NCBI RefSeq assembly: GCF_040214835.1
Contig: NZ_CP157874.1
Location: forward strand, 5,420,501-5,484,500
DNA: 64,000 nt
Origin: Pseudomonas asiatica
GTDB lineage: Bacteria > Pseudomonadota > Gammaproteobacteria > Pseudomonadales > Pseudomonadaceae
Direction: 5' to 3'
Shown: piece after piece, positions 1 through 64,000 of the stretch
Layout of the letters: every line of letters starts with the position of its first letter
How positions within the stretch are numbered: position 1 is the first letter of the stretch
The notes under the pieces: model-generated
Databases searched by the model: none
What the model was told of the DNA's origin: nothing
The model's input: only the letters and a program-made list of their open reading frames with translations
Translations under genes and position numbers: made by a program

Positions 1-192
1 ACCCGCCAGGGCCTGGCGCGCTTCAGCCAGAACCTTTCCGAGTACCTGGCCGAAGAATCCCGTACCCTGGTCGGCAAGCGCGAAGCCGAAGCCGCCTTCA
101 GCGAGCTCGATGCCCTGAAGCTCGATACAGAACGCCTCGAGGCGCGCCTCAAGCGCCTTTCCCGAACCCTTGATACCAGCGATAACGCATGA
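1..192 (+). CDS. ubiJ: UbiJ (SCP2-domain ubiquinone biosynthesis accessory factor), C-terminal part
   Basis: The first reading frame is open from the window edge to a TGA at 190-192 and gives about 63 residues rich in Glu, Arg, Leu and Ala, which look like an amphipathic coiled-coil tail. The stop overlaps the ubiB start as ATGA. In gamma-proteobacteria the gene before ubiB is ubiJ (yigP), whose product carries a lipid-binding SCP2 domain and ends in a coiled coil, and helps assemble the ubiquinone biosynthesis complex. The SCP2 domain lies outside the window, so the name rests on position and the helical tail. Confidence 0.75.
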
Positions 193-1808
193 AGCTGCTC
201 GCCGTCCGCCGTCTTTTTCGCATCCAGCGTGTGGTGATCCGCTACCGTCTCGATGACCTGCTGTTCGACCTGCCGCTGCCCTGGTGGCTGATGAGCCTGC
301 GCCTGCTGATGCCATGGCGCTGGCTGCCGCGCAAGCCGTCCGAGCTCAGCCGTGGCGCGCGCCTGCGCCTGGCCCTGCAGGACCTGGGGCCGATCTTCAT
401 CAAGTTCGGCCAGTTGTTGTCCACCCGCCGCGACCTGCTGCCCAACGACATTGCCGATGAGCTGATGCTGCTGCAGGACCGCGTGCCGCCGTTCGACCCC
501 AAGCAGGCAGTGGCACTGATCGAGGCGCAGTTGGGCGCCCCGGTAACGCAACTGTTCAGCCGCTTCGACGTCGAGCCACTGGCCTCGGCCTCGGTGGCCC
601 AGGTGCACGCTGCGCGCCTGAAAAGTGGCGAGGAAGTGGTGGTCAAGGTGGTGCGCCCGGGCCTGAAGCCGGTGATCGCCCAGGACCTGGCCTGGCTGTT
701 CCTGATCGCCAAGGCCGCCGAGCGCGCTTCGGCCGACGCCCGTCGCCTGCACCCGGTGGAAATCGTCGGCGACTACGAAAAAACCATCTACGACGAGCTC
801 GACCTGCTGCGCGAAGCGGCCAACGCCAGCCAGCTGCGGCGCAACTTCGAAGGCTCCGAGCTGATGTACGTACCCCAGGTGTACTGGGACCTGTGCCGCC
901 CCAAGGTGCTGGTGATGGAGCGCATCTACGGCGTGCCGGTGACCGACATGGCCACCTTGGCCGACCAGCGCACCGACATGAAGCTGCTGGCCGAACGAGG
1001 CGTGGAGGTGTTCTTCACCCAGGTGTTCCGCGACAGCTTCTTCCACGCCGACATGCACCCCGGCAACATCTTCGTCAGCACGGTCAAACCATGGAGCCCG
1101 CAGTACATCGCCATCGACTGCGGCATCGTCGGCAGCCTGACCGCCGAGGACCAGGACTACCTGGCGCGCAACCTGATCGCTTTCTTCAAGCGTGACTACC
1201 GCCGCGTCGCCCAGTTGCACATCGACTCGGGCTGGGTGCCGGCGCACACCAAGGTCAACGAGTTCGAAGCGGCGATCCGCACCGTGTGCGAGCCAATCTT
1301 CGAAAAACCGTTAAAGGATATTTCCTTCGGCCAGGTGCTGATGCGCCTGTTCCAGACCGCCCGGCGCTTCAACATGGAAGTGCAGCCGCAGCTGGTGTTG
1401 CTGCAGAAGACCCTGCTCAACATCGAGGGCCTGGGCCGCCAGCTGTACCCCGAGCTGGACCTGTGGAGCACCGCCAAGCCATTCCTCGAGCGCTGGATGC
1501 GCGACCGCATGAGCCCCAAGGCCGTGCTCGGCAACATCCACAGCCAGGTCGAGCAACTGCCGCACCTGGCCGACATGGCCCGCGACCTGCTCGAGCGCCT
1601 GTCGCAACCGCACCTGCACGATCCACAACTGCCGGAGCGGCGCCGCCAGGGCGACCGCTGGGCGCTGCGCCTGCTCGGCGCCGGCCTGCTCGGCGGTGGT
1701 GCGGTACTGGCCGCTGGTGCCGCCGCGGCCACCAGCCTGGCCGCCCCTGCCGCCTGGCCGGCCTGGCTGATGCTGGCCGCCGGCCTTTACCTGATCGTGC
1801 GCCAATAG
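189..1808 (+). CDS. ubiB: UbiB, ubiquinone biosynthesis regulatory protein kinase-like ATPase
   Basis: A 539-residue protein of the ABC1/ADCK/UbiB family, an atypical kinase-like ATPase needed for ubiquinone biosynthesis at the inner membrane. The family-specific KxGQ stretch ([16 protein letters not shown]) starts near residue 70, and the kinase-like fold continues with a VVKVVRPG segment, an HADMHPGN catalytic-loop-like motif and an AIDCGIVG metal-binding-like motif. The last 45 or so residues form two hydrophobic helices that anchor UbiB in the membrane. Length is normal for the family. The start overlaps the ubiJ stop by 4 bases, which implies translational coupling in a ubi operon. Confidence 0.96.
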
Positions 1809-1880
1809 CCAGCCGCGCCCATGGCTGGCACACTAGCGCAAAGGGCCCGGCACAGGAGCGGGCCCGCTTTGGAGTCGACG

Positions 1881-2273
1881 ATGAAAGACTGGCTGGACGA
1901 GATCAAGTGGAACAGCGAGGGCCTTGTACCGGCGATCGCCCAGGACCACAAGACCGGACGCGTGCTGATGATGGCCTGGATGAACCGCGAATCGCTGGCC
2001 CTGACCGCCGCCGAGCAACGCGCCATCTACTGGTCGCGTTCGCGTGGCAAGCTGTGGCGCAAGGGCGAGGAATCCGGGCATGTGCAGAAGCTGCATGAAA
2101 TGCGCCTGGACTGCGATGCCGACGTGATCATCCTGATGGTCGAGCAATTGGGCCATATTGCCTGCCATACCGGCCGTGAAAGCTGCTTCTACCGCGTCTT
2201 CGAAGACGGCCAGTGGAAAACCGTCGACCCGGTCCTGAAAGACCCGGATGCCATCTACAGCGCAGGACACTGA
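1881..2273 (+). CDS. hisI: HisI, phosphoribosyl-AMP cyclohydrolase
   Basis: A 130-residue protein for the third step of histidine synthesis, opening the adenine ring of phosphoribosyl-AMP. The zinc and magnesium ligand region is visible as LDCDAD followed by [11 protein letters not shown]. The frame is open further upstream, but the ATG at 1881 sits after GGAG and gives the normal family N-terminus. In enterics HisI and HisE are fused; here they are two adjacent genes, as usual in Pseudomonas. hisE starts one base after the hisI stop. Confidence 0.96.
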
Positions 2274-2274
2274 C

Positions 2275-2610
2275 ATGAGCGACACCCTCAACCGCCTGGC
2301 CGAAGTGCTTGAAGAACGCAAGCAAGCGGCGCCCGACAGCTCCTACGTGGCCAGCCTGTACCACAAGGGCCTGAACAAGATCCTCGAAAAGCTCGGCGAA
2401 GAGTCGGTCGAGACGATCATTGCCGCCAAGGATGCCGCGGTCAGCAAGGATTACAGCGATGTCATCTACGAAACCGCCGACCTGTGGTTTCATAGCCTGG
2501 TAATGCTCAGCGCGCTGGGTCAGCATCCGCAAGCCGTGCTCGATGAGCTGGAGCGCCGCTTCGGGCTTTCCGGGCATGATGAGAAGGCGGCTCGACAGCC
2601 GTCTGCCTGA
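2275..2610 (+). CDS. hisE: HisE, phosphoribosyl-ATP pyrophosphatase
   Basis: A 111-residue all-alpha MazG-like pyrophosphohydrolase that releases pyrophosphate from phosphoribosyl-ATP, the second step of histidine synthesis. The conserved helices are seen in the [15 protein letters not shown] and [18 protein letters not shown] segments, whose acidic residues bind magnesium. The ATG at 2275 lies one base past the hisI stop, so the two genes should be co-translated and together replace the fused HisIE of enterics. A REP pair follows before tatA. Confidence 0.95.
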
Positions 2611-2640
2611 TGTAATTCAGGTGCGCGGTGCCCCTCTCTT

Positions 2641-2728
2641 TTGTGGGAGCGGGTTCACCCGCGAAGAATGCGACGCGGTGTATGGCACCGGCTAAGCCGG
2701 TGTTCGCGGGTGAACCCGCTCCCACAGG
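2641..2728. repeat. Paired inverted REP element (GGGAGCGGG type)
   Basis: Arms of about 24 bases at 2642-2665 and 2703-2726 are inverted copies of the P. putida REP core (tgtgggagcgggttcacccg). Between them is a smaller hairpin at 2686-2702. The pair lies between hisE and tatA and could act as a terminator or RNA-stabilising structure. Confidence 0.9.
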
Positions 2729-2779
2729 GGCCGCGTTGCCAGAACAATTCGCTTTACCTGTAAATTTCAGGAGTACGAA

Positions 2780-3052
2780 ATGGGTATCTTTGACTGGAAA
2801 CACTGGATCGTCCTGCTGGTGGTCGTGGTCCTGGTGTTTGGCACCAAGAAGCTGAAGAACTTCGGCAGTGACCTGGGTGAGTCGATCAAGGGCTTCCGCA
2901 AGGCCATGAGCGACGAAGAGAACAAGCCGGCCGAGCAGACCCCGCCGCCTGCCCAACCCGTTCCACCGGTGCAGAACACTGCCCAGCAGAACCAGGGCCA
3001 CACCATCGAAGGCCAGGCCCAGCCGGCTCAAGAGCCGCAGCGGAAAGACTGA
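2780..3052 (+). CDS. tatA: TatA, twin-arginine translocase channel subunit
   Basis: A 90-residue protein with the TatA layout: one N-terminal transmembrane helix ([17 protein letters not shown]), then an amphipathic helix starting with the conserved [14 protein letters not shown] pattern, then a Pro/Gln-rich hydrophilic tail. TatA oligomerises to form the passage for folded proteins carrying twin-arginine signals. An AGGAG ribosome-binding site precedes the ATG. First gene of tatABC. Confidence 0.96.
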
Positions 3053-3055
3053 CCC

Positions 3056-3433
3056 ATGTTCGGCATCAGTTTCAGCGAGCTGCTGCTCGTCGGCCTGGTC
3101 GCCCTGCTGGTGCTCGGCCCCGAGCGCCTGCCCGGTGCCGCGCGCACGGCAGGCCTGTGGATCGGCCGGCTCAAGCGCAGTTTCAACAGCATCAAGATGG
3201 AAGTGGAGCGCGAAATCGGCGCCGACGAAATCCGCCGCCAGCTGCACAACGAGCACATCCTGCAGATGGAAGAGGAAGCCAAGCGCATCCTCAACCCGAT
3301 GACGCCACCGGCGCAGCCGCCTGTCACCACCGCAACCGTTCAGCCCCCCGTCGGGCTCGAAGCCAGGCCGGTCGAGACCGCTGCCACCCCGGCCACGCCT
3401 TCTGAACCGCCTCAACCGCCGCGAGCCCCATGA
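3056..3433 (+). CDS. tatB: TatB, twin-arginine translocase receptor subunit
   Basis: A 125-residue protein with a short N-terminal transmembrane helix ([21 protein letters not shown]), the LGPERLP hinge typical of TatB, a long amphipathic helix and a Pro/Thr/Ala-rich tail. TatB and TatC form the receptor complex for twin-arginine signal peptides. It starts 3 bases after tatA ends and its stop overlaps the tatC start by 4 bases. Confidence 0.95.
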
Positions 3434-4218
3434 GCGAAAATCCGGAACACGACCAGCCAATGCCGCTGGTTTCGCACCTGACCGAACTGCGCACCCGCCT
3501 GCTGCGCTGCGTTGCCGTCATTTTCCTGATCTTTGCCGGGCTGTTCTCCTTCGCCCAGCAGATCTACACCTTGGTCTCCGCGCCGCTGCGCGAGCACCTG
3601 CCGGCCAATGCGACGATGATCGCCACCGACGTGGCCTCGCCGTTCCTCACGCCGTTCAAGCTGACCATGATCGTCTCGCTGTTCCTGGCGATACCGTTCA
3701 TCCTCCAGCAGATCTGGGGCTTCATCGCACCCGGGCTGTACCGCCATGAAAAGCGCATCGCCATTCCGCTGTTGGTGTCGAGCATCTTCCTGTTCTACGC
3801 CGGCATGGCCTTCGCCTATTTCCTGGTGTTCCCGCTGGTCTTCGGCTTCTTCGCCAGCGCCACGCCGGAAGGCGTTTCGATGATGACCGACATCGCCAGC
3901 TACCTCGACTTCGTGATGACGCTGTTCTTCGCCTTTGGCGTGGCCTTCGAAATCCCGGTGGCGGTGGTGCTGCTGGTATGGATCGGCGTGGTCGACGTGA
4001 AGTACCTGAAGAAGATTCGCCCCTACGTGATCATCGGCTGCTTCGTGGTCGGTATGGTCCTTACCCCACCGGACATCTTCTCCCAGACCCTGCTGGCCGT
4101 ACCCATGTGGCTGCTGTTCGAGATTGGCGTGCTGTGCGGCAGCCTGATCCGCAAGCGCAGCGCCCACGACGAAACCGCCAACGACCACAACGACCAGCCA
4201 CCAGCGACCCAACCGTGA
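3430..4218 (+). CDS. tatC: TatC, twin-arginine translocase core receptor
   Basis: A 262-residue polytopic inner-membrane protein with six predicted helices. The N-terminal signature for signal-peptide binding, [12 protein letters not shown], is at about residues 15-26, and the FxKPPxIFSQ-like [16 protein letters not shown] motif is near residue 205. TatC recognises the twin-arginine motif. The start overlaps tatB and the stop overlaps the GTG start of rsmE, so the four genes form one tight unit. Confidence 0.97.
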
Positions 4219-4922
4219 ACCTGTTGCTCCTTGAAGAGGCCGACTTCGTCTCGGCCGACCGCGTCGTTCTCGCAGACCGGCGCTTCACCTACATGCAGGA
4301 CATCCACCGTGTGGCGGTGGGCGACAACCTGCGCGTGGGCCGCATCAACGGCCTGATGGGCAAGGCCACGGTGCTGCGCCTGGAAAAGCACGAAGCCGAA
4401 CTGGAAGTCGCCTTTGACCAGCAGCCACCGGCCAAGCTGCCGCTGACCCTGGTGCTGGCCGTACCTCGGCCGAAAATGCTGCGCCGGCTGTTCCAGACCG
4501 TGGCCACCCTTGGCGTGCCGCGGCTGATCCTGCTGAACAGCTACAAGGTCGAGAAAAGCTTCTGGCAAACACCGTTCCTGCACCCGGACAGCATTCGCGA
4601 GAACCTCATCCTGGGCCTGGAACAGGCCCGCGACACCGTGCTGCCCGAAGTGATCATCGAGAAGCGCTTCAAACCGTTCGTCGAAGACCGCCTGCCGGCC
4701 ATCGCCGCAGGCACCCTGGGCCTGGTCGGCCACCCTGGCCCCTACCCCGCCTGCCCGCGCGCCGTGGAGCAGCCCGTGACCCTGGCAATCGGCCCGGAGG
4801 GCGGCTGGATCCCCTACGAGGTGGACCTGCTGGGCAAGGCAGGCCTGGCTCCGGTCCAGCTGGGCGACCGCATCCTGCGGGTAGAGACCGCGGTGACAGC
4901 ACTGCTTTCACGAATTTTCTGA
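4215..4922 (+). CDS. rsmE: RsmE, 16S rRNA (uracil-1498-N3)-methyltransferase
   Basis: A 235-residue SPOUT-class methyltransferase that methylates U1498 of 16S rRNA. The knotted C-terminal AdoMet-binding segment is visible as LAIGPEGGW, followed by [11 protein letters not shown], a diagnostic RsmE motif. The frame is open far upstream inside tatC, but the GTG at 4215, overlapping the tatC stop, gives the normal family length and N-terminus ([10 protein letters not shown]). Translational coupling to tatC is likely. Confidence 0.93.
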
Positions 4923-4944
4923 CACTCAAGTCAACTTTCACCCA

Positions 4945-4971
4945 TAAAGTTTCCCCTCCCCAGGCCGATTG
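4945..4971 (+). promoter_or_regulatory. FliA (sigma-28) promoter of the first chemoreceptor gene
   Basis: TAAAGTTT at 4945-4952, an 11-base spacer and GCCGATTG at 4964-4971 match the Pseudomonas FliA consensus TAAAGTTT-N11-GCCGATAA in 14 of 16 positions. It lies 51 bases before the chemoreceptor start, so expression should follow the flagellar class IV programme. Confidence 0.85.
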
Positions 4972-5022
4972 TCTTGGCAACACAACAATTAATCGTGCTG
5001 CCAAGGCGCCGGGGAGTCGTAC

Positions 5023-6939
5023 ATGTATCAATGGTTCGCCCAATCATTGGGCAATGTGAGCGTCAATCGCAAACTGGGGCTGGGCTTCGGCCTGGTGCTG
5101 CTGTTGACCCTGGCCATTACCCTGGCTGGCTGGCACGGCATGGACAGCATCATCAACCGTGGCGACAAGCTGGGGAACATCTCGGTCATCCAGCAGTACA
5201 CCCAGGAACTGCGCATCGCCCGCCAGCATTACCAGCGCCAGCCTGACGAAGCCTCGGTGGCAGAGCTGGAAAAAGCCCTGGGCAATCTCGAGCGCCAGGT
5301 GCAGCTTATGCTCGGGCAGATCGAGCAGCCCGCTGACAGCCAGCGCCTTGAGCAGCAGCGCGAGGCCGTGCGCGGCTACCAGCAGGCGTTCAACGAGCTG
5401 AAACAGGCCGGCCAACGCCGCGAGGCCAGCCGCGCCGTGCTTGGCGATACTGCCGACAAGGCCGCAGAGCTGATTGGCCGGGTGCAACGCGGCCTGCTGC
5501 AGGGTGGCGATATCAGCCAGTACCAGCACGCGGTGGAAGTCAGCGCCCTGTTGCAACAGGCGCGCTTCCAGGTACGCGGCTACACCTACAGCGGCAACGC
5601 CGACTACCAGCAAACGGCGCTGAAGGCCATCGACCAGGCCTTGGCCGAGCTGCGCGCGCTACCGGCCAAAGTGCCGGCGGAGCACGCTGCCAGCCTGGAC
5701 GATGCCACCACCGCCCTGGCAGGCTACCGCGACGCGGTCACCCAGTTCGGCAATGCTCAGGTCGCCAGTGAGCATGCCCTGCAGAGCATGGTCGAGCACG
5801 GCTCGGTACTGCTGCAGACCAGCCAGGCGATGACCACCTCGCAAACCGCTGTGCGCGACGCCGGGGCGGCCCAGGCCAAGACCGTGCTCGCCGTGGCCAC
5901 CGTGCTGGCCCTGACCCTCGGCCTGCTGGCGGCCTGGGCCATCACCCGGCAGATCATCGTCCCGCTGCGCCAGACCTTGCACGCCGCCGAACGCGTGGCC
6001 AGTGGCGACCTGACCCTGAACCTGCAGGCACAACGCCGCGACGAACTGGGCCAGTTGCAAGCCAGCATGCATCGCATGACCCAGGGCCTGCGCGAACTGA
6101 TCAGCGGCATCGGTGATGGCGTCACGCAGATCGCCAGTGCTGCCGAGGAGTTGTCGGCGGTGACCGAGCAGACCAGTGCCGGGGTCAACAACCAGAAGGT
6201 CGAGACCGATCAGGTGGCGACCGCCATGAATCAGATGACCGCCACCGTGCATGAGGTGGCACGCAATGCCGAGCAAGCCTCGGAAGCTGCGTTGATGGCC
6301 GACCAGCAGGCCCGCGAGGGCGATCGTGTAGTGGGCGAGGCGGTGGCGCAGATCGAGCGCCTGGCCGGCGAAGTGGTCAACTCCAGCGAAGCGATGAACC
6401 AGCTCAAGGCCGAAAGCGACAAGATCGGCAGCGTGCTCGACGTGATCAAGTCGGTGGCCCAGCAGACCAACCTGCTGGCCCTCAACGCAGCGATCGAGGC
6501 GGCCCGTGCCGGCGAGGCCGGGCGTGGCTTTGCTGTGGTGGCTGATGAGGTGCGCAGCCTGGCGCAGCGCACCCAGCAATCGACCGAAGAGATCGAAGAG
6601 CTGATTGCCGGCCTGCAGAGCGGCACCCAGCGTGTGGCCAGTGTGATGGACAGCAGCCGCCAGTTGACCGACAGCAGCGTCGAACTGACCCGCCGAGCCG
6701 GCAGTTCGCTGGAGACCATCACCCGTACCGTGTCTTCGATCCAGGCCATGAACCAGCAGATTGCCACGGCAGCGGAAGAACAGACGGCCGTGGCAGAAGA
6801 GATCAACCGCAGCGTGATGAACGTGCGAGATATTTCTGACCAGACCTCGGCGGCCAGTGAAGAGACGGCCAGTTCCAGCGTGGAGCTGGCGCGGTTGGGT
6901 ACCCACCTGCAAGGGTTGGTGGGGCGGTTCAGGCTCTAG
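5023..6939 (+). CDS. Methyl-accepting chemotaxis protein, probable HBM-type sensor domain (first of a tandem pair)
   Basis: A 638-residue transmembrane chemoreceptor. TM1 is at about residues 16-37, a periplasmic ligand domain of roughly 250 residues follows, TM2 is at about 287-311, a HAMP domain at about 312-365, and the cytoplasmic coiled coil contains the invariant hairpin tip [32 protein letters not shown] near residues 480-510 (CheA/CheW contact). The large all-helical sensor region resembles the helical bimodular domain found in P. putida receptors such as McpS; I infer this from length and helical pattern only. No CheR-tethering pentapeptide is seen at the C-terminus. The ATG follows GGGGAG. 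Ligand not predictable. Confidence 0.93.
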
Positions 6940-6962
6940 GCTGATGTGTAGGTCGCCTGTAC

Positions 6963-7058
6963 TGGCCTCTTCGCGGGTAAACCCGCTCCCACAGGTACCG
7001 CACAGTTCTCAAAATCTGTGCAGTACCTGTGGGAGCGGGTTTACCCGCGAAGAGGCCG
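6963..7058. repeat. Paired inverted REP element (GGGAGCGGG type)
   Basis: Inverted arms of about 30 bases (left from cctcttcgcgggtaaacccg, right ending in cccgcgaagagg) flank a central segment that itself folds (gcacagttctcaaaatctgtgc). It lies between the two chemoreceptor genes. Confidence 0.9.
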
Positions 7059-7113
7059 GCGCAGGTGGAGTATTCCTACCTGTTGAAGTGAAATTTCCTA
7101 CCTGATTATCAGG

Positions 7114-7141
7114 TCAAGTCCTACAGCTCCGCTGCCGATTG
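7114..7141 (+). promoter_or_regulatory. Possible FliA-type promoter of the second chemoreceptor gene
   Basis: TCAAGTCC at 7114-7121 and GCCGATTG at 7134-7141 resemble the FliA elements, and the -10 half is identical to that of the first receptor. The spacer is 12 rather than 11 bases and the -35 half is weaker, so this is a moderate call. Confidence 0.5.
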
Positions 7142-7202
7142 GCAAAGGTGTGATGCCAGCAATGCGCCTGCATCCTCGCCCCCAATCGCACGGAGATTCC
7201 TC

Positions 7203-9146
7203 ATGCTCGGCTACCTCAACCGCAAGCTCGGCAACATCAGTGTCGCAGCCAAGCTCGCCCTCGGCTTTGCCGTAGTCCTGCTGCTTACCCTGGCCACCAC
7301 CGTCAGTGGCTGGCGTGCACTGGATGACGCCATTGTGCGCTCGCAGCAACTCAGCGAAATCGGCCTGATCAACGACCTGACCAAAGACTTGCGCGCAGAG
7401 CGCATCACTTACCGCGTACTCAACGACAACGCCAGCAGAACGCGGATAGCCAACATTCTCGACCAGCTCAACAGCATGCTGAGCACCTTGCAACAACGTA
7501 GCAGCGTGGATGAATCCCGGCAGATGCTGACCGAAAAACTGGCGTTGCTGCAGCGCCTGCGCGACGATTTCAGCGAGCTGGAGAATACTGTCGCCAAGCG
7601 TATCGCCCTGCGCCAGGCCATGCAGGCCCATGAGCAGAAGCTCACCGAAGTGATCGACGATCTCCAGACCCAGGCCTTGCTGAGGATGCCTGCCGACAGC
7701 CAGCAAGGCGGTGTGCTGGGGCTGATGGACACGCTTGGCCGTCATGTCGACGGTGCCAACCAGCAGAGCCTGGTTCCGGCCTATACCTTCTCCCCTGTGG
7801 AAAGCTTCGCCAAGGTCGGCGACAGCTCCCTGGATGCCGCCGCCAGCAGCCTTGCGCAACTGCTCAAAGGCCTTGCTCCACTTGGCTTGCCCCGTGCGCT
7901 CACCCAGCAGCCCGGGGAGCAGCTGGCCAAGTACCGCGCCAGCCTGGATGAGTATCGTCGGGCTGCGGTGCGTGTCGAACAGCTGCAAAACAACATGGAG
8001 AACATGGGCAACGAGCTGCGCGCGGTAAGCCTGGAACTCGGCAAACGCAAGATCGAGCAGCGCGACAGGGAAGCCCTTGAGGCCCGCTCGCTGCTGACCA
8101 CTGTAGCCCTGCTGGCGTTGGCCGTAGGCGTCGTGGCCGGCTGGCTGATCACCCTGCAGATCACCCAGCCTTTGCGCCAGACCCTGGCCGTGGCCGGGCG
8201 CATCGCCAAGGGCGACCTGAGCCAGGTCGAACCTGTGCAACGCCGCGACGAGATGGGCCAGTTGCAAACCAGCATGCGCGAAATGACCTTGAGCCTGCGC
8301 GAGCTGATCGGTGGCATCGACCAGGGCGTCGGCCACCTGTCACAGGCCGCCACACAGCTGGCGGCCAGCAGCGAAGACACCAAGCTGCGCATCAACCAGC
8401 AACGCGAGGAAACCGACCAGGTGGCCACAGCCATGAACCAGATGAGCGCCACCGTGCAGGAAGTGGCGCAGAACGCTGAACAGGCCTCGCTGGCGGCGAC
8501 CAACGCCGACCAGCAGGCGCAGATCGGCGACCAGGTGGTGGCCGAAGCTATTGGCCGTATCGAACAGCTGGCCGGGCAGATGGACCATTGCCTGGCGGCC
8601 ATGCAGCACCTGGCGGGCGAGAGCCAGCGCATCGGCAGCATCCTCGATGTGATCAAGTCAGTGTCCGAGCAGACCAACCTGCTGGCCCTGAACGCGGCGA
8701 TCGAAGCGGCACGGGCGGGTGAAGCCGGGCGTGGTTTTGCCGTGGTGGCCGATGAAGTGCGCGGTCTGGCACAGCGCACCTCGACGGCGACCGAGGAAAT
8801 CGGCCAACTGATCGACAGCCTGCACAACGGCACCGACGAAGTGACCCGCCTGCTGGACAACAGCAAGAACCTGACCGAGCAGAGTGTGGAGCTGAGCCGC
8901 AAGGCGGGGCATGCGTTGAGCCAGATCACCGACACGGTGTCCAGCATCCAGGGCATGAACCAGCAGATTGCCACGGCCAGCGAAGAGCAGAGCGTGGTCG
9001 CCGAGCAGATCAACCGTAGTGTGCTGAATGTGCGCGATGTGTCGGATCAGACCAGTGCGGCCAGTGAGCAGACGGCGGCTTCTAGTGGGGAACTGGAGCA
9101 GTTGGGGCAGCAGTTGCGGGGGATGGTGGGGCGGTTCAACATCTGA
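7203..9146 (+). CDS. Methyl-accepting chemotaxis protein, probable HBM-type sensor domain (second of a tandem pair)
   Basis: A 647-residue receptor with the same layout as its upstream neighbour: TM1 at about residues 16-37, a sensor domain of about 255 residues, TM2 at about 296-318, HAMP, and a signalling coiled coil with the same conserved tip. The N-terminal NRKLGNISV segment and the cytoplasmic half are closely similar between the two, while the periplasmic domains differ strongly. This points to tandem duplication followed by divergence of ligand binding. No C-terminal CheR pentapeptide. Ligand unknown. Confidence 0.93.
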
Positions 9147-9157
9147 AACCGAGTCGT

Positions 9158-9250
9158 CCTCTTCGCGGGCATGCCCGCTCCCACAGGTATATCACCCTCC
9201 TTCAAGGCGGTGGTGGACCTGTGGGAGCGGGCGTGCCCGCGAAGAGGCCG
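9158..9250. repeat. Paired inverted REP element (GGGAGCGGG type)
   Basis: Inverted arms cctcttcgcgggcatgcccg and its counterpart ending at 9250. It lies between the convergent ends of the chemoreceptor gene and the ABC ATPase gene and probably serves both transcripts as a 3-prime structure. Confidence 0.9.
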
Positions 9251-9257
9251 GTGCGGG

Positions 9258-9992
9258 TTAAAGCACCTGACGCAGGAACGCCTGCGCGCGCGGGTCTTTC
9301 GGCGAGGCGAAGAACGCGGCCGGCGCCGAATCTTCCAGCAACTTGCCATGATCGAAGAACAGCACCCGGTCCGCCACTTCACGGGCAAAGCCCATTTCGT
9401 GGGTAACGCAGACCATGGTCATGCCTTCCTGGGCCAGGGTCTTCATCACGTCCAGCACCTCGCCGACCATTTCCGGGTCGAGCGCCGAGGTTGGCTCGTC
9501 GAACAGCATCACTTTCGGGTCCATGGCCAGGGCCCGGGCGATCGCCACCCGCTGCTGCTGGCCACCGGACAGGCGCGACGGGTATTCGTTGGCTTTCTGC
9601 GCAATGCCCACCTTCTCCAGCAGCGCCCGGGCCTTGGCCTCGCGGTCGGCCTTGTTGCGCTTGCGCACCACCTTCTGTGCCAGGCACAGGTTCTCCAGCA
9701 CGGTCATGTGCGGGAACAGGTTGAAATGCTGGAACACCATGCCGACTTCGCGGCGGTAGGCGTTGATGTCGGTCTTCGGGTCGGCCAGTTGCAGGCCGTC
9801 GATGGCCACATGGCCTTCGTCGAAATGCTCCAGGCCGTTGAGGCAGCGCAGGAAGGTAGACTTGCCCGAACCCGACGGGCCGAGCACCACCACCACTTCG
9901 CCCTTGGCGACCTGGGTGGTGACGTTATCCACGGCCCGTACCACGTGGCCACGGGTGTCGAAGACTTTCAGCAGGTCACGGACTTCAATCAC
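9258..9992 (-). CDS. Polar amino acid ABC transporter, ATP-binding subunit
   Basis: A 244-residue ABC ATPase of the GlnQ/HisP polar amino acid class. Walker [10 protein letters not shown], signature LSGGQQQR, Walker [15 protein letters not shown] and the H-loop CVTHEMGFA are all present and intact. The open frame begins at a TTG (10001), but a GGAGG at a spacing of 10 favours the GTG at 9992, giving the usual N-terminus [10 protein letters not shown]. It overlaps the end of the permease gene by 8 bases. Third gene of a binding protein-permease-ATPase operon. Substrate within the polar amino acid group cannot be fixed from sequence. Confidence 0.93.
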
Positions 9993-10947
9993 TTTGCGCA
10001 AGCCTCCGCTCGAGCCGGCTGGCCAGGTGCGACAGCGGCAGGTTGATCAGCAGGTACAGGCCTGCCACGCAGAACCAGATCTCGAAGGTCGAGAACGAGG
10101 TGGTAATGGCCTCGCGGCCGCTCTTGGTCAGTTCGGTGATGGCGATCACCGACACCAGCGAAGTGTCCTTGACCAGGCTGATGAACTGGCCGGCCAAAGG
10201 CGGCAGCACGCGCTTGAAGGCCTGCGGCAGGATCACGTGGCGCATCGACTGGCCCGCGTTCAGGCCCAGCGAGCGGGCCGCTTCGTTCTGGCCCTTGGCG
10301 ATGGACTGCACGCCGGCACGAACGATTTCGGCCACGTAGGCGCCGGTGAACAGCGCCAGTGCAGCCACCCCGGCAAACTCGCGGGACAGGTTGAGCACGG
10401 TACCGATGAAGAAGTAGAAGATGAAGATCTGTACCAGCAGCGGTGTACCGCGCACCAGCTCGACATACACCGTCGACAGGTCACGCAGCGTAGGGTTGCT
10501 GGACAGGCGGCAGAGGCCGGCGAACAGGCCGATCAACAGGCCCAGAGCACCGGATACCACCGAAATCCAAAGCGTGGTCCACAGGCCCCAGGCCAGCGGG
10601 CCAGCCGCCCAGTGGCGGGTGACGCCAATCTGGTCGCCTTCGGAAACATCGTCGCCACGGGCCAGTTGCAGGCTGTCCTTGTCCACATCGAGCACCTGCT
10701 CGGCACCGCTCTCGTCTTTCAGCGTGACACGGGCATTGTCGCCAGAGATGACGATGTCCTGCACGGTGCCGTAACCGGCGGCGCGCTGTGCTTCCTCGGC
10801 CTTGTAGGCGAAGTACTGCGGTACGCGGTTCCAGCGCCACTCGTAGGAAATCATCGAGGTGGCCATGTACAGGCTGAACGCCAGGCCCACCAGGACCAGG
10901 GCAGTCAAACCGTGCCAGGGCCACTGGGCTTTCTTGTGTTTGATCAC
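9985..10947 (-). CDS. Polar amino acid ABC transporter, permease subunit with N-terminal periplasmic insert
   Basis: A 320-residue permease of the HisM/GlnP family. The core, from about residue 115, has the usual transmembrane segments and the EAA loop that docks on the ATPase ([22 protein letters not shown]). It is about 100 residues longer than typical family members. The extra part is an N-terminal helix (residues 14-32) followed by a hydrophilic stretch of about 75 residues that should face the periplasm. GTG start at 10947. One permease gene only, so the channel is presumably a homodimer. Confidence 0.92.
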
Positions 10948-11025
10948 GTGGGGTACTTCCGTAAATACGAACGCGCAGGGTTTGCCTGCGCGTCGGGGTC
11001 ATAAAGCCGGCTTGTGGCCTGGGCC

Positions 11026-11826
11026 TTATTCCATTTCCTTCAGCCAGTCCTTGTTCTTGAACCACTTGTCGTGAATACGATCGTAGGTCCCGTCATGCTT
11101 GATCTGGTGCAGGAAGTTGTTGATGAAGTTGATGCTGTCGTAGTCGCCTTTCTTCAGGCCGAAGGCCAGCGGCTCGTAGGTGAAGGGTTCTTCGAGGAAC
11201 AGCAGCTTGCCGGCACCGGCCTTGTCCACTGCCACCACGTTGTACGGCGCGTCGTAGACGAAGGCGTCAGCCTTGCCGTTGACCACATCCATCACCGCTT
11301 CCTGCTCGTTGTCGTAGCCGTGGTACTTGGCCTTGGCGATCAGCTTCTTGGAAACCATTTCGCCGGTGGTGCCGAGCTTGGAGGTGATGCGGTACTTCTC
11401 GTTGTTCAGGTCCTTGTACGACTTGATCTCGCCCGCCAGTTCCTTGCGGATCAGCAGGGTCTGGCCAACCACGATGAAGGGTTCGCTGAAGTTCAGGCGC
11501 AGATTGCGTTCCTGGGTCAGGGTCATGCCGCTGCCGATCATGTCGAACTTGTCGGTCAGCAGGGCCGGGATGATGCCGTCATAGGCCGTGGATACCGGCT
11601 CGAACTTGACGCCCATGGACTTGGCCATGGCTTTGAGGATATCGACTTCGAAGCCGATGATCTCGCCACGCTTGTTGGTCATCTGGAACGGCATGTAGGT
11701 CGGGTCCATGCCCACCCGCAGGGTGCCGCGCTTGACCGCGTCATCGATCGCGCCCGCCTGGGCCGCCGTCACGGCGACCAGGGCGGTGACACCGACCAGC
11801 AGTCGCGAAAGGTATTTCTTGATCAT
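11026..11826 (-). CDS. Polar amino acid ABC transporter, periplasmic substrate-binding protein
   Basis: A 266-residue family 3 solute-binding protein. A signal peptide covers about residues 1-25 (KKYLSRLLVGVTALVAVTAAQA, cleavage after AQA). The mature part shows the family pattern: GTLRVGMDPTYMPFQ, GFEVDILKAMAKSMGVK, and DMIGSGMTLTQERNLRLNFSEPF. The frame is open 6 codons further, but the ATG at 11826 has a well-placed GGGGA and makes the signal peptide start normally. It is the first gene of the operon, followed by permease and ATPase. Likely ligand is an acidic or polar amino acid. Confidence 0.94.
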   Translation of the reverse strand: MIKKYLSRLLVGVTALVAVTAAQAGAIDDAVKRGTLRVGMDPTYMPFQMTNKRGEIIGFEVDILKAMAKSMGVKFEPVSTAYDGIIPALLTDKFDMIGSGMTLTQERNLRLNFSEPFIVVGQTLLIRKELAGEIKSYKDLNNEKYRITSKLGTTGEMVSKKLIAKAKYHGYDNEQEAVMDVVNGKADAFVYDAPYNVVAVDKAGAGKLLFLEEPFTYEPLAFGLKKGDYDSINFINNFLHQIKHDGTYDRIHDKWFKNKDWLKEME

Positions 11827-11988
11827 CACCAAGTCCCCTAGCAAGAAAAGTAGCGAATCTTATTGTTGGCACGGCCGTGGCGGCCGATGCGTCATATCGG
11901 AGAGGGATGCTAACGCATGGCGGCTCGGGGACCTAGAGCCGGGGGGGACTTTGTTGGCCAAAATCCATCATGCAGGGACATTGCTAGC

Positions 11989-12090
11989 GAGGGCTTTGCC
12001 CTCGTTTCGCGACACAAGGCCGCTCCTACAGGGGCATGCATTCCCTTGTAGGAGCGGCCTTGTGTCGCGATAGGGCCGCAAAGCGGCCCC
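11989..12090. repeat. Paired inverted repeat (TAGGAGCGGCC type)
   Basis: Inverted arms at 12007-12030 and 12047-12070 (tcgcgacacaaggccgctcc and its complement), with small hairpins on each side (11989-12004 and 12073-12089). It lies just after opgH and upstream of the ABC binding-protein gene. This core differs from the classic GGGAGCGGG REP. Confidence 0.9.
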
Positions 12091-12098
12091 TGGGCCGA

Positions 12099-14672
12099 TC
12101 AGGCGCCGACAAGTGCCGGTTGGCCTTCATTCTCCGGATGCAGCGGCAACAGCGGCGAATGCGGGTCGTTCTTGATCGATGCACGCCACACGTTGATCCA
12201 CGCCGCATTGTGCTCGGCCCAGACCTGCTCGTGCAGGCGGGTCAGCGCCACCGGGTCGCTGAGCAGGGCCAGGCGGGTATTGAGGTCCAGCCCTTGCGGC
12301 CCGACCTCCATCGCCTTGGCCACGCGCTCGACGCGCAGTGCCTCGATCGGCGCCGCCTGACCATGACGGGCAGTGGCCATGGCGCAGGCCAGGGCGTTCT
12401 GCCGCGGGTCGACCACAGCCCGCACGAAGCCGTCATGCAGGGCATGCCAGCGGTTTTCGTGGGTGTACTGGTCGGTGGCCAGCAGCTCTTGCGGAGTGGC
12501 GTATTCCTCGGGGATGAGGAACAGCTTCTCGTCCTTGGCCGCCAGGCCCAGGCGGGTGCGGCTGGAGATCACCGAAACCGGGATCGACAGCACCAGCGAA
12601 CCAACGATTGGCGCCAGCCACCACAGGAAGCTCGGGTTCAGCCAGGCCACCAGCGCCGCCCAGGCAATGCCCAACAGGGTCTGCGGGCCGTGGCGGCGCA
12701 CCGCTTCGCTCCACGGCGTGGAGTCGTCGTCACGCTGCGGCGAGTTCCAGGTCGCGGCCCAGCCGAGGAACGCGGCCAGCACGAAGCGGGTGTGGAAGAT
12801 CATGCGCACCGGTGCCAGCAGCATGGAGAACAGCATCTCCATCAGCATCGACAGGGTGACCTTGATACGCCCGCCAAACTCTGTCGCGCCCTTGGCCCAG
12901 ATCAGGATGACGCTGAGCAGCTTGGGCAGGAACAGCAGCACGATGGTGGTGGAGAACAGCGCCACGGCCTTCTCCGGGTGCCACTGCGGCCACAGCGGGT
13001 AGAGCTGGTACGGCTCGATGAAGTACTGCGGCTCCATCAGCGTGTTGGTCGCCAGCAGCGCGGTCGACAGCACCAGGAACAGGAACCACAGCGGTGCCGA
13101 CAGGTACGACATCACCCCGGTGAGGAACACCGCACGGTGCACCGGGTGCATGCCCTTGACCAGGAACAGGCGGAAGTTCATCAGGTTGCCGTGGCACCAG
13201 CGGCGGTCGCGCTTGAGCTCGTCGAGCAGGTTCGGCGGCAGTTCTTCGTAGCTGCCCGGCAGGTCGTAGGCAATCCACACGCCCCAGCCGGCACGGCGCA
13301 TCAGCGCGGCTTCGACGAAGTCGTGGGAGAGGATTGCACCGGCGAACGCACCCTTGCCCGGCAATGGCGCCAGGGCGCAGTGCTCGATGAACGGCTTCAT
13401 GCGGATGATCGCGTTGTGGCCCCAGTAGTGCGACTCGCCCAGCTGCCAGAAGTGCAGGCCGGCGGTGAACAGCGGGCCGTACACGCGGGTGGCGAACTGC
13501 TGCAGGCGCGCATACAGGGTGTCCATGCCCGAGGCCTTCGGCCCGGTCTGGATGATGCCGGCGTCCGGGTTGGCCTCCATCAGGCGCACCAGGCTGCTCA
13601 GGCACTCGCCGCTCATGACGCTGTCGGCGTCGAGTACGACCATGTACTTGTATTCGCCGCCCCAACGACGGCAGAAGTCGTCGAGGTTGCCGCTCTTGCG
13701 CTTCACCCGGCGCCGACGGCGGCGGTAGAAGATACGGCCGAAGCCTTTGGTTTCGCGGCACACGTCCAGCCAGGCCTGTTGCTCGGCCACGGCGATGTCG
13801 GTGTCGTTGGTGTCGCTGAGCACGAAGAAGTCGAAACGGTCGAGGTTGCCGCTGGCGGCCACCGACTCGAACGTTGCGCGCAGGCCGGCGAACACGCGCG
13901 GCACGTCTTCGTTGCAGATCGGCATCACCAGCGCGGTACGCGCCTCGGGCGCGATCGGCTCGTTGCCTGCACTGCTACCCGAAATCTTGTACTTGTCACG
14001 CCCGGTGAGCAGCTCGAGGAAGCCCATCAGCGCGGTCCAGAAGCCCGCCGATACCCAGCAGAACAGGATGCCGAAGAGAACCAGGATGGACGTCTGCAAG
14101 GCATACGGCCAAACCTGCACCACGGTGTCCCACAGCGGCTGGTTGACGACTTCGTCAAAGTCCACGAACGACCAGCCCTGGTACGGCAGGATGCCCTTCA
14201 TGTACCAGCCGGCAACGATGGTCTGGCCGATCATCAGCGCCAGCAGGATGTAGCGGCGGATCGAGCCGACCGCACGCCAGCGAGCTGGCGGCAGCTCGCG
14301 CTTGGGCGGCTGCGGGGCGTTGGTGCGGCCGGTCATGCGCCGCCACATGCGGATCAGCACGTTGGTACGCCATGGCTCGGGCACGACCTTGGTGCGCTTG
14401 ATCGGCGGAGCGATCTTCAGGCACAGGCGGCCGCTGCCGTCGACGCCAAGCATCTCGGCGTCTTCCAGCTCGGCGGCGCTGCCTACGGTCAGGCGCGGGC
14501 CCACCGAGGCCTGGACGGCCTCGGCAGAGCTGGCGGCCGGGTTGGCCGCCAGGCGTTGGTGCAGCTCACTGAATGACGTGCAGCTGGCGAGCTCCGCCCG
14601 TTGCTCGTCGCTCAGTGGTAGGTGGGCCAGGTACTCGCGAAGCGATTCCGGCCTTGCGCTTGAGTTACTCAT
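12099..14672 (-). CDS. opgH: OpgH, osmoregulated periplasmic glucan glucosyltransferase
   Basis: An 857-residue polytopic inner-membrane glycosyltransferase of family GT2 that polymerises beta-1,2-linked glucose for periplasmic glucans. The GT2 elements are [14 protein letters not shown] (DxD), then a QTGPK segment, and [10 protein letters not shown] (the RxxRW product-binding motif). About eight transmembrane segments flank the catalytic domain. The start lies within the last 8 bases of opgG, so the pair is translationally coupled. Length is normal for Pseudomonas OpgH. Confidence 0.97.
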
Positions 14673-16386
14673 CGGCAGGCAACTGATAGCTCCAGGTCTC
14701 GGTCAGCACCTTCTCGGTGGTGGCCGGGGTCCCGTTGGTGGGCGCCGCATCGGCGGCAGGTTGTTCGGCCTTGGCAGCTTTCTCGGCCTTGGCTTGCTTG
14801 GCTGCAGCCTTGTCCTGCTTGGCGTCCTTGGCAGGCTTGGCGGCTTCGACCGGCACGTCACGCACCAGCGCGGCACGCATTTCGGTCGATTTGTTGGCTT
14901 CCTTGACCTTCAAACGCAGGGTCAGGCGCCAGCCCTTGGTCTCAGGGTTATAGCGCAGGTTGTTCTCGACCACCTCGGCGTTGTCGCCCACGCTGATCTG
15001 GCTGCGCACGGCGGTGTCTTCCGGCAGGGCGGCCAGCGCCGGGCCGGCGAAGTCGACCAGGAAGGCCACGCTGCCGTCTGGCTGGCGGATCAGGTTGGAT
15101 TGCTTGACGTCGCCGGTGGAACGCAGGGTCTGCTTGACCCAGCCCAGCTCGGGAGCCTGGAACTTCGGCTCGTCGATGGTCCAGTGCAGGCGGTACGCGT
15201 ACTCGAATGGCTTGCCTGGCTCAGGCAGCTTTTCCGGGCTCCAGAAGGCCACGATGTTGTCATTGGTCTCGTCGGCAGTCGGGATTTCGACCAGGTCGAC
15301 GGTGCCCTTGCCCCAGTCCCCCTTCGGCTCGATCCAGGCGCTCGGGCGCTTCTGGTAGTTGTCGTCGAGGTCTTCGTAGTCGCTGAAGGCGCGCTGGCGC
15401 TGCATCAGGCCGAAACCACGCGGGTTCTCGACGCTGAAGTTGCTCACGGCCAGGTGTTTCGGGTTGTTCAGCGGACGCCACAGCCATTCGCCATTGCCGG
15501 CATGGATCGACAGGCCTTCGGAGTCGTGCAGGGCCGGACGGTAGTTGAGGACCTTGGACGGCTGGTTGGGGCCGAACAGGTACATGCTGGTCAGCGGGGC
15601 AATGCCCAGGCGGCTGACATGGTCACGCAGGAACACGCGGGACTGCACGTCGACCACGGTATCGTTGCCTGGGCGCAGGGTCAGCTTGTAGGCGCCGGTG
15701 GAACGCGGCGAGTCCAGCAGGGCGTAGATGACCAGGTGCTTGTCGGCCGGCTTGGGCTTCTCGACCCAGAACTCGGTGAAGCGCGGGAACTCCTCGCCCG
15801 ACGGCAGTGCGGTGTCGATGGCCAGGCCACGGGCCGACAGGCCGTACACGTGGCCCTTGCCGACCACGCGGAAGTAGCTGGCGCCAAGCAGGGTCATGAT
15901 CTCGTCCTGCTTGTCGGCCTTGTTGATCGGGTACAACACGCGGAAACCGGCGTAACCCAGGTTCTTGGTGGTTTCCGGGTCGTGTGGCACGTCACCGAAC
16001 TCGAAACGGCTCGGGTCGTACTTGATTTCCTCGACCTTGGTGGCGGTGACCTGGTTGATCTTCACCGGGGTGTCGAAGTGCATGCCCTGGTGATAGAACG
16101 ACAGCTTGAACGGGGTCTTGTCCTTGGCCCACTCGGCCTTTTCCTGCAGGAAATGAATCTTCTGGTAGTCCGCGAACTTCATGTCGCGGAATACGGCCGG
16201 CAGGTTGCTTTTCGGTGCTTCGTACTTCTGGCCGGCCAGATCCTTTGCCTTGGCTGCAACATCGTCAAGATTGAATGCCCACAGCTGGCCCGCGCTCATC
16301 AGGCCGACCAGTGCCACACTGGCCATCAGGGCCTTGCGCAGCCCGGTACCGGGGATTCTTGATGCTTTTTGGGGACTAACAATCAC
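14665..16386 (-). CDS. opgG: OpgG, periplasmic glucan biosynthesis protein
   Basis: A 573-residue periplasmic protein needed for branching and assembly of osmoregulated glucans. A signal peptide ([21 protein letters not shown]) ends near residue 36. The frame runs on upstream to 16596, but GTG at 16386 is preceded by GAGGG at good spacing and gives a normal N-terminus. An Ala/Lys-rich run (about residues 510-555) interrupts the otherwise conserved C-terminal beta domain before the final TETWSYQLP strand. First gene of opgGH. Confidence 0.93.
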
Positions 16387-16610
16387 GAGCAACCCTCGCC
16401 GAAAACAGATCATGAAACCAACGGCCAGCGACAAATGCCGGGTTGGCGAGCACTGTTCGGACCCCGTGAGGGCGTAATGATTCCCCAAACGGATCCAGAC
16501 AATGCTCGAGTCAGAGTGAAACGAACCTGCGAACGCAGGTCCATGCAGCGCGCGATTATCCAGCAGGTCGCGTGACAACGCATCAGGCTGGAACAACTAT
16601 TTATCGTACA

Positions 16611-16646
16611 AAACCCCTTGTTTTCCTGTGAACAAGGGGTTTTTTA
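16611..16646 (-). terminator. Rho-independent terminator after dtd
   Basis: A stem aaaccccttgtt / aacaaggggttt around the loop ttcctgtg, with T-rich flanks on both sides, lies directly after the dtd stop. It may work in both directions but only the minus strand carries a gene leading into it. Confidence 0.85.
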
Positions 16647-16649
16647 CAC

Positions 16650-17087
16650 TCACATTTGTAACATAAATGTTACGGGGCCATCATTGACCAGGTGCACCTG
16701 CATGTCTGCACCGAATTGCCCGCTTGCCACATCGGCATGCTGGGCCTTCGCCTGCTGCAAAAGATAGTCGAACAACTCGGCGCCGAGGGCCGGTGGCGCT
16801 GCCGTCGAGAAGCTCGGGCGCATGCCGTTGCGGGTGTCTGCCGCCAGGGTGAACTGCGACACCAGCAACAAACCTCCCCCCACATCCTTGAGCGACAGGT
16901 TCATCTTGCCCTGCTCGTCGCTGAACACCCGGTAGTTCAACAGCTTGTGCAACAACTTGTCGGCCTGCTCACGGGAATCTTCAGGCTCGACGGCCACCAG
17001 CACCAGCAAACCCTGGTCGATGGCACCTACCACCTCCCCCGCTACTTCCACCCGCGCACCACGCACGCGCTGCAGCAGGCCCCTCAT
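16650..17087 (-). CDS. dtd: Dtd, D-aminoacyl-tRNA deacylase
   Basis: A 145-residue enzyme that hydrolyses D-aminoacyl-tRNA (and mischarged glycyl-tRNA-Ala), protecting translation in the cytoplasm. The family motifs are visible: the SQFTLAADT segment near residue 80 and the C-terminal NDGPVTF with its Gly-cis-Pro. Length is normal. Its ATG overlaps the pip stop by 4 bases, so the two genes form an operon with pip first. Confidence 0.96.
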
Positions 17088-18055
17088 GCTTCTTCCAGGG
17101 GCAGATCGAGCAGGCGCCGGGCCATCTGGTCGGCGGCACGCACCAGGGCATCGGTGATGCCCGGCTCGGAAGCCGCGTGGCCAGCGTCACGGATCACCTT
17201 CAGTTCGCTGTTCGGCCAGGCCTGGTGCAGCGCCCAGGCGTTGTCCAACGGGCAGATCACATCATAGCGGCCATGCACGATCACGGCCGGCAGGTGGGCG
17301 ATCTTTGGCAGATCGCGGATCAGCTGGTCCGGCTCGAGGAAGGCGTTGTTCATGAAGTAGTGGCATTCGATACGGGCGATCGACAGTGCACGCTGCGGCT
17401 CGGAGAAGCGGTCGACCACCAGCGGGTTGGGACGCAGGGTGGCGGTACGGCCTTCCCAGGTGGACCAGGCCTTGGCCGCGTGCATCTGGGCGATCTGGTC
17501 GTTGCCGGTCAGGCGCTTGTGGAAGGCCGTGACCAGGTCACCGCGCTCCTCCGGCGGGATCGGCGCGATGTAGTCCTGCCAGTAATCGGGGAACAGGCGG
17601 CTGGCGCCTTCCTGGTAGAACCATTGTATTTCCTGGGGCCTGCACAGGAAGATGCCGCGCAGGATCAGGCCATGCACCCGCTCGGGGTGGGTCTGGGCGT
17701 AGGCCAGGGCCAGGGTGGAGCCCCACGAGCCGCCGAACAGCACCCACTTGTCGATGCCAAGGTGCTCGCGGATGCGCTCAAGGTCCTCGACCAGGTGCCA
17801 GGTGGTGTTGTTTTCCAGGCTCGCGTGCGGCGTGGAGCGGCCACAGCCGCGCTGGTCGAAGGTGATGATGCGGTACAGGGTCGGGTCGAAGTAGCAGCGG
17901 CTCTGGGCGTCGCATCCGGCGCCCGGGCCGCCGTGGATGAATACCACCGGCAGACCTTCTGGCGAGCCGCTTTCGTCGACATACAGCACATGCGGCGCTT
18001 CCACGGCCAGATCGTGCCGGGCGTAGGGTTTGATCTGCGGGTACAGGGTCTGCAT
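17084..18055 (-). CDS. pip: Prolyl iminopeptidase (alpha/beta hydrolase, S33)
   Basis: A 323-residue serine peptidase that removes N-terminal proline from peptides. The oxyanion HGGPGAG, the [13 protein letters not shown] [12 protein letters not shown] segment, the nucleophile elbow [10 protein letters not shown] and the C-terminal VHGRYD and DAGHAASEP segments (Asp and His of the triad) are all present. The frame is open to 18154, but the ATG at 18055 has a GGAG and gives the family N-terminus. Second gene dtd overlaps by 4 bases. Confidence 0.95.
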
Positions 18056-18225
18056 TGCGCACTCCGTGTGAGGATTATTCGGCCGTGGGCCATCATAAAC
18101 CTGAATTGCGCTTTGAGCACTGCCCGCGCTGATGCCGCCGCACCTCAAGGGCACATATATCTACCTCCAGCAGCTCAGGCAGGCCCGCGATAGTCCCTCG
18201 CCCCAAATCAAGTAAGGGCCTCGCC

Positions 18226-21200
18226 ATGCCAACTGCAGTCACTGCCGTGCCTAGTGTTCATTACGCCACCATCGAGCGCAGAATCCCCACCTGGCTCAAG
18301 CAGGCTCCACCAGAAACCCGACTTGCGATGCGCAACTGGCATCACCCCCCTGCCTGGCTGGTGACGGCACTCCAGCAACAACCGGAAGTCGCCAAGGCAT
18401 GGCAGGAAGAGCACGCACGCCACCGCGAGCACCAGGTGCAGGTGCACAAGCTGTTCGAACAGCTTCCAACCCTGGAAACCTACGCCACCAAGGCACTCAC
18501 CGAAGCCATCAAGCAGCGATTCAGGCTTGACCTGGATGTGCGCAACACCTACCTCGTCGATGCCCGCCTGATCGAAACGACCGACGCCATCGACAGCCGC
18601 CAGGCTGTCGACCGGGCTACACGCTCGCTGCTGCACTGCGCCTTGCACAACTTCGACCAGGCCGCCGCTGCCGAACATGGCATGGACGCGCCCGCCTCCT
18701 TGCTCAAGAGTTCGGTCATCGTCGATCACCGGCGCTTCATGGGCACCGTGCCGATCACCAATGCACTGGATATTGCCGCCGAAGACTTCGCCGACTTGTG
18801 TCGCACGCTGGATATCGGCGGCAAGTACCACGAACAGGTACATGCCATCTACTACCCGGTGGCCACGCCGTCACTCGGCGCCGATGAAGCCGCACTGGCC
18901 GTTTATGAAACCCTGGGGCGTGCCGAGGTCTCTGCATTCCGGCAATCCCTGCATTTCGCGCGCCTCAAGGGCGATATCAGCGAAACGCTATATTCCGCCG
19001 CTCTCGCCACACCACTTGACCAGGCGCCATCGCCCTCTTCGCCGGTGACATTCAGCTTGCTCGAGTTGTGGGAAGCCGAGCTGACCGGCGTTGTGCTCAT
19101 TACCCTGCAAGCTGAAGGGCATCAGGCCGTGGCGCTGTACATCCCTGAAGACAGCACCACGCCCCTCAAGGAGTTCACCAGCCAGCAAGCCATGCACGAC
19201 GAATTGCGCGACAGGCTCCAGGCCGATATCGGCTACCTGGACAAGCACCTCGCCGACCGCGACAAGGCGCCGATAACCACCCGCCTGAAGGACCGGCTCA
19301 TGCCCCTCGCCTGGAGTGTTCGCGGCTTGCATGAACGTGTTCCGGACCCGTACGCCACCCTGTATCCGGTCATGAAGCCTTTCAGCCACGCCTTCCAAGG
19401 CGTGATGGCTTTCCAGAAGGCCCAGCGTCATGAAAAGGATGTGCTGTTCCACGCCACGCCAACCGAAATCGTCGACCGGCGCACCACGCAAGCCCACCGG
19501 GAACTGATCGCCGGCCGTGTGCTTACGGCCTTGAACATCGCCGGCTTCTTCGTGCCGGGGCTTGGCGAGGCAATGCTTGCCGTTTGCCTGGCCCAGCTGG
19601 CCCATGAGGTGTATGAAGGGATCGACGCCTGGGAAAACGACGAGCGTGATACTGCCTATGGCTATCTGCTCGATGTGATCGAAAACGTGGCCGTCATGGC
19701 CGCCCTCAGCGCAGCAGCCAAAGCATTGAGAGGCTCGCAGGGCAGCGAAACCGGCATGGCTTCGGAAGGGCCGGAGATAGAAGAGCCAGAGGATGAGGAG
19801 CCAGGGATAGCCCGTATTCCTATAGAAACGCCTTCATTCATCGAAGAACTGGAAGACGTGGAAACATCCGATGGTCAGATGAGGCTGTGGAAACCCGACC
19901 TCACGCCTTACCAGAGCTTCGAGACACTGCCCCATGACCTGGTACCAGACGAACTGGGCCTACGGCATCACCAAGGCAAGCGCTGGCTGGTACTGCAGGG
20001 CAATCAGTACATCGTCAGCCAAGCGCCAACGACTGGTGAATATCGTTTGCAACACCCTGCAAGTCCTCGCCGTTACCAGCCGCCAGTGCGGCACAACGGT
20101 GCCGGAGCATGGTTGCACGTTACCGATAAGCCACTGAGTTGGTCGGGTATGACACTCCTGCGCCGCATCGGCCACTTGAGTGGGCACTTCGACGAGCCGA
20201 CGCTGCAACGGATTATCGCCGTCAGCGGCGTACACGAAGACGAGCTGCGCCGGGCCCTGGCCGAAAGCCAGCGGCTGCCGGCCTTGCTGGAAGACACCCT
20301 GCAACGCTTCAAGCTGGACGAAACGGTCCGCCAGCTGGCGGACGAGAGCACTCGGCCCGCTGAGTTTGCCAGGGCCTACGCCGGCCTTTCGCGCGACCTG
20401 GCGCCGGGCGCCGAGGCCATCCAGAGGGCGTATCCGAAATTGCCGTCAGCAGTCGCCAATGAGCTGGCGCGCGAGGCCAGTGCCAACGAACTGCAGATAC
20501 TCGACAACGGCAAGGTACCACTGCGCCTTGCCGAAGAGGCCCGCATCTACCAGCAACAAATTCGCCTTGCCCGCGCCTGCGAAGGGCTGTACCTGGCCAG
20601 CGTGCCAAACTGGGATAGCGACCTGTTGATCGTGCATACGCTCGAACGCTTGCCAGGCTGGCCTGCACAGACCAGGCTCCGGCTGCTCCAGCGCATGTCC
20701 TGGCCGACCCAGGATCATGCCATAGGCACACTGGACACCCGCCCATTCAAGACCATCACCCATGCCCAGGCAGGGTACATCGTCCACGACGCAAGCCTGC
20801 CCAGCGCGGCGGTCAAGGTGTATTCAAGCCTTTACGCTGCATTGTACGAGGCACTGCCAGCGGCCATGGCAAGCATGGACATCGCCGATCAACAAGCGCT
20901 GCAGCGCCTTGTACAGGAAAGCCCGTTGCTGCCCCGCCCGGCCTTGAGGGTGCTGCTGGGCATGCAGCCCGTACGCCCAGGCTACCGTTCTCCCATGCGC
21001 CTGGCCGATGGCCGCCTGGGCTACCCACTCAGTGGCGGCGGCCCGGCCACCCATGGCATCACCCGCCAGCAGCTGTTCGAAGCTATCGAAGCCACAGGGC
21101 TCGCCGCACGCACCGGCCGCTCGGCGGATCAGATTCTGCTGGCACTTGCCAGCCGCGGCCGCACACAGCTGCAGATATTCGAACATTTGCAGACGCTGCT

Positions 21201-23751
21201 GGAGCAACGCAACGAGCTGCAAAGCAGCCTGGACGATTGGAGCGAAGCCATTTCGCCGGCAAGCGACCAGGCAGCACACGACTACGACAGCCTGCGTGAC
21301 TCGATCATGCAACATTGGTACGACACTGCGCTGGACGAGAGCACCGGGCCCACCACCGAACTGCGTATCGCCCGCGTCCCGCTTGCCGACGTGCCCCTCA
21401 CCTTGCCCGCTTTTTTCAACGCACGCGTGCGCAGCCTGAGCCTGATCGACTTACCGTCAGGGTCCTTGGCGGGGTGGGCGCAAAACGAGCGCCTGCTGCA
21501 CCGCCTGCTCAGGCAGATGCCGCAGATCGAGTCGCTGGAAATCAGCCGTCCGTTTGACCCCAGGGCAACGCCCTCGCCCTTCCTGTTCAGCGTGCCCACC
21601 ATCACCGAGTGCCTGCCAGGGTTGCAACGACTGGTGCTCACCAACCAGAACATGACGCTTTCCGAAAGCGACCTGAACCTGCTGTCAGGGCTTCGCCAAT
21701 TGAGATACCTGGACCTGAGTGGTAACCGGCTGGCGCAGAGCAACAGGCCAAGCTTCCATGAATTGACCCTGGATTACCTGGGCCTGGACCAGATGCAATT
21801 GGCCCAATGGCCGATCGGGATTGGTAGCGACGCCCTGGCGCGCATTGCCCACCTGTCATTGCGCCACAACAATCTCAGGTCGTTGCCCACGTTCCTGCTT
21901 CATGAAGCGGACATGCTGACCACGCCACCGGTGATCTCGCTGGAAGGCAACAGTATCAATGAATCCCACCTGCAGCGCTTGTTGCTGAACGAGCACATCG
22001 ACACCTCGGGTATCACCACGGACCAGCCAGCAGCACTTTCCGAACAGCTAGCACGCATTCGCGATGAGCGACGGCAGATGCGCGATGCGATCGATGGCTG
22101 GGCCCAGGCATCCAGTTCGAGCAACCCATTGACCCAGGCCGCACTGGCGGACAGGCAACGTATCGCGTCAGCGATCGACCAATTCTGGGAACAGCAGGAG
22201 CAGGGCCAGTCATACCTGCGCCTGCAACTCGAGGACGTGGCCATCGAGCATTTCCCCAGGCGGCTTCCAGCGTTCTTCGGCGCCCGCGTACGTGCACTCA
22301 GCCTGACGCGGTTGCGAGGCAGCACCTCACAGCTCGATGAACTACTCAGCCGGTTCCCTAACATCAGCCGGCTGACCATCGATGAACACCAGGCCGCCAT
22401 GCCATCGCTGGCATCCGCCCTGGCTCGCCTTCCCCAACTCACCTACCTGGAGTTTCGCAACATGGGTCTGGAGGTCGACCAGGCCATGATGGACATTTTC
22501 GCAGGGCTGCGAAACCTGACCTCGCTGGACCTGTCGGGCAACCGTGCAGGCAGCATCGACCATGTGCCCGCATCGCTGGCCAGCAACCTGCAGTCACTCG
22601 CATTGACCAACATGAACCTGCAAGCCTGGCCCAGCTGGTGTGACAGTTTGCTGCCACTGGAACTTCTGGACCTGAGCTCGAACAACATCACCCAGTTGCC
22701 CGAGCACATCCTGACGAACCTGAACAATCCCATGCCAATCTCGTCGATCGCCTTGTTCGACAACCCACTGCCTCTTGAAACCATCCTGCGGGTACGCACC
22801 TTCTCGGACAGCCAGCACAGCTATTCCTTTGCCCTGGATATCCCCGACGACCTGATGTTCTTCGATTCTTCGAGCGAAGGGTCTCTCGACCACCCTCACT
22901 TCCCACTGCTGGGCGATGATACGCCCAGCCTTGAGGACTGGATGCTGGGTAGCGAAGCACAGAATGCCGCGTTGCAGGACTGCTGGGAGCGGCTCGAAGG
23001 CAGTGATCTGTTGCGTCTGACGGGCCGTTTGCACAATGCCGCCCCATACGTTGACCCGAATACGCGAGCCACCTTCTGCGAACGGGTGCGCTTGATGCTG
23101 GTGGTGGCTGCAAGCAACGAAAGCGAACGCCCGATCATGGAGAGCATCGCCGCAGCGGCATTGCCAGACCCGGTAACCGGCTCGCAGACCTGCCATGACG
23201 GAGCGCTGCAGGAGTTCAACAATATTGAACTGTACCTGATGAGCCAACGCCTGTTGGTCGACGCCGGCGATTCCCTGCAAGCACTGCGTCGTCGGCTGTT
23301 GCAGCTTTTCCGGATCGAACAGCTGGAGCTGCTGGCCAACCAACGGACCGGCTCGGGTGACCTGGTCTCGGTACGCCTGGCCTACCGCCGGGAACTGGCC
23401 AGGGAACTGGACCTGCCGATCGCCGACAGCATGCGTTTTCGAGGTGCTGCGAACCTGGCGCGCGATGAGCTATCCAGTGTGCTGGAAAAGGTCCGGAAAA
23501 GTGAACTGAGCGATGCACTGGTCGACTACATGCTGGCGAATACGGACTGGACCACGCGCCTGCGCGCCGAGTGTGCCGACCGCTTCGCCGAAATAGACGC
23601 ACGTTTCCGCCTGCGGGTGCTCGAGCTGGCCAGCAAGGACCACTCGCTTCAGGACGAGTTGAACTTGCAGCAAGGCCTGCAAGATGACAGGGACCAGGAA
23701 GAGAACGAGCTACTGCGCGAACTTACCATCAAGCAGATCAACAACAACTGA
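18226..23751 (+). CDS. Giant LRR protein with dermonecrotic-toxin-like N-terminus and C-terminal NEL E3 ubiquitin ligase domain
   Basis: A 1841-residue protein without a signal peptide. Residues 1 to about 400 resemble the dermonecrotic toxin N-terminal-like (DUF6543) module. Two hydrophobic helices lie at about 428-455 and 486-505. Leucine-rich repeats form two related blocks, one starting at LPAFFNARVRSLSL (1060) and one at LPAFFGARVRALSL (1347). The C-terminus from about 1560 resembles the NEL (novel E3 ligase) domain of IpaH/SspH effectors, with TCHDGALQEFNNI supplying a CxD motif; Cys1656 would be the catalytic residue and Asp1658 the conserved acid. Such proteins ubiquitinate host targets chosen by the LRRs. 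Sampled GC is near 52 percent against mid-60s in neighbours. No secretion or immunity gene adjoins. Function in this organism is inferred, not shown. Confidence 0.88.
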   Translation: MPTAVTAVPSVHYATIERRIPTWLKQAPPETRLAMRNWHHPPAWLVTALQQQPEVAKAWQEEHARHREHQVQVHKLFEQLPTLETYATKALTEAIKQRFRLDLDVRNTYLVDARLIETTDAIDSRQAVDRATRSLLHCALHNFDQAAAAEHGMDAPASLLKSSVIVDHRRFMGTVPITNALDIAAEDFADLCRTLDIGGKYHEQVHAIYYPVATPSLGADEAALAVYETLGRAEVSAFRQSLHFARLKGDISETLYSAALATPLDQAPSPSSPVTFSLLELWEAELTGVVLITLQAEGHQAVALYIPEDSTTPLKEFTSQQAMHDELRDRLQADIGYLDKHLADRDKAPITTRLKDRLMPLAWSVRGLHERVPDPYATLYPVMKPFSHAFQGVMAFQKAQRHEKDVLFHATPTEIVDRRTTQAHRELIAGRVLTALNIAGFFVPGLGEAMLAVCLAQLAHEVYEGIDAWENDERDTAYGYLLDVIENVAVMAALSAAAKALRGSQGSETGMASEGPEIEEPEDEEPGIARIPIETPSFIEELEDVETSDGQMRLWKPDLTPYQSFETLPHDLVPDELGLRHHQGKRWLVLQGNQYIVSQAPTTGEYRLQHPASPRRYQPPVRHNGAGAWLHVTDKPLSWSGMTLLRRIGHLSGHFDEPTLQRIIAVSGVHEDELRRALAESQRLPALLEDTLQRFKLDETVRQLADESTRPAEFARAYAGLSRDLAPGAEAIQRAYPKLPSAVANELAREASANELQILDNGKVPLRLAEEARIYQQQIRLARACEGLYLASVPNWDSDLLIVHTLERLPGWPAQTRLRLLQRMSWPTQDHAIGTLDTRPFKTITHAQAGYIVHDASLPSAAVKVYSSLYAALYEALPAAMASMDIADQQALQRLVQESPLLPRPALRVLLGMQPVRPGYRSPMRLADGRLGYPLSGGGPATHGITRQQLFEAIEATGLAARTGRSADQILLALASRGRTQLQIFEHLQTLLEQRNELQSSLDDWSEAISPASDQAAHDYDSLRDSIMQHWYDTALDESTGPTTELRIARVPLADVPLTLPAFFNARVRSLSLIDLPSGSLAGWAQNERLLHRLLRQMPQIESLEISRPFDPRATPSPFLFSVPTITECLPGLQRLVLTNQNMTLSESDLNLLSGLRQLRYLDLSGNRLAQSNRPSFHELTLDYLGLDQMQLAQWPIGIGSDALARIAHLSLRHNNLRSLPTFLLHEADMLTTPPVISLEGNSINESHLQRLLLNEHIDTSGITTDQPAALSEQLARIRDERRQMRDAIDGWAQASSSSNPLTQAALADRQRIASAIDQFWEQQEQGQSYLRLQLEDVAIEHFPRRLPAFFGARVRALSLTRLRGSTSQLDELLSRFPNISRLTIDEHQAAMPSLASALARLPQLTYLEFRNMGLEVDQAMMDIFAGLRNLTSLDLSGNRAGSIDHVPASLASNLQSLALTNMNLQAWPSWCDSLLPLELLDLSSNNITQLPEHILTNLNNPMPISSIALFDNPLPLETILRVRTFSDSQHSYSFALDIPDDLMFFDSSSEGSLDHPHFPLLGDDTPSLEDWMLGSEAQNAALQDCWERLEGSDLLRLTGRLHNAAPYVDPNTRATFCERVRLMLVVAASNESERPIMESIAAAALPDPVTGSQTCHDGALQEFNNIELYLMSQRLLVDAGDSLQALRRRLLQLFRIEQLELLANQRTGSGDLVSVRLAYRRELARELDLPIADSMRFRGAANLARDELSSVLEKVRKSELSDALVDYMLANTDWTTRLRAECADRFAEIDARFRLRVLELASKDHSLQDELNLQQGLQDDRDQEENELLRELTIKQINNN

Positions 23752-23763
23752 CCCGTAGTGACT

Positions 23764-23793
23764 GGCGACGCGCATGGCCTGCATCGCGTCGCC
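23764..23793. terminator. Hairpin between the convergent LRR-NEL gene and hutG
   Basis: A perfect 9-base stem ggcgacgcg / cgcgtcgcc with a 12-base loop lies 12 bases after the toxin gene stop, followed by attctta. It lacks a long T-run and is a plausible shared terminator for the two convergent genes. Confidence 0.6.
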
Positions 23794-23810
23794 ATTCTTA
23801 CTGGCGAACT

Positions 23811-24614
23811 TCACCGCCCGTAATGTGCCTTGCCCCAATCCAGCACTGCCAGCAGAAGCTGCTTCAACACCTCCTGTGTCGGCCGTGCCAGGTCTTCGCG
23901 GTAATCGAACGGCTCGGTCTCTTCCATATAGGTGCTCTGCGCCAGCTCCAGCTGCACCGCATGGATGTGATTGGCCGGATCGCCGTAATGCCGGGTGATA
24001 TGCCCGCCCTTGAAGCGGCCATTGAGCACATGGCTGTAACCTGGCGCCTCGGCGCACACTCCATGCAGCCGCTCAGCCAGTTCCGGATCGCAACTGGCGC
24101 CGTTGAAGGTACCCAGGTTGAAGTCCGGCAGCTTGCCGTCGAACAGGTGTGGGATCAGCGAACGGATCGAATGGGCGTCCCACAGCAGGGCGTAGCCGAA
24201 CTGCTCGCGCAGCCGCGCCAGCTCGCGACGAATCGTGTCGTGGTAGGGGCGCCAGATCTGCTCCAGATACTGCTTGCGCTCCTCGCCTGTCGGCACCAGC
24301 CCGTCCTTGAACAATGGCTCGCCATCGAACAGCGTGGCCGGGTACAGGCCGGTGGTGGCACCAACGTACAGTGGCTTGTCGTCATCCGGCCGGTTCAGGT
24401 CGATGACGAAGCGGGAATACTCCGCCGCCACCACGCTGGCGCCCATGTCACGGGCAAAGTCATACAACCGTGGAATATGCCAGTCGGTGTCCGGCAGGCT
24501 GCGCGCCTGGTCGACCAGGCCGTCTCGTACCGCCGGCGACAGTTGCAGGCCGGCATGGGGCATGCTGATCAGCAGCGGCAGGCGCCCCTGGTGAAAACTC
24601 AGTACCTTGTCCAT
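23811..24614 (-). CDS. hutG: HutG, N-formylglutamate deformylase
   Basis: A 267-residue N-formylglutamate amidohydrolase that yields glutamate and formate, the last step of the five-step histidine pathway. Motifs include ISMPHAG near the N-terminus, DTDWHIPRLYDF, and DAHSIRS with nearby FKGGHITRHYG, which supply metal ligands. It is the last gene of the hut run and lies 10 bases after hutI. Its presence together with hutF shows that this organism uses the formylglutamate branch. Confidence 0.96.
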   Translation of the reverse strand: MDKVLSFHQGRLPLLISMPHAGLQLSPAVRDGLVDQARSLPDTDWHIPRLYDFARDMGASVVAAEYSRFVIDLNRPDDDKPLYVGATTGLYPATLFDGEPLFKDGLVPTGEERKQYLEQIWRPYHDTIRRELARLREQFGYALLWDAHSIRSLIPHLFDGKLPDFNLGTFNGASCDPELAERLHGVCAEAPGYSHVLNGRFKGGHITRHYGDPANHIHAVQLELAQSTYMEETEPFDYREDLARPTQEVLKQLLLAVLDWGKAHYGR

Positions 24615-24624
24615 CGTGCCTCAC

Positions 24625-25830
24625 TCAGTTGGAAATCTCGTGGCCCTTGCGCACCACGCGCTTGGGCAGGTCGCCGCCCAGCCAGTAGGCCAGGTCGGCG
24701 GGGCGTTCGATCTGCCAGGCGACGAAGTCGGCGACCTTGCCCACTTCCAGCGAGCCGTGGCTGTCGCCCAGGCCCAGCGCCGTGGCGGCGTGCACGGTGA
24801 CACCGGCCAGGGCTTCTTCCGGGGTCATGCGGAAGCAGGTGCAGCCCATGTTCAGCATCAGCCGCAGCGACAACCCTGGCGAGGTGCCGGGGTTGAGGTC
24901 GCTGGCCAGGGCAATCTTCACGCCGTGGCGGCGCAAGGCGTCCATCGGCGGCAGCTGGGTTTCGCGCAGGAAGTAGAACGCGCCCGGCAGCAGCACGGCG
25001 ACCGTGCCGGCTTTTGCCATGGCAATGGCGTCTTCCTCGGTCATGAATTCCAGATGGTCAGCCGAAAGCGCCTGGTAGCGCGCCGCCAGGCTGGAGCCGT
25101 GCAGCGACGACAACTGTTCGGCGTGCAGCTTGACCGGCAGGCCCAGCTCGCGCGCCTTGATGAACAGCCGCTCGACCTGGGCCGGGGAGAACGCCAGGTG
25201 TTCGCAGAAGGCATCCACTGCGTCCACCAGGCCTTCGGCAGCCAGGGCCGGCAGCATTTCGTCGCAGATGTGCGCGATGTATTCGTCAGCCCGGCCGACG
25301 TATTCCGGCGGCAAGGCATGGGCTGCCAGGCAGGTGGCGCGCACCGCCAGCGGCAACTCGTCGGCCAGGCGCCGGGCCACACGCAGCATCTTGCGCTCGT
25401 TGGCCAGGTCCAGGCCGTAGCCGGACTTGATCTCGATGGTGGTCACGCCATCGCGCATCAGAGCCTGGACCCGCTGGCGAGCACTGGCGAACAGCTCGTC
25501 CTCGCTGGCCGCGCGGGTGGCCCGCACGGTGCTGGCGATGCCACCGCCCTGTGCGGCGATTTCGGCATAGCTCACGCCCTGCAGGCGCTGCTCGAACTCG
25601 CCGCTGCGGTTGCCACCGAACACCGCGTGGGTGTGGCAGTCGATCAGCCCCGGGGTGACCCAGGCGCCGCCCAGGTCCACCGTACGCTCGGCATCGACCG
25701 ACGCCAGCTCGACGCGTGGGCCGATCCACTCGATCAGCCCGGCGTTGGTGACGATGGCCGCGTCCTCGATGGCCGAGTAACGGCCCTCGGCCATGGTTGC
25801 CACATGGCAGTGCTGCCAGACGGTTCTCAT
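24625..25830 (-). CDS. hutI: HutI, imidazolonepropionase
   Basis: A 401-residue metal-dependent amidohydrolase that opens the ring of imidazolone propionate to formiminoglutamate. The metal site is seen in [12 protein letters not shown], later KLHAEQLS with an upstream [12 protein letters not shown] substrate-binding segment, and [12 protein letters not shown] carries the conserved Asp. Length is typical. It sits between the hut permease (16-base gap) and hutG. Confidence 0.97.
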
Positions 25831-25846
25831 ACATTGACTCCTGTAC

Positions 25847-27250
25847 TTAGCGGTGCAGCTCGGCCGGTTCCGCTACCGGTTTGCCCTGCCCTGCGCGCGG
25901 CTTGCACCACAGCAGGTAGGACGCCACCAGGAACACCACCCAGACCACGCCGACGAGCAGTGCCGCCTGGGTATCCGGGAAGTAACCGAGCACGCCAAAG
26001 ATGAACACCATGAACGCAATGGCCATGGCCGGGCCGTAAGGCCAGAACGGTACCGGGAACTGTAGCTGGGCCACTTGTTCACGGCTCATGCTGCGGCGCA
26101 TGGCCACTTGGGTGAGCAGGATCATCAGCCACACCCACACGGTGGCGAAGGTAGCGATCGAGGCGATCAGCAGGAACACGTTCTCCGGGATCAGGTAGTT
26201 GAGCAGCACGCCGATCAGCAGCGCAGCACCCATCACCACAACGGTCATCCACGGCACGCCGTGCTTCGACAGCTTGCTGAAGCCGCGCGGCGCGTGGCCT
26301 TGCTGGGCCAGGCCGTACATCATGCGGCCGGCGCCGAAGATGTCGCTGTTGATGGCCGAGATCGCGGCGGAAATCACCACGATGTTCAGCACCGCGGCGG
26401 CAGAGCCGATGCCCAGGTTACTGAAGATCTGCACGAACGGGCTGCCCTGGCTGCCGATCTGCGGCCATGGGAACAGGCACATCAGCACGAACAGGGTGAG
26501 CACGTAGAACAGCAGGATGCGCAACGGCACGGCGTTGATCGCCTTGGGGATGACCCGCTGCGGGTCCTTGGCCTCACCGGCGGTGACGCCGATGATCTCG
26601 ATGCCGCCGAACGCGAACATCACCACGGCAAAGGAGGCGATCAGGCCACCCACGCCATTGGGCATGAAGCCGCCGTGGTCGAACAGGTTGCTGACACCCA
26701 CGGCCTGCCCGGTGCCTACCTGGCTGAAGCCGAAGGCCATGATGCCGAGGCCGGCCAGGATCATCGCCACGATGGCGCCGACCTTGAGCAGCGACAGCCA
26801 GAATTCCATTTCGCCAAAGACCTTGACGTTGCACAGGTTGAGGCCGCCGATCAGGAAGACGATGCCCAGCACCCAGATCCAGCGGGCCACTTCCGGGAAC
26901 CAGAAGCCCATGTAGATACCGAAGGCGGTGACGTCGGCGATGGCGACGATGACCATCTCGAAGGCGTAGGTCCAGCCGAGGATGAAGCCGGCCATGGGGC
27001 CGAGGTAGGTGCTGGCGTAGTGGCCGAACGAGCCAGCGACCGGGTTGTGCACAGCCATTTCGCCGAGGGCGCGCATGACCATGAACACGGCGGCGCCGCC
27101 GATCAGGTAGGCCAGCAGCACGGCCGGGCCGGCCATCTGGATGGCCGAGGCGGAGCCGTAGAACAGGCCGGTGCCGATGGCGGAACCGAGGGCCATGAAA
27201 CGGATGTGGCGGGCACTTAGCCCGCGCTTTAGACCTTGAGCTTGTTGCAT
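25847..27250 (-). CDS. hutT: APC-family amino acid permease of the hut operon (probable histidine transporter HutT)
   Basis: A 467-residue permease with about twelve transmembrane helices of the amino acid-polyamine-organocation superfamily. The N-terminal [29 protein letters not shown] consensus of the AAT subfamily is clear, and the first helix GSAIGTGLF is the substrate-binding break. Automated annotation often calls such proteins proline-specific permease ProY, but its place inside hut between hutH and hutI argues for histidine or urocanate uptake. Confidence 0.85.
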
Positions 27251-27290
27251 GTCACGTCCTTAAATTGTTTTTGTGGTCGTGAGATCGAAG

Positions 27291-27399
27291 GGGGCTGCCT
27301 TGCAGCCCAATCGCCGGCAAGCCAGCTCCCACAGAGATGGTATGTCGCATCTCCATCTGTGGGAGCCGGCTTGCCGGCGATGGGCCGCACAGCGGCCCC
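27291..27399. repeat. Paired inverted REP element inside the hut operon (hutH-hutT gap)
   Basis: Inverted arms atcgccggcaagccagctcc and its counterpart, framed by outer gggctgc...gcagccc and gggccgc...gcggccc hairpins. A variant of the GGGAGCGGG family. It separates hutH from hutT and may weaken or stabilise the distal part of the operon transcript. Confidence 0.88.
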
Positions 27400-27407
27400 T
27401 GGGGGCA

Positions 27408-28940
27408 TTACAGGCTTGGCAGCACACCAGCCGGCAGCAGGCCGGTCAGGCGACCCTTGGCCAACAGTTCCACGGCCTTTTCGATGTCGGGCGCGAAGAA
27501 ACGGTCACGGTCGTAGTGCGGTACTTCGCTGCGCAGCGCCTGGCGCGCCTGCTCCAGCTTGGCCGAGGTCTTCAGGCCCTTGCGCAGGTCCAGGCCCTGG
27601 CAGGCGCCCAGCCATTCGATGGCCAGCACGCCACGGGTGTTTTCGGCCATTTCCCACAGACGCTTGCCGGCAGCCGGGGCCATCGACACGTGGTCTTCCT
27701 GGTTGGCCGAGGTCGGCAGGCTGTCGACGCTGTGCGGGTGCGACAGGGCCTTGTTCTCGCTGGCCAGGGCAGCAGCGGTGACCTGGGCGATCATGAAGCC
27801 CGAGTTGACCCCGCCGTTTTCCACCAGGAACGGCGGCAGCTGGGACATGTGCTTGTCCATCATCAGCGAGATACGGCGCTCGCTGAGCGAACCGATTTCG
27901 GCAATGGCCAGGGCAATGTTGTCGGCGGCCATGGCCACCGGCTCGGCGTGGAAGTTACCGCCGGAAATCACGTCACCTTCGGCAGCGAACACCAGCGGGT
28001 TGTCCGACACGGCGTTGGCTTCGATGCCCAGTACCTCGGCGGCCTGGCGCAGCTGGGTCAGGCAGGCGCCCATGACCTGCGGCTGGCAGCGCAGCGAGTA
28101 CGGGTCCTGGACCTTGTCGCAGTTCTTGTGCGACAGCGACACTTCGCTGGAGTCGCCCAGCAGGTCACGGAAGCAGGCAGCGGTGTCGATCTGGCCGCGC
28201 TGGCCACGCACTTCGTGGATACGCGCATCGAACGGCGAGCGCGAGCCCAGTGCGGCTTCGACGCTCAGGCCGCCGCAGGCGATGGCAGCGGCGTACAGGT
28301 CTTCGCCCTGGAACAGGCCACGCAGGGCATAGGCGGTGGACGCCTGGGTGCCGTTGAGCAGGGCCAGGCCCTCCTTGGCGGCCAGGGTCAGCGGCTCGAG
28401 GCCGGCCACGGCCAGGGCTTCGGTGGCTGGCAGCCACTGGCCCTTGTAGCGCGCCTTGCCTTCACCCAGCAGCACCAGAGACATGTGCGCCAGCGGGGCG
28501 AGGTCGCCGGAAGCGCCCACCGAACCCTTCAGCGGGATGTGCGGGTAGACTTCGGCGTTGACCAGGGCGATCAGCGCGTCGATGACTTTGCGACGGATGC
28601 CGGAGAAGCCACGGCTGAGGCTGTTGATCTTCAGCACCATGATCAGCCGCACCAGGTCGTCATCCAGCGGCGCGCCGACACCGGCGGCGTGGGACAGCAC
28701 CAGCGAGCGCTGCAGGTTTTCCAGGTCGTGGCTGGCGATGCGGGTCGAGGCCAGCAGGCCGAAACCGGTGTTGATGCCGTAGGCGGTACGGTCTTCGGCA
28801 ATGATCTGCTCGACGCAGGCAACGCTGGCGTCGATGGCCGGCGCGGCGCTGGCGTCCAGTTGCAGACGCACGGGAGCGGCATGGATGGCGCGCAGCTGGG
28901 CCAGGGTCAGGGTGCCGGGCTTGAGGGTCAATTCGGTCAC
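27408..28940 (-). CDS. hutH: HutH, histidine ammonia-lyase
   Basis: A 510-residue enzyme that removes ammonia from histidine to give urocanate, the first step of hut. The MIO prosthetic group arises from Ala143-Ser144-Gly145 in [14 protein letters not shown]. The conserved YGINTGFG segment near residue 54 and the QEDHVSM segment in the C-terminal half are present. The start is a GTG at 28940 with GGAG seven bases upstream. Length is that of P. putida HAL. Confidence 0.97.
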
Positions 28941-28999
28941 TTCACTACTCCAATCGCGTGGAGCCGCAGGCCCGTTTGTGAGTGCCTGCGTGCTCCTTC

Positions 29000-29007
29000 T
29001 TGTTGTT
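29000..29007 (-). promoter_or_regulatory. CA-rich Hfq/Crc-type motif upstream of hutH
   Basis: On the minus strand the sequence AACAACAAGAAGGAG occurs 60 bases before hutH. AACAACAA matches the CA motif bound by Hfq/Crc in catabolite repression of pseudomonads. Just upstream is a hairpin cacccc-ttgt-ggggtg (29014-29029). Suggestive only. Confidence 0.4.
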
Positions 29008-29047
29008 CAGTATCACCCCTTGTGGGGTGCGATCCAAAGCGTGGCGA

Positions 29048-30721
29048 TCAGCCAGTGATCATCGGCAGGTCCAGGCCCTGCTCCTTGGCGCACTCGATGG
29101 CGATGTCGTAACCGGCATCGGCATGACGCATTACACCGGTCCCTGGGTCGTTGGTCAGCACGCGAGCGATACGCTCGGCGGCTTCATCGGTACCGTCGCA
29201 GACGATGACCATGCCCGAGTGCTGGGAGAAGCCCATGCCCACGCCACCACCGTGGTGCAGCGAAACCCAGGTAGCACCGCCGGCGGTGTTCAGCAGGGCG
29301 TTGAGCAGCGGCCAGTCGGAGACAGCGTCGGAACCGTCGCGCATGGCTTCGGTTTCACGGTTGGGGCTGGACACCGAACCGGAGTCCAGGTGGTCACGGC
29401 CGATCACGATCGGTGCCGACAGCTCGCCGCTGCGTACCATTTCGTTGAACGCCAGGCCCAGCTTGGCGCGCAGGCCCAGGCCAACCCAGCAGATACGTGC
29501 CGGCAGGCCCTGGAAGCTGATGCGCTCGCGAGCCATGTCCAGCCAGCGGTGCAGGTGGGCGTCGTCGGGGATCAGTTCCTTGACCTTGGCGTCGGTCTTG
29601 TAGATGTCTTCGGCATCACCGGACAGCGCCGCCCAGCGGAACGGGCCGATGCCACGGCAGAACAGCGGGCGGATGTAGGCCGGCACGAAGCCCGGGAAGT
29701 CGAAGGCATTGGCCACGCCTTCTTCCTTGGCCATCTGGCGGATGTTGTTGCCATAGTCGAAAGTCGGAACACCCTGCTTCTGGAAGTCGAGCATGGCTTG
29801 CACGTGCACGGCCATCGATTGCTTGGCGGCCTTGACCACTGCAGCCGGCTCGGTCTGCGCGCGGTCGCGGTACTGTTCCCAGGTCCAGCCGGCTGGCAGG
29901 TAACCGTTCAGCGGGTCGTGGGCGCTGGTCTGGTCGGTGACCATGTCCGGGCGCACGCCACGCTTGACCAGCTCTGGCAGGATTTCGGCAGCGTTGCCGT
30001 GCAGGGCGATGGAGATGGCCTTGCCTTCGGCGGTGTACTTGGCAATGCGTGCCAGGGCGTCGTCGAGGTCAGTGGCCTGCTCGTCGACGTAGCGGGTTTC
30101 CAGACGGAAGTCGATGCGGCTCTGCTGGCATTCGATGTTCAGCGAGCAGGCACCGGCCAGGGTGGCGGCCAGTGGCTGGGCGCCGCCCATGCCGCCCAGG
30201 CCGGCGGTCAGTACCCACTTGCCTTTCAGGCTGCCGCCGTAATGCTGGCGACCGGCTTCGACGAAGGTTTCGTAGGTGCCCTGGACGATGCCCTGGCTGC
30301 CGATGTAGATCCAGCTGCCGGCGGTCATCTGGCCGTACATTGCCAGGCCTTTGGCGTCCAGTTCGTTGAAGTGTTCCCAGTTGGCCCAGTGCGGCACCAG
30401 GTTGGAGTTGGCGATCAGTACGCGCGGGGCGTTGCTGTGGGTCTTGAACACGCCGACCGGCTTGCCCGACTGCACCAGCAGGGTTTCGTCGTCTTCCAGG
30501 CGGGTCAGGGTCTCGACGATCTTGTCGTAGCACGCCCAGTTACGGGCAGCGCGGCCGATACCGCCGTACACCACCAGTTCTTTCGGGTTTTCCGCGACCT
30601 GTGGATCGAGGTTGTTCATCAGCATGCGCAGTGGCGCTTCGGTCAGCCAGCTTTTGGCAGTCAGCTTGTTGCCACGTGGGGCACGGATTTCAACGTCACG
30701 GTATTTGTTGTTGTCGGTCAC
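29048..30721 (-). CDS. hutU: HutU, urocanate hydratase
   Basis: A 557-residue NAD-dependent urocanase converting urocanate to imidazolone propionate. The glycine-rich NAD segment [15 protein letters not shown] (about residues 175-190) and the GFSQHSGM / [18 protein letters not shown]-terminal segments are characteristic. The frame stays open to 30922, but GTG at 30721, with AGAGGA upstream, gives exactly the length I remember for P. putida urocanase. It precedes hutH. Confidence 0.97.
30705..30712 (-). promoter_or_regulatory. CA-rich Hfq/Crc-type motif at the hutU start
   Basis: Minus-strand AACAACAA lies within codons 3-6 of hutU, so binding of Hfq/Crc there would block initiation. hut genes are known targets of carbon catabolite repression in pseudomonads; the assignment here is by motif only. 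Confidence 0.5.
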
Positions 30722-30786
30722 GGGAAAGGTCCTCTGCGGTCGTCCGCGGGCGGGTATGTCGTGGTAGATATACAAACACACCTTTA

Positions 30787-30800
30787 CTTGTATGTACAAG
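30787..30800. promoter_or_regulatory. HutC operator upstream of hutU
   Basis: CTTGTA-TG-TACAAG forms two perfect 6-base inverted arms 66 bases upstream of the hutU start. It matches the CTTGTATGTACAAG site recognised by the GntR-family repressor HutC, encoded in this locus. Confidence 0.8.
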
Positions 30801-30850
30801 CATGGACAACCAAAATAATCGGACTTTTCCGCTGAGCGGCCAAAAAAACC

Positions 30851-30973
30851 CGGGGCCGCTGCGCGGCCCTTTCGCGACACAAGGCCGCTCCTACAGGGGA
30901 CCGCGCCAGCCAAAGCATGCACGGTGCGTGTAGGAGCGGCCTTGCGTCGCGAAAGGGCTGCGCAGCAGCCCCC
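30851..30973. repeat. Paired inverted repeat (TAGGAGCGGCC type) between hutD and hutU
   Basis: Inverted arms ttcgcgacacaaggccgctc and complement, framed by ggggccgctgcgcggcccc-like and ggctgcgcagcagcc hairpins. It lies after hutD and just upstream of the hutU promoter region, and likely insulates the hutCD transcript from hutU. Confidence 0.9.
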
Positions 30974-30981
30974 CGGCTATC

Positions 30982-31554
30982 TCAACGTGAAACGAGTTCG
31001 ATCAGGCAGAACCGCCCCTGCACATCCAACCCCAACAACTGGTCATTGCCCTCCAGCCGCAGGCAGTCATACAACCCCAACCGCTGCGTCTCGCGCCCGG
31101 CAATACCCACCTCGACCTGGCTGCTGGCAGCGAACAGCAACACCGTCGACGCCGAGCTGTACAAGCGGCTGGTGCCATCGAACCACTGCAACCGCGCCCG
31201 GTAGCGCTGCGGTGCGTAGATCAGGTTGAAATCGCGGATCGCCCCGCCCAGCAGCTTGCAGCTGACCTGACTCTCGCCGCTGAAGGCGAAGGCATCGAAC
31301 GGCAGCAACGGCCTGCTGGCCTGGCCGTCGACCAGCAGGCGCATGCCGTCACCCTGCAGCACGGTGATGATCCGCTGGTAGCCGGCGAAGGTGGAAAACC
31401 CGCCGGACTCCTCGATATCGGCAATCGACAAGCGCCAGCCAAAGCCGTCCAGGCCTTCGCCACTGTCGCGGGTGATCTCTTCGGTGAAACCACCACCGTT
31501 CTTCCACGGCATGCGCGGGTAACCCTGCGCACGCAACAACTGCAGCTGACTCAT
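30982..31554 (-). CDS. hutD: HutD, histidine utilisation accessory protein
   Basis: A 190-residue protein of the HutD (Ves-like) bicupin family. The N-terminal PRMPWKNGGGFTEEI segment is a hallmark. In P. fluorescens HutD is thought to act as a governor that limits hut activity, perhaps by binding a pathway intermediate; that role is known from the family and not visible here. Its ATG overlaps the hutC stop by 4 bases, so it is co-translated with the repressor gene. Confidence 0.93.
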   Translation of the reverse strand: MSQLQLLRAQGYPRMPWKNGGGFTEEITRDSGEGLDGFGWRLSIADIEESGGFSTFAGYQRIITVLQGDGMRLLVDGQASRPLLPFDAFAFSGESQVSCKLLGGAIRDFNLIYAPQRYRARLQWFDGTSRLYSSASTVLLFAASSQVEVGIAGRETQRLGLYDCLRLEGNDQLLGLDVQGRFCLIELVSR

Positions 31555-32297
31555 TTACTGAAACGTCCTTCCAGGCGATGACGGGAACCGGGGTGGATCA
31601 GCCGCGCGGCGGTCACCGGCTGGCGGCCGGACCAGGTGCGGCGGCGGATCAGCAGGCAGGGCTCGCCCCGCTCGATCTGCAACAGGCGGCATTCTTCCGG
31701 CTCGGCCAGGATTGCCTCGACCACGTGCTCACCCTCGGTCAGCGGCGCCACCTGCGACAGGTAGGCGTAAGGCGTCTGCCGGGTGAAGTCCTGCTTGAGG
31801 TAGTCGGGGGCAATCGCCGCATTGACGTAGCGATCCTCGATCTGCACCGGCACGCCGTTCTCGAAATGCACGATCAGCGAGTGGAACACCCGTTGGCCTT
31901 CGCGCATGTCCAGGGCCAGGGCCCGCTCGGAACCGGCCGTTTCCTCGGTGAGGGTGATCACCTGGCAGCTATGCTGGTGGCCACGCGCGGCAATCTCGTC
32001 GGCGATGTTGTTGACCTCGAACAGCGCCGAACGCCCCTTGGGCTCGGCCACGAAGGTACCGACCCCTTGCATGCGCACCAGCAGGCCTTCGGCGGTAAGT
32101 TCGCGCAGGGCGCGGTTGATGGTCATGCGGCTGAAGCCCAGCTCGCTGACCAGTTCGCTCTCCGAGGGCACCCGGTGATGCGGTGGCCAGCTGCCGTTGT
32201 CGATCTGCTGGATGATCATCTGTTTGACCCGGGCGTACAGCGGAGCCGGGCCCTCGCCCATCTGGGCAACCAGCGCGGAGACAGGTGGTGTCGGCAC
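31551..32297 (-). CDS. hutC: HutC, histidine utilisation repressor (GntR family)
   Basis: A 248-residue GntR/HutC-family regulator. The N-terminal winged helix-turn-helix covers about residues 15-85 (PLYARVKQMI, RVPSESELVSELGFSRMTINRALRELTAEGLLVR) and the C-terminal UTRA ligand-binding domain follows. Urocanate is the known inducer of HutC proteins. The start chosen is the GTG at 32297, with AAGGAT upstream. hutC is divergent from hutF with an operator-like palindrome between them. Confidence 0.95.
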   Translation of the reverse strand: MPTPPVSALVAQMGEGPAPLYARVKQMIIQQIDNGSWPPHHRVPSESELVSELGFSRMTINRALRELTAEGLLVRMQGVGTFVAEPKGRSALFEVNNIADEIAARGHQHSCQVITLTEETAGSERALALDMREGQRVFHSLIVHFENGVPVQIEDRYVNAAIAPDYLKQDFTRQTPYAYLSQVAPLTEGEHVVEAILAEPEECRLLQIERGEPCLLIRRRTWSGRQPVTAARLIHPGSRHRLEGRFSK

Positions 32298-32364
32298 GGC
32301 GTTGGATCCTTGTGCAAATGGAATGAGCGGTAGCTTGCCGCAGTTTACCCGGCAGGCAAACGCC

Positions 32365-32382
32365 TGTATATGTATATACAAG
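32365..32382. promoter_or_regulatory. HutC operator between hutC and hutF
   Basis: The hutC-hutF gap (32298-32406) contains tgtatatgtatatacaag, which includes the perfect palindrome TGTATATACA (32371-32380) and the right half-site TACAAG shared with the hutU operator. It is placed to control hutC and hutF together. Confidence 0.7.
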
Positions 32383-32406
32383 TTAACAATAACAGGATTT
32401 TCACCG

Positions 32407-33771
32407 ATGTCCGCCTACTTCGCCGAACGCGCCCTGCTGCCCACGGGCTGGGCCAGCCATGTCCGCATCGAGGTCACCAGTGATGGCCATGTGGCCCGCA
32501 TCGAACCGGGTGCCTCGGCGGAAGGCGCCGAGCGGCTGGCCGGCCCGCTGCTGCCCGGCATGCCCAACCTGCACTCGCATGCCTTCCAGCGCGCCATGGC
32601 AGGGCTGGCGGAAGTCGCCGGCAACCCCAACGACAGTTTCTGGACCTGGCGCGACCTGATGTATCGCCTGGTCGGCCAGATCAGCCCGGAGCAGCTGCAG
32701 GTCATCGCCCGTCAGCTGTACATCGAGATGCTCAAGGCCGGCTACACCTCGGTCGCCGAGTTCCACTACGTGCACCATGACCAGGCCGGCAAGGCCTACG
32801 CCGACCCGGCCGAACTGTCCCGCCGCATCAGCGCGGCTGCAGCCGACAGCGGCATTGGCCTGACCTTGCTGCCGGTGCTGTACAGCCACGCAGGCTTCGG
32901 CGGCCAAGCCCCGAATGACGGGCAACGGCGCTTCATCAACTCCACCGAACAATACCTGCAACTGCAAGCGCAGCTGGCCCCGCTGCTGGCCGCGCAACCC
33001 GCGCAGCAACTGGGTCTGTGCTTCCATTCGCTGCGCGCCGTGACGCCCGGGCAGATCGCCGAAGTGCTGGCAGCCAGCGACAAGCAGTGCCCGGTGCATA
33101 TCCATATCGCCGAGCAGCAGAAGGAAGTCGACGACTGCCTGGCCTGGAGCGGCCTGCGCCCGCTGCAGTGGCTGTACGAGCACGTGGACGTGGACCCACG
33201 CTGGTGCCTGGTACATGCCACCCATGCCGAGCCGGATGAAGTCACCGCCATGGCCCGCAGTGGCGCGGTAGCCGGGCTGTGCCTGACCACCGAGGCCAAC
33301 CTGGGCGACGGGATTTTCCCGGCAGTGGACTATCTGGCACAGGGTGGGCGCATGGGCATTGGTTCGGACAGCCATGTGTCGCTGAGCGTGGTGGAGGAAC
33401 TGCGCTGGTTGGAATACGGCCAGCGGCTGCGCGACCAGCGGCGTAACCGCCTGTATCGCGGCGACCAGCCGATGGTCGGGCGCACGCTGTATGACGCTGC
33501 GCTGGCGGGCGGCGCGCAGGCGCTGGGGCAGGCGGTCGGGGAACTGGCCGTGGGCAAGCGCGCCGACTGGCTGGTGCTCGATGGGCAGGACCCTTACATC
33601 GCCATGGCCGATGGGGATGCGATTCTCAACCGCTGGCTGTTTGCCGGGGGCGATCGCCAGGTGCGGGATGTGATGGTGAATGGGCAGTGGGTGGTGCGCC
33701 AGGGGCGGCATGCGCAGGAAGAGCAAAGCCGGTTGGCGTTTGCCGAGGTGTTGCGACAGCTGTTGGGGTGA
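32407..33771 (+). CDS. hutF: HutF, formimidoylglutamate deiminase
   Basis: A 454-residue zinc amidohydrolase that converts N-formimino-glutamate to N-formylglutamate and ammonia, the fourth step of the five-step route. The metal ligands are seen in MPNLHSHAFQRAM, HIHIAEQQKEV, HATHAEPDE and GIGSDSHVS. The ATG at 32407 gives a normal N-terminus although the frame is open back to 32197. It is transcribed away from hutC and the rest of the cluster. Confidence 0.96.
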   Translation: MSAYFAERALLPTGWASHVRIEVTSDGHVARIEPGASAEGAERLAGPLLPGMPNLHSHAFQRAMAGLAEVAGNPNDSFWTWRDLMYRLVGQISPEQLQVIARQLYIEMLKAGYTSVAEFHYVHHDQAGKAYADPAELSRRISAAAADSGIGLTLLPVLYSHAGFGGQAPNDGQRRFINSTEQYLQLQAQLAPLLAAQPAQQLGLCFHSLRAVTPGQIAEVLAASDKQCPVHIHIAEQQKEVDDCLAWSGLRPLQWLYEHVDVDPRWCLVHATHAEPDEVTAMARSGAVAGLCLTTEANLGDGIFPAVDYLAQGGRMGIGSDSHVSLSVVEELRWLEYGQRLRDQRRNRLYRGDQPMVGRTLYDAALAGGAQALGQAVGELAVGKRADWLVLDGQDPYIAMADGDAILNRWLFAGGDRQVRDVMVNGQWVVRQGRHAQEEQSRLAFAEVLRQLLG

Positions 33772-33778
33772 GTTCATT

Positions 33779-33881
33779 GGGGCCGCTTTGCGGCCCATCG
33801 CGACACAAGGCCGCTCCTACAGGAATGTGCGTTCCCCTGTAGGAGCGGCCTTGTGTCGCGATGGGCTGCAAAGCAGCCCCC
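33779..33881. repeat. Paired inverted repeat (TAGGAGCGGCC type)
   Basis: Arms catcgcgacacaaggccgct and complement framed by ggggccgctttgcggccc and gggctgcaaagcagcccc hairpins. It sits between the convergent ends of hutF and the lipocalin gene. Confidence 0.9.
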
Positions 33882-33887
33882 AGAAAT

Positions 33888-34460
33888 TCAGTGCCTCTTG
33901 ACGATCTGCTGGTCCGACGCACGCCAGATCAGCCGATTGGTGTCATACCCCTGCTGCCGGGCCTTGGACATCAGGTTCTCGCGCTCCCAGGCCGGTAGCG
34001 TCGGCGTACGCGACAGGATCCACAAGTGCTTGCGGTCCGGGCTGCCGACCACCGCCGTGCGGTAGCGATCATCCACATACAGAATCCAGTACTCGCCCCT
34101 CGCCACCCCTGGCACCAGCTTGGTGAACCAGTTGTCGAACTCGACCCACAATTTGTCGGTGTGCCCCGGCTCCTGGATGTTCGCATGCCCTTCGGCGCGC
34201 AGCCATTCGTCACCCATGGTGCGGCAGCGGTTGAGCACGCCGAGGCTACCATCGAGCCTGAGGTTGTAGTGCGCTTCGGACTGCTCGCAGCCGGTCTGGT
34301 AGCGCATCGGCAGGCGCGCCAGCTCGTACCACTTGCCCTGGTAGCGCTTGAGGTCGATGTTGCCCGCGGTTTTCGGTGCCAGCGGGTCATGCACGGAGCC
34401 GGCACAACCGCCCAGCAGCAACGCCAGGCATACCCCCATCAGCAGATACAGGCGCCTCAT
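33888..34460 (-). CDS. blc: Outer-membrane lipocalin (Blc-type lipoprotein)
   Basis: A 190-residue lipocalin. The signal sequence ends in a lipobox LLLGGC, so Cys19 should be lipidated. The lipocalin signature follows (DLKRYQGKWYELARLPMRYQ with the invariant GxW), and later strands include YRTAVVGSPDRKHLWILSRTP. Family members bind fatty acids or lysophospholipids and help maintain the envelope. Its start overlaps the upstream small lipoprotein gene by 4 bases. Confidence 0.94.
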   Translation of the reverse strand: MRRLYLLMGVCLALLLGGCAGSVHDPLAPKTAGNIDLKRYQGKWYELARLPMRYQTGCEQSEAHYNLRLDGSLGVLNRCRTMGDEWLRAEGHANIQEPGHTDKLWVEFDNWFTKLVPGVARGEYWILYVDDRYRTAVVGSPDRKHLWILSRTPTLPAWERENLMSKARQQGYDTNRLIWRASDQQIVKRH

Positions 34461-34711
34461 TTGAGACCCTGCCCTGAATACATGAGCACCTTGTCAGCCG
34501 CGTATTGCACACTGATGAAGCTCTTCTCGTCCCCCCAGGTGCAGCTGCTCATCCCCAGCGCACCAGAGCACTCGGTCGGCGTGCCGAGCAGCTGCTCGAC
34601 CTCGGCCTTGTTCATACCGGCCTTGATCTTGGAATAGTTTTCCTGGTTGATCTTGCTGCAGGCAGTCAGGACGACGCACAGCGACAACAGGGCGAGGGAA
34701 CGCAACGACAT
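34457..34711 (-). CDS. Small lipoprotein, BamE/SmpA-like fold suspected
   Basis: An 84-residue lipoprotein with a short signal and a lipobox VLTAC, then a domain with the pattern YSKIKAGMNKAEVEQLLGTPTEC...CTWGDEKSFISVQY. That helix-helix-strand pattern resembles BamE/OmlA-like domains, but the protein is not BamE itself. ATG at 34711 has an AGGAG; a GTG three codons upstream lies too near it. Two Cys (in PTEC and SSC) may form a disulfide. It is followed by and overlaps the lipocalin gene, forming a two-lipoprotein operon. Confidence 0.8.
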   Translation of the reverse strand: MSLRSLALLSLCVVLTACSKINQENYSKIKAGMNKAEVEQLLGTPTECSGALGMSSCTWGDEKSFISVQYAADKVLMYSGQGLK

Positions 34712-34869
34712 GAAGGACACTCCTGGAGAGGGGATACAGGCGAGTGGCCTGCAGTGACCTTCGACGGTAAAAACCCTCCCAGGTTCCCTGACCTCCCTCC
34801 TCTACCCCTACGCCATTGGTCGGATGGCCACTACTGTGCGATTAATCACAAAGAATTACCCCGCCCAAA

Positions 34870-34930
34870 CAAAAAGGCCGCCCCGTGAAGGAGCGGCCTT
34901 GCGTCGCGACGGCCTGCGCAGCAGGCCACG
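34870..34930 (-). terminator. Terminator after the DUF924 gene, partly built from a TAGGAGCGGCC-type repeat
   Basis: Stem aaggccgc / gcggcctt (34874-34900) is followed on the minus strand by ggcctttttg, a T-run of five. The right side (gagcggccttgcgtcgcgac) is a single, unpaired copy of the repeat found as inverted pairs elsewhere, followed by the hairpin ggcctgcgcagcaggcc. It lies just downstream of the DUF924 stop. Confidence 0.75.
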
Positions 34931-34935
34931 AAACC

Positions 34936-35532
34936 TCAGAACCTGGACCCAGGCTCCAGCAAAAAGTCCATCTCTTCGCTGGTACTCGGCCGCTCCAGCA
35001 CCAGGTTGCGGTGCGGGAAGCGCCCGAAACGGGCAATTACCCGCTGGTGCTGCTCGGCGTAGTCGAGGAAGCCTTCGAACAACCGGCGGTTGGCTTCGGG
35101 CTGCTCGTCCAGCAGCACCTGGTAGCGCTCGACGCACAGGTTCTGCCAGTCCAGCACCTCGGCATGCTCCAGCACCAGCAGCACGAACACCCGCTGGATA
35201 GGCAGCAGCTGGTAATCCCAGTTTTTCTGCAAACCTTGCATCGCCACCACCTGGGCCCGCCGGTCGCCCTCGAAGGCACGCGGCGTGTCGCGGTAGATCA
35301 TGCGCGGCAGCTGGTCCAGCAGGATCAGCAGGCCCAGCCAGCCCTGTGGGCTTTGCTGCCATTCGTCGAGCCCACCCGCCAGGGCATGCTCGACCAGGTC
35401 GCCAAACAGCGCATGGGCGTCGGCATCATGATGCTTGCCGAACCACAGCGTGCTCTTCTCGTCAGCCACGGCCTGGGGACTGGTGCCCCAACCGAACCAC
35501 CACTCCAGCAACGGCTGCCAAGGTGCGAGCAT
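34936..35532 (-). CDS. DUF924-family protein
   Basis: A 198-residue soluble helical protein of the DUF924 family (function not established). Recognisable family features are the WWFG segment near residue 11, LLILLDQLPRMIYRDTPRAFEGDRRA in the middle and HAEVLDWQ further on. It begins 3 bases after the fbp stop, so it is probably translated from the fbp transcript. No catalytic residues can be assigned. Confidence 0.88.
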   Translation of the reverse strand: MLAPWQPLLEWWFGWGTSPQAVADEKSTLWFGKHHDADAHALFGDLVEHALAGGLDEWQQSPQGWLGLLILLDQLPRMIYRDTPRAFEGDRRAQVVAMQGLQKNWDYQLLPIQRVFVLLVLEHAEVLDWQNLCVERYQVLLDEQPEANRRLFEGFLDYAEQHQRVIARFGRFPHRNLVLERPSTSEEMDFLLEPGSRF

Positions 35533-35535
35533 GAC

Positions 35536-36546
35536 TTACTCCTTGTGGTAGGCGGTGACGCGCTCGACCTCTTCCTTCGAGCCGAGGATTACCGACACAC
35601 GCTGGTGCAGGCTATCTGGCTGGATGTCGAGGATGCGATCGTAACCGTTGGTGGAGGCGCCGCCGGCCTGTTCGATGATGAACGACATCGGGTTGGCTTC
35701 GTACATCAGGCGCAGTTTGCCCGGCTTGCTCGGCTCGCGGGCGTCACGTGGGTACATGAACAGGCCGCCACGGGTCAGGATGCGGTGTACGTCGGCCACC
35801 ATCGAGGCGATCCAACGCATGTTGTAGTTCTTCTTCAGCGGGCCGGTCTCGCCTGCCAGCAGTTCGCCCACGTAGCGCTGAACCGGGGCTTCCCAGTGGC
35901 GCTGGTTGGACATGTTGATGGCGAACTCTGCGGTGCTTTCCGGCACGCGGATGTTTTCGTGGGTGAGGACGAAGCTGCCCAGTTCGCGGTCCAGGGTGAA
36001 GCCCTTGACGCCGTTGCCCAGGGTCAGGATCAGCATGGTCTGCGGGCCGTAGATTGCGTAACCGGCGGCGACCTGCTGGGTGCCTGGCTGCAGGAAGGCA
36101 TTTTCGTTCAGGGTTTCGTTCTGGCTCAGGTATTCGTTAGGGCAACGAAGTACCGAGAAGATGGTGCCGACCGAAACGTTGACGTCGATGTTGGACGAGC
36201 CGTCCAGCGGGTCGAAGACCAGCAGGTAGGCGCCTTTCGGGTACTTGCCCGGGATCTGGTAGGCGTTGTCCATTTCTTCGGAAGCCATGCCGGCCAGGTG
36301 GCCGCCCCACTCGTTGGCTTCCAGCAGGATATCGTTGGAAATCACGTCCAGTTTCTTCTGGACTTCGCCCTGCACGTTTTCAGTGCCCATGCTGCCCAGC
36401 ACACCACCAAGGGCGCCTTTGGACACGTGATGGCTGATTTCCTTGCACGCACGCGCCACCACTTCGATCAGGAAGCGCAGATCGGCAGGGGTATTGTTGC
36501 TGCGGGTCTGCTCAATCAGATAGCGACTCAGGGTAACGCGGGACAT
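35536..36546 (-). CDS. fbp: Fructose-1,6-bisphosphatase class I
   Basis: A 336-residue class I FBPase, the gluconeogenic phosphatase that makes fructose 6-phosphate. The metal site is seen in [24 protein letters not shown], with the active-site [19 protein letters not shown] near residue 275. Pseudomonads lack phosphofructokinase and run a cyclic Entner-Doudoroff scheme in which this enzyme recycles triose phosphates. First gene of a pair with the DUF924 gene. Confidence 0.97.
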
Positions 36547-36698
36547 GTATGGCTCCGAAAGGATTGGGGGATAAAAACCCCCGCAGTTTACAGGGAGAGT
36601 TGCGGGCTAGCGAGTGATGAGACTCGCCACGGCTCTCAGACGGCACAATAGGTCGGTAGTTCAGCGTGCGCCAGGCCGGTGGTCTGGTTGTGGGCCCA

Positions 36699-36790
36699 TT
36701 CGCGGGCACGCCCGCTCCCACAGGAGTTGCACAACCCTGGAAACCTTGTGCAGTCCATGTGGGAGCGGGCGTGCCCGCGAAGAGGCCGGC
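36699..36790. repeat. Paired inverted REP element (GGGAGCGGG type)
   Basis: Inverted arms attcgcgggcacgcccgctc and complement, 36699-36722 and 36759-36782, with an inner tgcacaaccctggaaaccttgtgca hairpin. It lies after glgP and upstream of fbp. Confidence 0.9.
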
Positions 36791-36801
36791 ACAGGCCTAC
36801 C

Positions 36802-39252
36802 TCAATCCAGCGCCTTCCAGATCTCGCTGGCATATTCCCGAATGGTCCGGTCCGAGGAGAACCAGCCCATCCGCGCGGTATTCAGCACCGCCATGCGCCA
36901 CCATTCCTGCGGCGTGTGCCACAGCTCCTCGACCCGTCGCTGGGCATCCCAGTAGGCATCGAAATCGGCACACACCAGGAAGCGGTCATGAGCCACCAGC
37001 CCGTCGATCAGCGCGCTATAGCGCGACGGGTCGTCCGGCGAGAACACCCCGCTGCGAACAGCCTGCAACACGTCGTTCAGGCGGCTGGACGCGGCAATCG
37101 CCGCACTGGCGCCAAAGTCCCCGTCGCGCCGTCTGGCCTCCACCTGCTGCGCGGTAAGGCCGAAGATGAACATGTTTTCGGTACCCACCTGCTCGCTCAT
37201 CTCGACGTTGGCACCATCCAGGGTGCCGATGGTCAGCGCGCCGTTCAGGCCGAACTTCATGTTGCTGGTGCCGGAGGCTTCGTAACCGGCGGTGGAAATC
37301 TGCTCGGAAAGGTCCGCCGCCGGGATGATGCTTTCGGCCAGGCTGACGTTGTAGTTGGGCAGGAATACCACCTTCAGCAGGCCGCGCACGGTGGGGTCGT
37401 TGTTCACCACCCGGGCGATGTCGTTGGCCAGCTTGATGATCAGCTTGGCCTGGTGATAGCTGGCCGCGGCCTTGCCGGCGAAAATCTTCACCCGCGGCAC
37501 CCAGTCGGTACCGGGGTCGTTGCGCATGGCCTGGTACAGCGCCACGGTGTGCAGCAGGTTTAGCAACTGGCGCTTGTATTCGTGAATGCGCTTGACCTGC
37601 ACATCGAACAGCGCTTCGGGGTTCACCGTAACGCCCAGGCGGTCCTGGATGATGCTGGCCAGGGCACGCTTGCTGTGCAGGCGCTGCGCGGCGAACTGCT
37701 TGCGGAAGCCGCTCTTGTCGGCGAACGGCACCAGATTGACCAGGCGCCCTTCCGGATCGTCCAGCAACTCAGGGCCCAACGCCTCGACCAGCATGGCGGT
37801 CAGCTGCGGGTTGGACTGGTACAGCCAGCGGCGGAAGGTAATGCCGTTGGTCTTGTTGTTGATCCTTTGCGGGTAGAGCTTGTGCAGCTCGGCGAACACC
37901 GTGCTTTTCATCAGCTTGCTGTGCAGCGCCGATACACCGTTGACGCTGTGCGAACCGAGGAACGCCAGGTTGCCCATGCGCACTCGGCGGCCGTTGTCTT
38001 CTTCGATCAGCGACACGGCCCGCAGCACATCGAAGTCGTGCAGGCCTTTCGCCCGCAGCGCGTCGATGTGGTAGGCGTTGATCAGGTAGATGATCTGCAT
38101 GTGCCGCGGCAGCATGCGTTCCATCAGCGCCACCGGCCAGGTTTCCAGGGCTTCGGGCAGCAAGGTGTGGTTGGTGTAGGCCAGGGTGCCGACGGTCAGC
38201 TCCCAGGCGGTATCCCAGGGGATTTCATGCTGGTCGACCAGCAGGCGCATCAGCTCGGCCACGGCGATCGACGGGTGGGTGTCGTTGAGCTGGATGGCCG
38301 CCGCATCCGGCAGGTTGAGCAGGTTGTCGTGCATGTTCAGGTGGCGGCGCAGCAGGTCCTGCAACGAAGCCGAAACAAAGAAGTACTCCTGGCGCAGGCG
38401 CAGCTCCTGGCCCGCCTCGGTGCTATCGGCCGGGTACAGCACCCGCGAAATGCTTTCGGCCCGCGCCACCTCGGCTACCGCACCCAGGTGGTCACCGGCA
38501 TTGAAGCGTTCCAGGTGCAGCTCTTCCAGCGCCCGCGCACGCCACAGGCGCAGGGTATTGACGCTGGCCCCGCGCCAACCGACTACCGGGGTGTCATAGG
38601 CCACCGCTCGCACGGTCTCGCCCGGCCACCACACCTGGCGCTGCTGGCCGTGGGTGTCGTGCACCGTTTCGACGCTGCCGCCAAAGCTGATCGGGTAGAT
38701 CACCTCGGCGCGCTCGAACTCCCAGGGGTTGCCGAAGTCCAGCCAGTTCTCGGTCTGCTCCTGCTGCCAGCCATCGACCATGGCCTGGCGAAACAGCCCG
38801 TGCTCGTAGCGGATGCCATAACCGTGAGCAGCGATGCCCAGGGTCGACATGCTCTCCATGAAGCACGCCGCCAGGCGGCCCAGGCCACCGTTGCCCAGCG
38901 CAGCATCGGGCTCGAGCAGGCGGATGCGCTCCAGGTCCACGTCCAGCCCTTCCAGTGCGTCACGGGCAATGTCGAGCAGGCCCAGGTTGCTCAGGCTGTC
39001 GTACAGCAAGCGGCCGATGAGGAATTCGAGGGAAAGGTAATAGACCCGCTTCTGGCTGCGGCGATAAGCCTGGCGGGTGTGGTCCATCCAGTGATCGACC
39101 ATGTGATCGCGCGCGGCCAGTGCGATGGCTTCGAACCAGTCGTGGTCGAAGGCGTGCTCCGGGTCCTTGCCGACCGCGTAGGTCAGCTTGTCCAGTACAG
39201 CGGCGCGAAATTCGGCCACCTCGGCGTCACGAGCTTTGGGTTCCTGGGACAT
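36802..39252 (-). CDS. glgP: Glycogen/maltodextrin phosphorylase
   Basis: An 816-residue GT35 phosphorylase that releases glucose 1-phosphate from alpha-1,4-glucans. The pyridoxal phosphate lysine lies in the near-C-terminal EASGTSNMKFGLNGALTIGTLDGANVE signature. The N-terminal half has the family segment YYLSLEFLIGRLL and NGGLGRLAACF. The frame is open to 39351; the ATG at 39252 has a GAGGAT upstream and gives a normal N-terminus. No other glycogen genes are in the window. Confidence 0.97.
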   Translation of the reverse strand: MSQEPKARDAEVAEFRAAVLDKLTYAVGKDPEHAFDHDWFEAIALAARDHMVDHWMDHTRQAYRRSQKRVYYLSLEFLIGRLLYDSLSNLGLLDIARDALEGLDVDLERIRLLEPDAALGNGGLGRLAACFMESMSTLGIAAHGYGIRYEHGLFRQAMVDGWQQEQTENWLDFGNPWEFERAEVIYPISFGGSVETVHDTHGQQRQVWWPGETVRAVAYDTPVVGWRGASVNTLRLWRARALEELHLERFNAGDHLGAVAEVARAESISRVLYPADSTEAGQELRLRQEYFFVSASLQDLLRRHLNMHDNLLNLPDAAAIQLNDTHPSIAVAELMRLLVDQHEIPWDTAWELTVGTLAYTNHTLLPEALETWPVALMERMLPRHMQIIYLINAYHIDALRAKGLHDFDVLRAVSLIEEDNGRRVRMGNLAFLGSHSVNGVSALHSKLMKSTVFAELHKLYPQRINNKTNGITFRRWLYQSNPQLTAMLVEALGPELLDDPEGRLVNLVPFADKSGFRKQFAAQRLHSKRALASIIQDRLGVTVNPEALFDVQVKRIHEYKRQLLNLLHTVALYQAMRNDPGTDWVPRVKIFAGKAAASYHQAKLIIKLANDIARVVNNDPTVRGLLKVVFLPNYNVSLAESIIPAADLSEQISTAGYEASGTSNMKFGLNGALTIGTLDGANVEMSEQVGTENMFIFGLTAQQVEARRRDGDFGASAAIAASSRLNDVLQAVRSGVFSPDDPSRYSALIDGLVAHDRFLVCADFDAYWDAQRRVEELWHTPQEWWRMAVLNTARMGWFSSDRTIREYASEIWKALD

Positions 39253-39371
39253 GCGGCATCCTCGGGCAAGTTGACGAAAGCGGAGGGAGACTGTTGAGCC
39301 TAGACCCTTCGACAGGGAGTGACAGTTAGCGTTCGCAGTTTTCATGCCCACTCTGCGATTACGGCAAAAGG

Positions 39372-39390
39372 TTGTTCATAAATTGAACAA
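39372..39390. promoter_or_regulatory. Operator-like inverted repeat in the divergent glgP / YkgJ-family promoter region
   Basis: TTGTTCA-taaat-TGAACAA is a perfect 7-base inverted repeat with a 5-base spacer. A TATGAT hexamer (39397-39402) lies just after it, so the dyad would cover the -35 region of the rightward gene. No regulator can be named. Confidence 0.5.
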
Positions 39391-39437
39391 TTCCGGTATG
39401 ATCGCGCGCCCCAAGACCGTGATACACCCCCATAACG

Positions 39438-39842
39438 ATGAAAACGACCCTGATCGCCGCGGCCGAAGTCGACCGCCTGGAGACCTGGCAGCGCTACACC
39501 AGCAACATGTGCCATGACTGCCATTCGACCTGCTGCACCCTGCCGGTGGAGGTGAAGATCAAGGATCTGATCCGTATCGGCGTGGTCGACGAGTTCGAGA
39601 AAGACGAACCGCCGAAGAACATCGCCAAGCGCCTGCAGAAGGACGGCATCATCGAACGCTTCAACCAGAAGTCGGGGATCTTCACCCTGACCCGGATGAG
39701 CAATGATGACTGCCTGTACCTGGATCGTAAAAGCCGGCTGTGCACCATTTATGACAAGCGGCCGGATACCTGCCGCAACCACCCCAAGGTCGGGCCGCGG
39801 CCGGGGTATTGTGCGTACAAGCCCAAGGTGGTCGGGCGCTGA
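39438..39842 (+). CDS. YkgJ-family cysteine-cluster protein
   Basis: A 134-residue protein of the YkgJ (CxxCxxxCC) family, believed to bind zinc or an iron-sulfur cluster. The cysteines are in CHDCHSTCC (about residues 30-38), DDCLYLD, LCTIYDKRPDTCRNHP and a final GYC. Eight Cys in so short a protein support metal binding. Function of the family is unknown. It is divergent from glgP and convergent with typA, separated by a repeat pair and a terminator. Confidence 0.9.
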   Translation: MKTTLIAAAEVDRLETWQRYTSNMCHDCHSTCCTLPVEVKIKDLIRIGVVDEFEKDEPPKNIAKRLQKDGIIERFNQKSGIFTLTRMSNDDCLYLDRKSRLCTIYDKRPDTCRNHPKVGPRPGYCAYKPKVVGR

Positions 39843-39865
39843 TCCTGCTTTGCATTTGAGATTCT

Positions 39866-39968
39866 GGGGCTGCGTTGCAGCCCTTTCGCGACACAAGGCC
39901 GCTCCTACAGGAGATCGCGGTCCCTTGTAGGAGCGGCCTTGTGTCGCGATGGGCCGCAAGGCGGCCCC
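39866..39968. repeat. Paired inverted repeat (TAGGAGCGGCC type)
   Basis: Arms ttcgcgacacaaggccgctc and complement framed by ggggctgcgttgcagccc and gggccgcaaggcggcccc hairpins, in the convergent gap between the YkgJ-family gene and typA. Confidence 0.9.
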
Positions 39969-39981
39969 AAAATCTGCAGGC

Positions 39982-40025
39982 AAACAAAAACGCCCCCGGC
40001 CTTTCGACCGGGGGCGTTTTTGTTT
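39982..40025 (-). terminator. Rho-independent terminator of typA
   Basis: A long stem aacaaaaacgcccccgg / ccgggggcgtttttgtt with loop cctttcga lies just beyond the typA stop. The A/T-rich arms make it active in both directions, so it can also stop the YkgJ-family transcript. Confidence 0.95.
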
Positions 40026-40042
40026 CAGCTCAAGCTAGACAA

Positions 40043-41863
40043 TCAAGCCTTGGCTTTCTTGGCAGCGCGGGTACGCTCGCCTTCGTCCAGGATCTTCTTG
40101 CGCAGGCGGATCGACTTCGGAGTCACTTCGCACAGCTCGTCGTCCTGGATGAATTCCAGGGCCTGTTCCAGGGTGTGGCGAACCGGCGGTACCAGGGCGA
40201 TGACTTCGTCTTTGCCCGAAGCACGCATGTTGTCGAGCTTCTTGCCCTTGGTCGGGTTCACGCCCAGGTCGTTGTCACGGCTGTTCAGGCCGATGATCTG
40301 ACCGTTGTAGATGTCCTGACCGTGCTCGATGAACAGCTTGCCACGAGCCTGCAGGGTTTCCAGCGAGTAGGTCAGCGCCTTGCCGGTCTCGATCGAAACC
40401 AGTACACCGTTCAGGCGGCCGGACATCTGGCCGGCTTTCATGGTGTCGTAGCGATCGAAGATCGAGGTCAGGATGCCAGCACCGTTGGTCAGGGTCAGGA
40501 ACTGGTTACGGAAACCGATCAGACCACGAGCAGGTACGTTGTACTCCAGACGTACACGGCCCTTGCCATCCGGCGCCATGTTGGTCAGGTCGCCTTTACG
40601 CAGGCCCATTTCTTCCATGACCTTGCCCTGGGATTCTTCAGGGATGTCGATGGTGACGTTCTCGAACGGCTCCTGCTTCACGCCGTTGACTTCGCGGATG
40701 ATCACTTCAGGGCGGCCTACAGCCATCTCGAAGCCTTCACGACGCATGGTTTCGATCAGAACCGACAGGTGCAGCTCACCACGGCCGGAAACCTTGAACT
40801 TGTCAGCCGAGTCGCCCTCTTCAACGCGCAGTGCAACGTTGTACAGCAGCTCTTTGTCCAGACGTTCCTTGATGTTACGGCTGGTGACGAACTTGCCTTC
40901 CTTGCCGCAGAACGGCGAGTCGTTGACCTGGAAGGTCATCGAAACGGTCGGCTCGTCAACGGTCAGTGGCTTCATCGCCTCGACGTTGTTCATGTCGCAC
41001 AGAGTGTCGGAGATGAACAGCTCGTCGAAACCGCTGATGCAGACGATGTCGCCAGCCTGGGCTTCTTCAACGTCGACGCGGTGCAGGCCGTGGTGGCCCA
41101 TCAGCTTGAGGATACGGCCGTTACGCTTCTTGCCTTCGGTGTCGATGGCAACAACCGGGGTGTTCGGCTTGATACGACCACGGGCGATACGGCCAACGCC
41201 GATAACACCGAGGAAGCTGTTGTAGTCCAGAGCGGAGATCTGCATCTGGAACGGGCCATCGACGTCAACGTTCGGCGCCGGTACGTTGTCGACGATCGAC
41301 TGGTACAGCGGGGTCATGTCTTCGGCCATGTCGGTGTGGTCCAGGCCGGCGATGCCGTTCAGGGCCGAGGCGTAGACAACCTGGAAGTCCAGCTGGTCGT
41401 CGGTGGCACCGAGGTTGTCGAACAGGTCGAAGATCTGGTCCAGAACCCAGTCAGGACGCGCGCCCGGGCGGTCAACCTTGTTGATCACGACGATCGGCTT
41501 CAGGCCAGCTTCGAAAGCCTTCTTGGTCACGAAGCGGGTTTGCGGCATCGGGCCGTCCTGGGCGTCGACCAGCAGCAGCACGGAGTCGACCATCGACATT
41601 ACACGCTCAACCTCGCCACCGAAGTCGGCGTGGCCGGGGGTGTCGACGATGTTGATGTGGTAGCCGTTCCAGTTGATGGCAGTGTTTTTCGCCAGAATGG
41701 TAATGCCGCGCTCTTTTTCCTGGTCGTTGGAGTCCATCACGCGCTCGTCGTTGAGCTCGTTACGCTCCAGGGTGCCGGACTGGCGCAGGAGTTTGTCGAC
41801 CAGGGTGGTTTTACCATGGTCAACGTGGGCGATGATGGCGATGTTACGCAGATTTTCGATCAC
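40043..41863 (-). CDS. typA: TypA/BipA, ribosome-associated translational GTPase
   Basis: A 606-residue translational GTPase related to EF-G, acting in ribosome assembly and stress adaptation. GTPase motifs are intact: [10 protein letters not shown] (G1), RGITI (G2), DTPGHADF (G3) and NKVDRPGAR (G4). Domains II, III, V-like and the BipA-specific C-terminal domain follow. The start is GTG (41863). Downstream lies a strong terminator; thiI is upstream on the same strand. Confidence 0.98.
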
Positions 41864-41990
41864 AACTGTATCTCGATCAGAGGATTCGGTTGCCGCCAGT
41901 GTAGGCGGCGAATATGTACGGTTTGAGGCTCAGCGGGCCCGATGGTCGGGAGGGCGATGGCGGATGCTGCCGCCATACAGCCCTGGCGTC

Positions 41991-43445
41991 TTATGTCGGA
42001 CGATAAACACGCACATTGGCATGTCCCTCACTGAGCAGGTGGTGTGCGTGCAGACGGCTCATCACACCTTTGTCGCAATACAGCAAGTACTGGCGGTTGG
42101 CATCCAGCTGCTTGAACTTGCTGTTGATGGCATAGAACGGCATGGCCTGGACTTCGATACCGTCGAGCACCAGAGGTTCGTCTTCCTGGGCATCGGGGTG
42201 ACGAATGTCGATGACGATCTGGCCGGGCAGCGCCTCGGTCACTTCCTCGATTTCGATGTCCTTGCCCAGTTCGTCGATCACATGGTCGATGGAGATCAGC
42301 CGGGCGCGTTCCAGAGCGCGCTCCAGCACGGCCATGTCGAACTGCTTCTCTTCATGCTCCATGCGGTGGCGCTTGGCGTGGGTGGTCGGGTTTACCGAGA
42401 TCACGCCGCAGTATTCTGGCATGTGCTTGGCGAAGTCGGCAGTGCCGATCGCATAGGCCTGGTCGATGATGTCCTGCTTGTGGCTGGCCAGCAGCGGGCG
42501 CAGCACCAGCTTGTCGGTGGCCGAGTCGATGATCGACAGGTTCGGCAGGGTCTGGCTGGACACCTGGGAAATCGCCTCGCCGGTGACCAGCGCGTCGATC
42601 TCCAGGCGGTCGGCCATGTGCGCGGCACCGCGCAGCATCATGCGCTTCAGGGTCACACCCATGTAGCTGTTGTCGACCTTGTTGAGGATCTCGCCGACCA
42701 CTTCCTCGAACGGCACGCTGATGAACAGCACGCGCTGGCTGCTGCCGAACTTCTTCCACAGGTAGTGGGCCACTTCCATCACGCCCAACTCGTGGGCACG
42801 GCCGCCGAGGTTGAAGAAGCAGAAGTGGGTCATCAGGCCACGGCGCATCATCTGGTAGGCCGCCACGGTGGAGTCGAAGCCGCCGGACATCAGTACCAGG
42901 GTCTGCTCCAGGGCGCCCAGCGGGTAGCCGCCGATGCCCTGGTGCTGGTTGTGGATCACGTACAGGCGCTGGTCGCGGATTTCGATGCGCACCAGCACTT
43001 CCGGGTTTTTCAGCTCGATGCCGGCTGCGCCGCACTGCTGACGCAACTGGCTGCCGACATAACGGTCGACGTCCATCGAGGTGAAGTCGTGGTGGCCGCC
43101 GCGCTTGCAGCGCACGGCGAAGTGCTTGCCGGCCAGCAGATGACCGAAGTGCTGCTTGCACTTGGCGACGATGTCGTCGAAGTCGCCGAGCGGGTATTCC
43201 TCTACCTGCAGGAAGTGGGTGATACCCGGGGTGCAGGTGAGGCGCTCGATCATCTCGCGCTGGACTTTTTCGTCTTCGACGCGGGTGACCACTTCGAGAT
43301 TGTCCCAGACACCATCGACCACGAGCTCAGGGTCAAGGTCCTTGAGCACGTTGCGGATGTTCTTGCCGAGCTGGCGGATGAAGCGCTTGCGCACCGGCCG
43401 GCTCTTGATGGTGATTTCTGGGAAGACTTTGACGATAAGTTTCAT
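41991..43445 (-). CDS. thiI: ThiI, tRNA 4-thiouridine synthase / sulfur carrier with rhodanese domain
   Basis: A 484-residue protein with an N-terminal ferredoxin-like and THUMP region (about residues 1-165), a PP-loop adenylation domain with [13 protein letters not shown] near residue 190, and a C-terminal rhodanese domain whose persulfide cysteine is Cys457 in [11 protein letters not shown]. The long form with a rhodanese domain serves both tRNA s4U8 formation and thiazole synthesis for thiamine. Length agrees with the enteric form. Confidence 0.97.
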
Positions 43446-43556
43446 TGGTTAACAGCGCGCGCAGGGCCTGCCGAAAATGAGGGGCGCGAATTATAGCGGA
43501 AATTGCTCAGGATTTGACCAACTTTTGTACAGAAGGTCGGATTTATATTGCCTGCA

Positions 43557-43653
43557 CCGGCCTCATCGCCGGCAAGCCAGCTCCCACAGGCCATCCGCAG
43601 CTCTCAAGACTTACGCCCTACCTGTGGGAGCGGGCGAGCCCGCAAAGAGGCCC
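43557..43653. repeat. Mixed REP pair upstream of glnA
   Basis: Left arm is the tcgccggcaagccagctccc variant while the right arm is the gtgggagcgggcgagcccgc variant, so the two arms pair less perfectly than in other copies. It lies in the 470-base thiI-glnA gap, upstream of the NtrC site. Confidence 0.85.
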
Positions 43654-43679
43654 TCAAAGAAAGCACATAATTCAAGCAA

Positions 43680-43696
43680 TGCACACTATTGGTGCA
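43680..43696. promoter_or_regulatory. NtrC-binding dyad upstream of glnA
   Basis: TGCACACTATTGGTGCA matches the NtrC consensus TGCACCA-N3-TGGTGCA except at two positions of the left half. It lies about 120 bases upstream of the sigma-54 promoter, a normal enhancer distance. Confidence 0.85.
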
Positions 43697-43800
43697 CAAC
43701 TACCAAAATTCGCATCTTAAGGGTGCATTTTTACCCGCCAACTCTGCGCCCAATGCCCGCAAACGCCCCCTTTTATCCCGCCCTCGCCATTTTCGGGCAC

Positions 43801-43816
43801 TGGCATGCAATTTGCT
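43801..43816 (+). promoter_or_regulatory. Sigma-54 promoter of glnA
   Basis: TGGCATGCAATTTGCT has GG at 43802-43803 and GC at 43814-43815 with exactly ten bases between, close to the TGGCACG-N4-TTGC consensus. Transcription should start near 43827, giving a leader of about 89 bases. Confidence 0.9.
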
Positions 43817-43915
43817 CCCTTGTGAGGCAGGTAAGCTTGGCCGACTATCCGCGCCCGGCAACACCCTTTTTCCAGGGCAGCGGCCCACCGCGCTCTAGAC
43901 CATCCGGAGGACAAC

Positions 43916-45322
43916 ATGTCGAAGTCGGTTCAACTCATCAAAGATCATGACGTCAAGTGGATTGATCTGCGTTTCACGGACACCAAAGGCATTCAGCACC
44001 ACGTGACCATGCCGTCGCGTGATGCGCTGGAAGACGACTTCTTCGAAGTCGGCAAGATGTTCGACGGTTCCTCCATCGCTGGCTGGAAAGGCATCGAAGC
44101 TTCCGACATGATCCTGATGCCGGTCGACGAAACTGCCGTACTGGACCCGTTCACCGAAGAGCCAACCCTGATCATCACCTGCGACATCGTCGACCCGTCG
44201 AGCATGCAGGGCTACGATCGTGACCCTCGCGCCATCGCCAAGCGCGCCGAAGAGTACCTGAAGAGCACCGGCATCGGTGACACCGTATTCGCCGGCCCGG
44301 AGCCAGAGTTCTTCATCTTCGACGAAGTTAAGTTCCAGTCGGACATCTCCGGCTCGATGTTCAAGATCTTCTCCGAGCAAGGCTCGTGGATGACCGGCGC
44401 TGATGTGGAAGGCGGCAACAAAGGCCACCGTCCAGGCGTGAAAGGCGGCTACTTCCCGGTTCCGCCGTTCGACCACGACCACGAAATCCGTACCGCCATG
44501 TGCAACGCACTGGAAGAAATGGGTCAGACCGTCGAAGTTCACCACCACGAAGTGGCGACTGCCGGCCAGAACGAAATCGGCGTCAAGTTCAACACCCTGG
44601 TGAAGAAGGCTGACGAAGTACAGGCACTGAAGTACGTCGTGCACAACGTTGCCGACGCCTACGGCCGTACCGCCACTTTCATGCCGAAGCCTCTGTACGG
44701 CGACAACGGCTCGGGCATGCACGTGCACATGTCGATCTGGAAAGACGGCAAGAACACCTTCTCGGGTGAAGGCTATGCCGGCCTGTCCGACACCGCCCTG
44801 TACTTCATCGGCGGTATCATCAAGCACGGTAAGGCCCTGAACGGCTTCACCAACCCGTCGACCAACTCCTACAAGCGTCTGGTCCCAGGCTTCGAAGCCC
44901 CGGTAATGCTGGCCTACTCGGCTCGCAACCGTTCCGCCTCGATCCGTATTCCTTACGTCGGCAGCCCGAAAGCCCGCCGTATCGAAGCTCGCTTCCCGGA
45001 TCCATCGGCCAACCCATACCTGGCCTTCGCGGCCCTGCTGATGGCCGGCCTGGACGGTATCCAGAACAAGATCCACCCAGGCGATGCTGCCGACAAGAAC
45101 CTGTACGACCTGCCGCCTGAAGAGGCCAAGGACATCCCGCAGGTTTGCGGCAGCCTGAAGGAAGCTCTGGAAGAGCTGGACAAGGGCCGTGCGTTCCTGA
45201 CCAAGGGCGGCGTGTTCTCCGACGACTTCATCGATGCCTTCATCGAGCTGAAGAGCGAAGAAGAAATCAAGGTCCGCACCTTCGTTCACCCGCTGGAATA
45301 CGAGCTGTACTACAGCTGCTGA
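43916..45322 (+). CDS. glnA: GlnA, glutamine synthetase type I
   Basis: A 468-residue type I glutamine synthetase, the main ammonia-assimilating enzyme. Signatures include [12 protein letters not shown] near residue 50, the ATP/metal segment [25 protein letters not shown], and the adenylylation loop NLYDLPPEE with Tyr near residue 398, so it is the GlnE-regulated form. Codon use is strongly biased, as expected for a highly expressed gene. It is driven by a sigma-54/NtrC promoter and followed by a terminator. Confidence 0.99.
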
Positions 45323-45358
45323 TCTGATCGGCGCCTGGCGCCGATGACATGATCACGA

Positions 45359-45385
45359 ACGGCCTCCTTCGGGAGGCCGTTTTCG
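45359..45385 (+). terminator. Rho-independent terminator of glnA
   Basis: Stem acggcctcc / ggaggccgt with a UUCG tetraloop followed by tttcgttt. An additional hairpin atcggcgcctggcgccgat lies just before it (45327-45345). Confidence 0.95.
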
Positions 45386-45495
45386 TTTCCGTGGCTGCCT
45401 CATCGATTTCATACAGAACCAGCAGATGCCGCTGACATTTCGCCGCCCCTTCAGCACGCAGGGTAGGCGTCCCTTCAGTCGACGGACATCACGCC

Positions 45496-45939
45496 ATGCG
45501 CAAACTTCTACCTGCAATGATTACCGTATCCGCCCTCCTCGCCGGCTGCGCCAGCAACGGCACCGCGCCAGGCCAGGCAACGTCACAGGTGCTTCACCGC
45601 GCCACCGGCAGTTGGGACGGCACCCCCTATCGCGATTACCCCGAAGGACGACCAGTGCTGTCGCTGGTGAAAGTCAGCATCCCCGCCCACACAACCCTCG
45701 GCTGGCACTGCCATCAGGCCCTCAATCTGGGCTATCTGGCGGAGGGCAGACTTGAGGTGGAAACCCGCGACGGCAAGCGCACAAGCCTGGTTGCAGGCCA
45801 GACGCTGGCAGAACTTCAAGGGGAAGTGCACCGCGGGCACACCACCGCGCAGCCCGCCACTGTCATGGTGTTCCACGCAAGCAATGAAGACCTGGCGTTT
45901 TCAACGCCAGAAGCCGAATGCCCGCCAACTGTGCGATAA
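45496..45939 (+). CDS. Cupin-domain lipoprotein
   Basis: A 147-residue protein with a signal peptide and lipobox LLAGC, so it should be lipid-anchored with Cys17 modified. The rest is one cupin barrel: VSIPAHTTLGWHCHQALNLGYLAEGRLEVETRDG is the first motif with metal-binding His residues, and a second His is in GEVHRGHTT. Function is unknown. It sits between glnA and ntrB, separated from glnA by a terminator and from ntrB by a sigma-54 promoter, so it is its own transcription unit. Confidence 0.85.
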   Translation: MRKLLPAMITVSALLAGCASNGTAPGQATSQVLHRATGSWDGTPYRDYPEGRPVLSLVKVSIPAHTTLGWHCHQALNLGYLAEGRLEVETRDGKRTSLVAGQTLAELQGEVHRGHTTAQPATVMVFHASNEDLAFSTPEAECPPTVR

Positions 45940-45955
45940 ACCCTGAAACCACCTA

Positions 45956-45972
45956 TGCTCCATATTGGTGCA
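45956..45972. promoter_or_regulatory. NtrC-binding dyad upstream of ntrBC
   Basis: TGCTCCATATTGGTGCA differs from the NtrC consensus at one fixed position only. A further half-site TGCACC occurs at about 45996. It lies some 150 bases upstream of the candidate sigma-54 promoter. Confidence 0.85.
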
Positions 45973-46098
45973 TTCTGAGAGCTAACGCCCCCGAATGCAC
46001 CCCAAAAGCGATCACATGAACCGTTTAATCAGTTCATTCTGGTGCGGTTTTTCCCGTTTTCAGGGCTTTATCGGCAAATTCCGCTTCTTTTCGGAGCC

Positions 46099-46115
46099 TT
46101 GGTTTGGTTCTTGCA
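46099..46115 (+). promoter_or_regulatory. Sigma-54 promoter candidate of ntrBC
   Basis: TTGGTTTGGTTCTTGCA has GG at 46101-46102 and GC at 46113-46114 with ten bases between. The -12 side TTGCA is good, the -24 side (TGGTTT) is weak. The implied start is near 46126. Confidence 0.65.
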
Positions 46116-46211
46116 TTTTTTGCCCAAAGACTGGAATCAGCGGATCCACCGCGCGCCCGACCATGGCCGCGCCCATGCCCGACACGCGCCAAAAGAGGTC
46201 GACGACGCCCT

Positions 46212-47293
46212 ATGACCATCAGCGATGCCCAGCACCGTCTGCTTCTGGACAACCTGACCACCGCCACGCTGCTGCTCAACGCCGAGCTGCGCCTGGAGTA
46301 CATGAACCCGGCCGCGGAAATGCTCCTGGCGGTCAGTGGCCAGCGCAGCCATGGGCAGTTCATCAGCGAACTGTTCACCGAGTCGACCGAGGCGCTCAGC
46401 TCGCTGCGCCAGGCGGTCGAGCAGGCGCACCCGTTCACCAAGCGCGAAGCGCAGCTCACCTCGCTGACCGGGCAGGCCATCACCGTCGACTACGCGGTAA
46501 CGCCGATCCTGCACCAGGGCCAGACCCTGCTGCTGCTGGAGGTGCACCCACGCGACCGGCTGCTGCGCATTACCAAGGAAGAGGCCCAGCTGAGCAAGCA
46601 GGAAACCACCAAGATGCTGGTGCGCGGCCTGGCCCACGAAATCAAGAACCCCCTTGGCGGCATCCGCGGCGCAGCCCAGCTGCTGGCCCGCGAACTGCCT
46701 GAAGAAGGCCTGCGTGACTATACCAACGTGATCATCGAGGAAGCCGACCGCCTGCGTAACCTGGTCGACCGCATGCTCGGTTCGAACAAGCTGCCGTCGC
46801 TGGCCATGACCAACATCCACGAAGTGCTGGAGCGGGTCTGCAGCTTGGTAGAGGCCGAAAGCCAGGGCTGCATCACTTTGGTGCGCGACTATGACCCCAG
46901 CCTGCCGGATGTGTTGATCGACCGCGAGCAGATGATCCAGGCCGTGCTCAACATCGTGCGCAATGCCATGCAGGCGATCAGTTCGCAGAACGAACTGCGC
47001 CTGGGCCGCATCACCCTGCGCAGCCGTGCCCTGCGCCAGTTCACCATCGGCCACGTGCGCCATCGCCTGGTGGCGCGGGTCGAGATCATCGACAACGGCC
47101 CGGGCATCCCGCCGGAACTGCAGGACACCCTCTTCTATCCCATGGTCAGCGGCCGCCCGGACGGTACCGGGCTGGGCCTGGCCATCACCCAGAACATCAT
47201 CAGCCAGCACCAGGGCCTGATCGAGTGTGAAAGCCATGCAGGCCACACCGCCTTCTCGATCTACCTGCCCCTGGAACAAGGAGCCACCGCCTC

Positions 47294-47297
<4 letters not shown>
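46212..47297 (+). CDS. glnL: NtrB (GlnL), nitrogen-sensing histidine kinase
   Basis: A 361-residue cytosolic kinase/phosphatase that controls NtrC in response to PII. An N-terminal PAS domain covers about residues 10-120, the phosphoacceptor is His142 in LAHEIKNPLGGIRGAAQLL, and the ATPase domain has the N box IVRNAMQAI, DNGPGIP and GTGLGLAI motifs. The ATG at 46212 is chosen over upstream in-frame codons because it gives the normal N-terminus. The stop overlaps the ntrC start by 4 bases. Confidence 0.97.
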
Positions 47298-48730
<1,433 letters not shown>

Positions 48731-48755
48731 GTTCCAGGTAAACCCATAGTTCTTT

Positions 48756-48857
48756 GGGGCTGCTGCGCAGCCCATCGCGACACAAGGCCGCTCCTACAGG
48801 AGAATGCGATCCCCTGTAGGAGCGGCCTTGTGTCGCGATGGGCCGCAAAGCGGCCCC
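48756..48857. repeat. Paired inverted repeat (TAGGAGCGGCC type) after ntrC
   Basis: Arms catcgcgacacaaggccgct and complement framed by ggggctgctgcgcagccc and gggccgcaaagcggcccc hairpins. It separates ntrC from the nrsZ promoter region. Confidence 0.9.
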
Positions 48858-48876
48858 AAACATTTCAGCCCTTCGA

Positions 48877-48913
48877 TGCACCGATCCTGTGCCCGATGCA
48901 CCTCTCGAAGGCA
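48877..48913. promoter_or_regulatory. Two NtrC-like half-dyads upstream of nrsZ
   Basis: TGCACCGATCCTGTGCC (48877-48893) and TGCACCTCTCGAAGGCA (48897-48913) each carry a perfect left half TGCACC and a degenerate right half. They lie 65-100 bases upstream of a strong sigma-54 promoter. Confidence 0.65.
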
Positions 48914-48976
48914 CAAATCCCCCGCAAAAACGGCCAAATCACCCTGAAAACCCATAATTGACGGGCTTTTCAAAAC

Positions 48977-48992
48977 TGGCACGCCCCCTGCA
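48977..48992 (+). promoter_or_regulatory. Sigma-54 promoter of nrsZ
   Basis: TGGCACGCCCCCTGCA has an ideal -24 element TGGCACG and GC at 48990-48991, ten bases after GG at 48978-48979. The predicted start is about 49003, just before the first repeat module. Confidence 0.88.
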
Positions 48993-49002
48993 ATAACCCA
49001 TA

Positions 49003-49175
49003 CATATCCAGTTTCGGGGGCCCTGGTACAGGCAGGCCGGGTGAACCCCTCTTTTATTCGCAACATCGCCAGTTTTGGGGACCTCGGTACAGGCAGGCCG
49101 GGCCATCCCCCCTTTATACGCAGTACCCCTTTCGGGGACCCTGGTACAGGCAGGCCGGGATATCCCCTCTTTTAT
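49003..49175 (+). ncRNA. nrsZ: NrsZ-like nitrogen-regulated small RNA (three modules)
   Basis: After ntrC there is no open frame but three imperfect direct repeats of 57-61 bases, aligned on ggtacaggcaggccggg at 49025, 49086 and 49143. Each module folds: outer arms ggggN / Ncccc enclose the core, and each hairpin is followed by a T-rich run (cttttatt or ctttata). A sigma-54 promoter with NtrC-like sites lies just upstream. In P. aeruginosa, NrsZ is an NtrB/C- and RpoN-dependent small RNA encoded next to ntrC that is processed into three similar modules of about 60 nucleotides, the first being sufficient for function. Position, promoter and triple structure all agree. Ends are predicted, not mapped. 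Confidence 0.82.
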
Positions 49176-49609
49176 TCGTGCAGTTTCACCTGCAACCGCC
49201 AGCGCCCAGCGTCCTCTGCACCGGCCCACTCGCCGTGCAGGGGGCGCGCGGCCACCACCGTCAGCAACAGACCTTCCTTGCTATTCTGCACCCGCCAGCT
49301 CACAGGCTTGCCCTGCAGGCTCAGTTGCCCTTGCCGGGCCTTGCCCTGGGCCTGGAACAACAGTGCTACCGTACCTTCCACATTCTCGCCATGCAGCTGA
49401 GGCTCTTCGTTGAACCACAGCTCCAGGCCATCCTGCACCACCTCCACCTGCTGCAGCTCGCGCTCGTCGGGCGTGGTCAGGCGGCCAATCATCAGCCCCA
49501 CCATCAAGCCGACGATCGCCAGCGACAGCATCACCCGCGGGAACGCCTTCGAACGCAGGTCCGGTTCGGGGGTAGAATGCCCGTCATCTTCACGCTTGGA
49601 GCCGTGCAT
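49172..49609 (-). CDS. Hypothetical single-pass membrane protein
   Basis: A 145-residue protein I do not recognise. A hydrophilic N-terminus (residues 1-25) is followed by one transmembrane helix (VMLSLAIVGLMVGLMIGRL, about 27-44) and a soluble domain of about 100 residues with beta-strand character (QDGLELWFNEEP, GTVALLFQAQGKARQGQLSLQG, GRWRLQVKLHE) that should lie in the periplasm. Its start codon overlaps the trmL start codon on the other strand through a shared CATG. Its stop touches the end of nrsZ. Confidence 0.75.
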   Translation of the reverse strand: MHGSKREDDGHSTPEPDLRSKAFPRVMLSLAIVGLMVGLMIGRLTTPDERELQQVEVVQDGLELWFNEEPQLHGENVEGTVALLFQAQGKARQGQLSLQGKPVSWRVQNSKEGLLLTVVAARPLHGEWAGAEDAGRWRLQVKLHE

Positions 49610-50069
49610 GTTTCACGTCATCCTTTTTCAACCAGAAATTCCGCCGAATACCGGCAACATCATTCGCCTGTGCGCCAACAGCGGCTGCGACCTGCACCTG
49701 ATCGAGCCCATCAGCTTCGAACTGGACGACAAGCGCCTGCGGCGCGCGGGGCTGGATTACCACGAGTATGCCACGCTCAAGCGCCACGAGAGCCTGGCCG
49801 GATGCCTGGAAAGCCTGGGCAACCCACGGCTGTTCGCCTTCACCACCAAGGGCTCGCACCCGTTCCACGAAGTGGCTTACCAGCCGGGTGATGCCTTCCT
49901 GTTCGGGCCAGAAAGCCGCGGCCTGCCGGCCGAAGTACTGGACAGCCTGCCGGCCGAACAACGCCTGCGCCTGCCGATGCGGCCGGGGTGCCGCAGCCTG
50001 AATCTGTCCAATACCGTGGCTGTGACGGTGTATGAGGCGTGGCGGCAGAATGGGTTTGCCGGGAGCTGA
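49608..50069 (+). CDS. trmL: TrmL, tRNA (cytidine/uridine-34-2'-O)-methyltransferase
   Basis: A 153-residue SPOUT methyltransferase that modifies the wobble base of tRNA-Leu isoacceptors. Motif 1 is FQPEIPPNTGNIIRLCANSG, motif 2 FLFGPESRGLP and motif 3 MRPGCRSLNLSNTVAVTVYEAWRQ, all typical. The ATG at 49608 has GGAG seven bases upstream. It is divergent from, and its start overlaps, the hypothetical membrane-protein gene. Confidence 0.96.
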   Translation: MFHVILFQPEIPPNTGNIIRLCANSGCDLHLIEPISFELDDKRLRRAGLDYHEYATLKRHESLAGCLESLGNPRLFAFTTKGSHPFHEVAYQPGDAFLFGPESRGLPAEVLDSLPAEQRLRLPMRPGCRSLNLSNTVAVTVYEAWRQNGFAGS

Positions 50070-50078
50070 GCTGTAGCC

Positions 50079-50187
50079 TGTGCCGGCCTCTTCGCGGGTA
50101 AACCCGCTCCCACAGGAACCAAACCAACCTCAAGGGCGGCGCTGTACCTGTGGGAGCGGGTTTACCCGCGAAGGGGCCGGCACAGGC
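50079..50187. repeat. Paired inverted REP element (GGGAGCGGG type)
   Basis: Long inverted arms from cctgtgccggcctcttcgcg to the matching end ggggccggcacagg, between the convergent trmL and secB genes. Confidence 0.9.
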
Positions 50188-50190
50188 AAC

Positions 50191-50216
50191 AAAAAAGCGC
50201 CCCTTGAGGCGCTTTC
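50191..50216 (-). terminator. Rho-independent terminator of secB
   Basis: Stem aaagcgcc / ggcgcttt with a short loop, followed on the minus strand by a run of six T, just after the secB stop. Confidence 0.92.
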
Positions 50217-50232
50217 TTGATACCAGCAGCTA

Positions 50233-50718
50233 TTACTGCACAGTCGGCGCTTCGCCGGCTTCCTGCATGCGCTGCATTTCCTGCGCGTACAGGGCGTCGA
50301 AGTTGACCGGCGACAGCATCAGGGCCGGGAACGAACCGCGGGTCACCAGGCTGTCCAGGGTCTCGCGGGCGTACGGGAACAGGATGTTCGGGCAGAACGC
50401 ACCCAGAGTGTGGCTCATCGAAGCCGCGTCCAGGTTCTTGATCAGGAAGATACCGGCCTGCTGCACTTCAGCGATGAAGGCCACTTCGTCACCGTTCTTG
50501 ACGGTAACCGACAGGGTCAGCACCACCTCGTGGAAGTCGCCTTCCAGGGCTTTCTGCTTGGTGTTCAGGTCCAGGGCAACGCTCGGCTCCCAGGTCTGGC
50601 GGAAGATCTGCGGGCTTTTCGGGGCTTCGAACGACAGGTCGCGCACATAGATGCGCTGCATGGAGAACTGAGGGCTGTTGTCTTCTGCAGCAGCGCCGTT
50701 GGTCTGTTGGTCAGTCAT
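50233..50718 (-). CDS. secB: SecB, protein-export chaperone
   Basis: A 161-residue tetrameric chaperone that keeps precursors unfolded and hands them to SecA. The family segments [19 protein letters not shown] near residue 18, [28 protein letters not shown] and [23 protein letters not shown] are all there. Last gene of a rhodanese-grxC-secB run, the same neighbourhood as yibN-grxC-secB of E. coli. A clear terminator follows. Confidence 0.98.
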
Positions 50719-50757
50719 GGCAGATCCTTATCCTAATGTTTTTGAATGCAGTGCAAA

Positions 50758-51012
50758 TCAGGCCGCCAGCAGCGCGTCGAGCTTGCCGGCGCGCTCCAGG
50801 GCATAAAGGTCATCGCATCCACCGACGTGGGTGCTGCCGATCCAGATCTGCGGCACAGATGTACGGCCGGCCTTCTGGCTCATCTCGGCACGAACCTGTG
50901 GCTTGCCGTCGACCTTGATTTCCTCGAAGGCCACGCCCTTGCTCTCGAGCAGGTACTTGGCGCGCATGCAGTAGGGGCAGTAGTCGCTGGAATAGACGAT
51001 GACGGGCTTCAT
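50758..51012 (-). CDS. grxC: GrxC, glutaredoxin 3
   Basis: An 84-residue glutaredoxin with the active site CPYC at residues 12-15 in SSDYCPYCMRAKYLL, the cis-Pro segment TSVPQIWIG and the C-terminal GGCDDLYAL glutathione-binding motif. It reduces disulfides using glutathione in the cytoplasm. It begins one base before the rhodanese-like gene ends (gap of one base) and precedes secB. Confidence 0.97.
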   Translation of the reverse strand: MKPVIVYSSDYCPYCMRAKYLLESKGVAFEEIKVDGKPQVRAEMSQKAGRTSVPQIWIGSTHVGGCDDLYALERAGKLDALLAA

Positions 51013-51013
51013 A

Positions 51014-51427
51014 TCACTTCACCAGGGGCAGGTTATCGGCTTTCCAGCTGGAAACGCCACCGCTCAGTTTGGCGGCGTTGTAACCAGCCTTGAGCAGCTC
51101 GCGGCAGATGGTGCCGGACTGCTGGCCCATCGAGTCGACGACGATCAGGGTCTTCTCTTTGTGCTTGTCCAGCTCGCTCATGCGGTTGACCAGCTTGTCC
51201 TGCGGGATGTTCACCGCACCGACGATGTGACCGGCGGAGTATTCCTTGGTCGGGCGGATGTCGATGACCAGGGCTTTCTCGGCATTGACCAGGGCAGTCA
51301 GCTGGCCGTTGCTCAGGCTCTGGCCGCCGCGACGGATTTCGTTGACCAGCAGCGCGACCAGCAAAACAACGAAGATCGCCACCAGGATGTAGTGGTTTGT
51401 CGCAAATTGAATCAGGTTAGCAACCAT
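51014..51427 (-). CDS. Membrane-anchored rhodanese-like protein (YibN-type)
   Basis: A 137-residue protein with one N-terminal transmembrane helix (about residues 13-28) and a rhodanese-fold domain facing the cytoplasm (VIDIRPTKEYSAGHIVGAVNIPQ). The active-site loop reads VVDSMGQQSG, so the position of the usual catalytic cysteine is Asp98; sulfur transfer by the standard route is unlikely. The frame is open upstream, but ATG at 51427 places the helix normally. First gene of the rhodanese-grxC-secB operon, divergent from gpmI. Confidence 0.9.
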   Translation of the reverse strand: MVANLIQFATNHYILVAIFVVLLVALLVNEIRRGGQSLSNGQLTALVNAEKALVIDIRPTKEYSAGHIVGAVNIPQDKLVNRMSELDKHKEKTLIVVDSMGQQSGTICRELLKAGYNAAKLSGGVSSWKADNLPLVK

Positions 51428-51633
51428 CTGGGGTGTTCCACGCGATTGAAAATGCCGGCCAGTATACACAGCCCCCCAGTGCCACCAAAGCCCGACGGGC
51501 CGGCCGGAAAGGTACCTTCATGTTGCCGCATTGGCCACGCTGGTCAGGGAACAGGACGAATATTCGCCGCCGGTGGCGCATTTGCCCTAAAATGCGTGTC
51601 TTTATCATCTTTGAACAACCGTGAGTTTGATTG

Positions 51634-53169
51634 ATGACGAGTACGCCCAAACCCCTGGTCCTGATCATCCTGGATGGCTTCGGCCACAGCGAAAGCCCCG
51701 AATACAACGCCATCTACGCCGCCAACACACCGGTCTATGACCGCCTGCGCGCCAGCCAGCCGCATGGCCTCATTTCCGGCTCGGGCATGGATGTCGGCCT
51801 GCCGGACGGGCAGATGGGCAACTCCGAAGTCGGTCACATGAACCTCGGCGCCGGCCGCGTGGTGTACCAGGACTTCACCCGGGTGACCAAGGCCATCCGC
51901 GACGGCGAGTTCTTCGAGAACCCGGTTCTGACCGGCGCCGTGGACAAGGCAGCCAGTGCCGGCAAGGCCGTGCACATCCTCGGCCTGCTGTCCGACGGCG
52001 GCGTACACAGCCACCAGGACCACCTGGTAGCCATGGCCGAACTGGCCGCGCAGCGCGGTGCGGAAAAGATCTACCTGCACGCCTTCCTCGATGGCCGCGA
52101 CACGCCGCCACGCAGCGCACAGTCGTCCATCGAACTGCTCGACGCCGCCTTCGTCAAGCTGGGCAAGGGCCGCATCGCCAGCCTGATCGGCCGCTACTAC
52201 GCCATGGACCGCGACAACCGCTGGGACCGCGTCAGCGCCGCCTACAACCTGATCGTCGACAGCGCTGCCGAATACACCGCCGACACCGCCCTGGCCGGCC
52301 TGGAAGCGGCCTACGCCCGCGACGAGAGCGACGAGTTCGTCAAGGCCACGCGCATCGGTGAAGCAGTCAAGGTCGAAGACGGCGATGCGGTGATCTTCAT
52401 GAACTTCCGCGCCGACCGCGCCCGCGAACTGTCGCGCGTGTTCGTCGAAGCCGACTTCAACGAATTCCCGCGTGCCCGCCTGCCAAAACTGGCCGCCTAC
52501 ATCGGCCTGACTCAGTACTCGGCGAAAATCCCGGCCCCCGCCGCCTTCGCCCCGGCCAGCCTGAACAACGTGCTGGGCGAGTATCTGGCGAAGAACGGCA
52601 AGACCCAGCTGCGCATCGCCGAGACCGAGAAGTACGCCCACGTCACCTTCTTCTTCTCCGGCGGCCGCGAAGAGCCGTTCGAAGGCGAAGAGCGCATCCT
52701 GATCCCGTCGCCGAAGGTCGCCACGTACGACCTGCAGCCGGAAATGAGCGCACCGAAAGTTACCGACCGCATCGTCGAGGCCATCGAGCAGCAGCGTTAT
52801 GACGTGATCGTGGTCAACTACGCCAACGGCGACATGGTCGGCCATACCGGCGTGTTCGAAGCGGCGGTGAAAGCCGTCGAAGCCCTGGATGGCTGCGTCG
52901 GGCGCATCGTCGAGGCGCTGGACAAGGTCGGCGGCGAAGCGCTGATCACCGCCGACCACGGCAACGTCGAGCAGATGGAAGACGAGTGCACCGGCCAGGC
53001 GCACACCGCGCACACCACCGAGCCGGTGCCGTTCATCTATGTCGGCAAGCGCAACGTCAAGGTGCGTGACGGCGGCGTGCTGGCCGATGTGGCGCCGACC
53101 ATGCTGAAGCTGCTGGGGCTGGAAAAGCCGGTGGAAATGACTGGTACCTCGATCCTGGTCGACGCCTGA
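51634..53169 (+). CDS. gpmI: GpmI, cofactor-independent phosphoglycerate mutase
   Basis: A 511-residue two-metal phosphoglycerate mutase interconverting 3- and 2-phosphoglycerate. The metal site begins with [11 protein letters not shown]; the phosphoserine nucleophile is in [25 protein letters not shown] and [10 protein letters not shown] complete the site. ATG at 51634 is chosen over a TTG one codon upstream. It is divergent from the rhodanese-like gene and followed by a REP pair and a terminator. Confidence 0.98.
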
Positions 53170-53180
53170 TTCTGTATATT

Positions 53181-53287
53181 GGGGCCGCTCTGCGGCCCTT
53201 CGCGGGCATGCCCGCTCCCACAAAAGCAGGTTGTGCCGCTGATTCTGTGGGAGCGGGCGAGCCCGCGAAGGGCTGCACAGCAGCCCC
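53181..53287. repeat. Paired inverted REP element (GGGAGCGGG type)
   Basis: Arms cttcgcgggcatgcccgctc and complement framed by ggggccgctctgcggccc and gggctgcacagcagcccc hairpins. It follows gpmI. Confidence 0.9.
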
Positions 53288-53308
53288 AACAACACATGAA
53301 TTCCAGAC

Positions 53309-53345
53309 AAACGCCCCTCTGCACCCACAGCGAGGCGTTTTTTTT
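53309..53345 (+). terminator. Rho-independent terminator of gpmI
   Basis: An imperfect stem aaacgcccctc / gaggcgttt with a two-base bulge, followed by a run of eight T. It lies between gpmI and envC. Confidence 0.75.
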
Positions 53346-53399
53346 GCCCGCCCGCGCGGGCATACTAGGCCAGTCTCCATCCTTGGTACGCCAAACCCC

Positions 53400-54704
53400 A
53401 TGCTTCGCGCCCTGATCCTCCTAGCCCTGTCTTGCCTGCTCAGCCCGGCCTTTGCCGATGAGCGTGCGCAGACCCAGCAGCAACTGGACGCCACCCGCCA
53501 GGATATTGCCGAGCTCAAGAAGACGCTGGGCAAGCTCCAGGAAGAAAAGGCCGGTGTGCAAAAGGACCTCAAAGCCACCGAGACCGATATCGGCAACCTG
53601 GAAAAGCAGGTGGAGGCCCTGCAGCAAGAACTAAAAAAGACCGAGGGCGAGCTGGAGCGCCTTGATACCGAGAAAAAAAAACTCCAGAGCGCCCGCGTTG
53701 AACAACAGCGACTGATCGCCATCCAGGCCCGTTCGGCCTACCAGAATGGCCGCGAGGAATACCTCAAGCTGCTGCTCAACCAGCAGAACCCCGAGAAGTT
53801 CGCCCGCACCCTCACCTACTACGACTACCTGAGCAAGGCGCGCCTGGAGCAACTGCGCACCTTCAACGAGACCCTGCGCCAGCTGGCCAACGTCGAACAG
53901 GAAATCGCTACCCAGCAGCAACAGCTGCTGGCCCAGCGCGCCGACCTCGACAGCCGCCGCCAGGCCCTGGAAACCGAGCGCGGCAAGCGCCAGCAGGTGC
54001 TGGCCAAGCTCAACAGCGACATGAAGGACCGCGACCAGAAGCTGCAATCGCGCGAGCAGGATCAGGCCGATTTGTCCAAGGTACTCAAGACCATCGAGGA
54101 AACCCTCGCCCGCCAGGCCCGCGAGGCCGAAGAAGCGCGCAAGAAGGCCTTGCTGGCTCAGCAGGAAGCGGAAAAACGCCGCCAGCAGGAAGCCTTGGCC
54201 GCCGCTGCCGCCCGCGAACAGGCCCGCGAACCGGTGGAGCCACCGAAAAAGGCCCGCACCACCCTGGGCCCGCTGGTTTCCAGCGACGGCGCGAACTACG
54301 GCGGCGCATTTTCTGCCGCACGGGGAAAACTTCCCTGGCCAGTCAATGGTCGATTGCTGGCACGTTTCGGTGATGCCCGCGGCAGTGATGCCCGTGCCAA
54401 GTGGGACGGGGTGATGATCAGCGCCAACCCGGGCACCCAGGTCCGTGCCGTGCACGGCGGGCGCGTGGTGTTCGCCGACTGGTTGCGCGGTGCCGGGCTT
54501 CTGGTCATTCTCGACCATGGCAACGGTTACCTGAGCCTGTACGGCCATAACCAGAGCCTGCTCAAGAGCGCCGGTGATATCGTCAAGGCTGGCGAGGCCA
54601 TTTCCACCGTTGGCGACAGCGGCGGCCAGGACGCTGCCGGCTTGTACTTCGCCATCCGCCAGCAGGGCCGGCCTACCGACCCTTCGCAGTGGTGCCGGGG
54701 CTAG
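53400..54704 (+). CDS. envC: EnvC-type murein hydrolase activator (degenerate M23 domain)
   Basis: A 434-residue periplasmic protein. A signal peptide (about residues 1-19, cleaved after AFA) is followed by a coiled coil of about 250 residues rich in Gln, Glu and Lys, and a C-terminal LytM/M23 domain. The metal ligands of active LytM peptidases are not kept: the first His-Gly-x-Asp is replaced by KWDGV and the final HxH by LYF, although YGH survives. That fits an activator of amidases at the division septum, not a peptidase. It precedes ctpA as in related genomes. Confidence 0.92.
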   Translation: MLRALILLALSCLLSPAFADERAQTQQQLDATRQDIAELKKTLGKLQEEKAGVQKDLKATETDIGNLEKQVEALQQELKKTEGELERLDTEKKKLQSARVEQQRLIAIQARSAYQNGREEYLKLLLNQQNPEKFARTLTYYDYLSKARLEQLRTFNETLRQLANVEQEIATQQQQLLAQRADLDSRRQALETERGKRQQVLAKLNSDMKDRDQKLQSREQDQADLSKVLKTIEETLARQAREAEEARKKALLAQQEAEKRRQQEALAAAAAREQAREPVEPPKKARTTLGPLVSSDGANYGGAFSAARGKLPWPVNGRLLARFGDARGSDARAKWDGVMISANPGTQVRAVHGGRVVFADWLRGAGLLVILDHGNGYLSLYGHNQSLLKSAGDIVKAGEAISTVGDSGGQDAAGLYFAIRQQGRPTDPSQWCRG

Positions 54705-54782
54705 TCAAATTTCTACGGGGTAGCCCACGGGCTGCGCCGATGCTCCCCAGGGAGCGCTTACAGGATCAGGAGTTCGTTCGAC

Positions 54783-56099
54783 ATGCTGCACTCGCCTCGT
54801 CTCACCCAGCTGGCCCTGTCCATCGCCCTGGCGGTCGGCGCGCCCCTGGCCACTGCCGCGGAGCCGGCCAAGCCGGCCGCAGCACCGGCCACCGAGGTGA
54901 CCGCCAAGGCGCCACTGCCGCTTGAAGAGCTGCGCACCTTCGCCGAGGTCATGGACCGCATCAAGGCGGCCTATGTGGAGCCGGTGGATGACAAGACCCT
55001 GCTGGAAAATGCCATCAAGGGCATGCTCAGCAACCTCGACCCGCACTCGGCCTACCTCGGCCCAGAGGACTTCCAGGAACTGCAGGAAAGCACCAGCGGC
55101 GAGTTCGGCGGGCTGGGCATCGAAGTAGGCCAGGAAGACGGCTTCATCAAGGTGGTCTCGCCGATCGACGACACCCCGGCATCGCGTGCCGGCGTGCAGG
55201 CCGGCGACCTGATCGTCAAGATCAACGGCGCCCCGACCCGTGGCCAGACCATGACCGAAGCGGTCGACAAGATGCGTGGCAAGGTGGGCGAGAAAATCAC
55301 CCTGACCTTGGTGCGTGACGGCGGCACCCCCTTCGACGTGACCCTGGCCCGCGCGGTCATCCAGGTCAAGAGCGTGAAGAGCCAGCTGCTGGAGAACGAC
55401 TACGGCTACATCCGCATTACCCAGTTCCAGGTCAAGACCGGCGACGAAGTAGGCAAGGCCCTGGCCAAACTGCGCAAGGACAACGGCAAGAAGCTGCGCG
55501 GCGTGGTGCTGGACCTGCGCAACAACCCGGGCGGCGTGCTGCAGTCGGCGGTGGAAGTGGCCGACCACTTCCTGACCAAGGGCCTGATCGTCTACACCAA
55601 GGGCCGCATCGCCAACTCCGAGCTGCGCTTCTCGGCCGACCCGGCCGACGCCAGCGACGGCGTGCCACTGGTGGTGCTGATCAACGGCGGCAGTGCCTCG
55701 GCCTCGGAAATTGTCGCCGGCGCCCTGCAAGACCAGAAACGCGCCGTGCTGATGGGCACCGACAGCTTCGGCAAAGGCTCGGTGCAGACCGTGCTGCCAC
55801 TGGCCAACGACCGTGCCCTGAAGCTCACCACCGCGCTGTACTTCACCCCCAACGGCCGCTCGATCCAGGCCCAGGGCATCGTCCCCGACATCGAAGTGCG
55901 CCCGGCCAAGCTCACCGCCGAAGCCGACACCGACAACTTCAAGGAAGCCGACCTGCAGGGCCACCTGGGCAACGGCAACGGCGGTGCCGACCGCCCGACC
56001 GGCAGCGGCAAGCGCAAGGAGCGCCCGCAGGATGACGACTTCCAGCTGAGCCAGGCTCTGAGCCTGCTCAAAGGCCTGAACATCACCAAGGGCGACTGA
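54783..56099 (+). CDS. ctpA: CtpA, carboxy-terminal processing protease (S41)
   Basis: A 438-residue periplasmic serine protease. A signal peptide precedes a linker, then the PDZ domain around residues 100-185 (FGGLGIEVGQEDG, GVQAGDLIVKINGAPTRG), then the S41 core with LDLRNNPGGVL, GGSASASEIVAGALQD (catalytic Ser near 303) and DSFGKGSVQT (catalytic Lys near 334). In P. aeruginosa CtpA degrades peptidoglycan cross-link hydrolases. An AGGAG site precedes ATG. envC lies upstream and a YibQ-type gene 8 bases downstream. Confidence 0.96.
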   Translation: MLHSPRLTQLALSIALAVGAPLATAAEPAKPAAAPATEVTAKAPLPLEELRTFAEVMDRIKAAYVEPVDDKTLLENAIKGMLSNLDPHSAYLGPEDFQELQESTSGEFGGLGIEVGQEDGFIKVVSPIDDTPASRAGVQAGDLIVKINGAPTRGQTMTEAVDKMRGKVGEKITLTLVRDGGTPFDVTLARAVIQVKSVKSQLLENDYGYIRITQFQVKTGDEVGKALAKLRKDNGKKLRGVVLDLRNNPGGVLQSAVEVADHFLTKGLIVYTKGRIANSELRFSADPADASDGVPLVVLINGGSASASEIVAGALQDQKRAVLMGTDSFGKGSVQTVLPLANDRALKLTTALYFTPNGRSIQAQGIVPDIEVRPAKLTAEADTDNFKEADLQGHLGNGNGGADRPTGSGKRKERPQDDDFQLSQALSLLKGLNITKGD

Positions 56100-56107
56100 T
56101 CCACTCC

Positions 56108-56896
56108 ATGCGTTATCTGCTGTGTCTGCTGTTCTGCCTGATGGCAGGGGTCGCGCAAGCGGCGCCGGCCGGCAAGGCCTACATGAGCATCATCATCGAC
56201 GACCTCGGCCAGAGCAGCGAGCGCGACAGCCGCACCTTGGCCCTGCCCGGCCCGGTAACCCTGGCGATCATGCCGGACACTCCGCATGCCACCACGTTTG
56301 CCCGGCAGGCGCACAAGGCCGGCAAGACAGTTATCCTGCACATGCCCATGGACCCGGCCACCGGCCCTTACGCCTGGCACCCGGGCACGCCCCTGCCGGA
56401 GCTTGCCCACCGCCTGGACACCGCCCTGGCGCAGGTGCCTTACGCAGTCGGTATCAACAACCACATGGGCAGCCGCATGACCGCCCAACCCGAAGCGATG
56501 GCCATGCTGATGGCCGACCTGCAACGCCGACACCTGTTTTTTGTCGACAGCCGCACCAGCGCTGCCACGGTGGCTGCATTCCAGGCTCAGGCCCAGGGCC
56601 TGGCACAGGTATCCCGCGATGTCTTTCTGGACAACGTACGTACGGTCGAGGCCATCGGCAGCGAATTGCAGCTCGGGGTCGAACTGGCTCGCAAACAAGG
56701 CTCAGCCGTGCTGATCGGCCACCCTTATCCGCAAACCCTCGAAGTGCTCGAACGCGAACTGCCCCGACTGAAGCGCCAGGGCGTAGAGCTGATCGGCCTG
56801 GAACAGATGATTGCCGAGCGGGGCAATCAGACGATGCCCGCGCATGCCAAGCACCATCCCACCGCCCCCGTTGGCCGACTCAATGGAAAGGAATGA
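56108..56896 (+). CDS. Divergent polysaccharide deacetylase family protein (YibQ-type)
   Basis: A 262-residue periplasmic protein with a signal peptide ending at about residue 19 (VAQA). The NodB-like barrel is marked by IIIDDLGQS, a metal-binding-like stretch HMPMDP, and GINNHMGSRMT. Residues match the YibQ branch, whose substrate is not known, though its place after envC and ctpA points to cell-wall work. Its last 17 bases overlap the end of the convergent giant toxin gene. Confidence 0.92.
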   Translation: MRYLLCLLFCLMAGVAQAAPAGKAYMSIIIDDLGQSSERDSRTLALPGPVTLAIMPDTPHATTFARQAHKAGKTVILHMPMDPATGPYAWHPGTPLPELAHRLDTALAQVPYAVGINNHMGSRMTAQPEAMAMLMADLQRRHLFFVDSRTSAATVAAFQAQAQGLAQVSRDVFLDNVRTVEAIGSELQLGVELARKQGSAVLIGHPYPQTLEVLERELPRLKRQGVELIGLEQMIAERGNQTMPAHAKHHPTAPVGRLNGKE

Positions 56897-59800
56897 TTCC
56901 TCGGGCCTGTGCCAGAGTAAGGGCTCCCCTGTGCAATCGCTGTTTCGAGTCTGCAGCGGCCTTGCTACTCAAACGACGCTGGCTCCAGGTCTTGAGGTGA
57001 CCCACCGTGAAATCCTCTGCAAACGCATCTGGCGAGCTGAAATGAAAGTGCGCAGCCCAGAGGTTCCGCTTGCTCGGTAGACGAACGATCCGGTATTCGT
57101 CAAAAGCGCTGCCATCCTGCATGGTGCGCCGTTCCACATATTCGACCTGTATCAGGTGCTTTCCGTGGAGATACTGCAAACCTTCGGCCGACGGATACTT
57201 GGTGTCGGTATAGAGCCTGGTCATCTGAAATGTTTTATCCGCCTCCAACTTGTCCAGATCCACTTCCAGCGTCCTGATCAGCTTGTCGTTTCCTCCGGCA
57301 TCACGCACCACACTGAGTGCCTGATTCAGCTTTTCCAGATGCTGATCGAACAACTGCTTGAGCAACGCCCCTTTGATGTCGTGCTTGACATAGTCCTTGG
57401 CCTGCTCCCTGACTGCATCGCTCTCGTCCAGAAGCGCCTGTACCCACATGGGCAGGTCAGTTGGAGCAGCTTCGTCCGCCAATGAAGGGCGCTTGCTTTC
57501 ACGCTGTCGCCATTCCCCATCCACCAGGTCGAAGGTTGCCAGTACTTCTTCACTGAACGTCTCCCGCACTTCAACGATCTGGCTTTCGTCTATCGTCCTT
57601 TCCACCCCGATCATCAACTGCCCAGCAAGGTTGCGCACCACTCGCTGCTCTTCGGTAGACACCTTGTAGGGTCTGCGCTTTTGCGCGACCGTTCCACCCT
57701 CCTGCTCCGAGATCGCGGCAACCAGCCGCTGTCCTGCATCTTCCTTCAGTTGCTTTACATGGTTGCGATACCGCTCGAGCATCACGGGTTCGATCAGTTC
57801 GCCACCTTCACGGAGAATGCGGGCACTGTTGAGTAATGCGGCAGAGTACTCATCCCATGCCTCTTGCAGGATCACGATGCGGTCGTCTGCCGACAGATTG
57901 GCGAAGTCAAGCTCCCCATGAGTCTCTGCGGCATTGCGCAAGGCCATGCTGACCAGTTCGTCCCGGTAGCGGGCGACTGTCTGGAGGCCGCCGGGAGCAT
58001 TGAGGTGCAAGGCCAGGTCTGCCAGGTTCTGCACCTGATGGAAGCGCATCTGCACGGTCGAAAACGGTCTTTCGTCGATCAGATGCCCCACTGTGCGATG
58101 GTCACCAGGGGGGTTGGAAGGTATGACAAGCTCAACCGGCGACTCGGCCAGCAAATTGTCCAGGTGCACTCGTATGGCAAGCATGCGGTCCTGATACTCA
58201 GCCACATGCTCCAGCTTGATACGAAACGCAGCATATTGTTCGCCGACTTCAGCCAATGGCTTACCATCAATAGCCCGTTGCAGCGCGGCAAGTTGCGGAT
58301 AGTCCGTAAGGCTCCAGAGCTCGTTGTAAACGAAGACACAATCGCGAATCAGCTCTGTGCGAGCATTCTCTTCATGCTTGGCAACAGGCTTATCCAACCC
58401 ATCTTTTTGGCGTTGCCCGGCATATTTGGGTTCCGCCATCGTGATCAACAGCTTTAGCTGTTCGTCTTCCTTGCCAATGGCCTCTTCAAGCAGCGAAACG
58501 ATTTGCTCACGCTGCTGGGCGATACTTTCCCGCGCATCCATCGCTCGTTGTTCATACTGCGCGGTCAGTGACCGGAGAGCTGTCGTATCGGTACCTGCCG
58601 GGGCCGAATTCACATCCTCCTGCGCCTTTGCCTTCAACGCGTCCATTTTGACGAGGCTCTGGTGCAAAGCCATCATCTGCTGACTCGCTGCCTGAACCGT
58701 CGACTTCAACTTCGGGATTTCCGCATCCAACTGGACGACGCGGTCGTAAAGTTTCTTGAATCGGACCGATACCGAAGTTCTGGGGCTGGGAGCCCCTCCT
58801 GCAAGGCGCAATTTCGTATCCACCCGCCAAGCCCCGTCGACAAATGCCAACCAGGGCCCGTAACCGCCAGTCGCATCGACTACCCGAACTCCCTCAGCCA
58901 GCAACTCCACGCTATAGAGGTCACCAGCCATGGCCGCGTAGTAGTTCTTATCGATCTGGTACAGGCCTTCACCATCGCCCGCTGTCAAAGGCTTCAACCC
59001 ATTGACAGAGACGCTGGAGCGCATGGCTTGCAACCTTTGCCGCTGTTGCGCGGGCAGCCAGTTGAACCCATGCTGGCCGCGCCAGGAAAAGTCCAGCACC
59101 TGGCTGCCCAGTTCGCCCAGCGTGCCTTCCGGTTCTTCACGCGCCTCGATAGCTAGTTCGGCAAACGCGCCGTTTTGCCGGTCAGGTCCTTCGAACAGTG
59201 AAACATCAGGCAGCCGCCTTGTGGGCACTGTCTCCTGCTTCGGTTGATGGGCATGCAGCAGCGTCATCCCGAGGTTGAGCAAAAAGTCGGCCACTGCAGC
59301 AGACCGATCGAACTCACCACCCTGCTCCAACGCGGTCAAGTCGTTTTGCAGCGAAGCCAGAAACTGTACCAACCAGGCCACAGACGCGACCGGACCGCGT
59401 ATCGCCTGAGTCACCACATCGAACAACAGCCAGGCGCCTTCGCACAGGAGCTGCCAGCGGCTCTCGGCGTCAGATACCGATTCCAGCCCTGCCAGCTCGA
59501 CCAGCAGATCTCGATTGGCCTGGTAGATTTTCTCGTCAACCTTGTTGCGCCACAGCTTCAGGTCGAGCATCGCCGGCTCCGGCTTGGCCGGGAGCGTATA
59601 AGGGTCGATACCAATACTCACAATGTGCGGCTCGCTGAAACCACCCTCTGCATATACGTCGCGCGCGGTCGGGTCGATCCAGTCAAGAATGCTCTCTTGG
59701 AAGAGAGCCGACTCACGAATATGTGCAAGCAAGGCCTCAAGGCTTGCGTACTCGCGAACCGTGTCCTGTCGATATAGCGGGCGGTACACCAGAACCTTTG

Positions 59801-61526
59801 CCGGCTCGGCGCAGAACAGCAAGTACATGCCGCGCACAGTGTCTTTCTTGCACGAATGGCGGCTGCGCCTGAAAGCCAAAGGGATCAGTGACATGCGCGG
59901 AACCAAGGGGTCCTGATGACCTGCGCAAAAATCGACCACGCACTGTAAACCCACCTCGGAGACTTTAGCGTCGAGCCTGGCCGAAATGGCGCTGGAAAGA
60001 AACGCGCTTCGCCACTCCCTGCCCAAAAGCTCGACGCGCTCGGCACGCATGGCCTGATCATCCAACTGTCCGGCAACATAGGCCGGGTAGCGGCCACCAA
60101 TGTCTACCTGGGTGACCAATCGCTTCGCTGCATCGGCATTCAGCCACTTCGGAAGCTTGATGCTCTTCTGATGGCGGACCTGCTTGATGTACGCGCCCTT
60201 GAGCGAAGCAAGGTTACCAATGGCGAATTCGGTAAGCGACTTGGTGCCCACGAACGCCAGTGGCTCGCCACCGCCGGCTCCAGTCGCAGCGCCACCAGGC
60301 ACACCCCGGGCGATGTACAGGTCAAGAAGCACCTGATCTGGAGAAATTTCGTCCCCGTGCTCGCTTTTTATCTGCTCGGTCAGTTGCTGCGCGGTATACG
60401 CCGTCAATGACTGGATGCCGTCCAGCACCGAAACACCTCCGGCATCCAGTTGGTCGAGGGAGAGTTGCAACAACGCGGCGCGACAGGCAAAGCTGTCCTG
60501 CGGGGCGCTGGCCCTGAGCCCCGGCGGGGCTACGGTGGCTGGCGTGTCGTCTTCGTAGCGCACGAACCAGGCCGCCGGGTCGCTCAGCTCGGCAAAACGT
60601 TGCTCCAGCGAAGCCAAATCCGCCAAGCCACTGAAGCGCATCTGGTCGAAAGCCAGGAACATGGACTCAAGCAACAGCGAAACCTGTTGGGCAAAGACGT
60701 TGCCCTCGACCGGCTGACGCGTCCACGACAGGCTTTGGAAGCTGTAGTGCCGCGCCAGTTCGTTGCGCAGCGCGTTACCGAAATCGATCAACGAGGCGAA
60801 GCTGCGCGTGATACCGGACGGGGCGCACCAGAGCACCACTTGCCGCTCATCGTAATCGGCAGTGACCAGCAGGTGACTGAGCATCTGGTCGTATTGAATC
60901 GACCCACAAGTCAGGCTGGCTTTGACGAAATAGACCGAGGGCTGGGCAGCGCCACCGCGGATCAACCCGCGGATGCAGGCCTGCTCCTGAACATCCAGCC
61001 CTTGCAGTGGCAGGCCGCGCAAAAGCGTAGTCTTGAGCAGTAATTGCAGCCACTGGTCACGGCTCACTCCCGCACTGCCCTTGTCACTCCAGTACTTGAG
61101 CTGTGCCTCGCAGAACAGCCGTGGCAACCGTTGCACCAGTTCGTCGAGTGCATCGGACAGGCCGCTCAGTTGACGGGTGTCGAACGCGCTGTCCGAGCCA
61201 GGAAAACGGTATGAGGAGGTCAATGCAAGATTGTGATGCCGCTCACCGACAGGCTCGATGTCCAGCGGCTGTGCTTCGAGCAATGCCTGGAGCACACGGT
61301 CGACCAGCGGTTGCGTGGTCCAGTAAGGCGTGCTGGGGTCGGGACTATCCAGCATGAGAGGGTCGGCGTTGGACAGCGCCGGCTTCACAAAGGCAAGCCA
61401 GGACAGCTTCTCCTGCAGCACGGTCCACAGCTGCTCGCTGGTCACCTGCCGCAATGTTGGCCGACCACTGAACTGACTGGCTGCAGCGTACTGAAAATCG
61501 AATGTGGGAATAACGGGACGTTTCAT
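56880..61526 (-). CDS. Giant dermonecrotic-toxin-like protein (DUF6543-type core), orphan
   Basis: A 1548-residue protein without a signal peptide. The region of about residues 400-660 carries the DUF6543-like pattern, with VRGMYLLFCAEPAKVLVYRPLY followed by EYASLEALLAHI, comparable in layout to the VVLITLQAEGHQAVALYIPED and LKEFTSQQAMHDEL segment of the LRR-NEL protein at 18226-23751. Hydrophobic stretches lie near 690-720, and a long coiled coil runs over about 924-1032. No LRR or NEL domain is present. ATG at 61526 has GGAGG eight bases upstream; the frame is open a little further. Sampled GC is near 50 percent against mid-60s for neighbours. No adjacent immunity, chaperone or secretion gene. 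A toxin role is inferred only. Confidence 0.8.
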   Translation of the reverse strand: MKRPVIPTFDFQYAAASQFSGRPTLRQVTSEQLWTVLQEKLSWLAFVKPALSNADPLMLDSPDPSTPYWTTQPLVDRVLQALLEAQPLDIEPVGERHHNLALTSSYRFPGSDSAFDTRQLSGLSDALDELVQRLPRLFCEAQLKYWSDKGSAGVSRDQWLQLLLKTTLLRGLPLQGLDVQEQACIRGLIRGGAAQPSVYFVKASLTCGSIQYDQMLSHLLVTADYDERQVVLWCAPSGITRSFASLIDFGNALRNELARHYSFQSLSWTRQPVEGNVFAQQVSLLLESMFLAFDQMRFSGLADLASLEQRFAELSDPAAWFVRYEDDTPATVAPPGLRASAPQDSFACRAALLQLSLDQLDAGGVSVLDGIQSLTAYTAQQLTEQIKSEHGDEISPDQVLLDLYIARGVPGGAATGAGGGEPLAFVGTKSLTEFAIGNLASLKGAYIKQVRHQKSIKLPKWLNADAAKRLVTQVDIGGRYPAYVAGQLDDQAMRAERVELLGREWRSAFLSSAISARLDAKVSEVGLQCVVDFCAGHQDPLVPRMSLIPLAFRRSRHSCKKDTVRGMYLLFCAEPAKVLVYRPLYRQDTVREYASLEALLAHIRESALFQESILDWIDPTARDVYAEGGFSEPHIVSIGIDPYTLPAKPEPAMLDLKLWRNKVDEKIYQANRDLLVELAGLESVSDAESRWQLLCEGAWLLFDVVTQAIRGPVASVAWLVQFLASLQNDLTALEQGGEFDRSAAVADFLLNLGMTLLHAHQPKQETVPTRRLPDVSLFEGPDRQNGAFAELAIEAREEPEGTLGELGSQVLDFSWRGQHGFNWLPAQQRQRLQAMRSSVSVNGLKPLTAGDGEGLYQIDKNYYAAMAGDLYSVELLAEGVRVVDATGGYGPWLAFVDGAWRVDTKLRLAGGAPSPRTSVSVRFKKLYDRVVQLDAEIPKLKSTVQAASQQMMALHQSLVKMDALKAKAQEDVNSAPAGTDTTALRSLTAQYEQRAMDARESIAQQREQIVSLLEEAIGKEDEQLKLLITMAEPKYAGQRQKDGLDKPVAKHEENARTELIRDCVFVYNELWSLTDYPQLAALQRAIDGKPLAEVGEQYAAFRIKLEHVAEYQDRMLAIRVHLDNLLAESPVELVIPSNPPGDHRTVGHLIDERPFSTVQMRFHQVQNLADLALHLNAPGGLQTVARYRDELVSMALRNAAETHGELDFANLSADDRIVILQEAWDEYSAALLNSARILREGGELIEPVMLERYRNHVKQLKEDAGQRLVAAISEQEGGTVAQKRRPYKVSTEEQRVVRNLAGQLMIGVERTIDESQIVEVRETFSEEVLATFDLVDGEWRQRESKRPSLADEAAPTDLPMWVQALLDESDAVREQAKDYVKHDIKGALLKQLFDQHLEKLNQALSVVRDAGGNDKLIRTLEVDLDKLEADKTFQMTRLYTDTKYPSAEGLQYLHGKHLIQVEYVERRTMQDGSAFDEYRIVRLPSKRNLWAAHFHFSSPDAFAEDFTVGHLKTWSQRRLSSKAAADSKQRLHRGALTLAQARGIIPFH

Positions 61527-61603
61527 AAAGCATGCCTCCGGAAGAAAACCGGCAGGCTGAAGCAAACTTGTCCGTTACCCGGGCTAATTATTGCTTGCCC
61601 ATG

Positions 61604-61630
61604 AAAAAGGCCCTGCGTCCTGCAGGGCCT
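61604..61630 (-). terminator. Rho-independent terminator of betT
   Basis: Stem aggccctgc / gcagggcct with loop gtcct, followed on the minus strand by five T, just past the betT stop and ahead of the toxin gene start. Confidence 0.92.
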
Positions 61631-61646
61631 CCTCACCGCTCAAGAA

Positions 61647-63650
61647 TCAGCTGTACACACGCCCCAGCAACTGGCGGTGGCTTTCGAACTGGTCCAGCAC
61701 ATCACGCACGATCTGCTCCGGCGCAAAGCCCATCAGGTCGTACTCCTGGCTGCCATCGTGCAGGTATACCTCGGCGCGGTAGAAGCGCTGGCGCACCTCC
61801 GGCTCACCTTCCACCGGCGCTTCGCTCGGCGCGGCCAGGTAGCCATCCAGGCTCACTTCATAGACGAACGGGTTGCCCTCTTCCATCATCACCCGCAGGC
61901 CCATCATGTTGCGCGACTGGCCAACCCGGGTTTCCACCTCGAAGCCCAGGGTCTGCAACTGCGCGGCAGCTTCTTTCAGCGCCGGGCTGACCTGCTTGTC
62001 CATGAAGCGCTGTACAACGGCCTGGGTCGGCTGCAGCTCCAGCTGGGTCAGGCGCTCGCTGAAGCCACGACGGCCACGTGCGGCCAGCTCGGCACGCTCC
62101 TGCTCCACCGCCACGTCCTGCTTCATGGCCTTGTACAGGCCGAACATGAACAGCACCAGCACCACCGAGAACGGCAGACCCGCCAGCACCACCATGGTCT
62201 GCATGGCTTCGAAGTTACCGGCGAACAGTAGGCCGATGGTGACCAGGGTGATGACCACCGACCAGAACACCACCATCCAGTGCGGGGCGTCTTCGTCGAC
62301 CTTGCCACCTTTGCACGACAGGTTGGCCATCATCACCGCGCCGGAGTCGGCCGGGGTGAGGAACAGCACGAAGCCGACGAACACCGCTACACCGATCACG
62401 ATCTTGGCCGCCGGGAAGTATTCCAGCAGCTGGTAGATCGACATCGACGGCTGTTCAAGGGCGGTCTTGCCCAGTTCCACGGCGCCTTGGTTGATCACCA
62501 GGTCCAGCGCGGTGTTGCCGAAGATCGACAGCCAGGCCAGGGTGAAGCCCAGCGGGATCAGCAACACGCCGCTGACCAGCTGGCGCACGGTGCGACCCTT
62601 GGAGATACGGGCAATGAACATGCCGACGAACGGGCCCCAGGAAATCCACCAGGCCCAGTAGAACACGGTCCACAGGCCCAGCCAGCGTTCGGACTTGCCA
62701 GCTTCGCCTTCATATACGTAGAGGTCGAAGGTTTTCAGCACGATGCCGTTGAGGTAGTCACCGATGTTCTGCACGAAGCCGTTAAGCAAGTGCAGGGTTT
62801 CGCCGCCCAGCAGGACGAAGATCAGCAAGCCGCTGAACAGCACGATGTTGAGGTTGGACAGGCGGCGAATGCCGTTTTCCACACCCGAGACCGCCGCCAC
62901 GGTGGCGACGCCGGCCATGACCAGGATCACCACCAGCAGGTTGGTCTTGCTGTGATCCATGCCGAACAGGTATTCCAGCCCGGAGGCCACCTGCATCGAG
63001 CCGATGCCCAGGTTGGTCACCAGGCCCAGCAGGGTTACGAACATGCCGAAGATGTCCACGGCATTGCCCGCAGCACCCTTGACCCAACGCTCACCGACCA
63101 GCGGGTACAGCGCCGAGCGCAGGGCCAGTGGCTGATTGTGGCGGTAGGCGAAGTAACCCACGGCCAAGCCGACCAGGGCGTAGATCGCCCAGCCGTGCAA
63201 ACCCCAGTGCAGGAAGGTCAGCTGCAGGCCCTGACGCGCTGCGTCGAGGCTGGCAGAAGTGCCTTCCGGTGGGTTGAAGTAGTGGTCCAGCGGCTCGGAG
63301 GCGCCGAAGTACAACAGCGAAATGCCGATACCGGAGGAGAACAGCATGCCGGCCCAGGCGCCATAGCTGAAGTCGGGCTGGTCATCCTTGCCGCCAAGCT
63401 TGAGCTTGCCGTAGTCGGAGAAGGCCAGGTAGATGACGAACAGCAGGTAACCGCCGATCACCAGCATGTAATACCAGCCGAAGGTGCGCGTCAGCCATTT
63501 CTGGGCCACGCCCAGCACTTGGCCGGCGGTTTCGGGTACAGCGATAAGCAAGGCAGTCAAAACGAGAATCATCAGCGCGGAGGTGAAGAACACCACGCGG
63601 TTGACCCGTACCCTCTCGGCCGGAGGGTTGGTAAGTGAGGCAGAACTCAT
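61647..63650 (-). CDS. betT: BetT, BCCT-family choline/betaine transporter
   Basis: A 667-residue transporter of the betaine-choline-carnitine family with twelve transmembrane helices. The family motifs are WTVFYWAWWISWGPFVGMFIARISKGRTVR in helix 8 and surrounding loop, and GIGISLLYFGASEPLDHY. A cytoplasmic C-terminal tail of about 150 residues is present, as in osmoregulated BetT. The frame is open to 63692, but ATG at 63650 has a GGAG and a normal N-terminus. In P. putida the betIBA genes lie nearby; they would be outside this window. Confidence 0.94.
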   Translation of the reverse strand: MSSASLTNPPAERVRVNRVVFFTSALMILVLTALLIAVPETAGQVLGVAQKWLTRTFGWYYMLVIGGYLLFVIYLAFSDYGKLKLGGKDDQPDFSYGAWAGMLFSSGIGISLLYFGASEPLDHYFNPPEGTSASLDAARQGLQLTFLHWGLHGWAIYALVGLAVGYFAYRHNQPLALRSALYPLVGERWVKGAAGNAVDIFGMFVTLLGLVTNLGIGSMQVASGLEYLFGMDHSKTNLLVVILVMAGVATVAAVSGVENGIRRLSNLNIVLFSGLLIFVLLGGETLHLLNGFVQNIGDYLNGIVLKTFDLYVYEGEAGKSERWLGLWTVFYWAWWISWGPFVGMFIARISKGRTVRQLVSGVLLIPLGFTLAWLSIFGNTALDLVINQGAVELGKTALEQPSMSIYQLLEYFPAAKIVIGVAVFVGFVLFLTPADSGAVMMANLSCKGGKVDEDAPHWMVVFWSVVITLVTIGLLFAGNFEAMQTMVVLAGLPFSVVLVLFMFGLYKAMKQDVAVEQERAELAARGRRGFSERLTQLELQPTQAVVQRFMDKQVSPALKEAAAQLQTLGFEVETRVGQSRNMMGLRVMMEEGNPFVYEVSLDGYLAAPSEAPVEGEPEVRQRFYRAEVYLHDGSQEYDLMGFAPEQIVRDVLDQFESHRQLLGRVYS

Positions 63651-64000
63651 TGCACGAATGCTCCGGGCAGTGCGGCTGTGGAGGCTAATCAATCTTTCCC
63701 GAGCAATTGGTGGAATATCCCCACTGCATCAGGTGTTATAAAAGCACCCTTGGAAACCGTGATCCCGAATCGATACGTTGCAAAAAACAGACAGGTGGCC
63801 TGCTGCAAATGCCACGCCTCAGCTGAGGTGCGCGCATTGGTCACAGATCACCCCGCCCGCTCCAAGGGCCCGCCGCAGGGTCTAAGACCGCACGGCAGAA
63901 TCTGCATTTCGCATCGCTCATGCCCGTCAACGCCTTGTATTCAGGGGGTTACGCGATTTCCTGGGGTGTCAATCCGTGCCTTCTCGACCGCCTTAAAAAC
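63651..64000. other. Upstream region of betT without a visible gene
   Basis: These 350 bases hold no open frame with coding character on either strand. They probably carry the betT promoter and, beyond the window, a divergent gene. No operator or promoter could be assigned with confidence. Confidence 0.6.

Follow-up and report, generated by a model that had tools for sequence, protein, structure and literature searches.

Genomic locus and family assignment

The window examined here is a 64,000-nucleotide stretch of the Pseudomonas asiatica genome (contig NZ_CP157874.1). Within it, ntrC, the gene for the nitrogen-limitation response regulator (47294 to 48730, forward strand; Pfam Response_reg, Sigma54_activat and HTH_8), stands directly upstream of a predicted small RNA transcript (49003 to 49183, forward strand), whose start was derived from a promoter match and whose end was taken from an Rfam match. 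Facing this transcript is a convergent gene of 145 amino acids (49172 to 49609, reverse strand) for which no Pfam family was found. Two REP-like palindromes are discernible by eye in the vicinity, one at about 48757 to 48855, just 3′ of ntrC, and the other at about 50076 to 50190, following a gene that we take to be trmL-like. The initial annotation had described the gap 3′ of ntrC as free of coding frames. Mechanically called reading frames of 80 to 119 amino acids do span the gap; the five gap-crossing frames scanned matched no Pfam family.

An NrsZ-like small RNA had been proposed for this gap in the initial annotation, with an Infernal search as the means of checking it. This search returned the Rfam family RF02695 (NrsZ) at 49005 to 49183 on the forward strand, with a score of 116.5 bits and an E value of 6.8e-30 (gathering cut-off 76.9). 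RF02695 was the sole Rfam family above cut-off across the entire window, and the NrsZ family was matched once in the whole genome. A single-module model gave three strong matches in the same genome, the next best being no better than E 0.117. The locus is identified as NrsZ because of the RF02695 match, its single occurrence in the genome and the three strong module matches, and its place, promoter and NtrC-like sites are concordant with this identity. As regards place, the available passages of two papers on P. aeruginosa position NrsZ of strain PAO1 between ntrC and PA5126 (PMC9308961, PMC8395346), and the P. asiatica RNA lies correspondingly between ntrC and the convergent gene, as had been claimed; the label PA5126-type that we use for this gene refers to its position as given in those passages rather than to a sequence comparison with PA5126. 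The two RNAs also have in common a σ54 promoter and the motif ACAGGCAG in repeated hairpins, and the NtrC control of the PAO1 RNA has its counterpart here in NtrC-like sites. They differ in that the modules of the P. asiatica RNA are short (57 to 61 bases) and without a linker hairpin, its family match spanning 179 bases against the 236 positions of the RF02695 model. The P. asiatica RNA is confirmed as an ordinary, compact member of a family that had been described before.

Promoter and NtrC-like sites

The sequence TGGCACG-N5-TGC (TGGCACGCCCCCTGC) at 48977 to 48991 on the forward strand bears out the earlier claim that the RNA has its own σ54 promoter (−24/−12). Since this match has the GG-N10-GC spacing, transcription is expected to start near 49003. 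Among relatives, the first module was preceded, at a distance of at most 110 bases, by a loose TGGCAY/TGC match in all 112 loci that had been found without use of the promoter, a set in which the P. asiatica locus is counted four times. TGGCAC itself occurred in 102 of 105 distinct sequences, and the pattern was matched in only four of 2360 control windows from the same loci. On these counts the predicted promoter is not a chance match, the loci being related and the counts for promoter and NtrC-like dyad accordingly not independent. The distance from promoter to loop was scored in 232 loci, which are the 235 collected minus three without an exact module (L035, L036 and L074), and of which 120 had been found through the promoter pattern itself. 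It was 48 to 52 bases in 176 loci, 64 to 66 in 50 and 56 to 59 in four, with single loci at 71 and 75 bases.

Further upstream, both of the NtrC-like sites noted in the initial annotation were recovered. The first, TGCACC-N5-TGTGCC (48877 to 48893, forward strand), agrees with the E. coli consensus at 10 of 12 positions. The second and weaker site, TGCACC-N6-AGGCAC (48897 to 48914, forward strand), follows 20 bases on, a distance of two helical turns. When 17 putida-type promoters were aligned, TGCACC of the first site was present in 16 (CGCACC in the other) and TGTGCC in all 17, and TGCACC and AGGC of the second site were retained in most; the pair, with its spacing of 20 bases, forms a footprint against less conserved flanks. 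A dyad scoring at least 10 of 12 against the E. coli NtrC consensus was found upstream in 64 of 106 loci, where about 1.4 were expected from shuffles that moved dinucleotide blocks. The upstream region is compatible with the predicted control by NtrC and σ54.

Hairpin modules and linkers

The predicted transcript contains three hairpins, all on the forward strand: module 1 at 49016 to 49049, module 2 at 49077 to 49110 and module 3, a probable terminator, at 49134 to 49167. Exact ACAGGCAG loops occupy 49028 to 49035, 49089 to 49096 and 49146 to 49153, giving a spacing of 61 and 57 bases, and the hairpins are followed by the tail CTCTTTTATTC in modules 1 and 3 and by CCCTTTATAC in module 2. Folded singly, each module formed one common hairpin in which the 8-base loop is open, in agreement with the three modules first described. 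No clear gain in stability over shuffles was seen for the single modules (z 0.28, 0.54 and −0.39), and the minimum-energy fold of a 198-base segment was weaker than shuffles (z +1.49), with modules 1 and 2 disrupted. Folding energy alone is no evidence for the hairpins; the predicted structure is supported by covariation between relatives.

Covariation was assessed in 73 distinct modules, taken from 31 loci that include the one in the window and selected by exact loop, so that conservation of the loop within this set is circular. Pairing was found in 95.7% of cells. Five of the 12 pairs varied on both sides, compared with 1.8 in shuffles, and 27 cells were changed on both sides, compared with 2.5. 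When one arm was shifted by 1 to 3 columns, pairing fell to between 34 and 73%. The number of pair types was not above chance in these 73 modules (14, against 13.6 in shuffles). The initial annotation had noted that the arms pair in every copy while the bases around them change, and had suggested selection on structure; the both-side changes, and not folding energy, support the paired structure. The 10-base loop UACAGGCAGG was without mismatch in 605 of 613 modules from 232 loci and in 202 of 208 distinct modules, in a count that allowed up to three mismatches, required at least one exact loop per locus and included some genomes more than once.

A second hairpin, likewise with covariation, is present in most of the linkers examined from multi-module relatives and absent in the window. 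Among 299 distinct linkers, the 231 of at least 35 bases had more stable folds than shuffled sequence (mean z −2.83, with 85% below −1.5). The 65 linkers of 18 to 34 bases had a mean z of −1.82, with 52% below −1.5, and some short ones thus fold too. For the 25 shortest linkers, 22 values lay between −1.35 and +0.85, the second linker of the window scoring +0.13, and no linker hairpin appeared when the window's modules were folded together with their linkers. In 28 linkers hand-chosen as alignable from 50 diverse ones, themselves drawn from 102 of fitting length, five of the eight consensus pairs varied on both sides with pairing retained.

Distribution, module number and gene order

When the RF02695 model was run on 199 genomes of the genus, 197 gave a match at E 0.001. 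The Rfam cut-off was reached in 132, and the lower scores of the other 67 are put down to their having one or two modules only. A comparison of module number, which the initial annotation had called for across the P. putida group, was carried out on the same 199 genomes and gave a range of 0 to 8: no module in two genomes, one in 60, two in 38, three in 68, four in 19, five in seven, six in one, seven in three and eight in one, as counted with the single-module model under strict filters that weak modules may escape. Two genomes of the genus, both draft assemblies (G037 and G157), had no NrsZ match under looser filters either. Sampling within the family gave matches in 157 of 198 genomes, spread over 15 of 19 genera. 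Of 293 genomes drawn from the order, members of the family among them, 14 matched; 13 of these were within the family, and no credible match was obtained outside it. The sole outside-family hit (L074, 28.3 bits) has no exact loop and coding-like surroundings and was taken as a chance match.

One genome that was scored negative by the strict search contains, directly after an ntrC-like end and with TGGCAC upstream, a worn single module (L375, 1450 to 1560; 22.7 bits) with the loop TTCAGGCAGG and eight T after the stem. This is probably a worn single-module NrsZ, and absences within the family may therefore be overcounted.

The history of module number was followed on a FastTree phylogeny of the convergent gene from 172 loci, from which loci without the gene, with N or with identical sequences were omitted. 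At least 50 changes are needed on this tree, compared with 88 to 104 in 30 label shuffles, indicating that module number follows descent yet changes often. Long arrays contain runs of equal spacing, of 81 bases four times over in L002 and of 83 bases four times over in L003, which may have arisen by unequal recombination between repeats. A survey of the NrsZ literature by titles and abstract starts found no paper on module number, and a survey by titles of the literature on P. putida small RNAs and ntrC found nothing on this locus.

A like convergent gene was present downstream in 201 of the 232 loci, and an ntrC-like stretch ended no more than 900 bases upstream in 167 of them, several others being short of upstream sequence. 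In the tree set, 161 loci had sufficient sequence on the upstream side; ntrC was adjacent in 135 of them and was not found there in 26. A place after ntrC is therefore usual for NrsZ and not defining. In one of the 26, L141 from P. syringae GAW0119, a gene that we read as porin-like precedes the single module. This locus, L062, L219 and L225 all keep the downstream convergent gene, but no ntrC was found immediately before the promoter. For another genus of the family, coded g15, 16 loci of about 3 kb each were examined, and none of them showed ntrC or the convergent gene. These loci (L038, L070 and 14 others), together with L108 and L146, have a single-module NrsZ with a σ54 promoter apart from both genes, an arrangement that suggests relocation.

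Proposed mode of action and related small RNAs

The features of the locus can be arranged in a simple model. During nitrogen shortage, phosphorylated NtrC would bind about 80 to 100 bases upstream and activate RNA polymerase carrying σ54 at TGGCACG-N5-TGC. The transcript, of about 180 bases, would contain three copies of one hairpin and end with the T-rich tail of module 3. The loop ACAGGCAG of each hairpin would serve as the seed in pairing with a target RNA, and single modules, freed by processing or by early termination, could act alone. For P. aeruginosa NrsZ, the available passages describe control by NtrBC and RpoN, processing, activity with the first 60 bases alone, the ACAGGCAG motif and activation of rhlA translation (PMC9308961, PMC8395346). 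The initial annotation had attributed triple processing to the P. aeruginosa RNA; alongside a transcript of about 226 nt, the same passages instead report species of about 40 nt and about 140 nt (PMC9308961, PMC8395346). By analogy, the control, processing and activity of the P. aeruginosa RNA would hold in P. asiatica as well. Family membership, paired structure by covariation, conservation of the promoter and NtrC-like sites and the array itself are established here at the level of sequence comparison. Overall, we put the probability that the locus is the NrsZ gene of a putida-type Pseudomonas, with the proposed activation by NtrC and σ54 and action through the loop seed, at roughly 0.93.

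NfiR of P. (Stutzerimonas) stutzeri A1501 resembles the RNA described here in being a small hairpin RNA with a promoter of the NtrC/σ54 type, for which the available passages report NtrC binding and a predicted σ54 site (PMC6606865). It differs in standing beside a nasA gene and in that its nifD pairing stretch is not the complement of ACAGGCAG; identity with NfiR was set aside on this published place and pairing site, by description rather than by alignment (PMC6606865).

The presence of NrsZ in P. asiatica bears out what was already known of nitrogen control, and the remaining interest lies in the turnover of hairpin number with an unchanging loop. Natural strains with one to eight hairpin copies behind a like promoter make the effect of unit number directly amenable to study.

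Candidate partners of the loop

Complements of the loop were sought in the P. asiatica genome. CCTGCCTGT occurred at 80 places and CTGCCTGTA at 53, three of them in each case being NrsZ itself, and the corresponding backward patterns occurred at 14 and 13 places; the excess over this control may be due to codon use and REP elements. With one place near 39710 in the window omitted, 116 of the 117 distinct places outside NrsZ were classed by a crude home-made codon score as sense in genes (67), antisense (25) or between genes (24), the last class including at least one apparent signal-peptide start. Among the exact loop complements in this genome, neither of the two leader sites followed was kept through close relatives.

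Two leaders were compared individually. A gene that we read as LysR-type has CCTGCCTGTA, a full loop complement, 45 bases before its start. A search for this gene at E 1e-100 in 19 genomes matched the P. asiatica genome alone and missed its nearest relatives; the gene is in fact present in all 13 putida-type genomes, with its leader conserved as a block (L295, 1400 to 1545, and L381 to L393). Within the block, the 8-base CTGCCTGT is found in five of the 13 genomes, all 10 bases in four and CCTGCCT in 11. The block may be simply the promoter of the gene, and the leader is a weak lead as an NrsZ target. A gene that we take to be miaE-like, with CCTGCCTGT at about −27, was dropped after CTGCCTGT was found to be kept in four of the 13 close relatives in which the start was found, five more distant relatives without a located start being left out of this comparison. 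Elsewhere in the P. asiatica genome (L282, L288, L294, L349, L352, L353 and L355), loop complements of the form CTGCCTGTACCGGCC, or near forms, lie at the edges of REP-like elements, where 9 to 12 bases are by eye complementary to the loop and 5′ arm. The composition of REP sequence probably produces this complementarity by coincidence.

RsmY/RsmZ and CrcZ of Pseudomonas likewise carry a binding motif in several copies per RNA, and CrcZ in addition depends on σ54 and is encoded downstream of a gene for a response regulator; the motifs bound in these RNAs differ from the NrsZ loop. The NrsZ array could similarly act by number, as a decoy of the RsmZ/CsrB or CrcZ kind in which the loops or short copies soak up a protein or RNA that recognises UACAGGCAGG and the number of hairpins sets the strength. 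Such a role would accommodate the near invariance of the loop, a hairpin number of 1 to 8 where NrsZ is present with its at least 50 changes on the tree, and the incomplete retention among close relatives of the loop complement in both mRNA leaders tested, although two leaders are a small sample. It is harder to reconcile with the single module of 60 of 199 genomes and with the composition of the loop, which has neither the RsmA motif (AnGGA) nor the A-rich Hfq/Crc motif. The RsmA-bound GGA loops of RsmZ/CsrB-type decoys are likewise missing, ACAGGCAG being without GGA in all three modules. In P. aeruginosa, moreover, the first 60 bases suffice, and the available passages describe NrsZ as acting on rhlA mRNA, which sets it apart from the RsmY/RsmZ and CrcZ decoys (PMC9308961, PMC8395346). 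We regard a decoy function as unlikely.

The NrsZ loop is intact across the loci examined, and rhlA, the only target named in the passages available, comes from P. aeruginosa (PMC9308961, PMC8395346), which suggests that the RNA may have a partner of a more general kind. A broader proposal would be that the dose of NrsZ is set by the number of hairpin copies, in arrays that expand and contract between 1 and 8 units through recombination between the repeats, that a separate linker hairpin spaces the units in many lineages but is gone from the compact putida form, and that the invariant UACAGGCAGG acts on a genus-wide partner other than rhlA. We offer this combination as speculation, and consider it doubtful as a whole.

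The 3′ end of the transcript

In 187 of 232 loci the last module is followed by TTTTATT or a closely similar sequence, which is the case for 35 of 384 inner modules. In the window, the convergent gene has its stop codon inside the T-rich tail of module 3. Two constraints overlap in this tail, and the stop codon could by itself conserve it. We infer a terminator role for module 3; a simple terminator scan reported none at the locus.

The modules might instead be repeated terminators and not units of processing, with partial release of polymerase giving rise to nested transcripts of one, two and three modules. The tail of module 1 in the window is in keeping with this, being of the last-module type and the same as that of module 3, but the rarity of the full tail in inner modules of relatives and the outcome of the terminator scan are not, and processing is described for P. 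aeruginosa NrsZ in the passages available (PMC9308961, PMC8395346). A series of terminators is thus an improbable account of the array. It is extremely improbable that this DNA is an untranscribed repeat or the antisense tail of the convergent gene, since the termination of that gene within the module 3 tail and the REP-like palindromes nearby are outweighed by the family match, the covariation and a conserved promoter held within a narrow range of distances.
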